Of a stretch of 59,803 bases of DNA, positions 1 to 59,803 are shown piece by piece. The notes beneath the pieces were generated by a model. It had not been told where the DNA came from, did no database searches, and was given only the letters and a program-made list of their open reading frames with translations. Made by a program: the position numbers and the translations under genes. The stretch is taken from IMG/VR virus record IMGVR_UViG_3300033993_001438, positions 1 to 59,803 of that record; one strand, 5' to 3'. This stretch comes from a virus. Numbering within the stretch: the stretch's first letter is position 1; each line of letters opens with the position of its first letter.

Positions 1-132
1 CTTTTTGTACAGCGGCGACACAAACTGGTTCGGGTCTTTGACGCGAACCGTGTCTCCCTCAATCGGCTCCCACTCATCGGCATAACCAGCGGATGCAGGA
101 GACGGCTCGTTGGCGTCATTTGGTGTAGTCAT
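1..132 (-). CDS. Small hypothetical protein, cut by the window edge
   Basis: Starts at ATG 132 behind a strong GAGGAG ribosome site and reads 44 codons to position 1 (begins MTTPNDANEPSPASAG, ends FVSPLYKK). It is acidic and soluble, with no recognised domain. If the molecule is circular, the next codon (complement of the last three bases, 59803-59801) is TGA, giving a complete 44-residue protein. It is the last gene of the leftward run of tiny genes. Function unknown. Confidence 0.7.
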   Translation of the reverse strand, partial: MTTPNDANEPSPASAGYADEWEPIEGDTVRVKDPNQFVSPLYKK

Positions 133-142
133 GTTTTCTCCT

Positions 143-157
143 CGCCGCTCCTGATCC
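143..157 (-). repeat. 15-bp leader repeat shared by two small genes
   Basis: The minus-strand sequence GGATCAGGAGCGGCG lies just upstream of the gene starting at 132 and recurs exactly at 817-831, upstream of the gene starting at 812. It contains the AGGAG ribosome site. The longer identity suggests that these leader and start cassettes were copied during expansion of the small genes. Confidence 0.6.
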
Positions 158-171
158 GTAGCGTTCGCCAA

Positions 172-405
172 CTAGCCAACAACCACGCCGGTGTATTTTT
201 CCGTCTCCGCGAGCAGTTCTTCGGCTCTCTTGACAGCCAAGTGCCTGTCCTCAAACCACTGCTCAAAAGACTCGGCGTTGTCTTGTCCGCGACCCTTCTT
301 TGGGAAGCCGTCAGACAAGACGCCGTCCAACATCGACGCGACCGACCGCAGTTGCGCCCGCAGGCTGCAAATCGTTTCAGTCATTTCTGCTTCGGCATGT
401 GTCAT
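172..405 (-). CDS. Small charged hypothetical protein (77 aa)
   Basis: Start chosen at ATG 405 (MTHAEAEMTETICSL) because AAAGGAG sits at good spacing before it. An upstream in-frame ATG at 450 lacks such a site. The protein is acidic and predicted helical, with a mid-section GFPKKGRGQDNAESFEQWF motif and an ERHLAVKRAEELLAE-like amphipathic C-terminal half. No family recognised. It belongs to the leftward run of tiny accessory genes. Confidence 0.65.
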   Translation of the reverse strand: MTHAEAEMTETICSLRAQLRSVASMLDGVLSDGFPKKGRGQDNAESFEQWFEDRHLAVKRAEELLAETEKYTGVVVG

Positions 406-557
406 CGCTTTCTCCTTTGTTGTTTCTGCCACGCCAGTGATTTTACTCATGCCTTGTCAAGCGTAAACCTTGGCGAACCAACGGATGCAGCGGACAGCGT
501 TGCATCGTCTTTAGGCATGGTGAGTCCTTTCATCGCTGCCGCTGATCCTGCGTGTTC

Positions 558-812
558 TCAGCCCAGCCGTTCCAGCAACCCGCGAAGGGTTGCAATGTCT
601 TTCCTGCCAACGTCTCCGATCTGACTGTTGTCCTCGCACCATTGCAGCCAAGACAAGTCTCTCTCAATCGCCTCCCGCTCCTCGTCGGTGAGCCGCAGCC
701 GTTCGATCTCCCTCGCGGCGTCATGGCACACCCAGTAGCGTTCCTCATCATCTGTGCCGATGAGGTTCGCTGGTGCCAGCCGCAGTCGGTCGCAGATGTC
801 CACCTTGCTCAT
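558..812 (-). CDS. Small helical protein, member of an in-genome family (84 aa)
   Basis: Start at ATG 812 (MSKVDICDRLRLAP) with AGGAG upstream. An ATG 13 codons earlier has no ribosome site. The C-terminal half carries AAREIERLRLTDEEREAIERD and ends LRGLLERLG. The same pattern (EIERLR, RLTDEER, RGLLER) recurs in the protein at 1130-1372, so the two look like diverged duplicates. Function unknown; this kind of short charged helical protein is common in phage early regions. Confidence 0.7.
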   Translation of the reverse strand: MSKVDICDRLRLAPANLIGTDDEERYWVCHDAAREIERLRLTDEEREAIERDLSWLQWCEDNSQIGDVGRKDIATLRGLLERLG

Positions 813-837
813 GTTTCGCCGCTCCTGATCCTTCACG

Positions 838-1059
838 TTATGCCCCAGCATCCGCCGCCGCGTCGATCAGCGCTTTGCCGAGCAGCCTTGCCAACTCCGG
901 AGACACCGTGAAACGAATGTTTCCAAAATGCTCCTTGCTTGCAGCGTCCGGCGTGCAGACCCCAACGCAGCCCAGCCCGTCGCCGTCAGGGCCAACCTCA
1001 ATGCAAGCTCCGCAGGCGTCGTCGTAGATTCGGCGGCTAAGTTCCACGCTGTATGCCAT
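838..1059 (-). CDS. Small hypothetical protein (73 aa)
   Basis: Start at ATG 1059 (MAYSVELSRRIYDDACGACIEVG) directly after AAAGGAGAAAGGA. The longer open frame upstream is arginine-rich shadow sequence. Contains three cysteines in a central glycine-rich stretch (ACGACIEVGPDGDGLGCVGV) and a C-terminal helix (PELARLLGKALIDAAADAG). No family recognised. It sits in the run of small co-directional genes. Confidence 0.65.
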   Translation of the reverse strand: MAYSVELSRRIYDDACGACIEVGPDGDGLGCVGVCTPDAASKEHFGNIRFTVSPELARLLGKALIDAAADAGA

Positions 1060-1129
1060 TCCTTTCTCCTTTTGTGAATCCACCCGGCATAACCACGCGA
1101 TGCTGCGGACGAGCCGCTGATCGCATCGC

Positions 1130-1372
1130 TCACTTCGTCCGCTCCAGCAGCCCCCGCACCACTCGCTCGGTGAAGTCCACGCAACGGTACGATGCGTCCT
1201 CCGCGACACCATGCAGAACATCCCGCTCCTCGTCGGTGAGTCGCACCGTTTCGCGCCCATCTACTGCACCGTTTCGCAGCCGCTCAATCTCATTTGCGGC
1301 CCGCTCGCAAAGCGTGTCAACGACCTTGCTGGAGTAAGCCCGGTCGCGCAGCTGTTGGACGATGTCTGTCAC
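1130..1372 (-). CDS. Small helical protein, paralogue of the 558-812 product (80 aa)
   Basis: GTG start at 1372 chosen because GTG overlaps the TGA of the upstream gene (GTGA) and GGAG lies 8 bases before it. Sequence features: ANEIERLRNG, VRLTDEERDVLHG and a C-terminal RGLLERTK, matching the order of motifs in the protein at 558-812. Probably a tandem-duplicated family with one gene inserted between the copies. Function unknown. Confidence 0.65.
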   Translation of the reverse strand: MTDIVQQLRDRAYSSKVVDTLCERAANEIERLRNGAVDGRETVRLTDEERDVLHGVAEDASYRCVDFTERVVRGLLERTK

Positions 1373-1578
1373 AGATCGCACTCCAGCAGGCCGGCAGGGA
1401 TCATGTTGCGGATCGTCTCTGCGAGGTCCATCGCTTCGCTGTCGGCGTCACTGTGCTTGACAAGAGATCGGCACTTGTTGTCGATGTCTGACAAGGCCCG
1501 CAACGCCTGATGGCCGGACAGCGCAGCATGAAACTCATAGTCGTCGTCAGGCAGCGTGAAGTTTAGCGAGGCGCGCAT
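1369..1578 (-). CDS. Conserved phage-type hypothetical protein (69 aa)
   Basis: Start ATG 1578 with GGAG six bases upstream; an upstream TTG at 1590 is less likely. Begins MRASLNFTLPDDDYEFHAALSG, then ALRALSDIDNKCRSLVKHSD. The 'LPDDxxEFxxA...' opening is familiar from small phage and prophage proteins of unknown function, though I cannot name the family. Coupled to the next gene by a GTGA overlap. Confidence 0.7.
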   Translation of the reverse strand: MRASLNFTLPDDDYEFHAALSGHQALRALSDIDNKCRSLVKHSDADSEAMDLAETIRNMIPAGLLECDL

Positions 1579-1664
1579 GGTGGACTCCAAAGGTTAACGA
1601 GAAGCAAAAGCGCGGCCAGCACCGCGTAGAAGTAAAGGTCCGGCATTGTGTCGATGTAATTCAT
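1563..1664 (-). CDS. Tiny membrane protein (33 aa)
   Basis: ATG 1664 overlaps the TGA of the preceding gene (ATGA), the coupling used throughout this genome. Reads MNYIDTMPDLYFYAVLAALL then LLVNLWSPPCAPR. Residues 11-26 form one hydrophobic segment. Its end overlaps the start of the 1369-1578 gene by 16 bases. Likely a single-span membrane peptide; role unknown. Confidence 0.45.
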   Translation of the reverse strand: MNYIDTMPDLYFYAVLAALLLLVNLWSPPCAPR

Positions 1665-1927
1665 GGCCAGTTGGGGTACAGCAGTACGCCGCACCGCGTC
1701 TCAGGGTCAAGCACCTCCACCGCGGCGGTGCGTGGGAATGTCGCACTTACAAGGGCGCAGATTTCGTCATACGGCAGGGCGTCCAGGACCTCCGCATGCT
1801 CATCCGCCCAGGTCTGCACGGTCGCGTGATCGCACGCAAACCCGGGGTCCTCGTCGCCGCAGTTGAGCCACAGCCGCATGGAAAACCGCGGCTGATGGAT
1901 CATTACCATGTTCTCCCTAACTACCAT
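1661..1927 (-). CDS. Small hypothetical protein (88 aa)
   Basis: Start ATG 1927 (MVVRENMVMIHQPRFSMRLW) with a perfect AAGGAGGT site six bases upstream. The open frame upstream to 1990 has no ribosome site. It has an aromatic N-terminus, then NCGDEDPGFACDHATVQTW and DALPYDEICALVSATFPR. No family recognised. Its start overlaps the end of the coiled-coil protein gene upstream. Confidence 0.7.
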   Translation of the reverse strand: MVVRENMVMIHQPRFSMRLWLNCGDEDPGFACDHATVQTWADEHAEVLDALPYDEICALVSATFPRTAAVEVLDPETRCGVLLYPNWP

Positions 1928-2048
1928 GATGGACCTCCTTGGTGTCCTTGCAGTAGTAACCATCCCCGGGGACCTCTCCCCAGGAATCAACCAGGCTCTT
2001 TCGGAGCCTTGCGACCTCTGCCTCTAGGGCTCGGATCACACTTGTCAT
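1917..2048 (-). CDS. Small coiled-coil protein (43 aa)
   Basis: From ATG 2048 the frame reads MTSVIRALEAEVARLRKSLV then DSWGEVPGDGYYCKDTKEVHHGS, a clear heptad-type helix followed by an aromatic tail. In-frame residues upstream (LTERLERSERRAAE) extend the helix back to a TTG at 2090, so the protein may be 57 aa. It overlaps the 3' end of the nuclease-like gene in another frame (1987-2048). Probably a small oligomeric accessory protein; function unknown. Confidence 0.5.
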   Translation of the reverse strand: MTSVIRALEAEVARLRKSLVDSWGEVPGDGYYCKDTKEVHHGS

Positions 2049-2649
2049 CTCCGCCGCCCGCCTCTCCGAACGCTCCAGACGCTCCGTCAACCCACTGCAG
2101 GCCGGAGGTGGAGAACAGCAGCTCGCAGAGCTGAGAGGCGGGCCGGAGGAACTTGGAAGGGGCGACGAGGGTGGGCATGGCGAACCCTCGCATGCTGTCA
2201 AAGACGACACGCTCCTGCCAAGATCCGTCGCGGTCGATTGCGCAAAGCCACACCCAGTGACCCGTGACCTGCGAGATGTAGACCCAGGCGAACGGCTGCT
2301 CGCCTCGCCTGAGGCCGGTGACGTCATCGACAAAGACGGTGTCATAGGGGAAGTCTTCCGGTCCGGTGAACTCAAGGTTGCGGAGCTTTATTTCGATGGC
2401 CACCGCCGCCACTGCGTCCGGGGTTGGACAGAAGTCCGCTCTTGGATTGTGGTCCGGGAGGACGAGCTTGACCCCGTTTGCGACAGCGCGACCGTGGGTC
2501 GTCCTCATCTGGGCCACCCACTTGCCCTCGGCCTGGTGGGCTTTGCCCAGGACTGCCAGGAACTTCTCCTTGGACCATCCTTTCGATGTTGATTTGCCGG
2601 ACGCGGGCTGCCCTCCTGGCGATTTCCGCGGGCCCCATTTCTTTGGCAT
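1987..2649 (-). CDS. Putative PD-(D/E)XK-type nuclease (220 aa)
   Basis: Start ATG 2649 (MPKKWGPRKSPGG) behind GGGAGG. A basic Gly/Ser/Lys-rich N-terminus (1-28) precedes the core. Around residues 72-88, 'ADFCPTPD...AIEIKLRN' gives D72, E86 and K88 in the order of a PD-(D/E)XK active site, followed by PEDFPYDTVFVDD and a strand pair FAWVYISQVTGHWVW. I infer a DNA nuclease; other metal-binding folds are possible. Its first 278 bases overlap the HTH gene upstream out of frame, an unusually long overlap. It belongs with the helicase, SSB and annealase set. Confidence 0.5.
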   Translation of the reverse strand: MPKKWGPRKSPGGQPASGKSTSKGWSKEKFLAVLGKAHQAEGKWVAQMRTTHGRAVANGVKLVLPDHNPRADFCPTPDAVAAVAIEIKLRNLEFTGPEDFPYDTVFVDDVTGLRRGEQPFAWVYISQVTGHWVWLCAIDRDGSWQERVVFDSMRGFAMPTLVAPSKFLRPASQLCELLFSTSGLQWVDGASGAFGEAGGGDDKCDPSPRGRGRKAPKEPG

Positions 2650-3007
2650 CGATGTCCTCCCAAAGCTCCGTGCTAAGCGGCTCTGCCCTGCGGATGTCCG
2701 ATGACCTCCGCTCGCAATCCGCAACCTGGTCCACCGTGACCCTGAACGCACGGGCGATGTCAGCGTGGGTACGATCCGGATAGCCAAGACTCAGGACGAT
2801 CAGCCGGTCCCGGCTCGGCAGGCGATGCCTCCGCAGCAGGGCGACCATCTTCTTGCCGACGTCCGGGCTCAGATCTAGCGACTCCCACACCTTGCGGGCC
2901 GGCTCCCGGTTGACGAACACCCGCCTCCAGATGTCCGGCGCCACCGCGAGGGGCACGCCCAAAGAACCAATCCTTAACTCTTGTCCACAGCGAACGCTTA
3001 GGCTCAT
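2372..3007 (-). CDS. Helix-turn-helix DNA-binding protein (211 aa)
   Basis: Start ATG 3007 (MSLSVRCGQELRIG) directly behind AGGAGGAGG. Residues about 50-125 look like a sigma-region-4 or regulator-type HTH: LPSRDRLIVLSLGYPDRTHA, DIARAFRVTVDQVADCE, then an IDAKEMGPAEIARRAARVRQ segment. The last 70 residues are Pro/Gly/Arg-rich and lie antiphase over the nuclease-like gene, so the functional part may end near residue 145. It could be a transcription regulator or a terminase-like DNA binder. Overlaps both neighbours. Confidence 0.55.
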   Translation of the reverse strand: MSLSVRCGQELRIGSLGVPLAVAPDIWRRVFVNREPARKVWESLDLSPDVGKKMVALLRRHRLPSRDRLIVLSLGYPDRTHADIARAFRVTVDQVADCERRSSDIRRAEPLSTELWEDIDAKEMGPAEIARRAARVRQINIERMVQGEVPGSPGQSPPGRGQVGGPDEDDPRSRCRKRGQARPPGPQSKSGLLSNPGRSGGGGHRNKAPQP

Positions 3008-3110
3008 GGTCCTCCTCCTGAGGGGCGAAAGGGAAGGCTTCGTCAATCCTGAACACCGCAGCGATCTCATCGACCGTGTCCTGCAAGAGAGCGTCGGCGC
3101 GCCTTTTCAC
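2760..3110 (-). CDS. Uncertain overlapping ORF with a plausible N-terminal half
   Basis: From GTG 3110 the frame gives VKRRADALLQDTVDEIAAVF then RIDEAFPFAPQEEDHEPKRS and LWTRVKDWFFG, which reads like real protein. The remaining 60 residues are Gly/Pro/Arg-rich shadow of the HTH gene. It bridges the gap between the helicase stop and the HTH start and overlaps both. It may be a short gene, or the N-terminal part of the HTH protein joined by a -1 slip or hidden by a sequence error. No ribosome site is visible. Confidence 0.35.
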   Translation of the reverse strand: MKRRADALLQDTVDEIAAVFRIDEAFPFAPQEEDHEPKRSLWTRVKDWFFGRAPRGGAGHLEAGVRQPGAGPQGVGVARSEPGRRQEDGRPAAEASPAEPGPADRPESWLSGSYPR

Positions 3111-4608
3111 GGTGGAAGAATGACTTCTGCCATCCCTTGATGTTGGTCTGCCGTAACGCCCAGTCGATGTATCCATCGTCCAGTTCCCCCATGCGGCGAC
3201 CCGCGTTCCGCCCACGCAGCGGGCAGCGGTACTCGCTGATGCACTTCTTCTTGCCAACAAGCTCAACGTCATGGCCGTGCAGCGTGCCGGTCGCCTGGCC
3301 CGTCATGCCGCGGAGCGATTCCTCAAGCAGCTTGGCCTTGCGAACGTCGTCGGCCGCCTGGGCCAGGAGGTCGCCGGGATCCTCGGCGTCGCCTTCCTCG
3401 GCCCGCTTGCGGGCACGGATGACAACCTCCTTGTCCTCGTCGTCCTTGGCGAACATGTCCACCGCCGTGACGATGGAGTGGTCCTCCGTGGTCCCGGTGA
3501 TGTCCACAATCTTGAACCAGGGCTTATCGCCGGATGCGATAGACAGCAGCCTCGCGGCAACGCCCTCCATGCCTGGTGCAGACAGCTCGTCGCGGCCATC
3601 CACATCACCAGGGGCCGGGCGGGTTGCCCGTCCGATGACCTGCTTGAACAGCACCCGGCTGCGTGTCGGCCGGAACATGAACACCGTCCGCGTGACCGGG
3701 GCATCGAAGCCCATGGTTGCGATCTGGCAGTTGCAGAGCAGGTCGATCTCTCCGTTGCGGTACCTGTTGATGACCAGGTTCCTCTCGTCGTCGCTCTGGA
3801 TCCGCGTGTCGCCAACGATGTACGCCGCCCGCATGCCGTAGGCGTTCTGCGCCAGCTCTGCCAGGGACATGGCGGTGCGAACGCCAGGCAGGAACGCCAG
3901 GGCCGCACCGACGCGTTCCTTCTGGACGATCAGGCACATCTGGTGCAGCGGGCGAGCGGCGCCGAGGACCAGGTCCAGGTCGCCGGCCGAGAGGTCGCCG
4001 CCGGTAACCTTGACGTTCTTGGTGTCCAGCCCATCCACGCGGACAACCTTGGCCCGCGGCGACAGGCACCACCCCTCCTCAATGCCACGCTTCAGGTCGT
4101 ACTCAAACGCGACCGTCTCGTAGAAGTCCATCAGCCGCCGGCCGTCCATGCGGAACGGCGTGGCCGTGAACCCAATGACGATCCCGCCGTGGGCCTGGAA
4201 GTCCCGCAGCATGGCCAGGACGGCCTCTGAGAACTGCGTGTGAGCCTCGTCAACGATGATCAGCCGGTACCCAAGGAATCGCTTGTACCGCTTCTCCTTG
4301 CCGGCCAGCAGCGACTTGACGCACGCCACCACCACGCGGCCCCCGTAGGAGCCCGCCCACTGGTTGGCCATTTCCACTTCCGTGTACTCGCCGGTCACGC
4401 GGTCGGCCGTGTCGGCGCACTGCCAGACCAGCTCACGCAGCGGTGCGATCACCAGCACCTTGCTGTTGCTGCACATCCGTGCCAGCAGGCTGAAGACCAC
4501 CGTCTTCCCTGCGCCAGTGAACAGGACGGCCAAGATCGCCTTGGCCCCCTGGGCAATCGCTGCAAGGATCCGCTCGCAGCACTCTTCCTGATAGTCTCTC
4601 GGCTTCAT
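3067..4608 (-). CDS. DEAD/DEAH superfamily II helicase (513 aa)
   Basis: Start ATG 4608 behind AAGGAGGG. Motifs: Q at 7, Walker A TGAGKT 31-36, DEAH 120-123, TAT 148-150, and a motif VI-like QVIGRATR 323-330, so an ATP-dependent SF2 nucleic-acid helicase. After the helicase core come an acidic linker (about 400-430) and a C-terminal segment, GRRMGELDDGYIDWALRQ, reminiscent of the short DUF3820/ExoX-like C-terminal module. It lies downstream of SSB, ERF and RecE-like genes, so a role in replication or recombination is likely. Its 3' end overlaps another frame. Confidence 0.9.
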   Translation of the reverse strand: MKPRDYQEECCERILAAIAQGAKAILAVLFTGAGKTVVFSLLARMCSNSKVLVIAPLRELVWQCADTADRVTGEYTEVEMANQWAGSYGGRVVVACVKSLLAGKEKRYKRFLGYRLIIVDEAHTQFSEAVLAMLRDFQAHGGIVIGFTATPFRMDGRRLMDFYETVAFEYDLKRGIEEGWCLSPRAKVVRVDGLDTKNVKVTGGDLSAGDLDLVLGAARPLHQMCLIVQKERVGAALAFLPGVRTAMSLAELAQNAYGMRAAYIVGDTRIQSDDERNLVINRYRNGEIDLLCNCQIATMGFDAPVTRTVFMFRPTRSRVLFKQVIGRATRPAPGDVDGRDELSAPGMEGVAARLLSIASGDKPWFKIVDITGTTEDHSIVTAVDMFAKDDEDKEVVIRARKRAEEGDAEDPGDLLAQAADDVRKAKLLEESLRGMTGQATGTLHGHDVELVGKKKCISEYRCPLRGRNAGRRMGELDDGYIDWALRQTNIKGWQKSFFHREKARRRSLAGHGR

Positions 4609-4629
4609 GTCGCCCTCCTTGTTGGCGGT

Positions 4630-4658
4630 GGCGCTGGGGGCATCCCACCCCCAGCGCC
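4630..4658 (-). promoter_or_regulatory. Perfect 11-bp hairpin between SSB and helicase
   Basis: GGCGCTGGGGG (4630-4640) and its exact complement (4648-4658) flank a 7-base loop in the 90-bp gap upstream of the helicase start. There is no T run on the minus strand, so this is not a classic terminator. It may be an attenuator, an RNA processing or stability element, or a weak terminator that lowers helicase expression relative to SSB. Confidence 0.5.
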
Positions 4659-4698
4659 GTAATCCGTTCGCCAGCCGGCCTCATGCCAGCACAGTGCC

Positions 4699-5028
4699 CT
4701 AGAACGCAGACTCCTCCTGCCGCTCGCGGGCACCACCCAGCAGCGTCAGCTCGCGGACCTGAAGGCCCACGTGCGTCCGCTTCTGGCCATCCTTCTCGTA
4801 CGTGCGGCTCTTGAGAGAGCCGATCACACAGATCGTCTTGCCGCGGGTCAGGTACTCAGACACCTGCCCAGGCCGCCAGTAGTCGCAGTCCAGGAACAAG
4901 ACCTCGCCGTCCTTGCGGCCGTTGACCGCAATGGCGAACGAGGCAACCTCGTTCTCACCGACCATCTTGACCTCGGCATCGCGCGTGAGATTGCCGACAA
5001 ACGTGCAGTTGTTGACTCCGCTAGCCAT
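4699..5028 (-). CDS. ssb: Single-stranded DNA-binding protein
   Basis: Reads MASGVNNCTFVGNLTRDAEV with a downstream VASFAIAVN strand and QVSEYLTRGKTICVIGSL, the order of strands in a bacterial SSB OB fold. About 109 residues, shorter than host SSBs, with a brief acidic tail ending EESAF in place of the usual DDDIPF tip. ATG 5028 is preferred (AGGAGG seven bases upstream); ATG 5034 is too close to the site. It overlaps the end of the ERF gene. It binds ssDNA during annealing and replication. Confidence 0.9.
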   Translation of the reverse strand: MASGVNNCTFVGNLTRDAEVKMVGENEVASFAIAVNGRKDGEVLFLDCDYWRPGQVSEYLTRGKTICVIGSLKSRTYEKDGQKRTHVGLQVRELTLLGGARERQEESAF

Positions 5029-5030
5029 CG

Positions 5031-5678
5031 TCATGCCTCCTGGAAACGTGTGGAAACCAACTCACTCATCCGGTCGAACACGGCGGGATCGCACACACGC
5101 TCGCTGACGCGGAGCTGGATGCGGTCCAGGGTCTTCTGGGCGTCGGCCATGGTCTTGGCCTTGTCGATCTCACCCTTCGCCAGGGCTTCGATCTGGAGGC
5201 TCTTGTCCGTCCGCTGCGGGACCTTGGCCTTTGCCTGCGGCATCGCCTTCTGGGCGTCGTCGTCGTCCTCAGCCCACGCCCCAACGAGGCCCAGCAGCAG
5301 GTACTTCTTGGCGTAGGTGTAGGCAGAGCCCAAGGACTGCATGTCCTTGCGCTCGTTGCCCTCCTTGTCCACGCCCAGGTACACCGGGCACAGGCTGGTG
5401 ACGAACTCGCCGCTGCTGTGCCGCAGCGTGCCAACAGCAATCCACTCGCCGCCGACACGCGTCAGGCAGACCTGCGGCAGAGGGAAGCCGTTCTGGTTGA
5501 GAGGCTCACGCAGGGCCTCGCAGATGTCGCTGTATCGCATGTAGCGATACTTGCCGAACTTGTTGTCGCCGCCCTTCTCAACGGCAGGGAACTTGGCCTG
5601 AGCCTTTACCAGCGCTCCGACCAGCGTCATCGTCTCCGGGCTCGTCGTCAGGCCCGGCAATCCATGGTCAACAATCAT
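5031..5678 (-). CDS. erf: ERF-family single-strand annealing protein (215 aa)
   Basis: Start ATG 5678 behind AGGAGG. Residues about 20-125 carry the ERF superfamily pattern: LVKAQAKFPAVEKGG, KYRYMRYSDICEALREPLNQ, and QSLGSAYTYAKKYLLLGLVG. The C-terminal third is Lys/Ala-rich and variable, as usual for the family. ERF proteins anneal complementary single strands in phage recombination or genome circularisation. Its neighbours, an SSB downstream and a RecE-like nuclease upstream (coupled by ATGA), form a standard recombination module. Confidence 0.9.
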   Translation of the reverse strand: MIVDHGLPGLTTSPETMTLVGALVKAQAKFPAVEKGGDNKFGKYRYMRYSDICEALREPLNQNGFPLPQVCLTRVGGEWIAVGTLRHSSGEFVTSLCPVYLGVDKEGNERKDMQSLGSAYTYAKKYLLLGLVGAWAEDDDDAQKAMPQAKAKVPQRTDKSLQIEALAKGEIDKAKTMADAQKTLDRIQLRVSERVCDPAVFDRMSELVSTRFQEA

Positions 5679-6550
5679 CGCCTTCCTCCTGTGAAAAACG
5701 CTGGGAACTCCAGCTCCAACTCCTCGTCGTCCTCAGGCGTCCTGTACTCGCCCAGCTGTCGTCGCAGCCGGATCTGGTCCAGGGTCACCCTGATCTGTTC
5801 GCGAGCCTCCTCAACCAGCTCGTCTGGGAGGGTCACCACTCGCACGCTGTGCGGCTTATGCGTCTGGGCGAAGATGAACCGCAGCTGGTGGTAGTCCCAA
5901 CCGCACGCCACCGCCGCATCCACGTACCAGGCGGCTTGCCAGAGGTAGCCGTAGAGGTCGCATGACCTCCACAGTTCCTTCCAGTCAGAGGATGTGGTCT
6001 TGTAGTCCCAGAGAAAGCCTTCGGTCACGCCGTCGGCCAACGCCTTGCGCTTGTGGCCGTGCGAGTCCTCATGCCTAAACGTGGCCTGCATGTCCTTGGT
6101 GGCCTCAAGGATCTCGCGGGCACGCTTGTTCTTCAGCGTGTTCTCAACGATCCGGTTGAGCTTCCACCAGTCGCCGGCCGACACTTCCAGGCGGCCCTGG
6201 TTCTGCTCCTTCCACTCCGTGTACGCCTTGCCGCGGCGGGCCCCGTTCGACAGGACCTCCTCCGGCGGGATCACGTAGCGGTCTTCCAGCCGAACGCCGG
6301 CCACCACCATGGGAATGGCACGGTCCACCATCGATCCAAAGTCTGTCCCGGCGTTGCCGCTGAACAGACGTTCCCCGTTGTCCAGCGCCTCCTGGGCGAG
6401 CCCGCCGCCCTTGAAGACGGAGTGGGCAAACGAACGCGTCAGGTACCCGTCATCCACCCGGTAGGCCGCGTCGATGGCGTCCTGGTCCAGGAGTTTGCCG
6501 TTTGTGGAATCCAGGCAACCTGGGGTGTATGATCCAAAAGCGACGGTCAT
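5675..6550 (-). CDS. RecE/Cas4-like PD-(D/E)XK exonuclease (291 aa)
   Basis: Start ATG 6550 behind GGGAGG. The active-site signature is ALADGVTEGFLWDYKTTSS, giving D173, D182 and K184, followed by a QAAWYVDAAV helix (about 210), as in RecE, Cas4 and YqaJ-like nucleases. The N-terminal part has AGTDFGSMVDRAI, the region that usually supplies a metal-ligand histidine; no histidine is seen there. Paired with ERF and SSB, it should resect DNA ends to make ssDNA for annealing. Confidence 0.8.
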   Translation of the reverse strand: MTVAFGSYTPGCLDSTNGKLLDQDAIDAAYRVDDGYLTRSFAHSVFKGGGLAQEALDNGERLFSGNAGTDFGSMVDRAIPMVVAGVRLEDRYVIPPEEVLSNGARRGKAYTEWKEQNQGRLEVSAGDWWKLNRIVENTLKNKRAREILEATKDMQATFRHEDSHGHKRKALADGVTEGFLWDYKTTSSDWKELWRSCDLYGYLWQAAWYVDAAVACGWDYHQLRFIFAQTHKPHSVRVVTLPDELVEEAREQIRVTLDQIRLRRQLGEYRTPEDDEELELEFPAFFTGGRR

Positions 6551-6741
6551 CGGATCACCTCCCTCAGGCAGACGACAGCCTGGCGGGGGAAACCGATGAC
6601 GAGCAGCGTGAGGGCTGCGCCGCAGAGGATGGATGCAGAGGCGGCTAGAATGCCAAGCCTCAGGGCGGTGCTAGCCAACTGAGCTAGTTGCCCTGAGTGC
6701 TTGACAGAGCCGCAAAATGCGGAACTGTCAGGTATAGCCAT
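6547..6741 (-). CDS. Small hydrophobic protein (64 aa)
   Basis: ATG 6741 has GGAG six bases upstream, and its stop overlaps the nuclease start (ATGA), which supports translation. The middle reads LGILAASASILCGAALTLLV, one transmembrane helix (about 28-49). The start shares a CATG with the divergent integrase start. Part of the gene is the tRNA-like sequence described separately, so the ORF may be partly accidental. Confidence 0.5.
   Translation of the reverse strand: MAIPDSSAFCGSVKHSGQLAQLASTALRLGILAASASILCGAALTLLVIGFPRQAVVCLREVIR
6660..6693 (-). other. tRNA 5'-half-like sequence, candidate attP core
   Basis: On the minus strand the 34 bases begin GGGCAAC (acceptor-like), then TAGCTCAGTTGGCTAG, an exact D-arm box, then CACCGCCCTGA, an anticodon-stem start. 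Two bases expected in the D stem are missing, and the 3' half of a tRNA is absent, so it is a fragment. It sits 47 bases upstream of the integrase ATG. tRNA genes are common integrase targets, so I infer an attachment-site core; chance resemblance inside a coding ORF is the alternative. Confidence 0.4.
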
Positions 6742-7558
6742 GCTAATCTCCGAGTACGCTTCCCGCTACGCCAACAGAATTGGGGCTTCCCCCGGCTATT
6801 TGGAGCAACTTTTGGTTTTCACCAGGCGTCTGCCCTGGCACGTGGAGGAGGTCACCACCGACATGGTGGACTCCTATCTCACAGATGCCCTCACCCATTT
6901 GAGGGCCCAGACAGTCGCCAATCACCGCAGGCTCCTCACAACCCTCATGCGTGATGCAGCCCGCAACGGACTGAACACGTGTATAGCACGCGGATTCCGA
7001 CGCGTCAAGGTGCCCAGGCCGGTTCCCAGAGCGCTGTCCCGGGACGAGATCCGTGCGGCGGTGGAAGCTGCTCGCAAGACCAAGGGTCATTTCCGTGACC
7101 TCCGCAAGTCCGACTTTCTTGTCGCCTGGTTCCTGACCGCCTACTGCACCGGCTTGCGGGCCGGCGACCTCATGGAAGCGCGGTGGGGTCAGGTTCGCGG
7201 CCGAAGAATGTATGTGCGTCAATCCAAGACGTCAACACCCCACGTGACGGTTTTTACCGACGAGGCTTTGGAGGCGTGCAAGGCCCTTCCACGCAAGCAG
7301 CGGATCTTCGGAGACTTCGCTGCGATGAACACCATCCAGCAGTGGGTCAAGGCCTGCATGCTGTCAGCCGGCCTGGACGCTAGCACCAAGTTTCTGCGGC
7401 GCTCGGCCGCGACTTATGCCAAGGTCCAGGGCAAGAACCCCAAGCACGTTCTCGGACATTTGACCGACGGGCTCGCGGAGCGGCACTACGTCGATCAGCT
7501 TCTATATGAGGAAGAGGCCGGCATCAACGGCGAGCCGCTGCCGTCAGTGCTGGGCTAG
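6740..7558 (+). CDS. int: Tyrosine recombinase / integrase (272 aa)
   Basis: The only plus-strand gene within the 44-kb leftward arm. Catalytic residues in order: R140 in TAYCTGLRAGDL, K163 (QSKTSTPH), R220/R221 in FLRRSAAT (the usual H-x-x-R histidine is replaced), H240 in VLGHLTDG and the nucleophile Y250 in RHYVD. An N-terminal SAM-like core-binding domain covers about 1-95. ATG 6740 was chosen; a TTG at 6701 would add 13 residues. It converges on the gene ending at 7555. A nearby tRNA-like sequence may be its attachment site. Confidence 0.9.
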   Translation: MLISEYASRYANRIGASPGYLEQLLVFTRRLPWHVEEVTTDMVDSYLTDALTHLRAQTVANHRRLLTTLMRDAARNGLNTCIARGFRRVKVPRPVPRALSRDEIRAAVEAARKTKGHFRDLRKSDFLVAWFLTAYCTGLRAGDLMEARWGQVRGRRMYVRQSKTSTPHVTVFTDEALEACKALPRKQRIFGDFAAMNTIQQWVKACMLSAGLDASTKFLRRSAATYAKVQGKNPKHVLGHLTDGLAERHYVDQLLYEEEAGINGEPLPSVLG

Positions 7559-7836
7559 GTGTCGTTCTTGTACTCAGGCCTGTCGGAGATGCGGCCGACT
7601 CTGTAGGTGGGCCGAATCAGCCCGGGCTTGCCCTTCGCCCCGCTCATGGCCGGGCTGCTGATGTTCCGCGGCCGACGCTCTCCCTCGCCCTTGCGCCACA
7701 CGCCAACCTCTTTGCCTCGCCGGTACTCCGCAAGCGAGATGCCCAGCCGTTCGGCCTCGGCCTCGTCCGCGTACAGGTCGAACAGGTTCTCTTCTGGCTG
7801 GCGGAGCCGGCGGATGTTGTCTTCGGCGTTAGGCAT
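7555..7836 (-). CDS. Small basic protein with EDNIRRLR N-terminus (93 aa)
   Basis: ATG 7836 overlaps the last codons of the giant upstream gene. It begins MPNAEDNIRRLRQPEENLFD; the EDNIRRLR motif recurs at the N-terminus of the unrelated-looking protein at 40637-40909. The middle has AEAERLGISLAEYRRGKEVG, and the C-terminus is basic (GKPGLIRPTYRVGRIS). Its 3' end meets the integrase 3' end by 4 bases. Unknown function; the shared N-terminus could be a targeting or incorporation tag. Confidence 0.7.
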   Translation of the reverse strand: MPNAEDNIRRLRQPEENLFDLYADEAEAERLGISLAEYRRGKEVGVWRKGEGERRPRNISSPAMSGAKGKPGLIRPTYRVGRISDRPEYKNDT

Positions 7837-10800
7837 TCTGCACCCCCAGGATGGCAAGCGGGTCGTTCTCCATCTTCTTCCGCTCGCGGGCCTTCTTTGC
7901 GGCCTCTGACTGGAGGACCCGGTACAGGAGGTACTGCCGCTGCTCCTGCGGCGAGAGCTTCACCAGTTCTTCCGGCTTGATGAACAGGTTTTCGTAGCTG
8001 CTCATTCCCTTGGCCTGGTCCAGCAACTGGTTCAAAGTGGTGCGGGCCGCGAGCCTGGCGGTCCGCTCCTGGTCAACGTCCTGCACCTTCACGCCGGTGA
8101 GCATGTTGAACAGGAACTTGGCCGCACGCTCCTGCGGGCTGATGCGGGTGTCCATGGCCTGGCGAATGGTTCCGGCAACCCGCGACCCGCCGGGGAGGTT
8201 GAACACAGCCTGGTCGATCAGCCGCCCGCCAGGCAGGTCCATCTGCTCGGCAAGCGAGTACAGGTCCGACAACTGCCGGCCGCTGTAGAACTGGCGGTTG
8301 GTAAAGAACTCCAGCGGCGCCTTGAACAGCGGGTTGGTCTGGCCAAGCAGGTTCTGCCCCGTCTTGGTCAGCATGTCGATTGCCTGGCCGGTGAGCGTGT
8401 TGCCCACGCCCGGCGTCAGGAGGTTTAGCAGGCCCTCATGCGGCAGATCGACGTTGGTGAGGACACGCGAGATGCCGGGCGTGTTAACACCAAGCAGCGG
8501 GAACGACGGGTCGATGGGGATCGCCGCAGACTGCCGCAGGTACTCCGGCGTGAATCGATCCTCCGACGGCTCGGAGAGTCGATTGATGCCGCGGATGCTC
8601 TGGCCCATGAGGCCAGACGGGTTGTTGATCAGCTCCTGGGCGACGAGCGGTGAGATGCCCTTGGTGTAGGAGTAGAACGGAATGAGCCGCTTCAGGATGT
8701 CCCGCTCAAACGCGGTGAACGCCTCCGGGCGGTAGTTCACCTGCGTCAGGTCAGCGACCGCCTTCGCCGCGGCGGGGGCGTCACCCTTGCGGACACGCGT
8801 GAGGTACGCGCCAATGCGGTTGAATGCATCGCTACCCTCCGCCGCCCGGTCACCCAGCTCAAGCAGCCAGTTCCTGTTGCCTTGCGCAGTGCGAAGGGCC
8901 CCCAGGTCCCACGGGATGGGCCGGCGCCGAATCCGCTCGCCCATTCCTTGGAAGATAGGACCTGCCCCACCAGGGAACGTCTCGTTGTACGTGAGGTTGC
9001 TGGCCTGCCGCCCCAGGTCGTCGGACACGGATCCGAACGTGAGCCCCTCGCCGGCCGCCTCCGTGAGGAACTTGCGAACACGGGCCTCGGAAAGCTGCTC
9101 GGCAGACGGTGCGGCGCCAACAGGGAACAGGTCATCGACCTGGTAGCCAGGCGCCCGCTCAAGCTGCCTGGCGAGCGGGCCGTAGTTGCCACCACGCACG
9201 CCCACAGCCGCCGCGGCGTCAAACGGGTTGAATGCCCCCTGCGTTGCACCGGCGAATGCACCGGAGTACATGTCACGCACGTAGCGGGCTGGCCATAAAA
9301 GTGCCAGCGACTTAAATCGCTGCGTGTAGTTGTCAATGCCTTTCAGAAGGCCTTCGGCCTCACGTGGCGCTCTGGCGCTTGTCAGGTTGGTGTTGAGCCT
9401 GTCCACCAGATCGCGCGAGAATGAGCGACCACTAAGCAGCTCATCAGGGCTCACGCCCATGCGGCGTGCCAACGCCAGCACGCCAGCGTCATCCTCCTTG
9501 GTCGCCATGAAGCCCAGCTCGCGGAGGGCTTCCAGGGGCGTGTAGACCGCACCACCCGGAACGTCGTCGGCGGCCTGGATCAGGGCGTTGGAAGACAGCT
9601 CGTCCAGGAGGATGTCGGCGGTTGCCTCTCGCCTGGCGTTGTGCCGCACGTAGCTGGAGAGGTCGTTGAGCGCGTTGCCGTACAGCGGGATGCCCTCGTC
9701 TGCCCGCTGCAGCGGCGTCCTGCGAAGGCTGTCTGCGAGGTCTTCGTAGGCACTCTGCTGGCGGCGGCCAACCTCGGCGGCCTTCTCCATGGCCTCGTCG
9801 CTGAGGTCCGTTGGGTCAAGGCCGGATGCCATGTAGTCGAATGGCATGCCGCCATCGCGGATCGGCCGGAAATCCGACGCGTTGGCGGTCAGCCAGTCGT
9901 CAAGAACCAGGCGAGCCTCGGTGTTGGGTGCGTTCCGGAGCGCGGCCTGGAGGTCCGCGTCCTGGTACATCTTGTTGAGTACCCACCGCGGGAATGCCTC
10001 GGTGTACCCACGGCGAGACGAGCGGGTGCCGTCGTTGATCGACGCCACCGCACGGTCACGCAGGGGGATGGTCTTGGTGCCCTGGAACCGCGGATCGTAC
10101 TTGGCCGCCGGGATGTCGGTGGCCTGCCGCGTGAAGTAGCGGATGAAGTTGGGCAGTTCCTTGTGCTTGAGCGGAATGCCGAGACGCTCGGCTCTCCCAA
10201 GCGCATCCCTCTGCTCGTCAATGGCGAACCGAACAGCCTGTCGCACGTTGGGGTCGCGGAACAGCCTTCGCATCTCAGGGGGAAGCTGGCGGGCCTGCTT
10301 CTCCATGACGTCACCAAACGCCCTGGCGAACTCCTGCGACCGTACTATCTGCTCGCCAGTCATACCGGCCAAAGTGGTGCCGGTAAACGCGTCTGGGTTG
10401 GCCTCGGCGTACCTGCCGACGTCCTGCATGAGCTGCGCGTGCATGTCCGCAAGACGGCGGTTCACATCCCGCATCGCCGTCTGCTCGCCGCTCGTCACCC
10501 GCCGTCCGAACATCTGCCCCTGTTCGTCGGTGAATCCCTTGACCCGCGAGTCAAACAGGGCCTGGGCACCCCTCAAGGCAGGGCCGATGACTGGCGTGGC
10601 ACGGGCGTTGGTCTGCAGCCAGTCGCTGCCGCGGGCGAGGTAGTCGCCCACGGTGGAGCCGTACATGTCGAACGCATCATCCACAAGGTACGGCACCTTG
10701 AGGTAGTTGCTCCTTGTCAGCGGCTGCGCCCATTGCTCGGCGGTCCCGCCGGCCTGCTCAAAAGCACGCCGTGCGCTCAGGAGCGACTCCTGGCGAGCGG

Positions 10801-11449
10801 CGTCTTCAGCCAGTGTGCGTACGGCAACATCATCGATGTCACGCCCAGCCCTCGTCGCAGCCTGCTCTGCCATGTCGTCGGCCAGGTAGGACGGCGTGGC
10901 GTTGCGAAGGAACGTCGCCGGGCCAGTGTTTGGCAATGCGCCAGTCTCTGCGGCGCGAGCGGCGCGCAGCACCAGGTCGTCGCCGGCCGTTCCCATGAGC
11001 CCCGCTCGCGTGGCGGCCTTGGCGGCGGCAGTCTTGGCCCCTGTACCCAGAAGTGCTGACAAACCAAAGGAGGCGTAGGTCAGGGGGTCCAAAAGAATTT
11101 CGGCCCCAATTCCGCCCGCGAAGTTGCCCCAGCTGTCTTCCGGGCCAGCCATCCCGTACTGCCGCAGAAGCTCGCGGCCGGTGACCCGCTCGTCGGCCGT
11201 GCCGAACACAGACAACGGATCGCCGGCCAGGACGCCGCGGACGAAAGCGCCGGGAGTGTCTAGCGCCCACCCAAACGCCGACAGGCCAGAGGAGCCCTGG
11301 TTGGCAAGCTCTCGGAGGAGGGAGTCCTTCTCCTCCTCCGGCATGAGGTCGGCTAGGGTGCGGCGCTTCCTGCGGGTTACAGGAAGTACGCCATACCCAT
11401 CGACCTCTAGCGGATCGTCATAGATGTCAAAGAGAGGGGACTGCGACAT
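7829..11449 (-). CDS. Giant internal virion / DNA ejection-type protein (1206 aa)
   Basis: The largest gene. N-terminal 130 residues are acidic then Gly/Ala-rich (GAEILLDPLTYASFGLSALLG). A long helical Arg/Ala-rich middle follows. The C-terminal part has FERDILKRLIPFYSYTKGIS and repeated Leu/Gly/Asn segments similar to the LPD38-type region found in big podovirus ejection proteins. No lytic or protease motif seen. Size, position after the tail genes and composition suggest a protein injected with the DNA. Weak ribosome site; start at ATG 11449. Confidence 0.6.
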   Translation of the reverse strand: MSQSPLFDIYDDPLEVDGYGVLPVTRRKRRTLADLMPEEEKDSLLRELANQGSSGLSAFGWALDTPGAFVRGVLAGDPLSVFGTADERVTGRELLRQYGMAGPEDSWGNFAGGIGAEILLDPLTYASFGLSALLGTGAKTAAAKAATRAGLMGTAGDDLVLRAARAAETGALPNTGPATFLRNATPSYLADDMAEQAATRAGRDIDDVAVRTLAEDAARQESLLSARRAFEQAGGTAEQWAQPLTRSNYLKVPYLVDDAFDMYGSTVGDYLARGSDWLQTNARATPVIGPALRGAQALFDSRVKGFTDEQGQMFGRRVTSGEQTAMRDVNRRLADMHAQLMQDVGRYAEANPDAFTGTTLAGMTGEQIVRSQEFARAFGDVMEKQARQLPPEMRRLFRDPNVRQAVRFAIDEQRDALGRAERLGIPLKHKELPNFIRYFTRQATDIPAAKYDPRFQGTKTIPLRDRAVASINDGTRSSRRGYTEAFPRWVLNKMYQDADLQAALRNAPNTEARLVLDDWLTANASDFRPIRDGGMPFDYMASGLDPTDLSDEAMEKAAEVGRRQQSAYEDLADSLRRTPLQRADEGIPLYGNALNDLSSYVRHNARREATADILLDELSSNALIQAADDVPGGAVYTPLEALRELGFMATKEDDAGVLALARRMGVSPDELLSGRSFSRDLVDRLNTNLTSARAPREAEGLLKGIDNYTQRFKSLALLWPARYVRDMYSGAFAGATQGAFNPFDAAAAVGVRGGNYGPLARQLERAPGYQVDDLFPVGAAPSAEQLSEARVRKFLTEAAGEGLTFGSVSDDLGRQASNLTYNETFPGGAGPIFQGMGERIRRRPIPWDLGALRTAQGNRNWLLELGDRAAEGSDAFNRIGAYLTRVRKGDAPAAAKAVADLTQVNYRPEAFTAFERDILKRLIPFYSYTKGISPLVAQELINNPSGLMGQSIRGINRLSEPSEDRFTPEYLRQSAAIPIDPSFPLLGVNTPGISRVLTNVDLPHEGLLNLLTPGVGNTLTGQAIDMLTKTGQNLLGQTNPLFKAPLEFFTNRQFYSGRQLSDLYSLAEQMDLPGGRLIDQAVFNLPGGSRVAGTIRQAMDTRISPQERAAKFLFNMLTGVKVQDVDQERTARLAARTTLNQLLDQAKGMSSYENLFIKPEELVKLSPQEQRQYLLYRVLQSEAAKKARERKKMENDPLAILGVQNA

Positions 11450-11467
11450 TGGTCATGGCCTGCCAGG

Positions 11468-13738
11468 TCAGTACCACGGTGCAGGCATTGGCCCGCGTGG
11501 ACCTGACGAAGGTGCAGCTGGAAACGGCGAGGCAGGTTGTGCGGCTGCAGTCGCAGGCTCGCCAGCCGTCAGATCATTCATAATCGCATCGGCCTCAATG
11601 GCCGTTGCGCCTGCTCGCCGCAGCGCGTCACGGGCCCGCTTCTCCCGGGATTCGCCCGTCATGTTAAAGGTGGCGGTGTACGCCGCGCCAGCAGCCTGAC
11701 GCATGGACTGCATGCGAGCCTCCTGGCGAATCGCAGCAGCCTGGGCCGCCGCATCCCCGCCAAGCCCGCCGGCAAGAGCCTCGGCGTTCACAAGCTTATT
11801 GCCAAGGCGAAGCTCGTTGGCGCGCACATCGTTGGGAGTGGCCCCGCCAATGTCTCCGCCAGACAGGCGGTTTGCCATGACCTGGTTCTGCCAATCATTG
11901 GGCAGCATCCCAAGCCCAGCGGAGAACGCTCGCGTTCCTCCGGGCCCGCTCGTCGGCTGGCCGCCGGCAAGCATGGCAGCCTGGCGGGCAGCCTTGACGC
12001 GCTCCAGGCGGTCACGGTCGCGGTTGCCCTGCGCCAGTGTCCGCAGTGGCTCAAAGGTGGCGTGCGAGCCTGCCACGGCGCCATCCTGGCCCTCCGCCTC
12101 CCTAACCATCTTTTCCGCTTGGTCATACGGAATGCCGCCCTGCTCGGCAATCGCCTTGATCCGCAGCCGGCGGGCCTGTGGAGTTCCCGCAGCGTGCCCC
12201 TGGAACCCCTGCGGGACCGTCTTGAACGCACTCTCGGCAGACTCCGGCGTAACCTGGTACACCATCACTCGCTGGCCGCTAATGTCGGTCGCCATCTGAG
12301 GCGCGTAGCCGCGGGCGACAAGGTCAGGACGAGAACCCGGGCGGCCATCAGAACCGACAGGCGAGTCCGGATGCTCGGCTTTGACGAGGTAGGACACCTT
12401 GCCGTTTGGCATTGGGACAGGAACATACCCACGCCTGGCCATGTCGCGGTCACGCTGCGAATACTCTGCGTACCCTTCGGTCGCCATGCCATTCGGCACG
12501 GAGCCGGGCTCCGCGCGGTAGTCATAGTCATACGCTTCCGTCTCGCTCATCTCTCGCGAAACGCGGCTTGGCACGCCATCAAATCCACTGGGTCCTGGGA
12601 CAGTGTGGTTTCGGTATTCGCCAACGCGACCACGGCCGCCCTTTAGCCGAGAGTCAACCTCGGCCTGCGTAATGGTGGTGCCTTCCCGTGTCTGGCGGGA
12701 CTCCGCCACAAGCGCCTGCTGCCAAGCGTCGTCCAGGCCCATGTTTCTTGTTCGCACAAGGTGCGTGGCAAGCGCCCGCACTCGCTTGACGTCAGCTCCG
12801 TCGAAGGCCTTGTACCCAGCCCACATCTGCTCGTCTTCGCCTGCCGGCTGCCTGGGAGGCGGCGCCTTCGCTGGAACGCCACCCCGCCCGGGCCCGCGCA
12901 TCAGCATCACCTGGGCACGGGACCAGGCCTCGTCCCTGGGAATACCTTGCGACACCAGGTCGCCGGCAACCTCTTGCACGCGAGCTTCGTCCAAACCTTC
13001 CGACACTGGCGGCATGCCGTCGAAAGGCACCTCGCCATCGACTGGGAGCGGCAGGGACGCACCTTCGTTGCGGCCTGGAGCGGCCGGCTGCCGTGGCTGC
13101 TGGTAGCGTGGGGCGCCGTCAGAGGACACATCCGCAGTCGTCTCGCGGTACGCGTCAGCAACCGCCTTTCGCAGGACTTCCTCATGCATCTTCAGCACAT
13201 CAGGGCGAACGCGAGGAGGGTTGTCCAGGAAATCCTTGAGACGCGCCTGTGCGTCCTGCAGCTTGATCGCTGGGGAAAACTCTCGCGGCCTGGCAGGACC
13301 GGCAGACCTGGCAGCCTTGCCGCGGTTTCTCCAGGCATCCTCCTCCTCCATCACGGCACGCTCGCGAGCAGCATCCGGGTCCATCCCTTGCTGTCGAAAG
13401 TACCGCTCCATGTCAACGATCCGCTGCTCGCTGCGGCTGTAGCGCGGAACTTCCTTCTCGGCCATCTCAATCGCCATCTGGGGCGAGTAGACGCCGGGGT
13501 TCTCCACCATGATCTGCTCGGCACGGCTCTGGATGGACTCTTTCCGATCCCACACCGGGTAGCCGCCGGCATAGCCAAGCTCGTTCCTGCCCGGGTTCAT
13601 CCATTCGTCAGGGCCAACAGCTCCGCCGGGGATGTCCGGCAGCGGGTAGTCACGCCCCCACAGCTGCCGAGACATGCGGGCGCGCTCGTCTGCCTGCCGC
13701 TCACGCCAGGTCGCTTCGTCCATCCAGCCGGTAGGCAT
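11468..13738 (-). CDS. Large virion-associated protein (756 aa)
   Basis: Begins MPTGWMDEATWRERQADERA. It is charged, Arg/Ala/Gln-rich and mostly predicted helical. Three similar stretches near 70-125, 240-275 and 305-335 (SPQMAIEMAEKEVP, QGIPRDEAWSRAQVMLM, RNMGLDDAWQQALVAES) look like weak UBA-like or helical-hairpin repeats. It ends Ala/Pro-rich (GPRGPMPAPWY). Sits between the giant protein and other internal-virion-type genes, so probably co-packaged or ejected. No enzymatic motif seen. Confidence 0.55.
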   Translation of the reverse strand: MPTGWMDEATWRERQADERARMSRQLWGRDYPLPDIPGGAVGPDEWMNPGRNELGYAGGYPVWDRKESIQSRAEQIMVENPGVYSPQMAIEMAEKEVPRYSRSEQRIVDMERYFRQQGMDPDAARERAVMEEEDAWRNRGKAARSAGPARPREFSPAIKLQDAQARLKDFLDNPPRVRPDVLKMHEEVLRKAVADAYRETTADVSSDGAPRYQQPRQPAAPGRNEGASLPLPVDGEVPFDGMPPVSEGLDEARVQEVAGDLVSQGIPRDEAWSRAQVMLMRGPGRGGVPAKAPPPRQPAGEDEQMWAGYKAFDGADVKRVRALATHLVRTRNMGLDDAWQQALVAESRQTREGTTITQAEVDSRLKGGRGRVGEYRNHTVPGPSGFDGVPSRVSREMSETEAYDYDYRAEPGSVPNGMATEGYAEYSQRDRDMARRGYVPVPMPNGKVSYLVKAEHPDSPVGSDGRPGSRPDLVARGYAPQMATDISGQRVMVYQVTPESAESAFKTVPQGFQGHAAGTPQARRLRIKAIAEQGGIPYDQAEKMVREAEGQDGAVAGSHATFEPLRTLAQGNRDRDRLERVKAARQAAMLAGGQPTSGPGGTRAFSAGLGMLPNDWQNQVMANRLSGGDIGGATPNDVRANELRLGNKLVNAEALAGGLGGDAAAQAAAIRQEARMQSMRQAAGAAYTATFNMTGESREKRARDALRRAGATAIEADAIMNDLTAGEPATAAAQPASPFPAAPSSGPRGPMPAPWY

Positions 13739-13740
13739 AA

Positions 13741-14628
13741 CTATCTCCCGTATCGCTGCCGTAGGATCCGGCTGATGGCCTCAGACGGGCTCTCGTTGTC
13801 GAAAGAAATCGACGGGTCTTCTGTAAAAATGTCCGGCGTAGGCATGGGGTCAGGCGGAATAGATGGGTCCCGGAACTCCTGGATTGCGGCCTCCATAGGC
13901 CCTAGACCGGAGTCAAACGTGATGTCCTGGCCAAGCCCGTCCATGGCGGCCAGCATCGCTTCACTGGTCAGGCGGCGGCCCTCCAGTCGCCTGTCGGCAT
14001 CGTCGGCGTACGCGCGCTGGTCTTCCGACCGCATCTGCCTGTCGGCCAGGGCGTCGTACACGCCGACGCCTCCCGCCGCGGTGGCCGCCGCTGGCACCGC
14101 GTACTTGCTGGCCACGCGTCCGATGGCGTCCATGGCGGCCTGGGTCTGGACACGCCGGCGTTCAGCAGCGGCGGCCTGCTGGAGACTGGCGGCACGGGCA
14201 TCGTCCTGGGCCTGGAACGCCAGTGACGCGACCGACTGCGCTCGCTGCTCAGGGCTCAGCCTCTCCAGCCTGGACCGCATCAGGGCGTTCCCGCGGAGTG
14301 CATCCAGGGCCTCGGAGGACGGCGAATCTGCGTTCTCCAGGGCCTCCGTGCCGGCGGCGTTCATCACCCGCTCTTCGGCCCAGGAGCGGGGGCCGCCAAT
14401 CGCCGCATACTCCACGGACACGGGGTCCAGCGGCTGGCGGGGGACTTCGACCTGCACCTTGGGCGACTCAAGCTCCGCGAGCTTGCGGGCCAGGTCATCG
14501 ATCACATCCTGCGAGCGGCCAAAGTGAACGGCGTCGTTCATGGCCGTGCGGGCGAGGTTGCGGAGAACCTCGGCCTTGCGGGCCTCGTCGGCCATCTCGG
14601 TCAGTGCGCGGCGGATCAGGTCGCTCAT
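13741..14628 (-). CDS. Internal virion-type helical protein (295 aa)
   Basis: Begins MSDLIRRALTEMADEARKAE. Long Ala/Arg/Gln-rich helix between about 130 and 170, a short hydrophobic stretch (YAVPAAATAAGGVGVYDALA) near 182-200 that could insert in a membrane, then an acidic Asp/Pro-rich tail. Ends immediately before the 756-residue protein. The mix of coiled helix and a membrane-prone segment fits ejectosome components, but this is inference. Confidence 0.55.
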   Translation of the reverse strand: MSDLIRRALTEMADEARKAEVLRNLARTAMNDAVHFGRSQDVIDDLARKLAELESPKVQVEVPRQPLDPVSVEYAAIGGPRSWAEERVMNAAGTEALENADSPSSEALDALRGNALMRSRLERLSPEQRAQSVASLAFQAQDDARAASLQQAAAAERRRVQTQAAMDAIGRVASKYAVPAAATAAGGVGVYDALADRQMRSEDQRAYADDADRRLEGRRLTSEAMLAAMDGLGQDITFDSGLGPMEAAIQEFRDPSIPPDPMPTPDIFTEDPSISFDNESPSEAISRILRQRYGR

Positions 14629-14867
14629 GCCTTCTTGCCCTTCTTCGGCTCGTCGTCGTCCATGGCGATCTTGCTCACGGAACCCCGCTTCTCCTCGCGG
14701 AGGTCAGCGAGGTCGTTGGATTCCTTGTGCGCCTGCTCAAGCTGATCCAGGACCTCCTGCTCCTCGTCGCCGTCCGAAGCGGCCATGAGCTGCTGGATAA
14801 TGCGGGCCATGGCTGACTTGGTGAGGTCGCCTGGAATCGCAACGCTAACGCTCTTTTTCGCAGCCAT
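14625..14867 (-). CDS. Small acidic/basic helical protein (80 aa)
   Basis: Begins MAAKKSVSVAIPGDLTKSAM, has an acidic middle (DGDEEQEVLDQLEQAHKE) and ends in a KKGKKA tail. Coupled by ATGA to the next gene. The N-terminus resembles short ribbon-helix proteins, but no defined family is recognised. It lies in the virion operon, so a chaperone or accessory structural role is possible. Confidence 0.6.
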   Translation of the reverse strand: MAAKKSVSVAIPGDLTKSAMARIIQQLMAASDGDEEQEVLDQLEQAHKESNDLADLREEKRGSVSKIAMDDDEPKKGKKA

Positions 14868-14869
14868 GG

Positions 14870-15289
14870 TTACCTCAAAAGTCCTCCGAGAAGATTGCCT
14901 GCCAGCCCCAGCATCATGCCTTGGCGTTGGATCGCGTCCGCCTGGCGGTTGTAGGCGTTCTGCTGCTGAAGCCCGCCCAGCGCCTGGGCGTACTGCTCAT
15001 TGGCCTGCTGGCCCTGAAGCTGCATGTTGGCGTTGTATGCGTTCTGCTGCAGGTTCTGTGAGTAGGCGTCCGCCACGGCGTTCGCCATCTCGCTGGCGCC
15101 CTGGATGCCGGCCTGGTTCATCTGGCCGCGGCCGACAGAGACGCCGGGGCGGATCAGGTTGCCGCGCTTGAGAGCGCCACGTGGGTCGCCAAGGGCAAGG
15201 GCCTGTGCCTGGGCGTTGTTAAACACGGCACCGATCTGCTGTCCGCCAATGCCAAGCGGCGGCTGCGTGTAGACGTTGACGTTGTTCAA
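14870..15289 (-). CDS. Gln/Asn/Ala-rich virion protein (139 aa)
   Basis: TTG start at 15289 chosen because it overlaps the upstream TGA (TTGA), with AGGGG seven bases before it. The sequence is Gln/Asn/Gly-rich: GIGGQQIGAVFNNAQAQALA, QNLQQNAYNANMQLQGQQAN. It ends in a Met/Leu/Gly tail (GMMLGLAGNLLGGLLR) that could touch membrane. Shares style and the 'NAYN...QQ' spacing with its two upstream neighbours, suggesting a family of low-complexity tail or ejection proteins. Confidence 0.6.
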   Translation of the reverse strand: MNNVNVYTQPPLGIGGQQIGAVFNNAQAQALALGDPRGALKRGNLIRPGVSVGRGQMNQAGIQGASEMANAVADAYSQNLQQNAYNANMQLQGQQANEQYAQALGGLQQQNAYNRQADAIQRQGMMLGLAGNLLGGLLR

Positions 15290-15621
15290 GAGAAAAGCCC
15301 CTGAAGGAGTGGGCTCACGGAGTTCAGCCGGGCGCTGGCAAGCTGACGCTGCTGATCTTCGGCCTGCGACATTTGCTGGAGCCCGGCCAGAGCGAGAGAC
15401 TGCTGTGCCCGCATCCGCTGCATCTCGGCGTCGGCGTTCTCCTTGCTCACCGCGGCGTCGAACCCAGCCGCATTGACGCTGCCAGCCGCGTCAAGGACGT
15501 CTTGCTGGTTCTGGCCGTACGCCGCGTAGGGCGACTGCATGTTCAGCCCAGAGAGAGCGGCAGCCCTCTGCTGAGGCGAGTACGGCACCGGCGGATTGAA
15601 CTGCGAGTTGTAGGAAATCAC
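15286..15621 (-). CDS. Gln/Ala-rich virion protein (111 aa)
   Basis: GTG start at 15621 overlaps the previous stop (GTGA). Begins with ISYNSQFNPPVPYSPQQRAA, followed by a long Gln/Ala/Met-rich helix (AEMQRMRAQQSLALAGLQQM), and ends PLLQGLFS. Similar in composition to the products at 14870 and 15618. Likely a structural or ejection component; no enzymatic motif. Confidence 0.6.
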   Translation of the reverse strand: MISYNSQFNPPVPYSPQQRAAALSGLNMQSPYAAYGQNQQDVLDAAGSVNAAGFDAAVSKENADAEMQRMRAQQSLALAGLQQMSQAEDQQRQLASARLNSVSPLLQGLFS

Positions 15622-17309
15622 CGCGTCACCCTAGTCGGCCGGCGAGCCGGCGGGGCGATTCCTTCCCGCTGGCTACGAATGCGTTCGTTGCGCGCATCCT
15701 CAATCTCCCACCGCTCCTGCATGTCGGCAAGGGTGGGGTTGTTGGTCATGTTGCGAATAAACCGCTGCGCGTCGTTCCGGAAGTCATTGTTCATTTGGCC
15801 GATCTGGGACGACGCCTGCTGCAGGCCGCTGTTGATTCCGCTGCGGGCGCTGTCATAGCCGCTGCCGAGACGGCCCATTGCGTCACCGAACCCGGCGCCC
15901 ATCTGTCTCTGCGTTGACCCAAACCCTGCGCCCATGGCACCGGCAAGCGATCCAAGCTGGCCCTGGAGGCCGCCGAACGCGTTGCCCATCTGAGCGTTGG
16001 TGTCTCGCAGGTTTCGCCCCAGGCCTCCCGCGAACGAGCCAAGCTGCGACTGCGCCCCGTAGTACCCGGAGGAGAGTGCGGCAAGCAGACCGGACTGGTC
16101 GGTGTTGCTGCGATTCTGTGAGGCGTAGAACTGATCCATGCCGCGGCCAGCCTCGCCGTACGCGTCGCCAGCAAGGCCTCGCAGGCCAGACAGCGAAGAC
16201 TTGAGCATGTCGGCAGGCGTGCCGCGTGAAGTCATGTGCTGGGCGTTCAGGGCACCAAGCCCGGTCATGTAGTTGTTGCTCAGGCCGCCCGTGACGTCGG
16301 ACGACATGAGGTTCGACTGCAGGCCATCAAGCCCGCCGAAGGTCTGGCCGGCGAACCGCTCAGGGTTCGCCCCGGAACGCTTCGACACCTGCGTCGAAAG
16401 GCCACCGAGGGCCCCTCCGCCACCATAGCTGCCGTCGGCAATCGGACCGCCAACTCCAGTGGCCGTGAACCCGCTGCCTCCGCCGCCAGCGCCACCGTCC
16501 GACATGGTCATGTTGGCGTCAGAGAACGCACTTGCGTTGGCGAGGCCCTGGCCGGCGGATGCGTACGAGTTGCCAAGAGTCCCAAGCGCCGCATTGCGGG
16601 TCGAACCGTACGTCGAAAGAGCCTGCTGATTGGCGGCCATCATGTCCGCCATGGCGGAGTTGTAGGCCGTCTGATTGGCACCCCATGCGCCTAGCGCCGA
16701 GTTTGCCGCAGACCCATACGCGCCAAGGGCAGCGGCGCCGACGTTCCCCATGGCCCCCTGCCGGGCGGCTTCTGCCATGGCATTGGCGGCGGCGATGTTG
16801 GACCGCTCGTTCGCAGCCGCGGTGGCAGCGTTCCCAAGGCCAGATGCGTAGGCCCCGTACGCGTTTGCAGCGCTGCTGCCGAGGGCGCCGACGCCCTGGG
16901 CGTACCCGCCGTACGCGTTCCCAAGCCCGCCCGTGTATGCGTTGAACGCGTTTCCAGCCGTGTTGGCAAGACTTCCAAGGCCCTGGGCATAGCCTCCGTA
17001 AGCGTTGCCAAGACCCTGCGCATAGCCGCCGTAAGTCTGGCCAATCCCTCCAGCCAGGCCGTTGTAGGCGCTCGCAAGCGACGGGGCCGCAGCACCGTAT
17101 GCGTTGCCAATCGCGTTGGCGAACAGGGCCGGCTGGGAAAAGATCGTTGACAGAATGTCGGCTTGCGCCGCGGGCACAGCCTGGTTGGCGGCTGCCATGG
17201 CCCGCCCGCGGGCTTCGGCCTGGGTGGCGCGAACCATGGCGTCGCTCTGGTGCGCCTTGGTCGCGGCCAGTTGGCCGAGCGGATCCCCAAAAAACTGATA
17301 CTGCGCCAC
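15618..17309 (-). CDS. Gly/Ala-rich tandem repeat protein (563 aa)
   Basis: GTG start at 17309 behind AGGAG. Residues about 70-200 are repeats of the unit YGGYAQGLGN with Ala/Ser variants (AGNAFNAYTGGLGNAYGGYA), about 11-13 residues each, spaced by Ala-rich turns. A second series of FGG/LGS-type repeats lies near 420-500, and a basic end reads ERIRSQREGIAPPARRPTR. Such glycine helices or spirals occur in phage tail and ejection proteins. No catalytic site. Confidence 0.65.
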   Translation of the reverse strand: MAQYQFFGDPLGQLAATKAHQSDAMVRATQAEARGRAMAAANQAVPAAQADILSTIFSQPALFANAIGNAYGAAAPSLASAYNGLAGGIGQTYGGYAQGLGNAYGGYAQGLGSLANTAGNAFNAYTGGLGNAYGGYAQGVGALGSSAANAYGAYASGLGNAATAAANERSNIAAANAMAEAARQGAMGNVGAAALGAYGSAANSALGAWGANQTAYNSAMADMMAANQQALSTYGSTRNAALGTLGNSYASAGQGLANASAFSDANMTMSDGGAGGGGSGFTATGVGGPIADGSYGGGGALGGLSTQVSKRSGANPERFAGQTFGGLDGLQSNLMSSDVTGGLSNNYMTGLGALNAQHMTSRGTPADMLKSSLSGLRGLAGDAYGEAGRGMDQFYASQNRSNTDQSGLLAALSSGYYGAQSQLGSFAGGLGRNLRDTNAQMGNAFGGLQGQLGSLAGAMGAGFGSTQRQMGAGFGDAMGRLGSGYDSARSGINSGLQQASSQIGQMNNDFRNDAQRFIRNMTNNPTLADMQERWEIEDARNERIRSQREGIAPPARRPTRVTR

Positions 17310-17342
17310 GTGCTTGTCTCCTACAACCTAATGTCTCTTTGG

Positions 17343-18266
17343 CTAGACATACACCACAGGTACCACCTGCTTGATGTTGTCCTTGGGCACAATCTGGCAG
17401 TCGTCCGTAAGCTCAAACTCTGGAATCTGGGCGTATCCGTTGTCCCCGTCGTTGCCCGGAGGCCCTGGGAATCCCGGGAGGGTGACAATGGTCGTCACGC
17501 CGTCCCGGCCTTGGATGCCCATGCGGCCCCGCCTGCCATCGCGGCCCCTGGCCCCGCCGAACCCGTCGAATCCATTGGCTCCGTTGAAGCCGTTGAGGCC
17601 GTTGTTGGCAATCCCATCAAACCCGTCGATCCCCGCCGCCCCTGGCGCACCAGCCGGGCCAACGGACACGCCGAATCCGCCGGTCCCGTTCAGGCCCGGT
17701 ATGCCGGCCGCACCAGTCGAACCCGCCGGCCCGGCTGGACCTGCCTGGCCTGACTGGCCGGGGGGATTGTTGTTGATGGTCCGGGCATCGATGTTTTCTA
17801 CGGTGATGTTGTCGCCGTAGGCATCGCCAAACGTGATGGCGCCGCCCACCTGGAACGTCGGCCCGCCGTACGTTGGGTAGGTGTTGAACGCCTGTGAGAT
17901 TGGGAGATTAAACGTATCGCCGCCGTAGCTGTGGAAGTTGGATGGGCCTCTTGAAAACCCAGGGACGTCAACGAACGTGCCGCCTGAGGAGCCGCCTCCA
18001 GGCCCCGGGAGGATTGGCGCAAAGTCCGCCGGGTTCCAGGGAGTCTGCCCCGGGAACCCAGGTGAGTAGCCTCCTCCAGGTCCTGCCCCGTACACGCCGG
18101 ACATGTGATACAGCGACAGGCCTGGCTGTATGGTTACGTTGCCGCGGTGCGTGATCGGCTGCGCGCAGTTACCCAGGAGCTGCATCAACGATTGTGCAAG
18201 CTGGGGAGGCAGTTGCCCGCCAGACAGGCGAGCGAGCGACGGCATGCTCTGGGTGTCAAAGCCCAT
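17343..18266 (-). CDS. Collagen-like repeat protein (307 aa)
   Basis: ATG overlaps the upstream TAA (TAATG). The N-terminal 165 residues are a Gly/Ser/Tyr-rich globular part. Residues about 170-285 hold Gly-X-Y triplets broken into blocks (GQSGQAGPAGPAGSTGAAG, GAPGAAGIDGFDG, GARGRDGRRGRMGIQGRDG), followed by a short C-terminal cap. Phage collagen-like proteins form trimeric fibre stalks or attach to virions. It follows the nozzle-like gene, so a fibre or tail decoration is likely. Confidence 0.85.
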   Translation of the reverse strand: MGFDTQSMPSLARLSGGQLPPQLAQSLMQLLGNCAQPITHRGNVTIQPGLSLYHMSGVYGAGPGGGYSPGFPGQTPWNPADFAPILPGPGGGSSGGTFVDVPGFSRGPSNFHSYGGDTFNLPISQAFNTYPTYGGPTFQVGGAITFGDAYGDNITVENIDARTINNNPPGQSGQAGPAGPAGSTGAAGIPGLNGTGGFGVSVGPAGAPGAAGIDGFDGIANNGLNGFNGANGFDGFGGARGRDGRRGRMGIQGRDGVTTIVTLPGFPGPPGNDGDNGYAQIPEFELTDDCQIVPKDNIKQVVPVVYV

Positions 18267-21200
18267 TAGCCAGCCCCCTCAATGGCGATGCTGCGAAGCA
18301 CTACCGGCTCAGACGCAGTGCCGGCCACAATCGCGGCCATGTGCCGGTCGCCGCCGGCGGACTGGACGCCCGGGTTTCGCCCTGAGTAGCTGGCGCGGGC
18401 GACTCCGCTAGCGTCCCCCAGAGCCGAGCGGGTCAGCTTCATGTTGAGACTGGCGCCGCCGCCGGCCTCAGCAACAAAGCCAGACCCGCGGTCGCTGGAG
18501 ACTGCATTGGATCGCGGGCTGGCGGAGTTGTTGTACGCAAGCTGCAGCGACAGGGATGAGTCGTTGACAGTTGGCTTGTACAGGAACGTGATAGATCGGC
18601 TGCCGTCGTCGTTTGTCAGCGGTAGCTCCGCTGTCCGGTACGAATACGGGATGGCCGTGCCACTGTCGGTAGACCCTGAGGGCTTGAGGATCGCACCGCT
18701 GCCGGAGCCGTACAGAGGCACCTGCTTCCCAGACGCGTCCACGTAGCACCCGGCCGTGACCGGGAAGGGGAACGTCTCTTCCCACCACGCCTTGGTGGAT
18801 ATGCAGTAGCACAGCGCCCGCTGCGGAGTGGATCCGGTGTCGCCGGCCTGGCGGTAGAAGAACCGCACAACGCGGGCCCCGGTGTCGGCCTCCACGTGGA
18901 ACGTGCTGGAGGAGGCGAAGTCGATCAGGCCGTCACGCCAGAAGTTGTCGATGGGCACCGAGACGGCTGTCTCCGACTGCCCGTCATAGGAGTACATCCC
19001 AAACGAATCGACCAGGAACGCCTCGCCGCCGAGGACACACCAGCAACGGCTGTTGAGGACTCCGCGGTAGGCGCCGAGAACGATGGCCGCATCTATGACC
19101 GGCTGGGCAACGTATGAAAGTCTGTATAAGTGAGCCGTTTGCACCAAAAGCAACGACGGCCCAAGGGGAACCATGGCCGCAAGTTTGTCCGGTTCGCCAG
19201 TGTTCTCCTGGATGACAAGCTCGTTATCCACGGGGACGGACTCCGGCTCATCAATCTCGGAGAACATGACGGAGTTTGGCCGCTCACCCGTGCTGTCCAC
19301 GCCATACCAAGCGCGATCCTGGAACATGCACGCCACCTGGAACTCACCAGGCGGCACGGCAAACCTGCGAGCGTTGACCTGCCCGGAGGGGAGCGTGATG
19401 GGCAACAGCCCGTAGTCGGCCCGCGAGACGTCCGTGAGCTGCGTGTCGCTTGTTGAGTCCACATACGGCGACAGCCCGGCGAGCGGAAGGGTCGCCACCC
19501 GGAACAGCACTACGGACTGGTCTGCAGTTGTGCGCCACAGCTCAACGTGTGTTGCCCGGGCGTCTGCGTGCGTGGTGTTGACGGTCCACGTGATAGACCC
19601 TGAGCCGTCCGGGATATCGACTTCTGTGAGGTCGGAGATCGAAGACGGGATGGGGCCTCCGCGCGACGACGGCGTGGAGTCCAGATACCGGAACGCACAG
19701 CGGTACTTGCCGCGGAGTACGGGCCGAATGGTAGCGGACGCCCGGGAAGAGGTGTTTAGGATGACCGCGGTGGGCGGCTTTGAGTAAGCACCTCCCGCCA
19801 GAACGGTCACGCCCGTGAGCCTGCCCTTGGTGTCCACGCCACACGTGAGGGCCGCGCCGCCGCCAAAGAAGTCGTCCTTGGCAGGGATAATAGAAATGAT
19901 CGGCGGCGTCATGTATCCGCCGCCCGCCTCTGCAGGAGGTGGCCCTTCGCTCGGCCAGCCCAGGATGCCTACCTCTCCGGCTGGGTTCACAGATGCCACG
20001 GCAAAGAACTGATCGACCTCAAAGAGCCGCCGCGCAGTGTCGCCCTTGAGATGCACCGTCACGCCGGGTTCAGTGCAACCTGTTCCTCCGGACGTAACCA
20101 CCACGCCGTCGATCTTCCCGCCGCTAGTAAGGATCAGCCTGGCGTTCTGCCCTGTCAGTCCGTTTGTGACGCCCCACTGCAGCGCTTGCGTGGCCGCAAC
20201 CGAGGTTCCTCGCGCAGCCGTGGCCGCTGCCGTGGACGCGGGCGAGCCGCCAGAGAACGTCACAGACGGATTGCTGGTGTACCCGTAGCCACCGTTCACA
20301 AGGTTGACATGCGAAACCCGCGTCTCCATGGTGGCGGCAACCGTGGCGCCGGTGCCCCCGCCGCCGGACAAAAAGATCGCGGGGGCAGACGTATACCCAG
20401 ATCCGGGGCTGGCTACGTACACCGCCCCCACGGCAGATCCAGTCAGAGAACACGTGCCCGCTGCGCCGGTGCCGCCGCCGCCACTAAACGTCAACGTCGG
20501 AGCCGTGGTGTACCCAGATCCGCCGGCGACAATCCCAAGGCCGCCGACAACCTTGTGCATTACAGCAACCGCCGAAGCCCCAGTCCCGCCACCGCCAGTA
20601 AGCGAGACGGTGGGCGTGCTGAGGTACTGGGACCCCCCGCTGGAAACGTAGACGCCAGCCACTTCGTCTTCGTTGTTGCTGGCGACGACACGCACGCGGC
20701 TCACGCCGCCGACCAGGCCGACGCTGAACGTTGCGCCGCTGCCAATGCCAGATGCCAGCGAGACGGACGGAGTCTCCTGGTAACCAACTCCAGGGTCTTC
20801 GACAATCACGCCCGTGAGACGGCCGTCGGATATCTCGGCGCGAGCCCGTGCCGCCCGGCTCGGCGTGCCCCCGGTAAACACAACCGTGGGGGCGTTGTTG
20901 TACCCGGCACCGCTGTTGACAATCTGGACGTCTTCGACCTCGTAGCGGACCGTAGAGCTTTGCGTGATCGTAGGGCCAACCGCCGGCTGCGCGACGCCGA
21001 TAGGCTGGGCGGAGGCAGCAGCCCCGTCCCAGCGAATCCCACGCCCCATGCCGTCAACGCCGTAGACGTCTCCGTTTCGCCCCCGGAAGAACGTCAGGTA
21101 CTTCTGGCCAGACTGCACGTACGCAGTTCCTGCCGCACCTGTTCCGCCCCCGCCAGAGAAGGCCAACGTCGGAGCCGTGGTAAAGCCCGTCCCCTGCGAC

Positions 21201-21370
21201 CGGATGAGCAGCTCCGCCACGCGGGTGCCGGCCATCACGGCAACGACGGTCGCCCCCGTGCCGCCACCGCCAGAGACAGTGATGGACGGAGGGGCGGTGT
21301 ATCCGGACCCACCCGTGGCCACCGCGGCCCGGACAATGCCTCCGCTCGTACGGCTAGACAACACGCTCAC
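18266..21370 (-). CDS. Tail nozzle-like protein with Gly-rich beta repeats (1034 aa)
   Basis: GTG start overlaps the preceding TGA. The first 560 residues hold about ten repeats of the pattern GSGYTSAPxxxxSGGGGTGA (starts near 20, 55, 160, 235, 275, 310, 350 and beyond), interleaved with YLTFFRGRNGDVYGVDG. The C-terminal half (AWYGVDSTGERPNSVMFSE, LLLVQTAHLYRLSY, CWCVLGGEAFLVDSFGMYSY) resembles beta-propeller nozzle or tail-hub proteins of podoviruses. The repeats look like an insertion into a nozzle. The probable N-terminal segment is a separate gene just upstream. Confidence 0.65.
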   Translation of the reverse strand: MSVLSSRTSGGIVRAAVATGGSGYTAPPSITVSGGGGTGATVVAVMAGTRVAELLIRSQGTGFTTAPTLAFSGGGGTGAAGTAYVQSGQKYLTFFRGRNGDVYGVDGMGRGIRWDGAAASAQPIGVAQPAVGPTITQSSTVRYEVEDVQIVNSGAGYNNAPTVVFTGGTPSRAARARAEISDGRLTGVIVEDPGVGYQETPSVSLASGIGSGATFSVGLVGGVSRVRVVASNNEDEVAGVYVSSGGSQYLSTPTVSLTGGGGTGASAVAVMHKVVGGLGIVAGGSGYTTAPTLTFSGGGGTGAAGTCSLTGSAVGAVYVASPGSGYTSAPAIFLSGGGGTGATVAATMETRVSHVNLVNGGYGYTSNPSVTFSGGSPASTAAATAARGTSVAATQALQWGVTNGLTGQNARLILTSGGKIDGVVVTSGGTGCTEPGVTVHLKGDTARRLFEVDQFFAVASVNPAGEVGILGWPSEGPPPAEAGGGYMTPPIISIIPAKDDFFGGGAALTCGVDTKGRLTGVTVLAGGAYSKPPTAVILNTSSRASATIRPVLRGKYRCAFRYLDSTPSSRGGPIPSSISDLTEVDIPDGSGSITWTVNTTHADARATHVELWRTTADQSVVLFRVATLPLAGLSPYVDSTSDTQLTDVSRADYGLLPITLPSGQVNARRFAVPPGEFQVACMFQDRAWYGVDSTGERPNSVMFSEIDEPESVPVDNELVIQENTGEPDKLAAMVPLGPSLLLVQTAHLYRLSYVAQPVIDAAIVLGAYRGVLNSRCWCVLGGEAFLVDSFGMYSYDGQSETAVSVPIDNFWRDGLIDFASSSTFHVEADTGARVVRFFYRQAGDTGSTPQRALCYCISTKAWWEETFPFPVTAGCYVDASGKQVPLYGSGSGAILKPSGSTDSGTAIPYSYRTAELPLTNDDGSRSITFLYKPTVNDSSLSLQLAYNNSASPRSNAVSSDRGSGFVAEAGGGASLNMKLTRSALGDASGVARASYSGRNPGVQSAGGDRHMAAIVAGTASEPVVLRSIAIEGAG

Positions 21371-21633
21371 TGCGGGCCCCTCGCTATCCTCACGCTGCCG
21401 TCCGCAGACTGGTAGATGACGCCCTCAGGCAAGCCAGGCAGTCGCATCATGCGGACGATGGCAGATGCGGAACCAGTGTGAGACGTAAACGAAACCGCCG
21501 CGGTGCCAGGCCGCAGCGAAACCTGGCCAGGAACAATGACCTGCAGGTTCACCTGCGTCACCGCTGCGCCCGGGGGTATGGCATAGGGGCTTGCGTTGGT
21601 CACCAAGCCGGCCCACTTGTCGATGACAATCAT
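21367..21633 (-). CDS. Separate N-terminal segment of the nozzle-like protein (88 aa)
   Basis: ATG 21633 overlaps the adaptor stop (ATGA). Reads MIVIDKWAGLVTNASPYAIP, then NLQVIVPGQVSLRPGTAAVSF. This is how many podovirus nozzle or hub proteins begin, but here it is only 88 residues and the large gene follows with a GTGA overlap. Either the nozzle is made of two chains or the parts are joined by frameshifting. No such slip site is evident. Confidence 0.6.
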   Translation of the reverse strand: MIVIDKWAGLVTNASPYAIPPGAAVTQVNLQVIVPGQVSLRPGTAAVSFTSHTGSASAIVRMMRLPGLPEGVIYQSADGSVRIARGPQ

Positions 21634-22760
21634 CCGCCATCCGCCTGGAGCGGCGACCTCCATCCACCGTCATGCCAGACTTCCCGCGAACGCCCAGACA
21701 GCGGAGCTAGCTGGTCCATCTCCATCGCGAGCCGAAGGTCGCGCTGGTACAGCTGCGCCGCCTTTTCCACATCCTTGCCGCGAATCCTGGCAAGGAAGTA
21801 ATCGCACGCCGAATCCATCACGCCATACATGTGGGCCGGGATGTCGATTGGGTCCGTGATGAGATAGCGGGTTGTGCTGGCGATTGTCCCCGTGGCGTCG
21901 GTTTGCATTGAGGTGGCGCTGGTGCGCGTCGTAATCAGACTTTCCGCAACCCAGGGCGTCAGGGACTCAATGGTGCCCGGCGAGTCCGCAGTGGTGCCGA
22001 CACGCAAGATTGCGCCGGCTGCATCGGCCGGGAAGGCGGTTCCAGAGCCAGTGATGGTTCGCACGGAGCGAGCTATCGTCCCTTGGCGAAGCGCTGCCTC
22101 ATGCCCGGAGTACTTCAGCGGCCTGGCGGACCTGCGATAGGTGAAGTCGATGGTTTCGACGCCGCTGGGATATCCGACCAGCTTGAGCGCCCAGCCCGTA
22201 GACAGCGGATCCTTGATGACCGTCCAGTGATACGGCGCCCCAGCAGAGGTGTTGACGCGCTCTGTCTTCATCGCCTGGTCCGGAGTCACGTACATCCCAG
22301 ACCACCAGTTGAACTCGTCGGACGGCTCGTCAAGGTTCCGGAAATCGCTCGGCAGCGCGTAGATGCTCTTGTAAAACGTGAGCGTGTCGCCGGGCTGCAA
22401 GGTGTCTGCAGGAAGCGGAACGGCGGTGCTGATCGACCAGGCCGTGTTGGTGCCAGGATCAAGGCACTTTTCGATCTGCGCGACGCGGTCGCCGGCGCGA
22501 ATGTGCGTGTAGTCGCTTGCCGGCAATCCGGCCTGCGTGTAGACAACCGGGCCATCAACGTATGAGACAGATGCCGTCTGCGAGGGCCTGGTGATCACCC
22601 GGCCATGCACGTGGTAGTAGGACCAGTCCCTGATCGTCGTCAGCTCGTTGTACGCCCGGTGTATGGCCGTGCGAATGTCCCGCTGCTCCGCGTCCTGGGG
22701 GCCGCCGTAGGACGAGGTGATCAGCGACTCAACGAGATCGAAGTAGGTCAGGTAGGCCAT
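21630..22760 (-). CDS. Head-tail adaptor-like protein (376 aa)
   Basis: Begins MAYLTYFDLVESLITSSYGG. The middle has LPSDFRNLDEPSDEFNWWSG and RRSARPLKYSG. The C-terminal helix bundle is ACDYFLARIRGKDVEKAAQL. The order (after fibre genes, directly before the nozzle genes) and the short helical C-terminus fit a podovirus adaptor (gp11-like) that joins portal and nozzle. This is family resemblance, not a firm match. The ribosome site is weak. Confidence 0.55.
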   Translation of the reverse strand: MAYLTYFDLVESLITSSYGGPQDAEQRDIRTAIHRAYNELTTIRDWSYYHVHGRVITRPSQTASVSYVDGPVVYTQAGLPASDYTHIRAGDRVAQIEKCLDPGTNTAWSISTAVPLPADTLQPGDTLTFYKSIYALPSDFRNLDEPSDEFNWWSGMYVTPDQAMKTERVNTSAGAPYHWTVIKDPLSTGWALKLVGYPSGVETIDFTYRRSARPLKYSGHEAALRQGTIARSVRTITGSGTAFPADAAGAILRVGTTADSPGTIESLTPWVAESLITTRTSATSMQTDATGTIASTTRYLITDPIDIPAHMYGVMDSACDYFLARIRGKDVEKAAQLYQRDLRLAMEMDQLAPLSGRSREVWHDGGWRSPLQADGG

Positions 22761-22798
22761 GGAAATGGATCACAAATAGGTCACGGGCCTACAGACAA

Positions 22799-22836
22799 GT
22801 GCCCCTCCAGGCCCGGGGAAGAGCCTGAAGGGGCAC
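22799..22836 (-). terminator. Hairpin in the gap before the adaptor gene
   Basis: GTGCCCCTCCAGGC (22799-22812) pairs with 22823-22836 over 13 of 14 positions, with a 10-base loop. It lies in the 85-bp gap between the gene ending at 22846 and the adaptor start at 22760. On the minus strand it is followed by TTGTCTGT, a weak T-rich tail. It may be a partial terminator or a processing hairpin separating fibre and tail transcripts. Confidence 0.5.
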
Positions 22837-22845
22837 CAAAACCGA

Positions 22846-23142
22846 TCAGGACTCCGAAACGAGCGTCACGCCCAGGCCGCTGGGGTCAGCCGGCGGGATG
22901 GTGTCCAGGGCCTCAAACGCCAGGGTGGCGGCGCCAGAGCGGTTTCCCGCGTCATCGACGTCCACCAGCGAGAGGATGACGTTCGCCCCCTGCGAGACGG
23001 TCAGCTCATCGAACTTGCTGGTATCGCCGGGGTACGCCTTGGAAGAAGACTCCCCGTCTACGGTCACGGTCAGCAGCCGCTCAACAACGTCCACATCGGA
23101 CGCAGGGGCGGCCACAATCGAATAGGTCAACTGATTGGGCAC
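22846..23142 (-). CDS. Small beta-rich structural protein (98 aa)
   Basis: GTG 23142 follows CAGGAG at good spacing; the frame extends to ATG 23229 without a site. Begins VPNQLTYSIVAAPASDVDVV with a linker-like end (FEALDTIPPADPSGLGVTLV). The alternating hydrophobic pattern suggests an Ig or fibronectin-III-like domain, common as add-on domains of phage tail proteins. It sits between the adaptor and LamG fibre genes. Confidence 0.65.
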   Translation of the reverse strand: MPNQLTYSIVAAPASDVDVVERLLTVTVDGESSSKAYPGDTSKFDELTVSQGANVILSLVDVDDAGNRSGAATLAFEALDTIPPADPSGLGVTLVSES

Positions 23143-23236
23143 GGTCTTGCTCCTGGGGTAAACAGACAAACACTGCGGAACCAGCAAGGCGCGCCTGAGA
23201 CGATCAATCGCGCTTCCGGTCCACCACATATCAATG

Positions 23237-23551
23237 TCACTCTTGGGGGGTTTCGCTAACCACCAACCCCGCCACCTCGCTCATCGGCACCACCTCCACC
23301 TGCGCCATGATCTCAGGCGTCATGAACGCGAACGCCTGCGCCAGAATCCCTCCCTCGCCAACCTCCGATAGAACGTCGCCGCACAGCATCCAGCGGCCGT
23401 CGGTGAGTTGCCGCCCAGCCGGAACGTGACGCGGATCGCCATGCTCCTGTTGCACGCCGTACAGCGTGACGGCGACCTCGTAGGGGTAGACGAGCGCGAG
23501 GTCTTTGCACTCGGCGTAGGGCAGCGGAAGGGTGAGGCCGGAGAGGAGCAT
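23237..23551 (-). CDS. Small structural-region protein (104 aa)
   Basis: The start overlaps the LamG gene stop (TGATG). Begins MLLSGLTLPLPYAECKDLAL with a central YEVAVTLYGVQQEHGDPRHV and DGRWMLCGDVLSEVGEGG; looks like a compact beta-rich domain. No family recognised. Its coupling to the fibre gene suggests a fibre chaperone or a fibre-associated subunit. Confidence 0.65.
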   Translation of the reverse strand: MLLSGLTLPLPYAECKDLALVYPYEVAVTLYGVQQEHGDPRHVPAGRQLTDGRWMLCGDVLSEVGEGGILAQAFAFMTPEIMAQVEVVPMSEVAGLVVSETPQE

Positions 23552-26500
23552 CAGGCGTTCCTGTTGAGGGCGGTCTGAAACGCCTGCATCGCAGTGTTGT
23601 ACGCGACGGCCTGATCGTCATTGAGGCCAAGTCCGATGCTGTACGCTCGCATCGCGTGTTCCCAAGGGCTTGCGCCCGCAGTTCCCGACACGTTCCGCGT
23701 AAATACCATGTAGGGGTGCGAGTTAGCACCAGGAGTTGTGGCACTGGTAGCTCCAGTGGCGATTTTGGTGCCGTTTTGCCACAGATACAACTCTGACGAT
23801 GAGACTCGCGTGCCGATCAAAAACGAAGCACTTGTCGATATTGGAAAATCGTTGATTGCCGCGACGGCACCGCCAAGAAGAACGGACATCGACGGGATTG
23901 TCGATGCCGGATAGCGGCACTGCATCGTATAGAAGTCATCGGAATCGCGCGTTCCCATGAACTCTCGCGTGGTGTTCCATGTGCCGCTTCCCTTGAACGC
24001 AGCCATATGAACAGTCTGCGGCACGCCCATATTGTCAGGCGACATTCCTGTGTTGAGATGCTTGCCGATGCCGTCACCGTCCAGGCCGTTCGACTCCGCG
24101 TAGTCCCCGCTAACAAACGGCCCGACGTTTGTATCCACCGTGCCGCCATACTGCGTCCCGCCCAGCGACGGCCCGCGATAGAGCGGAACGAGTGCGGAGT
24201 TGATGCCCGCCGCCGTGCCACTGGTGCCGCCGCAGAAAAGGTTCAGGCGGAAGAAGCGGTCGCGAATCGAAGCCGCTTCGATGTCCACGCAGAACTGGTT
24301 CACCGCAGCCGCCGTGCTGGCACTCACCGTGCCGCCGTTGGCGTAGACCCGGTTGATCCAGTCCTGCGCGTCGGCGTTGGAGACTTGCGGGGCGAGGGTG
24401 ATGCCCCAGCGAGATGCGAGATAGCGTTCAACGCGAGCAATCTGCGCATCCGTTAGGTCGGATTGGTAGACGAGCAACTCCGCTATCTGGCCGTTCCAAA
24501 ACTGGTCGTTCGCGCTATTCCTAAACCTACAGCCAACTCTATTGGCACCACCCGCGTCCTGCACGGCCACAGTGAACGGCAGGCCGCTGCCGTTGACTCG
24601 GCCTACGAGCCCGCCGCCGCCAGAAGACTGCGATGACGTAAGCAGGAAGGATGCGCCAAGTACGTCGATTTTGTCTGCGGTGAACGACGAGCGTGAGGAG
24701 TTGTGTGTCAGCCCAATCATCTGCGACGCGCCGGACTGTATGAACTGCGCGTGAATGTATGATGCACCGTCGCTGAAGGCGTATGGAGTTCTCGCTGCGG
24801 TCGTCGTTCCAGAGTTGTGCCGCACAACGCTGAAAACAGTGGCCGGTGTGGTGTCAAGTGCCGCTATGTCAAGACGGTCGTCAGAACCGTCGAAGCCCAG
24901 TGTTCGCCGCCCGTTCAGCGTAGTGGTGCTGACGGTCGGCCTATTCGCCCCCGTCGCCTGCGTAGCGTGCCTCGCGTTCCCGCTCTTGTCGCCCCAGTAC
25001 CCCACCGGAGGCGTGGGGTCAGGGACGTTGGCGATGCCCCATTTGTTCGCGAGGTACTTCTCCACGCGGGCGCGGTCAGTCGCGGAGAGGGCGGTGTTGT
25101 AGACGACGATCTCGGCGATGTCGCCGTTGTAGGAGTTGACAGTCGAAGCCTCAGACCCAACTGAAGCAAGCCCGGAGCCAGCGTTGGCTGGGTCGCCAGA
25201 ACTACCGGCCGCCCCATTGCCGAACAAGGCAATGGATACATCGCTTGCGATAACCCCTGCGGCGACGTTGAAAGACGTTGAGGATGCTCCTGTGGAGAAG
25301 TTTCCACTCCACCAACGCACCTCAGATGTGCCCGCGAACGCGCTTCTGTCCGCGCCGTAACTAAAGATGCGTTGCCCGCCAGTTGGCGATACAGCGCGAG
25401 ACACAATGAAGAAGGTCTGCTGCGACGAGTCTGCCAGCGTTGTCGCGAGGTGGTCGCCCGATCCATCAAACCGCACAACGCTTCTGCCGTTCTGCACTTC
25501 TACCTGAAGCGACGGTCTGTTGCCGGAAGTTGATTGAACGCCGTGTCGCCCGTTTCCGCTCTTGTCCTGCCACCTAGCCACCGCACCGCCCGCTGCGACC
25601 TGCGAGCCGCCGCTTGTTGCGTCGAACATTGAAGTCGCGTCGTCGCCGTCCAGCCACAGCGCACACCCGGCCAGTTCTGTGGGGCTACTGACAGGAGCGA
25701 TCTCGTCGCGAGCGGCGCGGTGGACGCCGCTGACGCCCCACTTGGCCGCGAGGTAGGCTTCGACGCGGGCGCGGTCGGCGGTGGAGAGGGCAGTGTTGAA
25801 GACTACGATCTCCGCGATCTCTCCATTCCAGAATCCGAATGTTCCGCCAGCCTGCGTCCCGACCGAGACAGAAGATGCCACGTTGTCACTGACGCCAGCC
25901 GCCATGTAGGTTGTGTCGGCGGCGTATGTCATTCCGTTGCGAAGGCCGGTCAACGACTGCGCCGTGTGATTGACAACGGCCGATTGAACAAATGCGGCTC
26001 CGGCTGTCAGTTCGCCGGATGTGCCGATGACGCTTTCCAGGGTGTCTCCGCCAACGCGACGGCCGCCAATAGACGAGCGGCTATCGGTCTGCCCGGAGCG
26101 GAACAGCACCGTTATCCCAACTCCAAATGCAAACCGTTCGCCAGCAGCGACTGTTGCCGTCCGCAGCACCTTGAACACGGTATAGCCTGCGAGGTTTCGG
26201 ACAACGTCCTGCGCCGCCGTGTTGCCGGTCATCGTCGTTGAGGAACCGTTGAACGTCACAGCACTGCGCGAGTTGATCGCCGTCGCCGTGAGCGTTGGCC
26301 GTGCCGTGCCTGTTGCCGTGAAGTCCCTGCCGTTTCCGCTCTTGTCCTTCCACGTTTCGACTAGCGATCCGTTCAGCGTCATGCTCGCCGCCGACGAGTC
26401 CGCACCGTCCAACCACAACGCACACCCACTGATCTCCGTAGGCGCACTCACCGCCGTCACCGGCCCCGCATCGGTGGTGTAGAGCGACGAGGCATCCGCG

Positions 26501-26586
26501 CCGTCCAGCCACAGGGCGAGGCCAGAGATTGAGCGGGGATTGAATCCGCTGCTCGCCGGTCGGAGGGTGCGTGGGGAGAGGGGCAT
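23551..26586 (-). CDS. LamG/concanavalin-repeat tail fibre or receptor-binding protein (1011 aa)
   Basis: ATG 26586 with AAGGG. After an N-terminal LDGADASSLYTTDAG copy, three full jelly-roll repeats of about 230 residues follow, each with ALWLDGxD, a xWxDKSGNGR turn, xVxFNGS or FDGSxD strands and a closing RVExYLAxKWG helix (ends near 290, 505 and 735). A C-terminal 280-residue domain, rich in Gly/Ser/Thr, is unlike the repeats. LamG-type domains bind carbohydrates or proteins, so I infer host receptor recognition. One of the longest genes in the genome. Confidence 0.8.
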   Translation of the reverse strand: MPLSPRTLRPASSGFNPRSISGLALWLDGADASSLYTTDAGPVTAVSAPTEISGCALWLDGADSSAASMTLNGSLVETWKDKSGNGRDFTATGTARPTLTATAINSRSAVTFNGSSTTMTGNTAAQDVVRNLAGYTVFKVLRTATVAAGERFAFGVGITVLFRSGQTDSRSSIGGRRVGGDTLESVIGTSGELTAGAAFVQSAVVNHTAQSLTGLRNGMTYAADTTYMAAGVSDNVASSVSVGTQAGGTFGFWNGEIAEIVVFNTALSTADRARVEAYLAAKWGVSGVHRAARDEIAPVSSPTELAGCALWLDGDDATSMFDATSGGSQVAAGGAVARWQDKSGNGRHGVQSTSGNRPSLQVEVQNGRSVVRFDGSGDHLATTLADSSQQTFFIVSRAVSPTGGQRIFSYGADRSAFAGTSEVRWWSGNFSTGASSTSFNVAAGVIASDVSIALFGNGAAGSSGDPANAGSGLASVGSEASTVNSYNGDIAEIVVYNTALSATDRARVEKYLANKWGIANVPDPTPPVGYWGDKSGNARHATQATGANRPTVSTTTLNGRRTLGFDGSDDRLDIAALDTTPATVFSVVRHNSGTTTAARTPYAFSDGASYIHAQFIQSGASQMIGLTHNSSRSSFTADKIDVLGASFLLTSSQSSGGGGLVGRVNGSGLPFTVAVQDAGGANRVGCRFRNSANDQFWNGQIAELLVYQSDLTDAQIARVERYLASRWGITLAPQVSNADAQDWINRVYANGGTVSASTAAAVNQFCVDIEAASIRDRFFRLNLFCGGTSGTAAGINSALVPLYRGPSLGGTQYGGTVDTNVGPFVSGDYAESNGLDGDGIGKHLNTGMSPDNMGVPQTVHMAAFKGSGTWNTTREFMGTRDSDDFYTMQCRYPASTIPSMSVLLGGAVAAINDFPISTSASFLIGTRVSSSELYLWQNGTKIATGATSATTPGANSHPYMVFTRNVSGTAGASPWEHAMRAYSIGLGLNDDQAVAYNTAMQAFQTALNRNA

Positions 26587-26588
26587 GG

Positions 26589-26915
26589 CTAACCCTTGAC
26601 GCAGACGGTCATGGCACAGGTGGTGGCACCGGCGACCACGGGGGCAACGAACGGAAGCGCGAAGCAGGCGTCCGGGATGGGGTGAATGCCCACCGTCAGC
26701 GCAGTGGTCACCGCAGATCCGTCGGCGTAGATTTGCACAGGCGTGGCCTCTGGGGCGGCGGAGCCATGCCAGTTGATCTGCGTGGCGCCTCCGGTCGCGG
26801 CAATGACAACGCAGCCGCCCGCGAAGTTGCCGAATGCAATCCGCGGCGTGATGGTGTTGGCAGAGCTGGACGCCGTGATGGCGACGGTGTCGCGAAACCG
26901 CGTGATCTCGTTCAT
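26589..26915 (-). CDS. Small capsid or tail decoration-type protein (108 aa)
   Basis: Begins MNEITRFRDTVAITASSSAN, a beta-rich sequence with GGCVVIAATGGATQINWHGS and ATTCAMTVCVKG. Starts by ATGA overlap with the 174-residue protein, and its end is followed 2 bases later by the LamG start. Composition and location suggest a small structural subunit (stabilising or tail protein). No named family recognised. Confidence 0.6.
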   Translation of the reverse strand: MNEITRFRDTVAITASSSANTITPRIAFGNFAGGCVVIAATGGATQINWHGSAAPEATPVQIYADGSAVTTALTVGIHPIPDACFALPFVAPVVAGATTCAMTVCVKG

Positions 26916-27436
26916 TTCTTCCTCTTCAGGGCGTGCTTGGAGATAACCATTTCCCGCAGCTCGGCGGTCTTCTTGCCAGGGTGCAGCTTGCGGTAGTGCC
27001 GGATGTCGTCTCGGATGATTCGTTCACTCAGGGCAGGGGGCCTCTGCGGGATCTGGGTGCCCTTGTGGCTGACGATTCCCTCCACCGTCAGGTTGCGTTT
27101 CTTGGCGACACGCAGGACGTCGGCGGTGGAATCCACCCACGCCTCCGGGTCCCGGTGGGCCCGCTGGTCGGCCAGCCCGCCAACGTAGGTCTTCCCATGA
27201 GGGTTAATGCCCGCGGAACGAGCATCGCTGAGAATCCTTTGGGCCTGACGCTTGGGCATGTCGTCCAGCCACTGGTCGTTCAAGCGGCCCTCCATGAACG
27301 CCCTGTCCGTTCCACGCGTGCCTGGCGGTGTCTGCGTGGCCACCATGAGGGCCCATCGCTCTCCGTAGGGAAGAGCGCGGGTGTAGGTTTCGACGGCGCC
27401 GGAGCCGAGGTCACTGACTTCCTGGGGGACCTGCAT
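26912..27436 (-). CDS. Basic hypothetical protein downstream of portal (174 aa)
   Basis: Starts inside the portal 3' end (26-base overlap). Features a basic C-terminal helix (IRHYRKLHPGKKTAELREMV then SKHALKRKK) and an NPHGKTYVGGLADQRAHRDP middle. Its location beside portal suggests a head-completion or packaging accessory role. No recognised domain. Confidence 0.6.
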   Translation of the reverse strand: MQVPQEVSDLGSGAVETYTRALPYGERWALMVATQTPPGTRGTDRAFMEGRLNDQWLDDMPKRQAQRILSDARSAGINPHGKTYVGGLADQRAHRDPEAWVDSTADVLRVAKKRNLTVEGIVSHKGTQIPQRPPALSERIIRDDIRHYRKLHPGKKTAELREMVISKHALKRKK

Positions 27437-29393
27437 TGGGTGCCGGCTCCTGCGGTGGTGGAGGTGGAGGCGGAATCAGGTACTTGGTGACGTCGATGTC
27501 CATGGCCCGGCCCCAGTCCTCCAGGAGCGCGTTCATCAGGCCAGGCTGGCCGGCCTGGAGCATGCCCTGGGCAATCGGCGCCATGATCTGGAGGGCCTGG
27601 TTGATCTGCTCCACCTTGGTGCCCTTGTTGGGCTTCCGGGCGGATCCGGCCTCCACGCGGAAGTCGAACTCACGCAGGACCTCGTCCGGGTTCATCGCCT
27701 GGACATGCATCTGCCAGGCCTGGGCGGCCATCGGGCCCAGGAGCGGCGCGACGTCCTCCGGGTTCACCAGCCACCGTGCCAGGAACGCTTCCTTCCTGGC
27801 CAGGGATGACAACGCGTCTTCCAGAGTGTTTGCCATGTCGTCCGGCCTTACAGAGATTTGCTCCGCCTTAGTGACGGCCTCTGCAGCACTCCTAAACTGG
27901 TTTCTGGACATGCCATAAACCAGCTCTGTCAAACCGACGCGGCGGTCGAAAAGCTCCGTCACAGCGGCAATGATGCTCCACATGTCGGACGAGACGCCCG
28001 GCAGGTTGAACACCGAGATGATGTCGTTGACGTTCCTGCCGATGGCCTCGCTGATCTCAACGATCTTGAACCCGGACTCGTCGGATTCCAGGATCTTGGC
28101 CTTGAGGTCGTTGTCCGCAGCCTTGGCCACGCCGATCATGGTGCTGGCCGAGGTGGCGATCTTGGTCGCCATGAAGCTCATCGCGTAGTTGATGAACCTC
28201 AGCTCGCCAATACCGGGCTTGATAAGCGAGATGGGGTAGGAATACCCAGGCTTCCCGTGCCACTGGAGGATGGTGCATGGCCAGCCCTCCGGCTCCGCCC
28301 AGAACGGGACGGGCCACTGCGCAGCCTGGAACAGCGATGGCGGGATGCCAGTCTCGTCCACTTCCTCCTGCAGGATCTGCGGAGGGATGTTCAGCGGGTA
28401 CTCCACGCCCTCGCAGACCACCAGGAAGCAGTAGGGCCCAAGGGCGTCGAACTTGCCCCTCAGCTCTTTGTCGCTGTCCTTGAGGCGGTCGCCAAACCCT
28501 ACCTTGCTGTAGACCTCCCAGTATGTGACGAGGTCCATCGACTTGCCGTTGCGTTGGCGAGTCTTGTAGCCCTGGTCGCCGGCCTTGCTGCGGGAATCGT
28601 AGCTCTCCGCAGAGCCCTTGAGGTCTTCTGTGGGAATGCCGAATCGGCCGGACACAAACTCCTTGGAGTGCGTGCGGCGGCGGGCGATCCACTGGATGTC
28701 CGCCTGGTCGTCGGCGTCAGGATCCCAGACGACGTTGTCGAACGTCTCAAAGAAGCTCCCGGCAACCCTGATGTCGGACCCGGGCGGCTGGTACAGCTCG
28801 GTGAACCAGCACCCGGCTCCCTTGATCAGGGCCTCGTCCACCACCTTGCGGGAGTGCGTCTTGAGGTCCAGTTCGTTGGGGGTGTAGTTCAGGTACTCTT
28901 CCAGCAGCTTGGAGATCAGCTGGCGCTTCTCCGACATGAACTGCGTCTGCTGGGTCATCTGCTGATAGAACATCATCCCCGGGTCCGGGGCCATGACGGG
29001 CTGCCCGTCAGGCCCAATCACCGGCTGGCCGTCCGGCCCCATCTGCGGCATCGGCGGCTGCGGGAAGATGCCCAGCATCTGCGGAGAGATGATGGGGTAC
29101 TGCCGCGGCGTGACGTTGCGGGTAGGGTTCCGGTGGTGAATCACGGATCCAAAGAGGCGGACGGCCTCCCAAACCCGGTTCACGGTCATCCGGAAGGCCG
29201 GCGGGGCGATCCCCTTAACAAAGCCCTTCTCGCCCCGGGTGTACTCGTTCCGGAACATCCAGGCGTTGTCGCCGTCATAGAACGACATGGCCTCTTCGGC
29301 GTCGTCCTGGAACGGCTTCTTGTGCTTGAGGGCTAGATCGATCTTGTCTAGCCACCCTCGCACAATGGGGCGGAGCGGATTTTGGTCGGCCAT
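27411..29393 (-). CDS. Portal protein (660 aa)
   Basis: ATG 29393 behind AGGAATACCC. Typical podovirus-style portal: N-terminal MSFYDGDNAWMFRNEYTRGEK with an NRVWEAVRLFGSVIHHRNPTR segment; a wing-type middle with FDNVVWDPDADDQADIQWIA; a stem-helix region, and SDMWSIIAAVTELFDRRVGL then ELVYGMSRNQFRSAAEAVTK. It ends Pro-rich (PPPPPPQEPAPNAGPPGSQ). Forms the dodecameric DNA entry and exit channel. Close to the large terminase, as usual. Confidence 0.85.
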   Translation of the reverse strand: MADQNPLRPIVRGWLDKIDLALKHKKPFQDDAEEAMSFYDGDNAWMFRNEYTRGEKGFVKGIAPPAFRMTVNRVWEAVRLFGSVIHHRNPTRNVTPRQYPIISPQMLGIFPQPPMPQMGPDGQPVIGPDGQPVMAPDPGMMFYQQMTQQTQFMSEKRQLISKLLEEYLNYTPNELDLKTHSRKVVDEALIKGAGCWFTELYQPPGSDIRVAGSFFETFDNVVWDPDADDQADIQWIARRRTHSKEFVSGRFGIPTEDLKGSAESYDSRSKAGDQGYKTRQRNGKSMDLVTYWEVYSKVGFGDRLKDSDKELRGKFDALGPYCFLVVCEGVEYPLNIPPQILQEEVDETGIPPSLFQAAQWPVPFWAEPEGWPCTILQWHGKPGYSYPISLIKPGIGELRFINYAMSFMATKIATSASTMIGVAKAADNDLKAKILESDESGFKIVEISEAIGRNVNDIISVFNLPGVSSDMWSIIAAVTELFDRRVGLTELVYGMSRNQFRSAAEAVTKAEQISVRPDDMANTLEDALSSLARKEAFLARWLVNPEDVAPLLGPMAAQAWQMHVQAMNPDEVLREFDFRVEAGSARKPNKGTKVEQINQALQIMAPIAQGMLQAGQPGLMNALLEDWGRAMDIDVTKYLIPPPPPPPQEPAPNAGPPGSQ

Positions 29394-29404
29394 GGGTATT
29401 CCTG

Positions 29405-29710
29405 CTACTTCTTATTGCCCCCGCTGGACTTCTCCAGGGCGGAAAGCCGCTCGGAGAGCTGGGAGATGCGGGGATCCCGCGGCCGGTGCGACCACGCCCC
29501 AAAGGCCTTCAGGTTGGGGTTTTCCAGGGCCGGATCGTCCTTGTGGTGGACGCTGGTGCGGTCCACGCCGCCGTACCCGGGGGACAGCGACCAGCATTCG
29601 ATGGTGACACGCCCCACCCGGGTGACGAACGCCATGATCGGCTCGGAGTTCTCATGCACGTAGTACAGGACCGTCTCGCCCACGCTCACTTCAGGCATCT
29701 GGTAGGACAC
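29405..29710 (-). CDS. Small protein between terminase and portal (101 aa)
   Basis: GTG start with AAAGGGG upstream. Begins VSYQMPEVSVGETVLYYVHE, then IMAFVTRVGRVTIECWSLSP, an SH3-like beta pattern, with a Lys/Ser-rich helical end (ISQLSERLSALEKSSGGNKK). This type of short barrel is common between terminase and portal genes in podoviruses. Function unknown. Confidence 0.65.
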   Translation of the reverse strand: MSYQMPEVSVGETVLYYVHENSEPIMAFVTRVGRVTIECWSLSPGYGGVDRTSVHHKDDPALENPNLKAFGAWSHRPRDPRISQLSERLSALEKSSGGNKK

Positions 29711-29713
29711 GCA

Positions 29714-31402
29714 TCACCCCTTTCTGGTAGGACCCAAAACGACATACCCACGCCCGTCATCCCCCTGACGCTTCTTCTTCTCGGCCAGCCACTTTACGTA
29801 CCAGGGCTCGGCGCCCGGCATCGCTGGGGGGGCGTGATACTGTGGCTCGTAGGCGCAGAGGTACTCCAGGCACTGGACGGCGTGGACCTCGCCGCGAGTG
29901 TTGGGCATGTCCGTGATGAACGGACCGTTGTTGCTCTGCACAACCTTCTTCTTGTATCGCTTGATTTCCCGGAGCAGCTCAGGCGTGCCTCCCTCCAGGA
30001 ACTTCACCCGCGTGCTGCCGTCGCCCTGGATGTGCAGCATCTGCCGCACCAGGTTCGTACGGGCAATGATGTCGTCTGACCCAGGCACAAACTGGTAGCC
30101 GCTCATCTGGGCCTTGAGGTTCCGCGTGCGGAGCTGTTCGGAGTACAGGTCGCACGGGAGGCGTCCAGAGCCCAGGTCGCGCAGCGTGCCGCCGTGCATG
30201 TCCATGATGAACGCGTAGAAGTGCTGGTCCTGGGCCTTCTTGGCGAACTCCTCGCCCCAGATCAGGGCGTTGCAATTGCGGATGTACAGCTCGTCATAGA
30301 TCAGCAGGAACTTCTCGTCCGGGGGCACGGCCCCAAACACGCACGCCATGACCGTGTGGCCAGGGTCAATAGCAACATACTTGCACCAGTTGGGCGGTAT
30401 GCCGCCTGGCAGATCCTCCCGCTTGAGGACATGGACCGTGGGGTTGAACGACGGGTACATCAGGATGGAGTCCTGGGTGAACTCGCCTTCCGCCCGCATG
30501 CGAAGCTCGTCCACGCCCAGGGCAGACCACCGGCTGATGTTCTTCTCCTTCTCAGCTTGGTCGATATGGGCGTTATCCAAAAACCTGAAGACGAACTTCT
30601 TGATGATGGGGTTTTCTGTGCCAAGCTCGGCCTCGCGGTCGGCACGCTCACACAGACCCAGCAACGCGTCGTTCTTGGAGTGCGGCATTGCAGACCACAT
30701 CAGGCGGCCCTTGCGGTCTGCGAGACGAGCCTGCATTTCGCCCACCCACGCGGGATTGGAAACGTCCTCGTCCAGGTGGACCAAATCCGCCTGAAATCCC
30801 TGGGGAGGCTCACCCTCAGACGAGAAGAAGTTGATCACCCAGCCGTTGGCGAGCGTGACCTTCTGGCAGTAGCCGGCATTCTTCAGCACCCAGGAGGTGT
30901 CCACCACGTACCGCGGCGGGATCAGCGGCGGAGCCGGCTTGGCCTCGGCAATGCGATCAGCGTCCTGCACGGGGCGGAACGCACGCCAGTCGCCCGTCTC
31001 AAGGTCCTTGATGATCTTGAATGCCCCGGCCTTGAAGAGCATCGGATAGCACACCAGGCCGATGTGCGGCCAGTTCCGGCCAACGATGATCAGGATGCCA
31101 TCCCGCTCCGGGTACTTGCCGTACGGGTCCTGCCCCGTTGCAGCGCGGGCGTCCTCCACAAAGGTGCTGAGGGACTTTCCGCTGCGGTTGCCGCCAAGGA
31201 TGATCCGCTCAGAGCATCGCTCGGAGTGCATGGCGTCCTGGTGTGGCATCGGCTCGTACAGCCGCAACGCCTCAATGCGGCGGCTCTTTAGCTCGGCCTG
31301 GACTTCCTTGAGAACTCCCAGCGTGTGCTGGGTTAGCGCGGCCTTGATGTCCACCCCGTCAGGCTTGGGCGGATCAGGGATCTTGCGCGGGTGCTTCTTC
31401 AC
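29714..31402 (-). CDS. terL: Terminase large subunit (562 aa)
   Basis: GTG 31402 (VKKHPRKIPDPPKP) with GGAGG just before it; an upstream TTG at 31456 is less likely. Walker A GGNRSGKS (70-77), Walker B LVHLDED (D211, E212), then a C-terminal nuclease with VAIDPGH (D346), YDELY (E371) and IMDMHGG (D401). It cuts and pumps DNA into the procapsid through the portal. Overlaps the zinc-ribbon gene by 29 bases, as large and small terminase genes often do. Confidence 0.9.
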   Translation of the reverse strand: MKKHPRKIPDPPKPDGVDIKAALTQHTLGVLKEVQAELKSRRIEALRLYEPMPHQDAMHSERCSERIILGGNRSGKSLSTFVEDARAATGQDPYGKYPERDGILIIVGRNWPHIGLVCYPMLFKAGAFKIIKDLETGDWRAFRPVQDADRIAEAKPAPPLIPPRYVVDTSWVLKNAGYCQKVTLANGWVINFFSSEGEPPQGFQADLVHLDEDVSNPAWVGEMQARLADRKGRLMWSAMPHSKNDALLGLCERADREAELGTENPIIKKFVFRFLDNAHIDQAEKEKNISRWSALGVDELRMRAEGEFTQDSILMYPSFNPTVHVLKREDLPGGIPPNWCKYVAIDPGHTVMACVFGAVPPDEKFLLIYDELYIRNCNALIWGEEFAKKAQDQHFYAFIMDMHGGTLRDLGSGRLPCDLYSEQLRTRNLKAQMSGYQFVPGSDDIIARTNLVRQMLHIQGDGSTRVKFLEGGTPELLREIKRYKKKVVQSNNGPFITDMPNTRGEVHAVQCLEYLCAYEPQYHAPPAMPGAEPWYVKWLAEKKKRQGDDGRGYVVLGPTRKG

Positions 31403-31901
31403 GGACCTCCGGCAAGGCTTCGACGGTGATCGTTCGCAGGGTTGCGGCCGTCTCAATCAGCCGCACCCTCAGCTCGTCCTCAAGCTCCTCCTCGCTCCAC
31501 AGCGTCAGAGGCTTCTTCGCCCCGCCCATCGCGGCGTTGTTCGTCACCAGGCGGACGATGGTTTCCAGCTGCTTTGTCCGGAACGCCCCGCCCGGCGGGC
31601 TATCGTAGTACTGCTTCATAAACAGATTGGCGAAGCCCCTGGTCCCGCCCATGTAGTCCAGCAGCGTCTCAAGCAGCTCAGCGCTGTGTGGGATATTCCC
31701 ACCACCAAGCCTCGCCGCCTTGCAGAACACATCGACCGCGTCTCGCTCAATCTGGTCAAGGCGGTCATCCTTCTTCTGCTTTCGCCTCTTGCGTTCGTAG
31801 GCCGTGCGGCAGGCCTTGCACCGCGGGTGACGCTTGCCGTCAGACGCAAGGTGGAACGCCTCGTCCGGCAGGTCCTTCTTGCACTTGACGCAGGTTCTCA
31901 C
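31374..31901 (-). CDS. Zinc-ribbon protein, candidate small terminase subunit (175 aa)
   Basis: GTG start overlaps the previous stop (GTGA). Begins MRTCVKCKKDLPDEAFHLAS, with C4, C7, C28, C31 forming a zinc site, followed by a Lys/Arg stretch and then a helical bundle (LLETLLDYMGGTRGFANLFM; AFRTKQLETIVRLVTNNAAM). Its position just before the large subunit, DNA-binding start and oligomer-like helices suggest a small terminase, but this is inference from context and architecture. Confidence 0.6.
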   Translation of the reverse strand: MRTCVKCKKDLPDEAFHLASDGKRHPRCKACRTAYERKRRKQKKDDRLDQIERDAVDVFCKAARLGGGNIPHSAELLETLLDYMGGTRGFANLFMKQYYDSPPGGAFRTKQLETIVRLVTNNAAMGGAKKPLTLWSEEELEDELRVRLIETAATLRTITVEALPEVREEAPAQDP

Positions 31902-33310
31902 GGATTAGCCATCCACACGCTGCCTGCTGTTCGCCAGCCGGAAAACGCCTCGCGAACCGCCTTGCCCACGCCAGGGAAGACGCCGTAGTCATGTCCCGCG
32001 ATCAGGTGCTGTGCCATGGGCCGCCACATGGCGATGTCCTTCTTGACCGCCTCGTACGTATGCTCGGCGTCGATGTAGACGATGTCGAAATCCGTACCAG
32101 TGGCCAGGAAATGCACCGACGCCTCGGCGGAGCTTCCGCGGAACGGCTTGATGCTGCCGGCCTCGCGGTACCTGGCGGTGTTTCGGAGGAACGTCTGGTA
32201 CGCCGTCTCCGGATCCACTCCGGCTGTGCCGTCGTCATGCCGACTGCCCTGCCAGTGGTCTACGCAATACACCGTGGCCCCTAGGGATGCCATGAGAATT
32301 GCGGACCTGCCTGCCCATGATCCGATTTCTGCGATCACGGGATTCCGTTTGTGGGCGTCCTGGAAGTCTTTGATCATCCTCCGGATTGCGTCACAGTCCC
32401 GCTCCGGAAGCTCCATGCCAAGACCGTCAAAGGACGACTGCTTCTTGAGCGTGTCCAGCCACTCCGGTGCCTTGAGGTCGCAGAGCTTGACGCCGACTTC
32501 ATAGTTGCCGGACCAGCAGTCCTTGAGCTTGGCCGACACGCCAGCGGCATCGATGACCTGCGGCTTGCCGACACACTTGGGCTTCCAGTGACCAGCCCAC
32601 GCATCCCAGTTGCAGTACACCGGGTTGTAGCCCAGCTTCTGCGTGCCGACGAGCGACAGGTCGCGGGTCATGGTGACGTCTTCCGTGGACGCCTTCTCGG
32701 CACAGAAGTGGTCCTTCCACTCGTAGTAGAACCACGGCTTGTCGTCCGTCGTCTTGGGCTCCGTGAGCGAGAACGCCCGCATGTCATACATGATCAGCCC
32801 GGTGGGCAGTGCGGCGCACTCCTGGATGCCGGCCATCTTGACCGCCGTGTGCCGGTCATACATCTCAAGCTGGAAGTCCGGGCCAGGGTTGTGGCTCTGC
32901 ATGTTGTTCCAGCGGAACACGTACACGCACTCCACTGGCGGCGGCCCACAGTAGGGGGCGCCGATCACACATGGCCCCTTGGAGTAGTGGTCCACAAAGA
33001 AGTCGAAGCTGGTCTGGAAGAATGGCTTCGCGTCAGGTGCGCCAGCGTGAACGTCCGGGTGCATGTCGGAGTCCACCATCACCAGGCAGTCAACACCGTA
33101 CTCCCGGGCCATGACAACCGCCCTGTTGCGGGTCATGGTGATCGGCGTGTCCGCCAGGTTCCAAACGCGGATCTGGTCGATCCGTGAGTCCCTGGAGAGA
33201 TCAGCGACCAGCGGAACCATCCACTCCCGGATGTTGGGCACCTCAGACGAGATGCCGCCGTTGCCGCCGTAGGAGAAGGTCACAAAGCCGACGTTGAACT
33301 TCTGCTGCAT
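31898..33310 (-). CDS. Fused glycosyltransferase-2 and SAM methyltransferase (470 aa)
   Basis: ATG 33310 with AAGGTG. Residues 1-290 resemble a GT-A-fold glycosyltransferase: GFVTFSYGGNGG at the N-terminus, NRAVVMAREYG, and a metal-binding D-x-D, MVDSDMH (80-82). Residues 300-470 are a class I methyltransferase of the Methyltransf_24 type: motif I EIGSWAGRS (328-336), acidic D351 in YCVDHW, and FDIVYIDAEHTYEAVKKDIA. Two enzymes in one chain suggest coupled glycan transfer and methylation on a virion or surface sugar. A promoter with a palindrome lies just upstream. Confidence 0.75.
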   Translation of the reverse strand: MQQKFNVGFVTFSYGGNGGISSEVPNIREWMVPLVADLSRDSRIDQIRVWNLADTPITMTRNRAVVMAREYGVDCLVMVDSDMHPDVHAGAPDAKPFFQTSFDFFVDHYSKGPCVIGAPYCGPPPVECVYVFRWNNMQSHNPGPDFQLEMYDRHTAVKMAGIQECAALPTGLIMYDMRAFSLTEPKTTDDKPWFYYEWKDHFCAEKASTEDVTMTRDLSLVGTQKLGYNPVYCNWDAWAGHWKPKCVGKPQVIDAAGVSAKLKDCWSGNYEVGVKLCDLKAPEWLDTLKKQSSFDGLGMELPERDCDAIRRMIKDFQDAHKRNPVIAEIGSWAGRSAILMASLGATVYCVDHWQGSRHDDGTAGVDPETAYQTFLRNTARYREAGSIKPFRGSSAEASVHFLATGTDFDIVYIDAEHTYEAVKKDIAMWRPMAQHLIAGHDYGVFPGVGKAVREAFSGWRTAGSVWMANP

Positions 33311-33336
33311 GGAACACCTTGGGGGGAGGGTTCATT

Positions 33337-33365
33337 AGTGTACTTGCGTACATCTATAGCGTCAA
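33337..33365 (-). promoter_or_regulatory. Sigma70-type promoter overlapping an operator-like palindrome
   Basis: On the minus strand TTGACG (33365-33360) is separated by 17 bases from TACACT (33342-33337), upstream of the glycosyltransferase-methyltransferase gene. The palindrome TGTAC-ttgc-GTACA (33339-33352) covers most of the -10 region, a position typical of repression. The same palindrome occurs at 46851-46864 and 58465-58478. Confidence 0.6.
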
Positions 33366-33369
33366 CCGG

Positions 33370-35424
33370 CTAAAAAGCAGCCGTGGGGTTGAGCCTTCTG
33401 ACCATGTTTCGCTGCTGAGCGGTCAGCTGATCCCACTGCGTGCGATCATCATCAAGAGCAGATGCAAAATTCATAAGGTCGTTGTACTCGCGGTACTCCG
33501 GAGATTTGAAACCCCCTTCCCTGAACTTGCCAGCCTTCGCCCTCCGGAGAGCGGCTGTTCGCAGTTCCTCAAGCCGCTTTAGCTTTGCGTCAATGTCCGC
33601 CGACTGCGCCTGCTTGCGAGGGGCGTCTTCTTCCATTAACCGCTGAAGTCTCGCCGCATTTTCCGCGGCGCCTTCTGGGGTTGAGCCCCAGATTGTGTTG
33701 CCGGTGCGGCCCTTGCCGGTCCTGATTATCGGCTCCGTCCCGTTGCTTGCGTACACCTCAACAGGCTTACCGGACCAATCTAAGACTTGGTACTGACCGT
33801 TCGGCATCCTGCGAACCGTGTCGCCCACAAACAGGGACTTGTAGAACGGCAGAGAAGTCAGGTCGGTGACGGCGCTTGGATCAGCCGGCTGCTGGGGGGC
33901 AGGCGCGGCGGGCGGAGGAGGCGCTGGAGTGCCGTCCCCAAACCGCGATACGTCATAAGAAACTACGCCACTCACCGGGCTGGGTCGCCAGTTCCACTGC
34001 CCGTTACTGTAGGTAACGGCCTTGCCGGTTCCTGGGTCAACGCGGCTGGTGCCCTCGGCCGGCGGCTGATACGCCGCATTGCGATCCGCCTGATCCAACT
34101 CTCCCCGCAGCCGGGCCACCGGAGATTTTCCTGGCATCCATCCGGTCCCCGGGCGTGGGGCGATGCCGGTTCCGCCGTACTCCTCGCCGGTCTGCGGGTT
34201 GTGCCAGTCCTGAACTACCATGAGCTTGGGGCCGCCCGGGTTTGGGTCGTAGAAGTCTCCAGCAATTTCGCTTATAGATCGCGCGCGACGTTGCGGGGCC
34301 CCCTGAGACGGCGGAGCGACCGGGTTTGCTTGGCCGGGCCGGGAAGGAGGCATCATCCCCAGTTCCATCATTTTCTTTCTGGCGTTCTCCGCAGCAGGCC
34401 CGTCAGATTTCAGCGCCCAGTCGCGCACGCTAGGCGTGGACAGGTACTCCTTCCAGATGCCTTCCCCGCCGCCGGCGCTCCGGCCGGACCCGCCGCGGCG
34501 ATCTGGAGGCGCGCCGGACCCGGGCGCTGGCGCCGGGGCAAGTCCACCGTCAGGGCGCATGGGCCAGTTGCCACTGCCGACGCCCTTGGGGTTTGGCATC
34601 GGCCGAGGATACGGCGGCATGCCGGGGCCGTCTTGGTCCCTGTCGTCTACCCCGTCGCCGTCTGCATCACGCCAGTCCGCTGTCCTGTACCCGCCGCGGA
34701 GTTCTGGAGGCGTGCCGTACCCGGGCGCTGGTCCCTGCTGCCCGCCCATGCCGTACCCGTCGTTCATCGTTCCGCCGGGGTAGTAAGCCTCCGGTGGCGG
34801 GGCCATCAGGCCGGAGAAGGACGGCTGGGCAGGCGTGGCGAATGGGTTCTGCCACCCACCGGCAACCATTTCGTTCGCCTGGCCCAGGAGCGCGTTGAAG
34901 TCAAGCGGCTGGGGCGGGGGCGGAGCTGCGCCACCCATGTACATTCCGGAGTTGGCGAACATCGGCGCCCTCGCCTCGTTGATCCGTTGGATCAGGGCGT
35001 CGCGCTGAGCAAACGCTTGAGACGGGTCGGAGAACTGCTGGCCACCAACACCCACGGCAGACTGCGTGAACGGCACCTGCGGCTGCGCACCGACGGCAGG
35101 CGTCTCTCGCGGCGGCGCGGCCTTTTGCTGTCGCGGCATGGGGCCGGGACGCCCGTTGAAGTACGGCGTGCCGCCTGCGAACATGACATCCCCGCCAAAC
35201 TGCGGCGCGGAGCGCGGGGCACCCTGCTGCTGGTTGTAAGCCTGGAACGGCGTTCCCTGCGAAGGAGGCTGGATGGGCTGGGCACGGCCAGGCGAGTACG
35301 AAGACAGGTCCAGGCCCTTGGGCTGGTTGCCTTGCGGCTGCTGGTAGCCCTGCTCAAGCCCGCCAGCGTTTCCCCCAGCCTTCAGCGGGTTAACGCCCGG
35401 TCGCCCTGGCTGCTGCCGGATCAT
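33370..35424 (-). CDS. Pro/Gly/Gln-rich low-complexity protein (684 aa)
   Basis: ATG overlaps the upstream TGA (TGATG). Disordered composition with many PGRP and QQ runs; a 'DADGDGVDDRDQDGPG' stretch resembles Asp-rich calcium-binding repeats. The C-terminal 150 residues (VRRMPNGQYQVLDWSGKPVE, then a charged helix LKRLEELRTAALRRAKAGKF) are more ordered. In the head operon just after the capsid genes, so possibly an internal scaffold-like or virion-core protein. No enzyme motif. Confidence 0.6.
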   Translation of the reverse strand: MIRQQPGRPGVNPLKAGGNAGGLEQGYQQPQGNQPKGLDLSSYSPGRAQPIQPPSQGTPFQAYNQQQGAPRSAPQFGGDVMFAGGTPYFNGRPGPMPRQQKAAPPRETPAVGAQPQVPFTQSAVGVGGQQFSDPSQAFAQRDALIQRINEARAPMFANSGMYMGGAAPPPPQPLDFNALLGQANEMVAGGWQNPFATPAQPSFSGLMAPPPEAYYPGGTMNDGYGMGGQQGPAPGYGTPPELRGGYRTADWRDADGDGVDDRDQDGPGMPPYPRPMPNPKGVGSGNWPMRPDGGLAPAPAPGSGAPPDRRGGSGRSAGGGEGIWKEYLSTPSVRDWALKSDGPAAENARKKMMELGMMPPSRPGQANPVAPPSQGAPQRRARSISEIAGDFYDPNPGGPKLMVVQDWHNPQTGEEYGGTGIAPRPGTGWMPGKSPVARLRGELDQADRNAAYQPPAEGTSRVDPGTGKAVTYSNGQWNWRPSPVSGVVSYDVSRFGDGTPAPPPPAAPAPQQPADPSAVTDLTSLPFYKSLFVGDTVRRMPNGQYQVLDWSGKPVEVYASNGTEPIIRTGKGRTGNTIWGSTPEGAAENAARLQRLMEEDAPRKQAQSADIDAKLKRLEELRTAALRRAKAGKFREGGFKSPEYREYNDLMNFASALDDDRTQWDQLTAQQRNMVRRLNPTAAF

Positions 35425-35570
35425 CAGCGGTCCTCCTGCTGCTCAGTCACCATGGGGGATCCCTCTGTCATCACCATCCGCAGACGCTCCATGTCCATGC
35501 CGGGGACGTCCCGGCGAGCCTCAGCGATGAGCTGCCGGATGAACTCCAGGTTGGGGATGGCGGATTCCAT
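35424..35570 (-). CDS. Small helical protein between terminator and Pro-rich gene (48 aa)
   Basis: From ATG 35570: MESAIPNLEFIRQLIAEARR then DVPGMDMERLRMVMTEGSPM and VTEQQEDR. An amphipathic helix, a Met-rich middle, an acidic end. Its stop overlaps the next ATG (TGATG), supporting translation. The ribosome site is weak, and it begins just after a terminator. No family recognised. Confidence 0.5.
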   Translation of the reverse strand: MESAIPNLEFIRQLIAEARRDVPGMDMERLRMVMTEGSPMVTEQQEDR

Positions 35571-35587
35571 TGCGTAGTCCAGAAACA

Positions 35588-35624
35588 GGAAAAGCCTCTG
35601 ACCCAGTTGCCCAGGTCAGAGGCT
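35588..35624 (-). terminator. Rho-independent-type terminator after the capsid-associated gene
   Basis: Perfect 11-bp stem (35593-35603 with 35614-35624), 10-base loop; on the minus strand it is followed by TTTCCTGTTTC. Located between the stop of the capsid-associated protein gene (35653) and the next gene. It probably attenuates readthrough so that capsid proteins are made in excess. Confidence 0.75.
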
Positions 35625-35652
35625 CCCCCCTTAGCCCCCAAAAGGGCAAGTA

Positions 35653-36207
35653 TCAACTGCGGACGAGATTGACGATGGCGAGGACGTTCTGGGCGGTCGT
35701 ACCCGCCGAGATCGCCCGGCCGATGTAGCCGTTCTGCAGGAAGGTCGCGGCAGCCGTCTGGGCCTGGCCCGCCGTGGTGGAGTGCGTGCTGGCCGCAGCA
35801 GTGAGGGCCACCAGAGCGCTGTCAGCCGCAGCCGTAAGGCCGGGGCCCAGCTTGACCTCCGTCGGACCCTGCACCGTCAGCCAGAACACATCGTTGTTCG
35901 CCACGCCAGAGGCCGGCAGCCACTCGTCCACCACGCCGGCCGAGGCCGCGTCGGTCGCAGCGGTGTAGCCGTTGACCTCAGTGAAGCTGCCAGACTTCCA
36001 CGTGACCACTCGCTTGGGCAGCAGCCGGACGCCGGAGGTGTTCCGGACCGCGACGCACAGCTTGCGGCGATTAGACCGCACGGCGCCAGTCACGGGATTG
36101 ACGTCCGGGAACTCCTTGAGAGCGCCCACCCAGCTGCCGCCGTCGGCAAGCGTTTCGACGCCGAGAGTCTGGCCAAGACCGAACGGAGGATCATTCAGCA
36201 GAGACAT
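35653..36207 (-). CDS. Capsid-associated / decoration-like protein (184 aa)
   Basis: ATG 36207 with AAGGAG. Sequence MSLLNDPPFGLGQTLGVETL, then RKLCVAVRNTSGVRLLPKRV, Ala/Thr-rich beta strands (LVALTAAASTHSTTAGQAQT). The size, location just after the major capsid gene and terminator placement fit a head decoration or stabilising protein (DUF2190-like). No direct family match made. Confidence 0.6.
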   Translation of the reverse strand: MSLLNDPPFGLGQTLGVETLADGGSWVGALKEFPDVNPVTGAVRSNRRKLCVAVRNTSGVRLLPKRVVTWKSGSFTEVNGYTAATDAASAGVVDEWLPASGVANNDVFWLTVQGPTEVKLGPGLTAAADSALVALTAAASTHSTTAGQAQTAAATFLQNGYIGRAISAGTTAQNVLAIVNLVRS

Positions 36208-36223
36208 TCTTCACTCCTTGGGA

Positions 36224-37333
36224 TCAGGCGTAGTTCTTCCACTTGATAAACGACCGCGGGCTCTTGAACTTGAGGTTGCCCAGCGTGCTTACCACGTACC
36301 TATAGCTGTTGGAAATTTCGTCGTAGAAAGGTCCCTCACTGTTGAACATCTGGCCTTCCATGTTCAACAGTTCGACGTTCCCAATCGCCAGACCGTACGC
36401 CGTGTTGGCCGGCACGCCGTACTCGGTGCCGATCTCCACGCCGTCGAACTCCACCGTGGTGAAGCCCAGCGACTTCAGGCCGTTCTCCTTGCTGACGATG
36501 AACCGCTGCTTGTCCTCGTACGCGTTGAGGAAGTCCGTGTACAGCTTCCGGTCCATGACGATCAGGTCGATGGCGTCTTCCTTGGTGTCGTTCCGCTTGG
36601 CCGTGTGGAGGCCCTCGCGGAGCGCCTTGATGCAGTTGGCCGCCCAGGTGGTGCTGCCGAAGAAGTTGCTGGTGTAGTTCACCAGGATCGGAGAGTAGAA
36701 GTCATACTCGCTCTCGGCTCGGCCGTAGGGCCAGACGCCTTCAAGCTGCGAGCCGCCGTAATAGCCCAGCTCCGTCGAAAGCCCAGCGTAGGTGTCGTTG
36801 GGGTACGCAAACGGATCATCGGCGCTGGCGGAACCACGGTCACCGCCGTTGGTCTTGTGGACCGTGTTGGTGGCGCCCATGAACGACTCAAGGCCGTGAT
36901 ATCGCAGCTCGTTGCCAGCGGAACTGCCGTCGATCCAGACCTCCTGCGCGAGGTACTGTTCGATGCTCGTCTGGAGACGCGAGGCCATCTTGCCGGCGAC
37001 GTTGATAAGCGCGCTGGTACCGCGGTTCTCCAGAAGCTCCTTGCGGTACAGGACGTCCGTCGCCTGATAGCCCCGGTACTCAAGGCTGGCGTTCTTCCAG
37101 AGGTTCTGGCGGCTGAAGGAACGCGGAGTCTCCCCGTTGTTCCCGGTCGGCTTATGCAGCCGGTACGACACCTCCCACTCAACGCCGCGCCCAGCCATGT
37201 TCATGCGAACATTGCCGCGCTGTTCGATGGCCGCGAGGACCATGTAACGCCGGAGGCTTGCCACCTCCTCCTCGCGGAGGTAGTTGACAATGGTCGTTGC
37301 AATAGAACGCGCGAAGTCAGTCGTACTGGGCAT
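36224..37333 (-). CDS. Major capsid protein (369 aa)
   Basis: Preceded by the scaffold gene and followed by a small capsid-associated gene. Sequence begins MPSTTDFARSIATTIVNYLR; helical N-arm, then NMAGRGVEWEVSYRLHKPTG, a core with LIVMDRKLYTDFLNAYEDKQ and a C-terminal GPFYDEISNSYRYVVSTLG. Length and gene order match HK97-fold phage capsids. Identification rests mainly on context and composition, though it is the best capsid candidate in the genome. Confidence 0.8.
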   Translation of the reverse strand: MPSTTDFARSIATTIVNYLREEEVASLRRYMVLAAIEQRGNVRMNMAGRGVEWEVSYRLHKPTGNNGETPRSFSRQNLWKNASLEYRGYQATDVLYRKELLENRGTSALINVAGKMASRLQTSIEQYLAQEVWIDGSSAGNELRYHGLESFMGATNTVHKTNGGDRGSASADDPFAYPNDTYAGLSTELGYYGGSQLEGVWPYGRAESEYDFYSPILVNYTSNFFGSTTWAANCIKALREGLHTAKRNDTKEDAIDLIVMDRKLYTDFLNAYEDKQRFIVSKENGLKSLGFTTVEFDGVEIGTEYGVPANTAYGLAIGNVELLNMEGQMFNSEGPFYDEISNSYRYVVSTLGNLKFKSPRSFIKWKNYA

Positions 37334-37336
37334 GGT

Positions 37337-38335
37337 TTAGATCACTCCGTCCTTAACGAGTTGGCCCCGTAGTTGGTCCTCAAACGAACGCTTAGGCTTG
37401 GGAGCCCTGGGCTCCGTCGCCCCACCGCTCCTGCTGGGCGCACGCGTGGCACGCTCCCGCAAAAACTGCATGTTCGACTGCTCAACAGGCGACGGGGCGG
37501 GGGCCGGCGGCTCCATCGGAGCCTGCATCGGCGGCGGCGCCATCATCTGCTGATACCGCATGTTCAGCAGGTCGCGCTCCAGCATGCTGGTGGCGAATAC
37601 CCACCGGGCCTGCGGATCAGCGATACCTGACCGAGCTGCTTGATCGATGTAGTGCTGGATGGCGAGCCCCTCGTTGGAGACGCTGCCGTCCTGGTTGTAC
37701 AGCCAGTCGGAGTTCTGCTGCTCCAGCGACTGTACGTAGTTTTGTGTGGTGTACTGGCCCAGCTGCTGCTGGACGATTTCCTGGGCCTTCTGTTGGACCA
37801 GGTCCTCAACGAAAGGCTTGAGGGTGCCTTCCGGATCCGTGACGAACTTCTTGGCGAACTGCGCCGTGTAGGCCTGGTAGGACTTGATCGCGGCCTGCGC
37901 GTCCAGCGGAGCATCCTGGGCGATGATCTCGCGGCCAGACTCAGGGTCGCGAACGATGAACTGCTTCCACTCGTCGCGGACCTGCGGCGGATCCCACCAC
38001 TTGGGCTTCTGCGGCTGCGGCGGAGCGGCGGCCTGCTGCTGAGCGGCCTGCCACTTGCGGAACTGGTCGGCGTTGCGAGCGTACTCCGACGCGTACTCCT
38101 GGTACTGCCGGAGCTGCTGCTGGGCCTGACCGAAACCGTGGTAGGTCTGGTACAGGTTGCGAGCGATGGAGACGTCGTCCTGCCCGCGGAACTCAGGCAG
38201 CGACTTAAACGCGTCATACACGCTGCCCTGCGGCTGCGGAGACGCTTGCGTATCAGGCGAGTTGTCAACGATCTGCGGGGACGAATCAGACTCAGGGGCT
38301 TCCGCTACCTGGGACTGGATGTCTTCGTCGCTCAT
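37337..38335 (-). CDS. Scaffolding protein (332 aa)
   Basis: ATG 38335 behind AGAGAGGAAAG. Very high Gln/Ala/Glu content with long amphipathic helices (QAQQQLRQYQEYASEYARNA; QKAQEIVQQQLGQYTTQNYV), an acidic N-terminus and a short basic C-terminal end (RAPKPKRSFEDQLRGQLVKD), all typical for a phage scaffold that binds the capsid through its C-terminus. Immediately upstream of the major capsid gene. Confidence 0.8.
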   Translation of the reverse strand: MSDEDIQSQVAEAPESDSSPQIVDNSPDTQASPQPQGSVYDAFKSLPEFRGQDDVSIARNLYQTYHGFGQAQQQLRQYQEYASEYARNADQFRKWQAAQQQAAAPPQPQKPKWWDPPQVRDEWKQFIVRDPESGREIIAQDAPLDAQAAIKSYQAYTAQFAKKFVTDPEGTLKPFVEDLVQQKAQEIVQQQLGQYTTQNYVQSLEQQNSDWLYNQDGSVSNEGLAIQHYIDQAARSGIADPQARWVFATSMLERDLLNMRYQQMMAPPPMQAPMEPPAPAPSPVEQSNMQFLRERATRAPSRSGGATEPRAPKPKRSFEDQLRGQLVKDGVI

Positions 38336-38442
38336 TACTTTCCTCTCTGACGGCAAAGGGGGTGCCTGAGGAAAGAGTGCCCCGGTGCGTCAATCCGCAA
38401 ACGGATTTTTCAGCGTTCTGGATTCGCGAACCTGGAACGGCG

Positions 38443-39216
38443 CTACGGGAGACGCAGCTGCGTGCGGACACTCGGCGTTGCGCGGAGCCTCCGGATCACA
38501 TCCCCACTGGAGTCGATGAGATACGCAGGCTTTCCCCCGCCGTAGCGAAGCGTTTGTGCCGCCCGCATGCCGCGGCCGATTGGCAGGCCGACGTACGTCA
38601 GCGGGTCTGTGCCGATGTCCAGGGCCATCACATTGCCGTCGCTGATCCCTAGGCGACTAGCAGACTCCCGCCAGTCCCGCGGTCCGCCAGGCCTGCCTTC
38701 GCCCATTGGCGGATACACAACGCCACCAAGGCCGCTTGCGAGAGATTGCAGTGCGCGGCCGGTGGCTCCAACTGCCTGGCGAGTCTCGTCCTGGCGTGGC
38801 CTGTCGGTGTATGGGTCAACCATCCGCCACTCGCCAGTATCAGGGTCCAGCATCTCGCGGGCGTTGTAGTCCTGGGCCGCAAGGATTGCTGCATCCCTGG
38901 CTCGCCCCGGGGCCCCAAACACGTAGGAGATCGCATCCAGCGGGAGGCTTGCGGCAACGCCCAGGTGCTGCGTGTACCGCGATGGTGAGTGCGTTGGCGT
39001 CGGCTCAAGGGAGCCGTAGTCCTGGGCCGCCCGGTACAGCACCTCCCGCTCGTCCACTGGAGGCCACGGAGATGGGGAGTTCTGCTGTAGGTGGCGGTAA
39101 ACGCCTCGGTCGCGTTCGATAACGCCCCTGGCAGTTTCCCACGCGTCTGCCTGGGCGCGACGCACACCAGCAATCTGCTCGTCTGTCAGCGGCGTCGGCT
39201 CAAAGTATCCGGCCAT
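38443..39216 (-). CDS. Internal-virion-like protein (257 aa)
   Basis: Begins MAGYFEPTPLTDEQIAGVRR. Contains LPLDAISYVFGAPGRARDAA and ALDIGTDPLTYVGLPIGRGM. The 'DPLTY' segment in a Gly-rich hydrophobic setting also occurs at residues 130-145 of the 1206-residue protein (LLDPLTYASFGLSALLG), suggesting a shared membrane-active or virion-core element. Located upstream of the scaffold, beyond a 107-bp gap in which I see a -35-like TTGACG (38388-38393) but no convincing -10. Confidence 0.5.
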   Translation of the reverse strand: MAGYFEPTPLTDEQIAGVRRAQADAWETARGVIERDRGVYRHLQQNSPSPWPPVDEREVLYRAAQDYGSLEPTPTHSPSRYTQHLGVAASLPLDAISYVFGAPGRARDAAILAAQDYNAREMLDPDTGEWRMVDPYTDRPRQDETRQAVGATGRALQSLASGLGGVVYPPMGEGRPGGPRDWRESASRLGISDGNVMALDIGTDPLTYVGLPIGRGMRAAQTLRYGGGKPAYLIDSSGDVIRRLRATPSVRTQLRLP

Positions 39217-39218
39217 CG

Positions 39219-39560
39219 TCAGTACATCAGGGCACGGATGGCCGCGCCGTAGACGTCCGACTGGCTCTTCATCCGCATCAGCTCCTTCTCATGCTCCAGG
39301 CGGCGGGCTTCCCGGGCCTGGCTAGCACGGGACCGCATCTCGCCGTCGATGGCGCTGTTGACCTGGCCCGCGGCGGCGCCGAGCTGGCCGAAGTGCTGCC
39401 GAGCGCCCATCTGGGCCGTCACCGCTGGGTGGACGCCGCCCATGGAGTCGATGGCGTCTCCTCGCTCGCGGAGCCTGCGGTAGTAATCCTGGGCACGCTG
39501 CTGCCCCACAGCAGCCTGCTCGCGACGGATCTGAGCCAAAACGCCTTCGTCTTCGTCCAT
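39219..39560 (-). CDS. Charged helical protein (113 aa)
   Basis: ATG 39560 behind GGAGG. Begins MDEDEGVLAQIRREQAAVGQ, Arg/Gln/Glu-rich helices, a short Met/His loop (GGVHPAVTAQMGARQHFGQL), then a helix EARRLEHEKELMRMKSQSDV. Looks like an oligomeric helical protein. It lies two bases before the next gene. Function unknown; head assembly accessory is possible. Confidence 0.6.
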   Translation of the reverse strand: MDEDEGVLAQIRREQAAVGQQRAQDYYRRLRERGDAIDSMGGVHPAVTAQMGARQHFGQLGAAAGQVNSAIDGEMRSRASQAREARRLEHEKELMRMKSQSDVYGAAIRALMY

Positions 39561-39572
39561 GGTGGTCCTCCG

Positions 39573-39959
39573 TTACCTATTGCCCTCTTTCCTCGCACGG
39601 CGAATCGCAAGCCGGACGAGCTGCTCTGCTGCCATGGGCACAAACGGCAGCAGGATCTTCTGCCGGGTATGCTCCTCCTGGAGCCAGCCGACGATTGTCT
39701 TGGCGTTCTGCTCGCACCAGTCGCAGCCCATGCGATCCATGTGGCTGGCTCGTCGCTCGCACCTGCAGCCCTTGCTGGGCTTCATGCCAAACCACGCCAG
39801 CATCTTCTTGAGCTGGGATCCGGCACCGCCGCGTGACAGCGCCGTCGCCCGGGGGATGAGCTGCAGGTCCTCGCGGGTGACCGGCACCCGGCCGCTTTCG
39901 ATGTGGTCGTACTTGCCGGGGAACCGCTTATGCAGGATGCGGACGTCCACGTAAATCAT
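39573..39959 (-). CDS. Cys-cluster protein with zinc-binding potential (128 aa)
   Basis: ATG 39959 overlaps the upstream TGA (ATGA). Residues 65-82, CRCERRASHMDRMGCDWCEQ, carry C65, C67, H73, C79, C82, a compact zinc-binding pattern, followed by a helix (KTIVGWLQEEHTRQKILLPF). The N-terminal half is strand-rich (MIYVDVRILHKRF). I recall similar 'GCxC...GCDWC' proteins from phages and planctomycetes, but I cannot assign a named family. Probably DNA- or protein-binding. Confidence 0.6.
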   Translation of the reverse strand: MIYVDVRILHKRFPGKYDHIESGRVPVTREDLQLIPRATALSRGGAGSQLKKMLAWFGMKPSKGCRCERRASHMDRMGCDWCEQNAKTIVGWLQEEHTRQKILLPFVPMAAEQLVRLAIRRARKEGNR

Positions 39960-40258
39960 GGGCACTCCAGCTCCAAGCCCGTGTAGTTGGTGAAGTACGG
40001 CAGGGAGTCAAAGAACGGGAAGCAACGATTGTCGCAGCACCTTCCGGGTGCAGAGTCAACCACCGGAGCCCCGCAGATGTCGTTTCCAGGCGTGGACGCT
40101 ATTGACGAGGCGTACTCAAATGCGTCGTCCTCGTTGTCAAAGTACACATACAGGAAGTCGGCAGGGCACGTTGGATCGTCAATGTTGATGCTGCCTACGA
40201 TGTAGTAGTAGCAGTCCTCATCCACCTCGCATTCGCCCACACAGCATCTGCATACCAT
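39956..40258 (-). CDS. Cysteine-rich small protein (100 aa)
   Basis: ATG 40258 behind GAGGTG. Eleven cysteines, clustered MVCRCCVGECEVDEDC at the start and CGAP...GRCCDNRCF later, with an aromatic acidic middle (YVYFDNEDDAFEYASSI). No known fold assigned; could be disulfide-bonded or metal-binding. Cysteine clustering and coupling to the next Cys-cluster gene make the pair notable. Confidence 0.6.
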   Translation of the reverse strand: MVCRCCVGECEVDEDCYYYIVGSINIDDPTCPADFLYVYFDNEDDAFEYASSIASTPGNDICGAPVVDSAPGRCCDNRCFPFFDSLPYFTNYTGLELECP

Positions 40259-40275
40259 CGCGGCACCTCGGTCTG

Positions 40276-40320
40276 TCAGCAGTTCCAGGCTCGCCTGGCC
40301 TTGAGCGCCATGCGGCTCAT
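40276..40320 (-). CDS. Possible 14-residue ORF
   Basis: ATG 40320 overlaps the stop of the upstream gene (ATGA) and reads MSRMALKARRAWNC then stop. The ending resembles the C-terminus of the neighbour at 40637-40909 (INKSLRAWRC). Too short to trust without data. Confidence 0.2.
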   Translation of the reverse strand: MSRMALKARRAWNC

Positions 40321-40637
40321 CGGTATTCCGGCGGCAGCATGGGCGGCTCCTCCGCCGGAATGTACGTGTGACCGTACTGCCTGATCCAGTCGTTCATGCC
40401 GCTCGGCATCGCCCGGTTCGTCGTTTGCTCGCGGTGGTACAACCCTGCACGCCCGTCGCGCGGCCCAGCCAAAACGTCGCGCATCTGCATCATCCGCATC
40501 GCCTCGTAGTCGGATTCTGGCTGCAAGGGCGGCTCTTGGGGAAGCAGCGGCCCGACGTACAGGTCGCGCTCCATCGCTTGCCGGTTGAATCGCGGGTCGT
40601 TGACAAGTGATCGCAGATGTCGAATAAAATCGCTCAT
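40317..40637 (-). CDS. Small conserved-region protein (106 aa)
   Basis: ATG 40637 behind GGAGGTGCTA, overlapping the upstream TAA. Begins MSDFIRHLRSLVNDPRFNRQ, then QPESDYEAMRMMQMRDVLAG and a Pro-rich end (EEPPMLPPEYR). No domain recognised. One of a chain of stop-start coupled small genes upstream of the scaffold region. Confidence 0.6.
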   Translation of the reverse strand: MSDFIRHLRSLVNDPRFNRQAMERDLYVGPLLPQEPPLQPESDYEAMRMMQMRDVLAGPRDGRAGLYHREQTTNRAMPSGMNDWIRQYGHTYIPAEEPPMLPPEYR

Positions 40638-40909
40638 TAGCACCTCCACGCTCGTAGGGACTTGTTGATCCGGCTGTCAGGGTCGTTGGCGGTTTCCTTG
40701 CTCGTCAGCTTGCGCTTCATGCCTTCCATCCTGGCACAGAACGAATCTCGGCGAGGCCCGCCCTCCGGCTGAGGCGCCTTGAGGTTCCCGCCAGTCTCAC
40801 GGTTGTAGGCCGCACGGCCTTTGGCATTGAGCCCGCCGTCTGGGTCCTGGCCTTCCCTGCGTGTCCACGCCGGGGATCGGAGGCGGCGGATGTTGTCCTC
40901 ACTTGCCAC
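40637..40909 (-). CDS. Conserved phage protein, DUF6321-like (90 aa)
   Basis: GTG 40909 (VASEDNIRRLRSPAWTRREG) with GGGAG seven bases before. Contains the strongly conserved block NAKGRAAYNRETGGNLKAPQ, then RRDSFCARMEGMKRKLTS and ends DPDSRINKSLRAWRC. I recognise this as the small basic phage family I believe is annotated DUF6321, often near structural genes. Function unknown; probable nucleic acid or virion binding given the basicity. Shares its EDNIRRLR start with the 7555-7836 protein. Confidence 0.8.
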   Translation of the reverse strand: MASEDNIRRLRSPAWTRREGQDPDGGLNAKGRAAYNRETGGNLKAPQPEGGPRRDSFCARMEGMKRKLTSKETANDPDSRINKSLRAWRC

Positions 40910-41045
40910 TGAGCTTCTCCCACTGCTTTTGGTCTGGGTAACTCTTGTCCCCAGGTTTGGCGGGCTTTTCGCCGCGCTCACGCCTGGCGTGGATGTTTGC
41001 CCACAGGCCCTTGAGCTTGCGGATCTTGTCGCCGTTCTCGTCCAT
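40899..41045 (-). CDS. Small basic phage protein (48 aa)
   Basis: ATG 41045 with GGAGG. Reads MDENGDKIRKLKGLWANIHA, then RRERGEKPAKPGDKSYPDQK and QWEKLSGK. This 'KLKGLWANIHARR...GEKPAKPGD...Y' pattern recurs next to DUF6321-like genes in other phages as I remember it. Its last bases overlap the next GTG start. Function unknown. Confidence 0.75.
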   Translation of the reverse strand: MDENGDKIRKLKGLWANIHARRERGEKPAKPGDKSYPDQKQWEKLSGK

Positions 41046-41095
41046 CAGTCCTCCATCCAGTCATCGGAGAAGAGGAAGTAGTAGGGGTCGTCCAT
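41045..41095 (-). CDS. Candidate 16-residue acidic microprotein
   Basis: ATG 41095 overlaps the TGA of the upstream gene (TGATG), is preceded by GGGAGGATGAGTG, and its own TGA overlaps the next ATG. It reads MDDPYYFLFSDDWMED. Perfect stop-start chaining on both sides supports real translation, though length alone cannot. Either a microprotein or just a coupling leader. Confidence 0.4.
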   Translation of the reverse strand: MDDPYYFLFSDDWMED

Positions 41096-42132
41096 CACTC
41101 ATCCTCCCGGGGCATCATGGCCGGCACGGACAAGAGCCCGCCGTTGCGGATGAAGTTGCGGAGGACCCAGGCTGGAGTCTCGCCCATTCGCAGCCCCTGC
41201 TCCGCGGCTGTCGCCTCCACGGCATGCGGGAATGTGGGATCTCCAGACTCCACCCCCGTTACGTGCGCGCCGCCCATCCAGCGGGCCGACTGCAGCTCTG
41301 CCGGCGACAGGCCAGCCTGGTCAGCCAGTCGCTGCATCATCCGCTCGGCCACCACGTAGTCGTTCGGCGTTAGCTGGCCCTTGGCGTAGGCCTGCTCCCG
41401 CTTGTTCCAGACCTGCGGAACGCCCAGCCGCGCCCCCTCATGTCGGTCGCCGGTCCACGGGGCCAGGTTGCCTCTCAGGTTTTCTCGGAACGAGAGGATC
41501 TTGTGGGCCGCCCCAGGCTCAGAAGCGCGATGCAACTGATCGCCCCCAAGGAACCTGCTTGCCCACATCGCATCATTGATGCTGGCCACTGACCCGTACC
41601 CCGGCGGAGGCGGGTTGTCTGCAAGCCACTCCTTGGCTGCAGCCTTTGAGTCGATGTCCGACGGCAACAGCCCTTCCAGAGCCTTCTGCCGGTACCAGCT
41701 GGCCTTGCGGGTGTTGGACCGCACTGGGGCTGCGGAAGACGACCCAGCCACCATCGCGGTGAACAGGTCGAACTGGCGATTGCCCTCGCCCTCGCCAAGC
41801 TCCATGACGAACTGCTGCCGAAGCGGCTCGTTGTGGTACCAGGTGTGCGTACCCTGCTCCATGCCACGCTCAACGTCGCGAAGGATGGTCCTCTTGCGGT
41901 TGTTGAATCCGGCCTGGACGTCAGTCAGCGGCAGGCTCGTCTGGTAGCGGGCGATTGGAGACTGCTCCACGCCGACTACCGGAGCGACCTCGCGCATCTC
42001 CATCAGGTTCAGGGCAGGGGGGCGGACCTCTCTCAGCTGGCGGATGCGGGCCAGGATCTCATCGGCAGACCTGGCGGACGGCCGGACGGTCCACCTCAGG
42101 ACGTCGTCAGTGAGAGATGCTGGGTTGGCCAT
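41095..42132 (-). CDS. Hypothetical protein heading the leftward cassette (345 aa)
   Basis: ATG 42132 (MANPASLTDDVLRWTVRP). Predicted mixed helical protein: SADEILARIRQLREVRPPAL, a middle rich in Arg/Glu (GYGSVASINDAMWASRFLGG), LTPNDYVVAERMMQRLADQA, and a C-terminal MGETPAWVLRNFIRNGGLLS. No domain recognised. Weak ribosome site; it is the first gene after the 660-bp gene-free stretch. Confidence 0.65.
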   Translation of the reverse strand: MANPASLTDDVLRWTVRPSARSADEILARIRQLREVRPPALNLMEMREVAPVVGVEQSPIARYQTSLPLTDVQAGFNNRKRTILRDVERGMEQGTHTWYHNEPLRQQFVMELGEGEGNRQFDLFTAMVAGSSSAAPVRSNTRKASWYRQKALEGLLPSDIDSKAAAKEWLADNPPPPGYGSVASINDAMWASRFLGGDQLHRASEPGAAHKILSFRENLRGNLAPWTGDRHEGARLGVPQVWNKREQAYAKGQLTPNDYVVAERMMQRLADQAGLSPAELQSARWMGGAHVTGVESGDPTFPHAVEATAAEQGLRMGETPAWVLRNFIRNGGLLSVPAMMPREDE

Positions 42133-42796
42133 ACAGACCAATGCACCCGGCGTCTTGCAACAAACTCAGGCGTGGTTTTCTTACGGCCAGAACCACGCGG
42201 CGCTAGAGGGTTGGAAAACTCCGGGCGGGCGACCACGTGGAGGAAAACCACGGGAAAGTAGGAGTTTTTGAAAAGTCCAGGGACAGTTATGACAACCAAC
42301 CACTCAGGTCTTGGGGGGCCTCCGGGGGTGGCCTCAAGCCCCCCGGCCGTCGCCGCAACCCGTGTCGTTGCAACGGGTTAGCCGTTCGGCCGGTCAAGCA
42401 CCGCCGAAAGCCGGGCCGCTGGTACGTGGCAAGGCCTGTCGCCACGGGCCCGGGCGGGATGCGGTGCATCGCCTCCCCTAGTCCAGTGTCCCGCGTGCGG
42501 TGTCCCGCGTGCGGTCCTGGTCCAGGTGCCGGGCACCGCCTGGTGCCGGTCGTCAGCTTGTCCGCCTGGTGGCGGTCGTCGTTGTACGGTTCCCGTGCTG
42601 AGCGGGCACGGGTCGCCCGCGGGTCGCCTGTCCGTCGCCTCCGACGGCTACCCCCCGCGGTAGGCTCGCCCGGTGCGGCCTGCTCATGGGCACGGCGGCG
42701 GGCGTCTGCGGTCTGCCGCTGGTCGCGGCGTGTACGGTCCCCCGGGCCGCGGGTGGGTCGCCTGTCTGGCGCTCTCTCACCCGCAGCCCGGTACGC
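42133..42796. other. 660-bp gene-free repeat-rich region
   Basis: No credible gene on either strand; ORFs here are low-complexity Arg/Pro/Ser/Thr shadow sequence without ribosome sites. It contains a 14-bp perfect tandem repeat TGTCCCGCGTGCGG (42487-42514), a hairpin CCCGTGC/GCACGGG (42592-42612), an AACCCGT/ACGGGTT hairpin near 42357-42379, and short repeats of 'ggaaaaccacg' near 42200-42260. It separates minus-strand genes. Candidate origin of replication or regulatory region; no DnaA-box set was seen. Confidence 0.6.
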
Positions 42797-43414
42797 TCAG
42801 CGACCGGCGTAGTACTCGGCCAGTTGGTCGCGGTAGTGGTCAAGGTCCGGCCCCTCCCGCCACACTGGGCCCGTACGGGCCGCGAGCGTGGCGTCAAGGT
42901 TGGGATCGGTCGCCAGCCGTGCGAAGCGGGCCCCTGCCACGGGCGTGGGCGTGGCCGGTCCGCTCCCGTAGACGCTGGGGGTGTGTCCCGGTTCGGCAAG
43001 GGCCCCCGGTCCGATCCCGTGAGCGGCGTGGATGCGGTCCACCGGCACCCCCAGCCGGTCCGCGTCGTCCGCCATGTCCGCGGGGCTGGGCGTTGTGCTG
43101 CGGCCCAGTGCCACGTTGACCACGTGGGCGTCCGCCTCGGCCTGTACCCCCTTCGTCTGCCTGTAGTTCGCCCGGTTGGCGTCCGGGTCCAGCACAATCC
43201 ACCCGCGGCGCTTCGCGAGGCCTACCATCCCCCACGCCGCATGGGCGGGGCCGTCCACCTGCTTACGGTAGGGTTTGGTGCGCTTCAGGATCGACAGCAT
43301 GGCATGCTGCGCCATGTCTTCGGCTCTGGCGTGGTCGATGCCTGCCTTGATGGCCTGCGATGCGACGATGCCACGGGCACGGGTCCACTCGGCGGCGGGG
43401 GCGTCTGCGAACAT
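42797..43414 (-). CDS. Sigma factor region 2-like protein (205 aa)
   Basis: ATG 43414, with an excellent promoter 50 bp upstream. Residues about 10-75 (ARGIVASQAIKAGIDHARAE, DMAQHAMLSILKRT, DGPAHAAWGMVGLAKRRGWI) have the spacing of sigma-70 region 2.1-2.2 and a basic helix. No region 4-like HTH seen. The C-terminal half is Asp/Pro/Gly-rich with little similarity to anything. Could be a truncated sigma, an anti-host factor, or a helical protein resembling one by chance. Confidence 0.45.
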   Translation of the reverse strand: MFADAPAAEWTRARGIVASQAIKAGIDHARAEDMAQHAMLSILKRTKPYRKQVDGPAHAAWGMVGLAKRRGWIVLDPDANRANYRQTKGVQAEADAHVVNVALGRSTTPSPADMADDADRLGVPVDRIHAAHGIGPGALAEPGHTPSVYGSGPATPTPVAGARFARLATDPNLDATLAARTGPVWREGPDLDHYRDQLAEYYAGR

Positions 43415-43464
43415 GGTTCATATCCTCTGGGGTTTGGCTGCGGTGACTGCCGCAGCATGTGGGG

Positions 43465-43494
43465 ATTGTAAGCGGTGGGGGTGGGTGGTGTCAA
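43465..43494 (-). promoter_or_regulatory. Strong sigma70-type promoter (TTGACA-N18-TACAAT)
   Basis: On the minus strand: TTGACA (43494-43489), 18-base C-rich spacer, TACAAT (43470-43465). It is the best consensus match noticed in this window and lies about 50 bases upstream of the ATG at 43414. Probably drives the sigma-like gene and, by readthrough, the leftward arm. Confidence 0.8.
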
Positions 43495-43518
43495 GTTACA
43501 ATGTCGCAAGGCCCGGTG

Positions 43519-43734
43519 TCATACCCTCCGCCACTGCCACGTATGTACCACGCGACCGGCATCGTCCCGCATTGTAACGGCCATAGTCGCGGGGCGTCCG
43601 GCCTTGGTGATGCCTGCCCATACGTACCGGGCGTAGGCCAACGCGGCGGGTACGTGGGGCTGTCGGCTGGTGCGGTACCCTGCGATCCGGCGGTGGGCGG
43701 TGCGTGTCTCGGTCTGGCATTCGATCTGGAACAT
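43519..43734 (-). CDS. Small hypothetical protein (71 aa)
   Basis: ATG 43734 with AGGAG at good spacing. Begins MFQIECQTETRTAHRRIAGY, then LAYARYVWAGITKAGRPATM, VTMRDDAGRVVHTWQWRRV: a short beta-alpha protein. No family recognised. Lies between the divergent region and the sigma-like gene's promoter. Confidence 0.6.
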   Translation of the reverse strand: MFQIECQTETRTAHRRIAGYRTSRQPHVPAALAYARYVWAGITKAGRPATMAVTMRDDAGRVVHTWQWRRV

Positions 43735-43811
43735 GGGGACGGCTCCTGAGGGGGTGATACTCGCAGCCTCCCCCGGCACGGGCCCGGGGGAGGTTCGCGA
43801 GGGCCACCCGG

Positions 43812-44078
43812 TCAGGTCTTGCTCGCGAGCCGGTCGCCATTGGCGACCATGTAGGCGGTGATCGCCTGCACGTTGCTGGGGTCCAGCAGCCGTTCCCACT
43901 GGCTGCGGTAGAGCGTGACCGGGAACCGGCCCAGCCCGTAGACGCTGAGAGCGCCCTTTTCGCTCACCTTGTAACTGATGCGCTGTCCGGCGGCGGCGGC
44001 AGCCTTGAGCGTGGCCAGTTCGGCCCGCAGGGCCTCAAGTTCGGCGGCGGCGGTGTTGTCATTGGCGGGGCGGGGCAT
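43812..44078 (-). CDS. Conserved small phage protein (88 aa)
   Basis: ATG 44078. Helical Ala/Glu-rich first half (ELEALRAELATLKAAAAAGQ), then KVSEKGALSVYGLGRFPVTL, YRSQWERLLDPSNVQAITAY. The 'KGALSVYGLGRFPVTLYxSQWE' block is familiar from many phage and prophage proteins of unknown function. First gene leftward from the divergent control region. Confidence 0.75.
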   Translation of the reverse strand: MPRPANDNTAAAELEALRAELATLKAAAAAGQRISYKVSEKGALSVYGLGRFPVTLYRSQWERLLDPSNVQAITAYMVANGDRLASKT

Positions 44079-44393
44079 GGCATCGATCCTCTGAGTGTGT
44101 GACGTTCGGCGGCGGCGACGTTGCCACCGTTTCCCGTCACCATCACGTACAGCGGCGCACATTTCTTTTTCGTAAGGTTCCGCCGCCGCTGTACATGTAG
44201 ACGACGAGCGGCGGCGGCGTCCACGCGACGCAAACTCAAGCCCCGCCTGTACTTGCGGCTGGCATGCTGCCGGCCTTCCCACGGATTCCCCCCTTCCCGG
44301 GGGTTCCCAGTAGGCCCCCCCTGGGGGTGCCTCGTCGGTGCGGACAGCGGTTGGGGCTACCAGTCGGTGCGGACAGCACAAGGAGTTACACCC
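44079..44393. promoter_or_regulatory. Divergent control region with inverted and direct repeats
   Basis: Separates leftward and rightward arms. An 11-bp inverted repeat GTACAGCGGCG (44147-44157) / CGCCGCTGTAC (44184-44194) with a 26-base spacer; a 15-bp exact direct repeat GTCGGTGCGGACAGC at 44334-44348 and 44363-44377 just upstream of the rightward gene; several C-run/G-run pairs near 44285-44330. No clear -35/-10 pair seen for either side. Likely operator and promoter region; no gene. Confidence 0.6.
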
Positions 44394-45278
44394 ATGGCTT
44401 ACAAGATTGCGACGATCCTCCAGTCTGGCGAGGGCAATGCCAAGGTTTCCCACCATGGCACAGAGTACAAGGTGTTTACCATCTCTCTGGCCTCGTCTGA
44501 CTCATCTGGCCACAACGTATGCCCCAGGGCATTACGCCGGTCTGTCATGCAGTCCATGCTTGACGATGGCATGGACATCCATGAGATCGGCCAGTGGGCT
44601 AACAAGCGTGGCCTGTCTGTCTGCTCCGGGCCCTGTGTCACTTGGGAGGCAGGGCGGGGCAGGACTGATGCCGTGCGTGAGGCCAGGATCAACCTGACCA
44701 ACTGGCTGTTTGAGAACCCCCGTGGGTTCAAGGCGGCCCTGCTACGGCAGATGCATGGCCTGACCAAGTATCACACCGGGCAGCACATCGCCTGCCGGCC
44801 TGACCTGGACTCTGACGTCAAGTGGGAGAAGATCGCCCCGGAGATGTTCGACTATCCGTGGCAGTTCTGGGACTACACCAAGCTGTCTGAGCGTCTTGGC
44901 AGCGTCCCTGCCAACTACCACCTGACCTACTCCTACAACGACGGCACTACGGCCAAGGACTGGGAGCGTGTCTACCGCACCAAGTCCAGTATCGCCGTAG
45001 TGTTCGACTCCCTGTGGAACCCATGGGGCAACAAGTTTGGCTACCTGCCCTCCCATTGGCGTGATCCCAACGGGAAGGTCTGGCGTGTTGTTGACGGGGA
45101 TCGGCAGGAACTTCGGTTTCTTGACCCCACTGACGTCTGCGTTGGGCTTAGGCTCAAGGGCGACGAAGACAAGCGTGAGGATGCTTGCGAGGCGGAGTTT
45201 GCCGTGCCGTCCGGCCGTGACGGTGTTGGGGACATCCATCCGGCGGATGCCCCTGAGAACTACTACCTTTTGGCTTAG
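44394..45278 (+). CDS. Gp88/DUF7227-like phage protein (294 aa)
   Basis: ATG 44394 behind AAGGAG. First gene of the rightward arm. Begins MAYKIATILQSGEGNAKVSH; contains SGHNVCPRALRR, NKRGLSVCSGPCVTWEAGRG with the DAVREARINLTNWLFENPRG pattern, PEMFDYPWQFWDYTKLSERL, PANYHLTYSYND and IAVVFDSLW, matching the mycobacteriophage gp88 / DUF7227 family as I recall it. That family keeps several cysteines. Biochemical role not established to my knowledge. Confidence 0.75.
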   Translation: MAYKIATILQSGEGNAKVSHHGTEYKVFTISLASSDSSGHNVCPRALRRSVMQSMLDDGMDIHEIGQWANKRGLSVCSGPCVTWEAGRGRTDAVREARINLTNWLFENPRGFKAALLRQMHGLTKYHTGQHIACRPDLDSDVKWEKIAPEMFDYPWQFWDYTKLSERLGSVPANYHLTYSYNDGTTAKDWERVYRTKSSIAVVFDSLWNPWGNKFGYLPSHWRDPNGKVWRVVDGDRQELRFLDPTDVCVGLRLKGDEDKREDACEAEFAVPSGRDGVGDIHPADAPENYYLLA

Positions 45279-45286
45279 GAGAAACC

Positions 45287-45646
45287 ATGCACCGGGAAAT
45301 CGCTGAACAGTGGATCGCTGCCCTGCGGTCCGGAAAGTACGAGCAGGGCCGCAACACCTTGCGTGACGGAGATTCCTTCTGCTGCCTTGGCGTGCTGTGC
45401 GACCTGTATGGCGCAACCTGGATTGAGCCCGGCGAGGATGCCGGGTGGATCTGCAAGGCAGGCAACAGCGAGACAGCAGTTCTGCCTAACGAAGTGCGTG
45501 AGTGGGCTGGCCTTATCGACGCTAACCCGCAAGTCACAATGCTTCATACCATTGCGGAACTCAACGACGGGGTCCTTGGCAGCCACAAGCCGTGGAGTTT
45601 CGACCGCATCGCCAACCTGATCGAAGAGAAGTGGAGTGCCCTGTGA
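45287..45646 (+). CDS. Conserved phage hypothetical protein (119 aa)
   Basis: ATG 45287 behind AGGAGAAACC. Begins MHREIAEQWIAALRSGKYEQ, then SFCCLGVLCDLYG and PNEVREWAGL; ends with an amphipathic helix WSFDRIANLIEEKWSAL. The 'ALRSGxYxQ...FCCLGVLCDLY' opening is common in phage early genes of unknown function. Starts a chain of overlapping rightward genes. Confidence 0.8.
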   Translation: MHREIAEQWIAALRSGKYEQGRNTLRDGDSFCCLGVLCDLYGATWIEPGEDAGWICKAGNSETAVLPNEVREWAGLIDANPQVTMLHTIAELNDGVLGSHKPWSFDRIANLIEEKWSAL

Positions 45647-45867
45647 GATACAGCGTTCGCATTGCCCCGCAGTACGAGGTCCGGTTCATCCGGCCCTCGC
45701 AAGTCCACTATGTCAGCGTGTGCTGGCATGCGTCCCGGGCCTACGGCTCCAGCCGGCATGAGCGCCTGCTGTACGTGGTCCGACATTTCGTCCGCAAGTT
45801 TCCTGAGTACGAAGGCCGTGCCACTGCCGTCTACAAGGACGTCTGTGGCCTTCTGGAGAACGTCTGA
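45643..45867 (+). CDS. Small hypothetical protein (74 aa)
   Basis: GTG 45643 overlaps the TGA of the upstream gene (GTGA). Begins MRYSVRIAPQYEVRFIRPSQ, then VSVCWHASRAYGSSRHERLL and VVRHFVRKFPEYEGRATAVY. Basic, His/Arg-rich middle. No family recognised. Confidence 0.65.
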   Translation: MRYSVRIAPQYEVRFIRPSQVHYVSVCWHASRAYGSSRHERLLYVVRHFVRKFPEYEGRATAVYKDVCGLLENV

Positions 45868-46100
45868 TGGCACTGGATGAACTTGACGCACGCTCCCTGT
45901 CTGACCTGGACGAAGGCCGGGCAGTGGTTGTCCTGGGAGTGGACGGGACGACATGGGACACCATCGAAGGGTGCCAGGTCCGCATCTACTCCAACGACGA
46001 AGACTGGGACGTCAACGACGGCCCCATGGGTTACCGCGTCATCGACCTAGACGTACTTGTCCGACACTTCATCAAGACCAACCCCCTGAGGAACGCATGA
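45867..46100 (+). CDS. Small acidic hypothetical protein (77 aa)
   Basis: ATG 45867 overlaps the previous stop (TGATG). Begins MALDELDARSLSDLDEGRAV, then RIYSNDEDWDVNDGPMGYRV, IDLDVLVRHFIKTNPLRNA; acidic, beta-rich. No family recognised; linked by overlap to the clamp-like gene. Confidence 0.65.
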   Translation: MALDELDARSLSDLDEGRAVVVLGVDGTTWDTIEGCQVRIYSNDEDWDVNDGPMGYRVIDLDVLVRHFIKTNPLRNA

Positions 46101-46738
46101 AACTCCCCACGGCTATCGCCAAACTTGTCAACTGGACCGACCGTGACTCCAGCCGGTACGCCCTTGGTGGCGTTCGCATCGGACGCTCGTCCGGGCAGTG
46201 CTTTGCCGAGGCTACCGACGGCAGGCGCCTTGCCCTTGTGGAGTGGGCCGAGAAGGGCGGCGAGTTCGACGCCATCCTGAGCGGCCGGGAACTGGGCAAG
46301 GCAGCCCGTGCTTCCAAGCGGCAGAAGCCTGAGGTCACAGAGAAGGTCGAACACACGCCGATGGTGATCGACCCATTCGGCCACAAGAGTCAGGCACCGA
46401 CGGCCACCGTGGCCGTCAACGGGCAGCCTGTCCCTGTGGTGGATGGCCGCTGGCCCAAGACTGAGGAGCTGTTCGACCCGTCCCGCAGGGGTCCGCAGAC
46501 TGCGAAGTTCTCCTCCGCAGGGCTGAGGAACCTGGCCCGCCGTACGCCCGTCAAGGTGGGCGAGACGACGGTCCTGCTGGACGTCAACTACCTCAACGAC
46601 CTGGCCGACGCCATGGACGCATGCAACTGCGGCACCGTGACGATGCACGCCAGCGACGGTCAGTCGCAGGTGCTGTGCGAGGGCGACAGCGAGGCGGTCC
46701 GGCTGGCTGCGATCCTCATGCCGATGGCAGCCGACTGA
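46097..46738 (+). CDS. Sliding clamp-like protein (213 aa)
   Basis: ATG 46097 overlaps the previous TGA (ATGA). Contains ALGGVRIGRSSGQCFAEATD, GRRLALVEWAEKGGEFDAIL and SGRELGKAARASKR, the spacing of a beta-clamp domain (DnaN-like), then an acidic linker and a strand-rich C-terminus (VTMHASDGQSQVLCEGDSEA). Shorter than a full bacterial beta subunit (about 365 aa), so it may be a phage clamp of fewer domains. The 3' gene boundary is a terminator. Supports replication with host polymerase. Confidence 0.5.
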   Translation: MKLPTAIAKLVNWTDRDSSRYALGGVRIGRSSGQCFAEATDGRRLALVEWAEKGGEFDAILSGRELGKAARASKRQKPEVTEKVEHTPMVIDPFGHKSQAPTATVAVNGQPVPVVDGRWPKTEELFDPSRRGPQTAKFSSAGLRNLARRTPVKVGETTVLLDVNYLNDLADAMDACNCGTVTMHASDGQSQVLCEGDSEAVRLAAILMPMAAD

Positions 46739-46788
46739 CCCAGTGATAGACTGAGTGTGGGGCAGCGGCTTCGGCCGCTCCTCTGGGG

Positions 46789-46832
46789 CCCCCGCCGGGG
46801 AAAAAGACTTAAGTACCCGGCGGGGGTTTTTT
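46789..46832 (+). terminator. Rho-independent terminator
   Basis: Perfect 11-bp GC stem CCCCCGCCGGG (46789-46799) / (46816-46826), 16-base loop, then six T (46827-46832) on the plus strand. It closes the clamp-like gene's transcript, about 50 bases before a palindrome and a new start. Confidence 0.9.
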
Positions 46833-46850
46833 CGTATCCTGTTCGACACC

Positions 46851-46864
46851 TGTACGGAGGTACA
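46851..46864. promoter_or_regulatory. TGTAC-N4-GTACA palindrome, operator-like
   Basis: TGTAC-ggag-GTACA sits between a terminator and the GTG start at 46882, where a new promoter should be. The N4 spacing and arms recur at 33339-33352 (over a promoter -10) and 58465-58478. With flanks it reads CTGT-N8-ACA, resembling a half-conserved LexA-type box. A clear -35/-10 pair is not visible here. Confidence 0.5.
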
Positions 46865-46881
46865 CCTCAGGAGATCGATGA

Positions 46882-47103
46882 GTGAAGACCATCGTCCACG
46901 TTAACCAGCACGTGATCCGTTCCAACCAGAAGACCGGCGAGCGTGAGCCGGTGCTGACCGTGAAGACCTACAAGGACAACCGCTACGCCCACTCTGTGCG
47001 GATAGACGGCCCTTGTGTTGTGCGATATGAGCCGGATGCCCCGCTCTCCTGCGGTGCCCGGGTGTGGATCGAAACCGACAGCAAGGTGGAGGTGGAGGGG
47101 TGA
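46882..47103 (+). CDS. Small conserved phage protein (73 aa)
   Basis: GTG 46882 with AGGAG upstream. Begins MKTIVHVNQHVIRSNQKTGE, REPVLTVKTYKDNRYAHSVR, ending CGARVWIETDSKVEVEG; a strand-rich protein of the kind common in phage early regions. An alternative ATG two codons upstream in another frame ends after 8 codons. No named family recognised. Confidence 0.75.
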   Translation: MKTIVHVNQHVIRSNQKTGEREPVLTVKTYKDNRYAHSVRIDGPCVVRYEPDAPLSCGARVWIETDSKVEVEG

Positions 47104-47339
47104 GCGGCTACTACTACATCCGTCTGGACGTTGTCATGCGTGACTGTCGCAGCGCCACTGACGCCGTAACCCAACTGATTCGGCTGATGCCTAACAAGCC
47201 AGACGAAACCACTGCCTTCATGGAGTCATGGGCGGTGGAGTCTGTGTCCACCCCTGAGGCGACGGTGTTTGACCGTTGCTGCGGTCTTGCCGAGGAGGAG
47301 CTTGAGGCCATGCTTAGCACCGCAGAGAGGGACGCCTAG
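47100..47339 (+). CDS. Small hypothetical protein (79 aa)
   Basis: GTG 47100 overlaps the prior TGA (GTGA). Begins MSGYYYIRLDVVMRDCRSAT, then TQLIRLMPNKPDETTAFMES and CCGLAEEELEAMLSTAERDA, a mostly helical protein with two cysteines together. No family recognised. Confidence 0.65.
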   Translation: MSGYYYIRLDVVMRDCRSATDAVTQLIRLMPNKPDETTAFMESWAVESVSTPEATVFDRCCGLAEEELEAMLSTAERDA

Positions 47340-47572
47340 TGCCACGCTCCATCCCTTACCAGCTAAGCATCGACTGGGCCATGCTGGAAGAGCAGAAGGA
47401 CTACCTGCTGCACCTGATCGACGCTGACTGCCGTGCCCCTGCCGGGCTGACAAAGTACGGGCCGTACTGCCACGGCGATCACCCGCTGGACGGCCTGGTG
47501 CAACTGATCGACGCCATCCAAGACGCCGGAGATGCTGCCGGCGAGAAGGTTTACGAGGAGGAGGAGGCATGA
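47339..47572 (+). CDS. Small hypothetical protein (77 aa)
   Basis: GTG 47339 overlaps the prior TAG by one base. Begins MPRSIPYQLSIDWAMLEEQK, then LLHLIDADCRAPAGLTKYGP, YCHGDHPLDGLVQLIDAIQD and ends acidic (GEKVYEEEEA). No domain recognised. Confidence 0.65.
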   Translation: MPRSIPYQLSIDWAMLEEQKDYLLHLIDADCRAPAGLTKYGPYCHGDHPLDGLVQLIDAIQDAGDAAGEKVYEEEEA

Positions 47573-47751
47573 AGCCGTCGGAAGCGTGGGACCTGGTAGG
47601 CGAAGCGAACGACCTGCTGGAGAAAGTGCGAGAGGCGTTTCCGTGCGAGCGTTGCGACGGCGAAGGAGAAGACTACCCGGGGCACATCTACCACCCGTGC
47701 TACGAGTGCGATGGAACCGGACACCAAATCCCTGACGAGGAGGACGAGTGA
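47569..47751 (+). CDS. Zinc-ribbon-like small protein (60 aa)
   Basis: ATG overlaps the prior TGA (ATGA). A short helix (EAWDLVGEANDLLEKVREAF) is followed by CERCDGEGEDYPGHIYHPCY and ECDGTG: C26/C29 and C44/C47 pairs in the CxxCxGxG form of DnaJ-type zinc domains. Probably binds zinc and a partner protein or nucleic acid. Confidence 0.7.
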   Translation: MKPSEAWDLVGEANDLLEKVREAFPCERCDGEGEDYPGHIYHPCYECDGTGHQIPDEEDE

Positions 47752-48029
47752 CCAACGAGCAGTTCATCTTCGCCAACTTCAAGGGCCATGACTGGACTGA
47801 TCTCGGCGTCGATGGCATTGCCCCGTACCGCGTCTGGCGGATTGCGGGCAGCCGGAAGCGGCGTGTCATGGGGTGGAGCGACTGGAAGTTCTCTGGCCCC
47901 ACGCCGGAGAGGATTCCTCAGGTGATCTTCATGGTCACCACGGAAACCATGGACCCCATCCAGAAGTTCCTGAAACTGCGTGATGCGAAAGAGTTTGCGT
48001 ACCTATTGGCCACCGGGCAGGAGGACTGA
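47748..48029 (+). CDS. Small hypothetical protein (93 aa)
   Basis: GTG 47748 overlaps the prior TGA (GTGA). Begins MTNEQFIFANFKGHDWTDLG, then APYRVWRIAGSRKRRVMGWS and IPQVIFMVTTETMDPIQKFL, a beta-rich aromatic N-terminus and a helical end (RDAKEFAYLLATG). No family recognised. Confidence 0.65.
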   Translation: MTNEQFIFANFKGHDWTDLGVDGIAPYRVWRIAGSRKRRVMGWSDWKFSGPTPERIPQVIFMVTTETMDPIQKFLKLRDAKEFAYLLATGQED

Positions 48030-48247
48030 TGCTGACTGGAGATAAGCGACTGGCCCAGCAGGGCATGAGAGCGTGTCGATCATTCGCCACGGCCGACGAG
48101 ATCACCAACGACCAGGGCGCCGTGATGGAAACTCTGGTGGTCAGCATCATGCACCTGTGCGACCAAGAGGGGGTGGACCCATACGAGTTCATGCGTAACT
48201 GCATGCAGAAGTTCTACGAAACCCTTGTGGAGGAGGATGGCGAATGA
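48029..48247 (+). CDS. Small helical protein (72 aa)
   Basis: ATG overlaps the prior TGA (TGATG). Reads MLTGDKRLAQQGMRACRSFA, then MLTG-type helices with ETLVVSIMHLCDQEGVDPYE, FMRNCMQKFYETLVEEDGE. Met-rich amphipathic helices; no family recognised. Confidence 0.65.
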   Translation: MLTGDKRLAQQGMRACRSFATADEITNDQGAVMETLVVSIMHLCDQEGVDPYEFMRNCMQKFYETLVEEDGE

Positions 48248-48600
48248 GCCTGGACTGGACGACATCAAAGTGCAACCCGCCGGCGCCGCAGACGGACCAA
48301 GAGAAGGACGACCGCACCGCACTGATTTGGGGCAGCCTGTGCGTTGGGCTGAGCAGCATCAAGGAGTCCAACGTGGAGGAGTGGGTGTGGAGGATGTGGC
48401 ACCAGAAGAAAACACTGGACCACATCTACCTGGGCGAGGGCACCACGCCGGACGATCTTCGCAAGTGGGTGACGCGATGGATTGGGCTCGGCACCAACGC
48501 TCCCAACCAGACGCGGACGCAATGGCTGAAGCGAGTGAGCGAGGCACTGGCCCGTGAGACAGACCGTGACGTCAGGAAGCAAGAACCCCAGGCCGTGTGA
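48244..48600 (+). CDS. Small hypothetical protein (118 aa)
   Basis: ATG 48244 overlaps the prior TGA (ATGA). Begins MSLDWTTSKCNPPAPQTDQE, then IKESNVEEWVWRMWHQKKTL; Trp-rich helical protein, with a basic end (TDRDVRKQEPQAV). The 'LDWxxxKxNPPxP' start is familiar from phage unknown proteins. Overlaps the zinc-type gene by 47 bases. Confidence 0.65.
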   Translation: MSLDWTTSKCNPPAPQTDQEKDDRTALIWGSLCVGLSSIKESNVEEWVWRMWHQKKTLDHIYLGEGTTPDDLRKWVTRWIGLGTNAPNQTRTQWLKRVSEALARETDRDVRKQEPQAV

Positions 48601-48787
48601 GTGGGGCCGGCATGAGTGGGTGGATAGTCCATCCACTCGCCGGCCGGGGTGGGTAGATACCCGCTGCCGCACGTGCGGCAAGCCGCTTGGACTACGCCCA
48701 GGCGACAAAGACCTATTACCCAGGACCGGGCAGCGTGGGCCCGGTGGAACGTGGAGGGGCAATGCCCAAGACAACCAGCATCCTTGA
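48554..48787 (+). CDS. Zinc-binding small protein (77 aa)
   Basis: GTG 48554 (a later GTG is possible). Reads MRQTVTSGSKNPRPCEWGRH with C15 and H20, then VDTRCRTCGKPLGLRPGD with C38 and C41, a typical CxxCGKPLG knuckle, and a Gly/Arg-rich end. It overlaps the upstream gene by 47 bases and the downstream gene by 26 bases out of frame. Phage small zinc proteins of this form are common; role unknown. Confidence 0.6.
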   Translation: MRQTVTSGSKNPRPCEWGRHEWVDSPSTRRPGWVDTRCRTCGKPLGLRPGDKDLLPRTGQRGPGGTWRGNAQDNQHP

Positions 48788-49427
48788 CGGCATCAACGAC
48801 GAGGCTCTCGCCTTTCGCAGGGCCCAGTCCCAGTACGACGAGGTGTTTCGCGGCTTCCTTATGACGACGCCTCGCCTGTCGCCGGAACACTTCTGGCCCA
48901 TGCTGGACGCGTTTCGGTTGACGGTACTGCGCACCGTGATGCTCCGCGAGAAGGTGGCCGAGGCTGCGGCCAATGAGTTCATGCGTGACGCGAAGGTCAA
49001 CAAGGGCCCAGGCGGCCTGGCTGCGGCCGTGCATTTCGCCATCTCCTACCGGGACTTCGTCCGCAAGGCGTACTCCGGTGGAGACAAGTGCGGTTTCGGA
49101 TTCGACCGCGGCGACGACGGGTACAGCGATCTCATGGATGCCGTCGTCATGCTGGGCCGGGAGTTCAACGAGCGTCTGTACGAGGGTGACTTCTTCAGCC
49201 TCGCTGAGTTCGGCCAGGCTGTCATGGACGCCTGCTGCAACAGCGTAACGGAGCGTGACTTCCCGTTCCAGTATGCGGATGACCCTGTCGGCAACCGCAC
49301 ATCGCTGGCGGGCAGGCTCCGCAAGTTTGTCCTGCATGGAGAGAACTACTTCAGCATGTCGCTGGAGGAGGCAGCCCAGAAATGGATTGCCCTCGCTGCG
49401 TCCGATGCCGCCAAGGAGAACGACTGA
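48762..49427 (+). CDS. Hypothetical protein (221 aa)
   Basis: ATG 48762 (MPKTTSILDGINDEALAFRR) with GGAGGGG; the longer frame upstream is shadow of the zinc gene. Mostly helical: FWPMLDAFRLTVLRTVMLRE, AAANEFMRDAKVNKGPGGLA, YSDLMDAVVMLGREFNERLY, MSLEEAAQKWIALAASDAAK. No motif recognised; possibly a regulator or structural-type helical protein. Confidence 0.6.
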   Translation: MPKTTSILDGINDEALAFRRAQSQYDEVFRGFLMTTPRLSPEHFWPMLDAFRLTVLRTVMLREKVAEAAANEFMRDAKVNKGPGGLAAAVHFAISYRDFVRKAYSGGDKCGFGFDRGDDGYSDLMDAVVMLGREFNERLYEGDFFSLAEFGQAVMDACCNSVTERDFPFQYADDPVGNRTSLAGRLRKFVLHGENYFSMSLEEAAQKWIALAASDAAKEND

Positions 49428-49660
49428 TGCCATACCCTGACTCTGAATACCCCAGCATCCTGCGGGGGAGAGGCAAGCGTGAGAGCCAGCGGTTGCTGGC
49501 GGCTGCGCCGGATTTGTTAGCGGCCCTGCACGGTGTCATGCACTGGGCCGGGTGTGAGTGCAAGTCCCTTGAGCGGGACACGCCGCTGCATGACGAGGCC
49601 CCGCTGTGCGATTACTGCGTGGCCCAGGCCGCCATTGCCAAAGCAGAAGGGAGGGAGTGA
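49427..49660 (+). CDS. APDLL-type small protein, copy 1 (77 aa)
   Basis: ATG overlaps the prior TGA (TGATG). Contains SQRLLAAAPDLLAALHGVMH, the AAPDLL core shared by a well-known small phage protein class, a Cys pair (GCECKSLERDTPLHDEAPLC, DYC) and an ending AQAAIAKAEGRE. Two related genes follow (49812 and 50111), so this is a tandem family. Function unknown. Confidence 0.7.
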   Translation: MPYPDSEYPSILRGRGKRESQRLLAAAPDLLAALHGVMHWAGCECKSLERDTPLHDEAPLCDYCVAQAAIAKAEGRE

Positions 49661-49812
49661 TGCGATACATCGTCACTGAGACTCGCACCTACTCGGTTGA
49701 CGCCCCATCCGAGGAGGCTGTGCGTGTTGTTCTTTCCCTTGCCGAGGGCGTCGGGGAACTCGTCGTTACGGAGGACGACCAATGTTCGGAAAAGCAAAAG
49801 GGGAGGGAGTGA
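49660..49812 (+). CDS. Small hypothetical protein (50 aa)
   Basis: ATG 49660 overlaps the prior TGA; GGGAGGGAGTG precedes it. Reads MRYIVTETRTYSVDAPSEEA, then VRVVLSLAEGVGELVVTEDD; strand-rich with a Lys/Gln/Glu tail (QCSEKQKGRE). It separates two members of the APDLL family. No family recognised. Confidence 0.65.
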   Translation: MRYIVTETRTYSVDAPSEEAVRVVLSLAEGVGELVVTEDDQCSEKQKGRE

Positions 49813-50114
49813 TGGCAGCGATTCAAGGCAAGTGGTATGCGGCACCCAACGGGCATGACGCATACCCTGCGGATCCAGATACCGTGCGGTTCGTCTATGC
49901 AGACCAGCCGGACGGTGAGCGGTACATCGTCGCGAAGGTGTGGGCGGACGGCGAGGACTATGAGTCCAACGCCCGGCTGGTGGCTGCGGCACCGGACCTG
50001 ATGGCGGCGTGCGAGGAACTGCTGATCTACCTGGGCGACTGGGATGATCCTGAGAACGACACCTGTGTGCGAGCGAGAGAGGCGTTGGCCAAGGCAAAAG
50101 GAGTCAAGCTGTGA
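49812..50114 (+). CDS. APDLL-type small protein, copy 2 (100 aa)
   Basis: ATG 49812 preceded by GGGGAGGGAGTG and overlapping the prior TGA; ATG 49782 is an alternative. Reads MAAIQGKWYAAPNGHDAYPA, ARLVAAAPDLMAACEELLIY and AREALAKAKGVKL. It shares the APDLxxAxxxxL core and AKAKG-type end with copies 1 and 3. Family function unknown. Confidence 0.7.
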   Translation: MAAIQGKWYAAPNGHDAYPADPDTVRFVYADQPDGERYIVAKVWADGEDYESNARLVAAAPDLMAACEELLIYLGDWDDPENDTCVRAREALAKAKGVKL

Positions 50115-50470
50115 CGCATACCAAGGGGCCATGGGTTGCCGCAGACGCAGAGTGGATCATGTCTCAGCGGACTGGCATGGGGTTCCGATACTTCCCAGTG
50201 CGTGGCGAGGGCCAAACGTGGGACATCTGCAACGTGTTTGCGGACGAGGACGACGACGAGATGCAGGCTAACGTGCGGCTGATAACTAACGCACCGGACA
50301 TGCTTGAGGCCCTGTGCGAGGTCCGCGATGCACTCGCCGCATTGGACTGGGAGGGCGACGAGAACTGGCGTCACTGGGACGCCACAAAGGTTGACCAACT
50401 ACTTGCCAGTACACGGCAGGCAGTGAACCGTACCATCAAACTCACCAAGGAAGGGAGGTCCGATGCATGA
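50111..50470 (+). CDS. APDLL-type small protein, copy 3 (119 aa)
   Basis: GTG 50111 overlaps the prior TGA (GTGA). Begins MTHTKGPWVAADAEWIMSQR, the 'xTKGPW' opening typical of this phage class, then ANVRLITNAPDMLEALCEVR. The most typical copy of the three. Function unknown; often found among small early genes of phages infecting many hosts. Confidence 0.75.
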   Translation: MTHTKGPWVAADAEWIMSQRTGMGFRYFPVRGEGQTWDICNVFADEDDDEMQANVRLITNAPDMLEALCEVRDALAALDWEGDENWRHWDATKVDQLLASTRQAVNRTIKLTKEGRSDA

Positions 50471-50543
50471 CGCTGAGCTGGTAGCGCTGATCGTCCGGCT
50501 GATTCTGGTGCTGGCAGGCAAGCTGATGCTGGCCATCAACTGA
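50463..50543 (+). CDS. Tiny membrane peptide (26 aa)
   Basis: ATG 50463 with GGGAGGTCCG upstream, overlapping the previous gene's stop in another frame. Reads MHDAELVALIVRLILVLAGK, then LMLAIN: one hydrophobic helix of about 18 residues. Well placed and with a strong site, so probably translated; role unknown. Confidence 0.55.
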   Translation: MHDAELVALIVRLILVLAGKLMLAIN

Positions 50544-50637
50544 GGTTTTGCCCGTGCCTGAGTGAAGTTTCGGTGACTTCGGTCGCTTGAGTTTATTGAT
50601 CGCCGTAGCCTCGCCGGTACGGCACTGACTTGGTTTG

Positions 50638-50673
50638 CCCAGTCGGCAGCGTGCTGACTGGGTTTTCTTTTTT
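50638..50673 (+). terminator. Rho-independent terminator
   Basis: CCCAGTC (50638-50644) pairs with GACTGGG (50656-50662), extended by a small bulged GCA/TGC pair; followed by TTTTCTTTTTT (50663-50673). It ends the small-gene transcript and lies 14 bases before the DUF932-like gene, so that gene probably has its own promoter, which I cannot identify in 50544-50637. Confidence 0.85.
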
Positions 50674-50686
50674 CTAGGAGGTTCCC

Positions 50687-51415
50687 ATGACTGGCCTGAT
50701 TGTCCACGCTGGCGGCAAGGTGGTTGACCGCAACGACATCGACGCTGTCCCCGTTCCGGGCAGCACCCACACCTGGACCCCTGTCGCCCACGGTGACGTC
50801 GTTCGCATGGTCGAACGCTCCCTCACCACCAGCGGCATGGAGATCACCGACTCGTCCTTCGCCCTCTCTGCCGGCGGGGCCCGGATGTTCGGCGTGATCA
50901 CGCTGGGTGGCGGCACGGACTATGCCACCGTCGTCGGATTGCGTAACTCCCATGACAAGTCCTTCCCCGTGTCGTTCTGCCTGGGTTCCCGGGTGTTCGT
51001 CTGCGACAACCTGGCCTTCTCCGCCGAGGTGGTCGTCAAGACCAAGCACTCCCGCCTGGTGCTGGACCGCCTGCCTCGCCTCGTCAACGAGGGGGTTGCC
51101 AAGCTGATCGATCAGCGCGGCCACCAGCACAAGCGGATCGAAGCCTACAAGACCATTGAGGTCAAGGGGCTGTCGCACCTGCATGACCTGACGCTGCGGG
51201 CGTACCGTGCCGGTGCGATCCCGGCCCGGGCGATTGCTGATGTTCTCAACGAGTACGACAGCCCCCGTCACCCGGAGTTCCAGGAGCCCACCCTGTGGTC
51301 CTTCTTCAACTCCGTGACGGAGGTTCTCAAGGAGTACGGCGATCTGCCCCGCCGGACCCAGCGGCTGCACGGCGTGGCCGATGCGGAGTGCGGCAGTGTG
51401 CTTCTCGCGGTCTGA
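50687..51415 (+). CDS. DUF932-like protein (242 aa)
   Basis: ATG 50687 behind TAGGAGG. Contains TSGMEITDSSFALSAGGARM, FGVITLGGGTDYATVVGLRN, SHDKSFPVSFCLGSRVFVCD, NLAFSAEVVVKTKHSR; this order is typical of the phage/plasmid-like DUF932 family. C-terminal helical ARAIADVLNEYDSPR. Members are often small-gene companions in phages and plasmids; function unknown. Confidence 0.7.
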   Translation: MTGLIVHAGGKVVDRNDIDAVPVPGSTHTWTPVAHGDVVRMVERSLTTSGMEITDSSFALSAGGARMFGVITLGGGTDYATVVGLRNSHDKSFPVSFCLGSRVFVCDNLAFSAEVVVKTKHSRLVLDRLPRLVNEGVAKLIDQRGHQHKRIEAYKTIEVKGLSHLHDLTLRAYRAGAIPARAIADVLNEYDSPRHPEFQEPTLWSFFNSVTEVLKEYGDLPRRTQRLHGVADAECGSVLLAV

Positions 51416-51447
51416 GTTCTTTCCATCCCCCAGCAAGGAGGTTCCCT

Positions 51448-51777
51448 ATGTCCAGGCGATATGACAAGACGGCGTTCATCGCGGCGTACCACCAGGCGTA
51501 CCTTGAGGGCAGAACTGCGGAGCAACTGGCGGCGGACCTTGGCGTCCCCTCCGGCACGGTCCACAGCCGGGCCCACTACCTGCGTGACAATGGCCTTCGC
51601 ATGCCACGCTTGCGGCGCAAGCTGGCGGCGAAGCCGGTCCAGGTGCGTGAGCCCACGTTGGGCGATGAGTTGGAGTTCGACACGGCGTTCCTGCACAAGC
51701 CCGTCAAGGTGATTGTGCATCCGCCGGTTTCGTTCACCATCACCATCACCCTGGAGGGCGTCGATGCTGCCGTCTAA
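51448..51777 (+). CDS. HTH-like DNA-binding protein (109 aa)
   Basis: ATG 51448 behind AAGGAGG. Begins MSRRYDKTAFIAAYHQAYLE, then GRTAEQLAADLGVPSGTVHS, RAHYLRDNGLRMPRLRRK, a helix-turn-helix followed by a basic stretch. C-terminal half is strand-rich with alternating Thr/Ile (VSFTITITLEGVDAAV). Likely a small transcription regulator. Confidence 0.65.
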   Translation: MSRRYDKTAFIAAYHQAYLEGRTAEQLAADLGVPSGTVHSRAHYLRDNGLRMPRLRRKLAAKPVQVREPTLGDELEFDTAFLHKPVKVIVHPPVSFTITITLEGVDAAV

Positions 51778-51964
51778 GGTCGTCCTGGAACTGAGCCCGG
51801 GGGAGTTTGCGTACCTGCTCCGCACCGTGGAGCGGGACATTGCGGATGCCCAGGAAATCCTGCTGGTGGAGGACTGCGACTCCACCCAGGATGAACTGGG
51901 CCATGCCGTGCGGATGCAGCGGTTGCTGCAGCGGGTGGAGCAGGCGCAGGTCTACACCCACTGA
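51764..51964 (+). CDS. Small hypothetical protein (66 aa)
   Basis: ATG 51764 with GGAGGG; overlaps the previous gene by 14 bases in another frame. Reads MLPSKVVLELSPGEFAYLLR, TVERDIADAQEILLVEDCDS, QRLLQRVEQAQVYTH, mostly one or two helices. No family recognised. Confidence 0.65.
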   Translation: MLPSKVVLELSPGEFAYLLRTVERDIADAQEILLVEDCDSTQDELGHAVRMQRLLQRVEQAQVYTH

Positions 51965-51999
51965 TCGATGGTCGGTAAAATCTCACCTCCGGAGGGCCT

Positions 52000-52338
52000 A
52001 TGGATTTCTCATCAATCACCCCTGACGACTGCATGCACAAGGTTTCCATGGAGGTAGCCGACGAGTTGCGGGAATCCCTCCGCAACATGTACGTAGGCAT
52101 GTACCAGCAGAGCGAAACCCTGGACGGTGCCATGCCAAACGTGGTGCTGACAGGGTTCACGCTCCTGTGGTTGGAGTCCGTACACGCCGTGTTTGGCACG
52201 GCCGATTACGAGACTGCCATCACCCTTCTCAAGAGCATTCGCCCCTCTGAGAAGGCGGTTTCCCTGGAGATGAAGCGGGCCGCCGGAGACTTCCTCCGCC
52301 GGTCGCGTTGGCTGCCCAAGAAGCGGAGGACCAAGTGA
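52000..52338 (+). CDS. Small hypothetical protein (112 aa)
   Basis: ATG 52000 with GGAGGGCCT. Begins MDFSSITPDDCMHKVSMEVA, then NVVLTGFTLLWLESVHAVFG, YETAITLLKSIRPSEKAVSL, and a basic C-terminus (RSRWLPKKRRTK). Helical; no domain recognised. A basic tail suggests nucleic-acid contact. Confidence 0.6.
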   Translation: MDFSSITPDDCMHKVSMEVADELRESLRNMYVGMYQQSETLDGAMPNVVLTGFTLLWLESVHAVFGTADYETAITLLKSIRPSEKAVSLEMKRAAGDFLRRSRWLPKKRRTK

Positions 52339-52694
52339 GGTACCAGGAATACATCATCGGCCGGGAGCTTGGGCCTCGTCGCTATGACTTGCGCCAGTTC
52401 AGCGTGCCCGTCCACCAGGTAGACGGCAAGTGGGTGCCGGCAGGTGAGCCGTTTGAGGAGACGCACCTGACGGACCACCTGTCGATGATGATCTCCGTCG
52501 ATGAGTTCCAGATCCACACCGACAACACGTGCGGCAAACTTGACGACATGCCGTGCCCTGCCGGGTGGAAGGTGATGACCCGCGAGTGGCTACCAGACGA
52601 CTACACGCCACCCACCCAGGAGGAAGTTGACCAGCGTACAAAAGACGCCATCGACAAACTCCGCCAGATGGGGGTGTGGCGTGATCCATCCTGA
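52335..52694 (+). CDS. Small hypothetical protein (119 aa)
   Basis: GTG 52335 overlaps the prior TGA (GTGA). Reads MRYQEYIIGRELGPRRYDLR, PVHQVDGKWVPAGEPFEETH, then AGWKVMTREWLPDDYTPPTQ and a helix (KDAIDKLRQMGVWRDPS). Beta-rich middle. No family recognised; ends inside the next tiny ORF. Confidence 0.6.
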   Translation: MRYQEYIIGRELGPRRYDLRQFSVPVHQVDGKWVPAGEPFEETHLTDHLSMMISVDEFQIHTDNTCGKLDDMPCPAGWKVMTREWLPDDYTPPTQEEVDQRTKDAIDKLRQMGVWRDPS

Positions 52695-52755
52695 GGTTGT
52701 GTTCGCCCTGATCGTCGGAGTCCTGATCTTCTTTGGCACAACACCGAGGCACTGA
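52681..52755 (+). CDS. Tiny membrane peptide (24 aa)
   Basis: GTG 52681 with GGGGGTGTGGC upstream. Reads MIHPEVVFALIVGVLIFFGT then TPRH: one hydrophobic helix. Its stop overlaps the recombinase ATG (TGATG), supporting translation. Role unknown. Confidence 0.5.
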   Translation: MIHPEVVFALIVGVLIFFGTTPRH

Positions 52756-53522
52756 TGGCAAAGGTATGGGGATACGTTCGCGTCAGCACCGACGACCAGG
52801 AGAACTCCGCACAGAACCAGGTGGAGATGATCAAGGAGCGGGCGGCCAAGGAGGGCCTGCCTCTCGCTCACATCTACGTGGACGAGGACGTCACCGGAAA
52901 GATCCCACTCCGCAACCGCCCGCAGGGTCGGCTGTTGTGGGATGCCATGGAGCCCGGCGATGTCCTGTTCTTCTTCCGCGTGGACCGCACGTTCCGTTCG
53001 GTGCGTGACGCCACCGACACGGTCCACACCTGGCTGGACAAGGGCATCAGCCCCGTGATCTTGGACCTGGGGATCGACCTGCGGACGCCTGCCGGCCGCC
53101 TGTTTTTCCACCAGCTCGCCTCTTTCGCGGAGTTTGAGAGGGAGATGATTGGCCAGCGGGTAAGGGAGGTCCACTCTTATTTAAGGAAGCACGGGCTGCC
53201 ACGCGGCAACCGCCCTTACGGCTGGCAACGCGACCGGCCTGGGAAGGGGGCGAGGTTTGTGCCCCTGGATTCCGAGCGGCAACTGGCCGAGCGGGTGGTT
53301 GCGATGCGGGAGGAGGGGATGTCTTACGCCCGGATCGCCTGGGCCCTGATGCGGGAGCGGGTGACGAAGCCGGGGAAGTCTCCGAGCGACAAGGGGAAGG
53401 GCGTTTGGTATTCGATCTCGGAGATCCACGGGCTGGCCAACGCTCATCTTCAGGGATACCCAATCGTCCCGCGACGTCACGTGCGAGCCGGCGGGACGCA
53501 AGAGATGCCGAGCGAATGTTGA
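52755..53522 (+). CDS. Serine recombinase (resolvase/invertase type, 255 aa)
   Basis: Begins MAKVWGYVRVSTDDQENSAQ with the nucleophile S11 and R9, then FFRVDRTFRS (R75, D77, R78, R81) and LGIDLRTPAGRLFFHQLASF, the catalytic N-terminal domain. The C-terminal domain is short and has a LAERVVAMREEGMSYARIAW HTH-like motif. The second integrase-class enzyme in the genome. It may resolve multimers, invert a fibre region or integrate. Its 3' end runs antisense over the sigma-like gene. Confidence 0.85.
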   Translation: MAKVWGYVRVSTDDQENSAQNQVEMIKERAAKEGLPLAHIYVDEDVTGKIPLRNRPQGRLLWDAMEPGDVLFFFRVDRTFRSVRDATDTVHTWLDKGISPVILDLGIDLRTPAGRLFFHQLASFAEFEREMIGQRVREVHSYLRKHGLPRGNRPYGWQRDRPGKGARFVPLDSERQLAERVVAMREEGMSYARIAWALMRERVTKPGKSPSDKGKGVWYSISEIHGLANAHLQGYPIVPRRHVRAGGTQEMPSEC

Positions 53523-53961
53523 GCGAGAACTGCTCACTCATGTCCACAATCCTGGCCTTGCCGATAAACCGGGCCTCCGCCATCCGACGGTCCCGGTCCG
53601 GCATGCCTGCGATTGCGTCGCTGAGGTGGTCTATTTCGTCCGTAACGCCCATGTCGGACTCCGCCGCGTCCATGCCCACCCGCTCGCCCGGGGCCTTGGT
53701 GAGCCTCCGTATGGCCTTGAGCATGGCGTTCAGGATTGCCCTGGCAAAATACTTCTTGGGGTAGGGGAGCAGGGCAGGGTTGTACGTGCGGGCAGCCCGG
53801 CACATGGCTAGGTAACCCTCGCCCTCCAGGTCCGGGATGAGCGCACCCCGTTGCCAAGCCGGGCGGCTCTGGACGAAGTAACGGGCCGCCGTCGCGACCA
53901 GGTCGTAGTACTCAGTGACGAGTTGCTGCTGCCGCTTGGAGAGCTTGGATTGCCTGCTCAT
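53047..53961 (-). CDS. Sigma factor-like protein (304 aa)
   Basis: ATG 53961. Residues about 10-85 match sigma-70 region 2: KLSKRQQQLVTEYYDLVATA, ALIPDLEGEGYLAMCRAART, AILNAMLKAIRRL. Residues about 110-160 form a region 4-like HTH (DRRMAEARFIGKARIVDMSE, SASLASRRLARDV). The region-4 part ends near residue 163; the remaining 140 residues are Pro/Ser/Arg-rich and encoded antisense to the recombinase, since no stop intervenes. Probably redirects host RNA polymerase to late genes. Confidence 0.65.
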   Translation of the reverse strand: MSRQSKLSKRQQQLVTEYYDLVATAARYFVQSRPAWQRGALIPDLEGEGYLAMCRAARTYNPALLPYPKKYFARAILNAMLKAIRRLTKAPGERVGMDAAESDMGVTDEIDHLSDAIAGMPDRDRRMAEARFIGKARIVDMSEQFSLNIRSASLASRRLARDVAGRLGIPEDERWPARGSPRSNTKRPSPCRSETSPASSPAPASGPRRSGRKTSPPPASQPPARPVAARNPGAQTSPPSQAGRVASRKGGCRVAARASLNKSGPPLPAGQSSPSQTPRKRRAGGKTGGRQASAGRSPGPRSRG

Positions 53962-54112
53962 GGTGGTCCAGTCTGGCCTGAGTCTCCCTCACAAACTCAG
54001 GCATGCCCTCCATGGCGTGCGCGATGAGCGCAACCTTGGCGTGGATCGACATGGCCCAGGGCACCACGGCGATCAGGACTGTCAGTGCGATCAGCATCTC
54101 GTCAGTACTCAT
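53912..54112 (-). CDS. Holin-like small membrane protein (66 aa)
   Basis: ATG 54112 behind GAGGGTG. N-terminal single transmembrane helix (MLIALTVLIAVVPWAMSIHA), then a coiled-coil-like charged helix (MPEFVRETQARLDHHEQAIQ). This hydrophobic helix plus coiled-coil is typical of phage holin-like proteins near lysis genes. Overlaps the sigma gene by 50 bases. Confidence 0.55.
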   Translation of the reverse strand: MSTDEMLIALTVLIAVVPWAMSIHAKVALIAHAMEGMPEFVRETQARLDHHEQAIQALQAAAATRH

Positions 54113-54278
54113 TCCCTACACCCTCCGCGATCATCTCCAACATCCCGCCAGCCGCCTCGTCCGGCAGCTTTCCCTTCCTGGTATCAGCCATGATCCTGCG
54201 GACAGCGTCTGGCCACTCGGCCGGCGGGAACTGGTAGACCCACGCCTCGTTGTCCCCAAACGCCGTCAGCCTGATCAC
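54102..54278 (-). CDS. Small hypothetical protein (58 aa)
   Basis: GTG 54278 overlaps the prior TGA (GTGA); a GTG at 54293 or ATG at 54332 could extend it. Reads MIRLTAFGDNEAWVYQFPPA, EWPDAVRRIMADTRKGKLPD, EAAGGMLEMIAEGVGNEY, likely a compact helix-strand protein. No family recognised. Confidence 0.5.
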   Translation of the reverse strand: MIRLTAFGDNEAWVYQFPPAEWPDAVRRIMADTRKGKLPDEAAGGMLEMIAEGVGNEY

Positions 54279-54508
54279 GGTTTTTTCGGACACTTTCCGT
54301 CCGGGCAGTCGTCGGAAACCCTTTCCGTGCATGGGCAGTTCGTCCAGTTTTGGTTGTCGCCGGTCCTCACCTTACCAGTGCCCTTGCAGAGGCTGCAGTT
54401 CTTCAGCGGCGGCTTAGGGGCGGGCTTGGCTTCCTCCATCTGGGCGACGATGGCCGCCTGGACAGCGACGAGGGCGACGTAATCCGGCGTGTAGTCATTA
54501 ATGAACAT
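54275..54508 (-). CDS. Cys-rich small protein in the lysis region (77 aa)
   Basis: ATG 54508 behind GGGAGGATTTG, coupled to the peptidase gene. Mild helix (VALVAVQAAIVAQMEEAKPA) then NCSLCKGTGKVRTGDNQNWT, NCPCTERVSDDCPDGKCPKK with C38, C41, C58, C60, C68, C73; a CxxCxGxG zinc-type or disulfide pattern. No signal peptide obvious. Could be a metal-binding or spanin-like protein. Confidence 0.55.
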   Translation of the reverse strand: MFINDYTPDYVALVAVQAAIVAQMEEAKPAPKPPLKNCSLCKGTGKVRTGDNQNWTNCPCTERVSDDCPDGKCPKKP

Positions 54509-55458
54509 CAAATCCTCCCTATGGTTCCGAGATCCGGGAGCGTCTGGGGCGGGTATCCCTGGACGTCGGAGTACGCCCACGCATCCTCCGCCTCAATGCA
54601 CGTGGCGTAGCCGGCATCGTCGGTGACGATCATGCCTGGCACCTGGGGCGGGTAGTCCGCCGGCCAGTTGGGCACGGGCGTGTTCCACGCCGCCCAGCTA
54701 TTGGCTATGAACCAGACGCGGAACGGCCAGAAGGTATGAGTGTCGTCATAACCTACGGTCGCCATGTCATGGGCCCAGCCCGGAGACGAACGCGGGTGGA
54801 TGTTCTTCGCCCCCGGCTTGCTGCTCCACGCAGCCATCTGCCCGGAGTGGATGCCGTACCCGTTGTACAGGGCGTCCATCGCATCATCCATGCTCTTGAC
54901 GAGAGCTATGGTGCCAACCTTGTTCCGGTTGCACAGCGTCTGAACGTCTGGCGGAACGCCCCCGTTCCTGCCCCAGCGTGTTCCGATCTGGCCATCGTAT
55001 TTGGTCAGGTCCACCACGCCCGGGAAGTTGTCCCGCGGCATGAAGCCAACGTCACGCTCAAACCGGCTGGCCCTGGCGGGGCTCATGCCCTCGCCGCCGT
55101 GGCCGCGAGCCCCGTACGTGGGCTCCGTTGCAGTCCGCCTGAACCAGGAGAACGGCGACCCGTGTACCAAAAGTGATACAGCGCGAGTGCAATCCCTGGC
55201 GTTCCGGCTACCGTGGGAAACACAGTCTCCAACAGTTTGCCTTTCGGTAAAGGCAGCGGGGTCCAGCTTCAGGACATAGCCCCACAGCAAGGCACGCTTG
55301 CCCTTGCCAGAGTTGGTGGTGGAGAAGTACCTGACCGGATTGGTAGCCAGGAAGTCATCCCGGTCCTTCATCGACGGCAAGTAGCCGGCGAATCCGCCGG
55401 CCTCGTATGCCCTTACCAGTTCGGCAGAGCTGTTGAACAGATCCTCATCTTCCGGCAT
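54508..55458 (-). CDS. Papain-like (C1-type) cysteine peptidase (316 aa)
   Basis: ATG 55458, AGGAGG nine bases upstream. Catalytic set in papain order: oxyanion Q74 and C79 in RQTVGDCVSHG, H230 in PGWAHDMATVGYDD, N253 in FIANSWAAWNT. No signal peptide or pro-domain seen, unlike typical secreted papains. Next to a subtilisin-like gene and membrane genes. Likely cleaves host envelope, toxin or phage proteins; a lysis or ejection role is inferred from context. Confidence 0.75.
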   Translation of the reverse strand: MPEDEDLFNSSAELVRAYEAGGFAGYLPSMKDRDDFLATNPVRYFSTTNSGKGKRALLWGYVLKLDPAAFTERQTVGDCVSHGSRNARDCTRAVSLLVHGSPFSWFRRTATEPTYGARGHGGEGMSPARASRFERDVGFMPRDNFPGVVDLTKYDGQIGTRWGRNGGVPPDVQTLCNRNKVGTIALVKSMDDAMDALYNGYGIHSGQMAAWSSKPGAKNIHPRSSPGWAHDMATVGYDDTHTFWPFRVWFIANSWAAWNTPVPNWPADYPPQVPGMIVTDDAGYATCIEAEDAWAYSDVQGYPPQTLPDLGTIGRI

Positions 55459-55951
55459 CTGCGGCAACCTCCTCCAGGGCCTTGACTAGGGAGGCCCTCT
55501 TGTCAGGCGACAACGCCACATCGTCCTTGCCAATCGCCTTGACCAGGACGTCTTCGATGGCCACATCTAGGCCGGCGTACTTACCGGGGAGGTCGGTGCC
55601 CTTGAACGCCAGGTCCAACGCGTTGGCGTTGGTCGTCCGGAACTTCCCCACCGTGGTGATGATGCGGTCGTCACGCCTGATCACATCCGCAAGCGAGGCG
55701 TAATACGCGCGGACGCGAGCCTTGTCCTGCTTGCTCGCTGACTTGAGGACCGCAGCCACCTTGCTCTGCTCCACGGCCGGCACGTTCACCGCAGCGGTGG
55801 GGAGAAACGCCGCCAGCAGCAGGCCCACGGCGACAATGCCGAGCAGGTTCTTGCCGAGGGCGGCGGGCGTCATCTTGCTGATCAGCGGCCAGGCGTAGAC
55901 CAGGGCCACGCATGCGGAAACGATCACGGCTGCGATTTGGTAGGGGGTCAT
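55445..55951 (-). CDS. Two-span membrane protein (168 aa)
   Basis: ATG overlaps the subtilase TGA (ATGA). Two hydrophobic helices: AAVIVSACVALVYAWPLIS (about 7-25) and LLGIVAVGLLLAAFLPTAAV (36-55), then a soluble C-terminal domain (VAAVLKSASKQDKARVRAYY, and an Asp/Lys-rich helix set). Resembles holin/antiholin or envelope proteins with a periplasm-facing domain. Located between two peptidases, so a lysis or export role is likely. Confidence 0.65.
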   Translation of the reverse strand: MTPYQIAAVIVSACVALVYAWPLISKMTPAALGKNLLGIVAVGLLLAAFLPTAAVNVPAVEQSKVAAVLKSASKQDKARVRAYYASLADVIRRDDRIITTVGKFRTTNANALDLAFKGTDLPGKYAGLDVAIEDVLVKAIGKDDVALSPDKRASLVKALEEVAADAGR

Positions 55952-56832
55952 ACGATTGCCTTGTGGGAATGCTCCAGGGCGGTCGAAGGATTGATCAGCC
56001 CCCAGCCGTACAGGTGGTCATGGCCGGGATCCCCAGCGTCCACGCTGGTGTTCTTGATGACTGCATGCGCCTTGCCTGATCGCGGCGGCGGCATCTGCGG
56101 GATCGCCAGGGCCATGACGCCGGCAACAAACGGCGCCGCCATGCTGGTGCCTGACAGAGTGGCGTACCCTCCGCCCAGCCAACAGGAGGTGATCTCCTCG
56201 CCAGGGGCTGCGACGTCGATCTCCCGGCCGCGGCAGGAGAACTCGCACACACCACCGTCGCGGCCAACGGCACCGACGGCAATGGCTTCCTCATAGGCTG
56301 CGGGGTAGGACACCCGCCCGCCGTCGTTCCCTGCGGCACAGACCAGGATCATCCCTGCCTTGTCCGCAGCACGCACCGCTTCGGTCAGCTCCTCCGTGCG
56401 GACAGGAGCCCCAAGGCTCATCACGCAGATGTCGCACTTGGCCTCAATGGCGAACAGGATTGCTCTGGCGACAGACTCCAGCGACCCGGCGCCGTTGTTG
56501 TTCAGCACCTTGCAGCTGATGATCTCGGCCTGCGGGGCAACCCCAGTCATGGGCCCGCGGGCAGCGATGACACCAGCCACGTGGGTCCCGTGGCCGTTGG
56601 TGTCCGACGCAGAGCAATCCTTCGTAAAGTTGCGATGATCCTTGACAACGCCAATCAGGGCAGGGTGGCTATCGTCCACCCCCGTATCCAGCACGGCCAC
56701 CCGCACGCCGGCCCCCTGGTGACGACTCCAGAGGGCCGGCAGACCGTACGCGGAAATGGACCAGTCCAGGCCTGAGGAGGGCAAGGCCTGTGCGACTGCT
56801 TCTACGCGGTACGGCGGCAGGTGAACGAGCAT
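55948..56832 (-). CDS. Subtilisin-like serine protease, S8 family (294 aa)
   Basis: ATG 56832 overlaps the upstream TGA (TGATG). Catalytic triad complete: D49 in VAVLDTGVDDSHP, H81 in TNGHGTHVAGV, S230 in LSGTSMAAPFVAG, and oxyanion N169 in AAGNDGG. Compact, with no signal sequence or I9 pro-domain visible, so it is probably cytoplasmic or released at lysis. Subtilases are rare in phages. Flanked by membrane and peptidase genes. Confidence 0.85.
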   Translation of the reverse strand: MLVHLPPYRVEAVAQALPSSGLDWSISAYGLPALWSRHQGAGVRVAVLDTGVDDSHPALIGVVKDHRNFTKDCSASDTNGHGTHVAGVIAARGPMTGVAPQAEIISCKVLNNNGAGSLESVARAILFAIEAKCDICVMSLGAPVRTEELTEAVRAADKAGMILVCAAGNDGGRVSYPAAYEEAIAVGAVGRDGGVCEFSCRGREIDVAAPGEEITSCWLGGGYATLSGTSMAAPFVAGVMALAIPQMPPPRSGKAHAVIKNTSVDAGDPGHDHLYGWGLINPSTALEHSHKAIV

Positions 56833-57152
56833 CACTCATCCCTGGACACAAGGACACGGATGAGCGACGTCACAATCGGAGCCACCACGTTCAGGAGGAT
56901 CGGCAGGGCGATCCCCAGGCTCTGGATCTTGGCCAGGTCTTCCTGGGCCTCCTCCTCCGTGATGGCCTGGGCTTGGGCCTGGAACAGAGGGAAGGTTTCG
57001 ATGACGGGCAGCAGAGACTTGGCCACCAGGTAGACGATCTCCAGCTTCTCCGACAGCGTCGCCTCCGCCCACTTGGCGACGATGGCACTGATCTCACGCA
57101 GGACGCTTACGTTCTGCAGCAGCCAGCGAACGACAACAAACTTGTCAACCAT
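56832..57152 (-). CDS. Small membrane-associated protein (106 aa)
   Basis: ATG 57152 behind AGAGGAG. Mostly helical: VDKFVVVRWLLQNVSVLREI, AIVAKWAEATLSEKLEIVYL, then LGIALPILLNVVAPIVTSLI (about 79-100), one C-terminal hydrophobic segment. Ends SRDE. Possibly a holin or scaffold of the lysis module; no family recognised. Confidence 0.6.
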   Translation of the reverse strand: MVDKFVVVRWLLQNVSVLREISAIVAKWAEATLSEKLEIVYLVAKSLLPVIETFPLFQAQAQAITEEEAQEDLAKIQSLGIALPILLNVVAPIVTSLIRVLVSRDE

Positions 57153-57426
57153 GCTTTCTCCTCTCGCAGGCAATGGCGACCACCGCGTGGCCGGCAATGT
57201 CCATCAGGGTCTTCTGTCTAGTAATTGTCTCCAACGGCCCTCTGAGCCGCCGGGTTTTTTCACCGATCCGGGCCGCCTGGTAACGCCAGGCTTCGATGCC
57301 GTCCTGCTCCACACCCAGGGCGTTTTCCAGGGGGTCCTGGCCGCAGCCGTAGTAGTCCCGCTTCCTTGTCAGCAGCCGGTACAGCTCGTCGCACAGCTCC
57401 CGGTACGGGTCACCAGTGGACGTCAC
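57145..57426 (-). CDS. Hypothetical helical protein (93 aa)
   Basis: GTG 57426 within the 3' end of the upstream gene; no good ribosome site, probably coupled. Reads MTSTGDPYRELCDELYRLLT, RKRDYYGCGQDPLENALGVE, AWRYQAARIGEKTRRLRGPL, and ends TLMDIAGHAVVAIACERRKHG. The repeated helical layout resembles phage Nmad1-like or dCTPase-like small proteins, but this is weak. Basic overall. Confidence 0.5.
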   Translation of the reverse strand: MTSTGDPYRELCDELYRLLTRKRDYYGCGQDPLENALGVEQDGIEAWRYQAARIGEKTRRLRGPLETITRQKTLMDIAGHAVVAIACERRKHG

Positions 57427-57634
57427 GGCTGGCGCTGACGATCCGGCCGTATTCGGCCCAGAAGCTAGCGGTATGCGGGTCTTCGTCGTCGGTGCAAAGG
57501 TACGCAGTTCTTGCATGGGCCCATTCCTCACAGCAGGTGTCGATAAAACTGTCAGCTCCACACGTATTGGCAATGCAGATGACGCCACGGTTTTCCTCCT
57601 CGTCAAACGAAAAGTAACCCAGCATGTCAGGCAT
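57410..57634 (-). CDS. Small Cys-containing protein (74 aa)
   Basis: ATG 57634 or ATG 57625 (MPDMLGYFSF) as start. Contains FDEEENRGVICIANTCGADS, FIDTCCEEWAHARTAYLCTD and ends FWAEYGRIVSASRDVHW. Five cysteines and an acidic N-terminus. No HExxH motif, so not a metalloprotease by this evidence. Overlaps both neighbours in a three-gene chain. Confidence 0.55.
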   Translation of the reverse strand: MPDMLGYFSFDEEENRGVICIANTCGADSFIDTCCEEWAHARTAYLCTDDEDPHTASFWAEYGRIVSASRDVHW

Positions 57635-58049
57635 GCTTTTGGGCGGCCTCAGGTAGCACCTCAGGGGGAACGGAACCGGAAACCTCCGCTGCGCCCACCT
57701 CCGAAACCGCCTGAGCAGCAGCCTCCGCCAATCGCTGGACGAACTCATAAAGACGCTCCGCCGGCAGGGTTACCAACCATGGCGACCGGCTCTTCCTGTG
57801 CAGCACCACCGGGACCGCGGAGCCGGCGTCCTCCTGGGCCTGCTGCATCCAGGCTCGGATGGACTCCCGCTCCACAAACTTGACCTCCCAGTGAATGCCC
57901 TCAATGTCCACGCTGATATCCGCAGAGTCCGTTCCGCCCTGGTACTGGACGCCCCTGCGGGCAGGAGTTTCCAGCCGGAGCGCCGCCGTCAGGGCCTTGG
58001 CGGCGTCCCTCTCCCCTCGTTTTCCTTTCTCACGCTGGCTGCGGCTCAC
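57627..58049 (-). CDS. Holliday-junction resolvase-like PD-(D/E)XK nuclease (140 aa)
   Basis: GTG 58049 overlaps the prior TGA (GTGA), GAGG in front. Begins MSRSQREKGKRGERDAAKAL (conserved E13); then GGTDSADISVDIEGIHWEVK gives D44, E55 and K57 in PD-(D/E)XK order, followed by a helix and strand (VPVVLHRKSRSPWLVTLP). This resembles RecU/Hjc-type junction resolvases and small phage nucleases. Likely resolves branched DNA before packaging. Confidence 0.7.
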   Translation of the reverse strand: MSRSQREKGKRGERDAAKALTAALRLETPARRGVQYQGGTDSADISVDIEGIHWEVKFVERESIRAWMQQAQEDAGSAVPVVLHRKSRSPWLVTLPAERLYEFVQRLAEAAAQAVSEVGAAEVSGSVPPEVLPEAAQKHA

Positions 58050-58309
58050 TTGAGCCTCACAAACAGGGGGCCGTTCTCCCCCACGTACGCGCCCAAGGTA
58101 TTGAACGACAGGTACTCCTCCGCCTCTTCCTGGGTCATGCCTGATTCCACAAGGATTTGCTCGCATTTGGCCAGGTCATACACCGCCACCACCGGGTGGT
58201 GATGGTTGGCGGTGCGGCCGATGTAGGCATCCTCAAGCCCGTCCGCCAGGAGGGCGTCAGGGTTCTCGTCCTCCAGGTCCCAGTCATCTTCGTTGCGGGT
58301 TGCGATCAT
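58046..58309 (-). CDS. Small conserved phage protein (87 aa)
   Basis: ATG overlaps the upstream TGA (ATGA). Acidic first part (MIATRNEDDWDLEDENPDAL), then VVAVYDLAKCEQILVESGMT, QEEAEEYLSFNTLGAYVGEN, GPLFVRLK. The 'YDxxKCIxILxxxGMTxEEAxEYxxFNxxGAYVGExxP' core is a common phage family of unknown function. Coupled to the nuclease downstream. Confidence 0.8.
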   Translation of the reverse strand: MIATRNEDDWDLEDENPDALLADGLEDAYIGRTANHHHPVVAVYDLAKCEQILVESGMTQEEAEEYLSFNTLGAYVGENGPLFVRLK

Positions 58310-58707
58310 GGCTTCCTTGCCCAGCTGAGATTGGCCTGCCTCTCGTCCATGTAAAACGCATGAGGCTCCTCAGGCTCATAGCCCAGGTGCTTCTTGTGTC
58401 TCAGGGACGCCAGGTAGGACGGGTCATAGTTCTCTGGATCCGACTGCTGCTTAGCCCACAGCATTGTACCTTTGTACAGTGGTGGGTAGTTCCCCGCAAG
58501 TTGTCCGTCATGCAGAACGTCATGGCACCTCCCGCAAGTCCGGAGGTAATTGCGAATGTCATGCTTGCGGCCAGCGCCCCCCTGCAGGTGGTGAACCTCC
58601 AGGCTTCTCCTGCCGTCTGACTCCGGCCACCAGCACACCGCACAGCAGCGGTGAAGCTGGATCCACTCCTCCAGCGCCGCCTTCTCAGCCTTGGTCATCC
58701 GTGCCAT
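58306..58707 (-). CDS. HNH-type endonuclease-like protein (133 aa)
   Basis: ATG 58707 with GGAG. Zinc-site residues C22, C25 (CCAVCWWPE) and C58, C61 with H62/H66 (RTCGRCHDVLH) flank a core LEVHHLQGGAGRKHDIRNYL (H39, H40), the HNH layout. N-terminal helix (MTKAEKAALEEWIQ). Probably a DNA-nicking enzyme for packaging or recombination. Contains the third palindrome (58465-58478) inside the coding region. Confidence 0.8.
   Translation of the reverse strand: MARMTKAEKAALEEWIQLHRCCAVCWWPESDGRRSLEVHHLQGGAGRKHDIRNYLRTCGRCHDVLHDGQLAGNYPPLYKGTMLWAKQQSDPENYDPSYLASLRHKKHLGYEPEEPHAFYMDERQANLSWARKP
58465..58478. promoter_or_regulatory. Third TGTAC-N4-GTACA palindrome, inside the HNH gene
   Basis: TGTAC-cttt-GTACA, exactly the form of the copies at 33339 and 46851, but in coding sequence (KGTML of the HNH protein). 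It may be functional, or coincidental in a gene. It is included because three exact copies in 60 kb of a ten-position palindrome exceed chance expectation. Confidence 0.3.
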
Positions 58708-58802
58708 AAGCTCTCCGCTGCGCAGACCCCTTCCCCGCTGAGAGGCACTGGTGACTCTCAGGTGGCCTTGTGGCCGCCGACGGTTGCCTTATCCTTAGGC
58801 TC

Positions 58803-58997
58803 TCAGCTATCGACCGGGACGCAGGGGGTTGCTGGATCTAGTACCAGCGCGTTGCCCGGGTTTCGCGCAACCGTCAGCCTCTTTGTGCGGACTAGCCGCT
58901 CCTGCCATAGGGCAGGCGTGTGTTTATGCTCGCGCTTTTGGTTAACTGCCGGCGGGTGCTGCGAGAAAATGAACCGCCTCATGCGTCTCTGTATCAC
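58803..58997 (-). CDS. Uncertain basic ORF (64 aa)
   Basis: Possible starts GTG 58997 (VIQRRMRRFIFSQHPPAVNQ) or GTG 59033. Reads KREHKHTPALWQERLVRTKR, LTVARNPGNALVLDPATP. Very basic, then a hydrophobic end. Protein-like but with weak ribosome sites. The sequence between its stop (58803) and the HNH start (58707) has no gene that I can see. Confidence 0.35.
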   Translation of the reverse strand: MIQRRMRRFIFSQHPPAVNQKREHKHTPALWQERLVRTKRLTVARNPGNALVLDPATPCVPVDS

Positions 58998-59007
58998 CGT
59001 GGCCTGG

Positions 59008-59223
59008 TCACGCAAGCGAACTTTCCAGTTCACCCACTCTTGCCCGCAAAGAACCAACCTGGGCCTTCTGCTCGGCAAGCAGATCCTCTAGCTCGCGGAT
59101 GCGAAACTGAGCCTCGCCAAGAGCCCCGGCCGCCAGCTTGAGCAGGCTGCGAGGGTCATGGTCCGAGGCGAACGGATCGGTGTAGCACTTGAGCAGGGTT
59201 GTGATCAGAGTCTCTGTGTTCAT
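59008..59223 (-). CDS. Small coiled-coil protein (71 aa)
   Basis: ATG 59223 (or GTG 59229) with AAAGG. Begins MNTETLITTLLKCYTDPFAS, then LGEAQFRIRELEDLLAEQKA, QVGSLRARVGELESSLA: a clear coiled coil for the last 40 residues. No family recognised; may oligomerise. Confidence 0.6.
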   Translation of the reverse strand: MNTETLITTLLKCYTDPFASDHDPRSLLKLAAGALGEAQFRIRELEDLLAEQKAQVGSLRARVGELESSLA

Positions 59224-59441
59224 ATGCACCTTTCCACTGGCACCTTAGGGTGCGGTATGTCGTACATTTCGTTCCCCATGACGCGGATCTCGGCCGCATC
59301 AACATGCACCACCTGGCCGTCAGCGAAATGCTGCACCACCCACACGCTGTTAAGGTGCGGGCCGTAGTCAATCACCAGCAGGGCGAAGCCCTCCCCCAGC
59401 GGCGTTGCCACCCAGATCGGCGGGTTTAGCTGCAGCATCAT
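59220..59441 (-). CDS. Small beta-rich protein (73 aa)
   Basis: ATG 59441 or 59438 with AGGGG/AAGG. Reads MMLQLNPPIWVATPLGEGFA, LLVIDYGPHLNSVWVVQHFA, DGQVVHVDAAEIRVMGNEMY, strand-rich, probably one barrel or fold. It overlaps the upstream gene by 74 bases in another frame. Common phage-type hypothetical. Confidence 0.6.
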   Translation of the reverse strand: MMLQLNPPIWVATPLGEGFALLVIDYGPHLNSVWVVQHFADGQVVHVDAAEIRVMGNEMYDIPHPKVPVERCI

Positions 59442-59625
59442 CCTTGATACCCCTGAGCATGTTGATCTCTCGGCATGCCGCCGCCGCCGATGCGGCGTAG
59501 CTGTCGATGACAGTGTGTAGCCGCGCAAGCTCCGCGGCAGCCTCATCCATCAGGTCGCTGGCGGGTTCGGCGTCCACCGCGTGGGACCATCGGCGGAGCT
59601 TGTTAATCAGGTATTCCCTGGGCAT
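59368..59625 (-). CDS. Small hypothetical protein (85 aa)
   Basis: ATG 59625 with AGGTG. Begins MPREYLINKLRRWSHAVDAE, then MDEAAAELARLHTVIDSYAA, SAAAACREINMLRG; helical, then a Gly/Ala/Pro-rich end lying over the next gene's 5' end. First gene of the leftward module from the window's right end. Unknown function. Confidence 0.6.
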   Translation of the reverse strand: MPREYLINKLRRWSHAVDAEPASDLMDEAAAELARLHTVIDSYAASAAAACREINMLRGIKDDAAAKPADLGGNAAGGGLRPAGD

Positions 59626-59694
59626 CTTTGCACCTGTTGCAGGTTTCGGTTTTGCGAGTCACGTTCTTGCTACCTGCCGCTGCCGGCGACAGGA

Positions 59695-59774
59695 GTGATA
59701 TGCAGCACTCGGTAACGCCGTGTCTCGCGTCACGCGGCCGTGCGGCGCGGAATCGGCGGGGTGATATGCAGCAC
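59695..59774. repeat. Direct repeat GTGATATGCAGCAC at the genome end
   Basis: Exact 14-base repeats at 59695-59708 and 59761-59774, 52 bases apart, in the 175-bp gene-free end region. On the minus strand they lie upstream of the gene at 59625. They may be protein-binding sites or a promoter element (iterons), or mark the replication or packaging end. No gene seen in 59626-59800. Confidence 0.6.
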
Positions 59775-59803
59775 GGGGGACGCTATCGAGAACCGCATAC
59801 TCA

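What the first reader, a model, noticed from the sequence alone, without database searches (positions are those of the whole stretch)
31898..33310. Glycosyltransferase fused to a methyltransferase in the head operon
One chain carries a GT-A-type domain (D-x-D at 80-82) and a Methyltransf_24-type SAM methyltransferase (EIGSWAGRS 328-336, D351). It is placed between terminase and capsid genes with its own promoter and operator-like palindrome. The arrangement suggests a built-in two-step sugar transfer and methylation of a virion protein or the cell surface. Such fusions are uncommon in phage head operons as far as I know.
Basis: partly seen in the sequence, partly recalled or inferred. Interest (0 to 1): 0.68.

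Follow-up and report, generated by a model that had tools for sequence, protein, structure and literature searches.

The report
Phage sugar transferase with swappable methyltransferase
A group of uncultured freshwater phages always carries, among its virus-shell genes, a very highly conserved sugar-attaching enzyme, and in about half of them a methyl-attaching enzyme is fused to its end, which suggests these phages coat part of their particle with sugar and sometimes cap that sugar with a methyl group.

Summary
In detail: window 31898-33310 (-) is one 470-aa ORF. Residues 1-~285 are a GT-A glycosyltransferase: fold match to COLGALT1, STIV A197 and LH3; D80xD82, PTG171, E210-D211 and H241 invariant in 122/122 distinct relatives. 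Residues ~293-470 are a Methyltransf_24 O-methyltransferase (closest solved fold: the sugar 1-O-methyltransferase MeT1), with SAM and metal-type residues invariant in 54/54.

The fusion is common in this clade but optional. Of 122 distinct GT sequences, about half have MT type A, about half end just after the GT, and two carry a different Methyltransf_24 domain. The tree needs 14 gains, losses or swaps.

The real core is the GT domain. It was present in 71/71 loci found through terminase, in a fixed order MCP-deco-GT-TerS-TerL, and is usually more conserved than MCP, portal and TerL. It has no sequence match in Pfam, PHROGs or the PDB.

The promoter claim is supported; the 'operator' palindrome is mostly not conserved; a covarying SD hairpin is. 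Best reading: obligatory glycosylation of a virion protein with an exchangeable O-methyl cap, as in PBCV-1 A064R. The substrate is untested.

The parts
31898..33310 (-). GT-A glycosyltransferase + Methyltransf_24 fusion ORF, 470 aa
32456..33310 (-). GT-A domain plus conserved linker, residues 1-285 (DxD 80-82; PTG 169-171; TED 209-211; H241)
   Evidence: model m6b45b20f1645 pLDDT 82, pTM 0.78; Foldseek PDB; 122/122 invariant motif residues
31901..32434 (-). C-terminal methyltransferase domain, residues 293-470 (ExGxWAG 328-334; D351; DxxH 414-417; HD 440-441)
   Evidence: Pfam Methyltransf_24; Foldseek MeT1/COMT; invariance 54/54 for the key residues (D351 in 53/54); absent or replaced in about half of relatives
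33312..33333 (-). RBS hairpin: the Shine-Dalgarno (AAGGTG) pairs with an upstream arm across a C-rich loop; conserved with compensatory changes across relatives
33337..33365 (-). sigma70-type promoter TTGACG-17-TACACT, conserved in relatives
33339..33352 (.). palindrome TGTACgcaaGTACA (operator-like), only in 8 of 92 distinct upstream regions
31374..31901 (-). TerS-like protein with N-terminal zinc-finger-like stretch; start overlaps the GT-MT stop by 4 bases
   Evidence: order invariant; TerS role inferred from position
29714..31456 (-). terminase large subunit
   Evidence: phrog_2, 1.1e-9
36224..37333 (-). major capsid protein
   Evidence: phrog_9953, 4e-16
35653..36207 (-). small conserved protein after MCP (decoration-like by position), candidate acceptor
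   Evidence: position and conservation; function inferred

Best explanation
The protein is a phage-encoded two-step glycan enzyme. The N-terminal metal-dependent GT-A domain transfers a sugar from a host nucleotide-sugar to a phage structural protein (most likely the major capsid protein or the small protein encoded next to it) while heads are being made. The C-terminal class I O-methyltransferase then caps that sugar with a methyl group from SAM. The glycosylation step is obligatory for this phage lineage; the methyl cap is optional and exchangeable, because the MT module has been gained, lost or swapped many times at the same C-terminal junction. Shown here: domain identities, intact active-site residues, universality, fixed place in the head operon, modular MT. 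Inferred: donor sugar, acceptor, order of steps, benefit (masking of the particle, receptor choice or stability).
For: GT-A fold and all four GT-A signature elements named in eLife 2020 (PMC7185993): DxD, G-loop glycine, xED, C-His, invariant in 122/122. Best MT fold is MeT1, a mannoside 1-O-methyltransferase; SAM and metal-type residues invariant in 54/54. GT found in 71/71 loci reached through TerL, order MCP-deco-GT-TerS-TerL in 42/42 complete cases. GT identity to the window exceeds MCP in 31/36, portal in 40/49, TerL in 37/57, so it is core and not a moron. No membrane segment (max KD19 1.17). Precedents: PBCV-1 A064R (GT-GT-MT) builds and O-methylates the capsid-protein glycan (PMC9614988); STIV A197, one of the best fold matches (2c0n), is essential and proposed to act on the glycosylated coat protein (PMC10551542); mycobacteriophages glycosylate capsid and tail tube with their own GTs (PMC12363180).
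Against: No acceptor or donor is identified. No virion proteomics exist for this uncultured group. Position in the head operon does not prove that a head protein is the acceptor. Other nearby proteins, or a host molecule needed for assembly, are possible. The PDB fold matches of the GT have modest TM-scores (about 0.4-0.45).
Confidence: 0.55

Rival explanations
1. The enzyme modifies the host cell surface (O-antigen, S-layer or other glycan) to block superinfection or aid release, with methylation blocking re-adsorption.
For: Phage GTs often modify host envelopes (general knowledge); Methyltransf_24/CmcI-type enzymes methylate sugars of cell-surface or secreted molecules (family knowledge, 50 for the family match).
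Against: No transmembrane segment; universal and about as conserved as virion core genes or more, where seroconversion genes are normally accessory; placed in the head operon in every locus.
Confidence: 0.17
2. It glycosylates and methylates the collagen-like tail fibre (17343-18266); the best GT fold match is the human collagen galactosyltransferase.
For: COLGALT1 and LH3 are top structural hits; the window encodes a Gly-X-Y fibre.
Against: Gly-X-Y runs were not found in several relatives that keep the GT (G007, G009, G002, G003, although the fetched 20-kb pieces do not cover every base); no lysyl hydroxylase seen; COLGALT1 may simply be a good GT-A template.
Confidence: 0.1
3. It modifies phage DNA (sugar on a hypermodified base, then methylation), explaining its place beside terminase.
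For: Adjacent to terminase; PHROG annotates a family matching the MT as 'DNA methyltransferase'; phage DNA glycosyltransferases exist (general knowledge).
Against: No base-hydroxylating or nucleotide-modifying gene seen among the annotated ORFs (annotation incomplete); MT belongs to Methyltransf_24 with best fold a sugar O-MT, not to DNA MT families.
Confidence: 0.08
4. GT and MT are two unrelated activities that only share a promoter; fusion is for co-expression and the MT acts elsewhere.
For: MT absent or swapped without loss of the GT; MT evolves faster (median pairwise identity 58% vs 77%).
Against: Two different MT subtypes, both Methyltransf_24, were attached at the same junction; PBCV-1 A064R shows the linked-step logic.
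Confidence: 0.1

Closest known systems
PBCV-1 A064R (chlorovirus)
   Same: Viral single chain with GT domains (the first GT-A) and a C-terminal class I MT that O-methylates the transferred sugar of the capsid glycan; a natural MT-truncation variant still glycosylates but does not methylate (PMC9614988).
   Different: Eukaryotic giant virus; two GT domains; gene context and universality of the kind seen here not described in what was read; no sequence relationship shown.
STIV A197
   Same: Compact viral GT-A protein, essential, proposed to act on the coat protein; among the best fold matches (2c0n, E 3e-6).
   Different: Archaeal virus; 191 residues in the structure; no MT.
Mycobacteriophage virion glycosyltransferases (Che8 gp110, Corndog gp38, Myrna)
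   Same: Phage-encoded virion glycosylation shown (PMC12363180); a Che8 GT is a weak fold match (Q855A2, E 1.5e-3); Rhodococcus CB phages carry a GT and an MT gene (PMC13313380).
   Different: GT and MT are separate genes there; GT not reported as a most conserved core gene in what was read.
A0A6J5M7M7 'Methyltransferase FkbM' of an uncultured Caudovirales phage
   Same: A phage chain annotated as FkbM methyltransferase whose model matches the GT domain (2.7e-9), so a GT-MT chain probably exists in other phages.
   Different: 788-residue piece, another MT family; domain layout and gene context not examined.
Mycobacterium hassiacum MeT1 (6G80/6G7D)
   Same: Best solved fold for the MT domain (9e-9); assayed with Mg2+; methylates an oligomannoside at O-1.
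   Different: Stand-alone cellular enzyme, about 21% identity.

Membership tests
GT-A fold glycosyltransferases | GT-A fold | tested here: met
   AF2 model pLDDT 82/pTM 0.78; all 22 PDB hits with E <= 0.001 are GT-A-type glycosyltransferases or LH3, best E 4e-7
GT-A fold glycosyltransferases | DxD, G-loop Gly, xED, C-His | tested here: met
   D80/D82, G171, E210/D211, H241 in 122/122 distinct sequences; feature list from PMC7185993; assignment by order and context, spatial placement not checked
GT-A fold glycosyltransferases | sugar transfer activity | not testable with these tools
   needs enzyme assay
a known Pfam/PHROG GT family | profile match at cutoff | tested here: not met
   79 members scanned, no credible hit; PDB profile search empty
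Methyltransf_24 (PF13578) | profile score above gathering cutoff | tested here: met
   50.6 bits vs 26.3
Methyltransf_24 (PF13578) | SAM glycine motif and metal-type DxxH...HD residues kept | tested here: met
   54/54 distinct sequences; metal role inferred from family knowledge
A064R-type capsid-glycan GT-MT enzyme | GT and MT on one chain | tested here: met
   single ORF
A064R-type capsid-glycan GT-MT enzyme | acts on the capsid glycan | not testable with these tools
   no virion data
A064R-type capsid-glycan GT-MT enzyme | common descent | not tested
   A064R was not compared directly and did not appear among listed hits; works-like claim only

The most novel reading that the evidence does not exclude
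In this phage clade virion glycosylation is an obligatory, ancestral step: a previously unnamed GT family is as much a hallmark gene as the terminase, translated under a conserved SD hairpin, and the C-terminal MT is a cassette that is swapped, lost and regained to change the glycan cap of the particle, a phage counterpart of surface-antigen variation.
Probability: 0.3. Interest if true: 0.72.

Novelty: new variant of a known kind. Interest (0 to 1): 0.52.

Why it matters
Phage glycosyltransferases are usually seen as accessory genes. Here one is universal in a widespread uncultured clade and tends to be more conserved than the capsid protein, which makes virion glycosylation a testable, possibly essential, step in tailed phages. 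The exchangeable MT module gives natural pairs (nearly identical GT, different MT) to test what a methyl cap on a phage glycan does.

Tried and rejected
Two separate genes or an assembly artefact: rejected. Decayed enzyme: rejected, motifs invariant. MT moved elsewhere in the MT-less genomes: a full-length profile found no separate MT in four ~60-kb MT-less records (G006-G009), and tblastn with the window MT found none. Annotated phage homologues: only MT-domain hits at 33-37% identity in three records; TerL and portal have no match in INPHARED. Known GT families: none. Host: two Pirellulaceae genomes hold relatives (2 of 241 in the family; no others in a 392-genome phylum sample), but one Pseudomonadota MAG also does, so the host stays open. 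Direction of MT change (gain vs loss) cannot be fixed: deep relatives L139, L140, L142, L143 and L379 have MT, L083 and L141 do not. A MAFFT alignment of the RBS region was too ragged for pair counting, so a swap test was used instead. The first conservation comparison was biased by GT-based sampling and was repeated with TerL-based sampling. The motif table was printed with a wrong residue offset and was redone.

Full report
OBSERVATION. The ORF at 31898-33310 (-) is real, 470 aa, with DSD at 80-82, EIGSWAGRS at 328-336 and D351 as described. Pfam finds Methyltransf_24 at 328-434 (4e-13) and no credible family in the first 300 residues.

WHAT THE DOMAINS ARE. A model of the whole protein places the MT next to Mycobacterium MeT1, a sugar 1-O-methyltransferase, and COMT-type enzymes. 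A second model of residues 1-285, built on 79 relatives down to 49% identity, is good (pLDDT 82, pTM 0.78) and matches GT-A enzymes: COLGALT1 4e-7, STIV A197 3e-6, LH3 4e-5, ppGalNAcT-2 2.5e-4. TM-scores are modest (about 0.4-0.45), but the four GT-A signature elements (PMC7185993) are all there and invariant in 122 of 122 distinct relatives: D80/D82, G171, E210/D211, H241. By sequence the domain belongs to no family in Pfam, PHROGs or the PDB. The xED aspartate points to an inverting enzyme (inference).

THE FUSION IS MODULAR. IMG/VR holds several hundred relatives (304 confirmed hits). Among 122 distinct GT sequences, 59 are followed by MT type A in the same ORF, 60 have no MT, 2 (L185, L207) carry another Methyltransf_24 domain that the type-A profile does not find, and one is cut off by a contig end but identical in its GT to a type-A sequence. 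The MT-less proteins stop just after the conserved linker VSxKLKxxWExxYxxxVKLVDL. On a GT-domain tree of 75 thinned sequences the label needs 14 changes, at least 8 for type A even if only well-supported branches count. L185 (type B) has a GT nearly identical to that of L030 (type A). In some pairs the GT is 91-95% identical while the MT is 63-70%. Deep relatives with GT, a longer linker and MT (L139, L140, L142, L143, L379) and without MT (L083, L141) both exist, so gain and loss cannot be polarised.

THE GT IS CORE. Relatives were collected again through the terminase so that the sample was not chosen by the GT. All 71 loci with enough flank have the GT. Gene order is MCP-deco-GT-TerS-TerL in all 42 loci that show all five. 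Identity to the window is higher for the GT than for MCP in 31 of 36, portal in 40 of 49 and TerL in 37 of 57. These were the best 80 by TerL, so this says little about more remote phages; there the GT (48-50%) also exceeds TerL, portal and MCP (33-39%), but those three genomes were found through the GT.

EXPRESSION SIGNALS. A sigma70-type site lies at 33365-33337; by itself it is no more than chance for the region, but 38 of 92 distinct upstream regions have one against 1.0 in shuffles. The palindrome is kept in 8 of 92. The Shine-Dalgarno is held in a small hairpin with a C-rich loop; folding the two arms of the same sequence gives -6.9 kcal/mol on average against -5.6 (sd 0.17; none of 300) when arms are swapped between relatives, and different arm pairs (GGCTCC/GGAGCC, ATCACC/GGTGAT, ATTCACC/GGTGAAT) show compensatory change. 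Relatedness can inflate the swap test. The GTG start of the TerS-like gene overlaps the GT-MT stop.

HOW IT MOST LIKELY WORKS. GT step on a virion protein, then a methyl cap by the MT. The closest proven analogue is PBCV-1 A064R, whose chain transfers two rhamnoses and methylates the last one on the capsid-protein glycan, and in which a natural MT truncation leaves the glycan unmethylated (PMC9614988). Virion glycosylation by phage GTs is reported for mycobacteriophages (PMC12363180). The acceptor in this clade is not known; MCP or the adjacent small protein are the first candidates by position. Cell surface, collagen-like fibre and DNA are rivals.

VERDICT. Observation confirmed; interpretation partly supported and shifted: the notable thing is the universal, highly conserved, unnamed GT-A family in the head operon, with the MT as an exchangeable add-on.

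Noticed in passing
window 33312-33333 (-) and about 90 relatives: Conserved hairpin with C-rich loop that holds the Shine-Dalgarno of the GT gene, with compensatory changes; possible translational control. The same C-run-plus-SD pattern was not seen before the other late genes of the window in a quick look.
   Followed up: partly
L139:8007-10568; L339-L344: Large terminase of some relatives is interrupted by an intein-like insert (853-aa ORF in L139 with CLGGDQEIYD...VLHHN borders); matched TerL stretches of 2.1-2.6 kb in L339-L344 suggest more.
   Followed up: no
L186:9487-10164, L139:5330-5998: HNH-like ORFs inserted next to portal or GT genes in some relatives.
   Followed up: no
window 17343-18266: Collagen-like (Gly-X-Y) tail-fibre protein, variable and not found in all relatives.
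   Followed up: partly
window 53047-53961: Phage-encoded sigma-70 region 2 protein (Pfam 23.7 bits, just under its cutoff), which could read the conserved late promoter.
   Followed up: no
window 55948-56835: Subtilase (Peptidase_S8, 4e-56), conserved in related genomes.
   Followed up: no
L082 (Pirellulaceae MAG contig, 55 kb): Related phage contig binned with a Pirellulaceae genome (a second Pirellulaceae genome, G078, has a distant GT-MT); its GT copy is split by frame changes. Hints at planctomycete hosts.
   Followed up: partly
window 33370-35424: 684-aa proline-rich ORF directly upstream of the GT is among the least conserved proteins while its neighbours are highly conserved.
   Followed up: no
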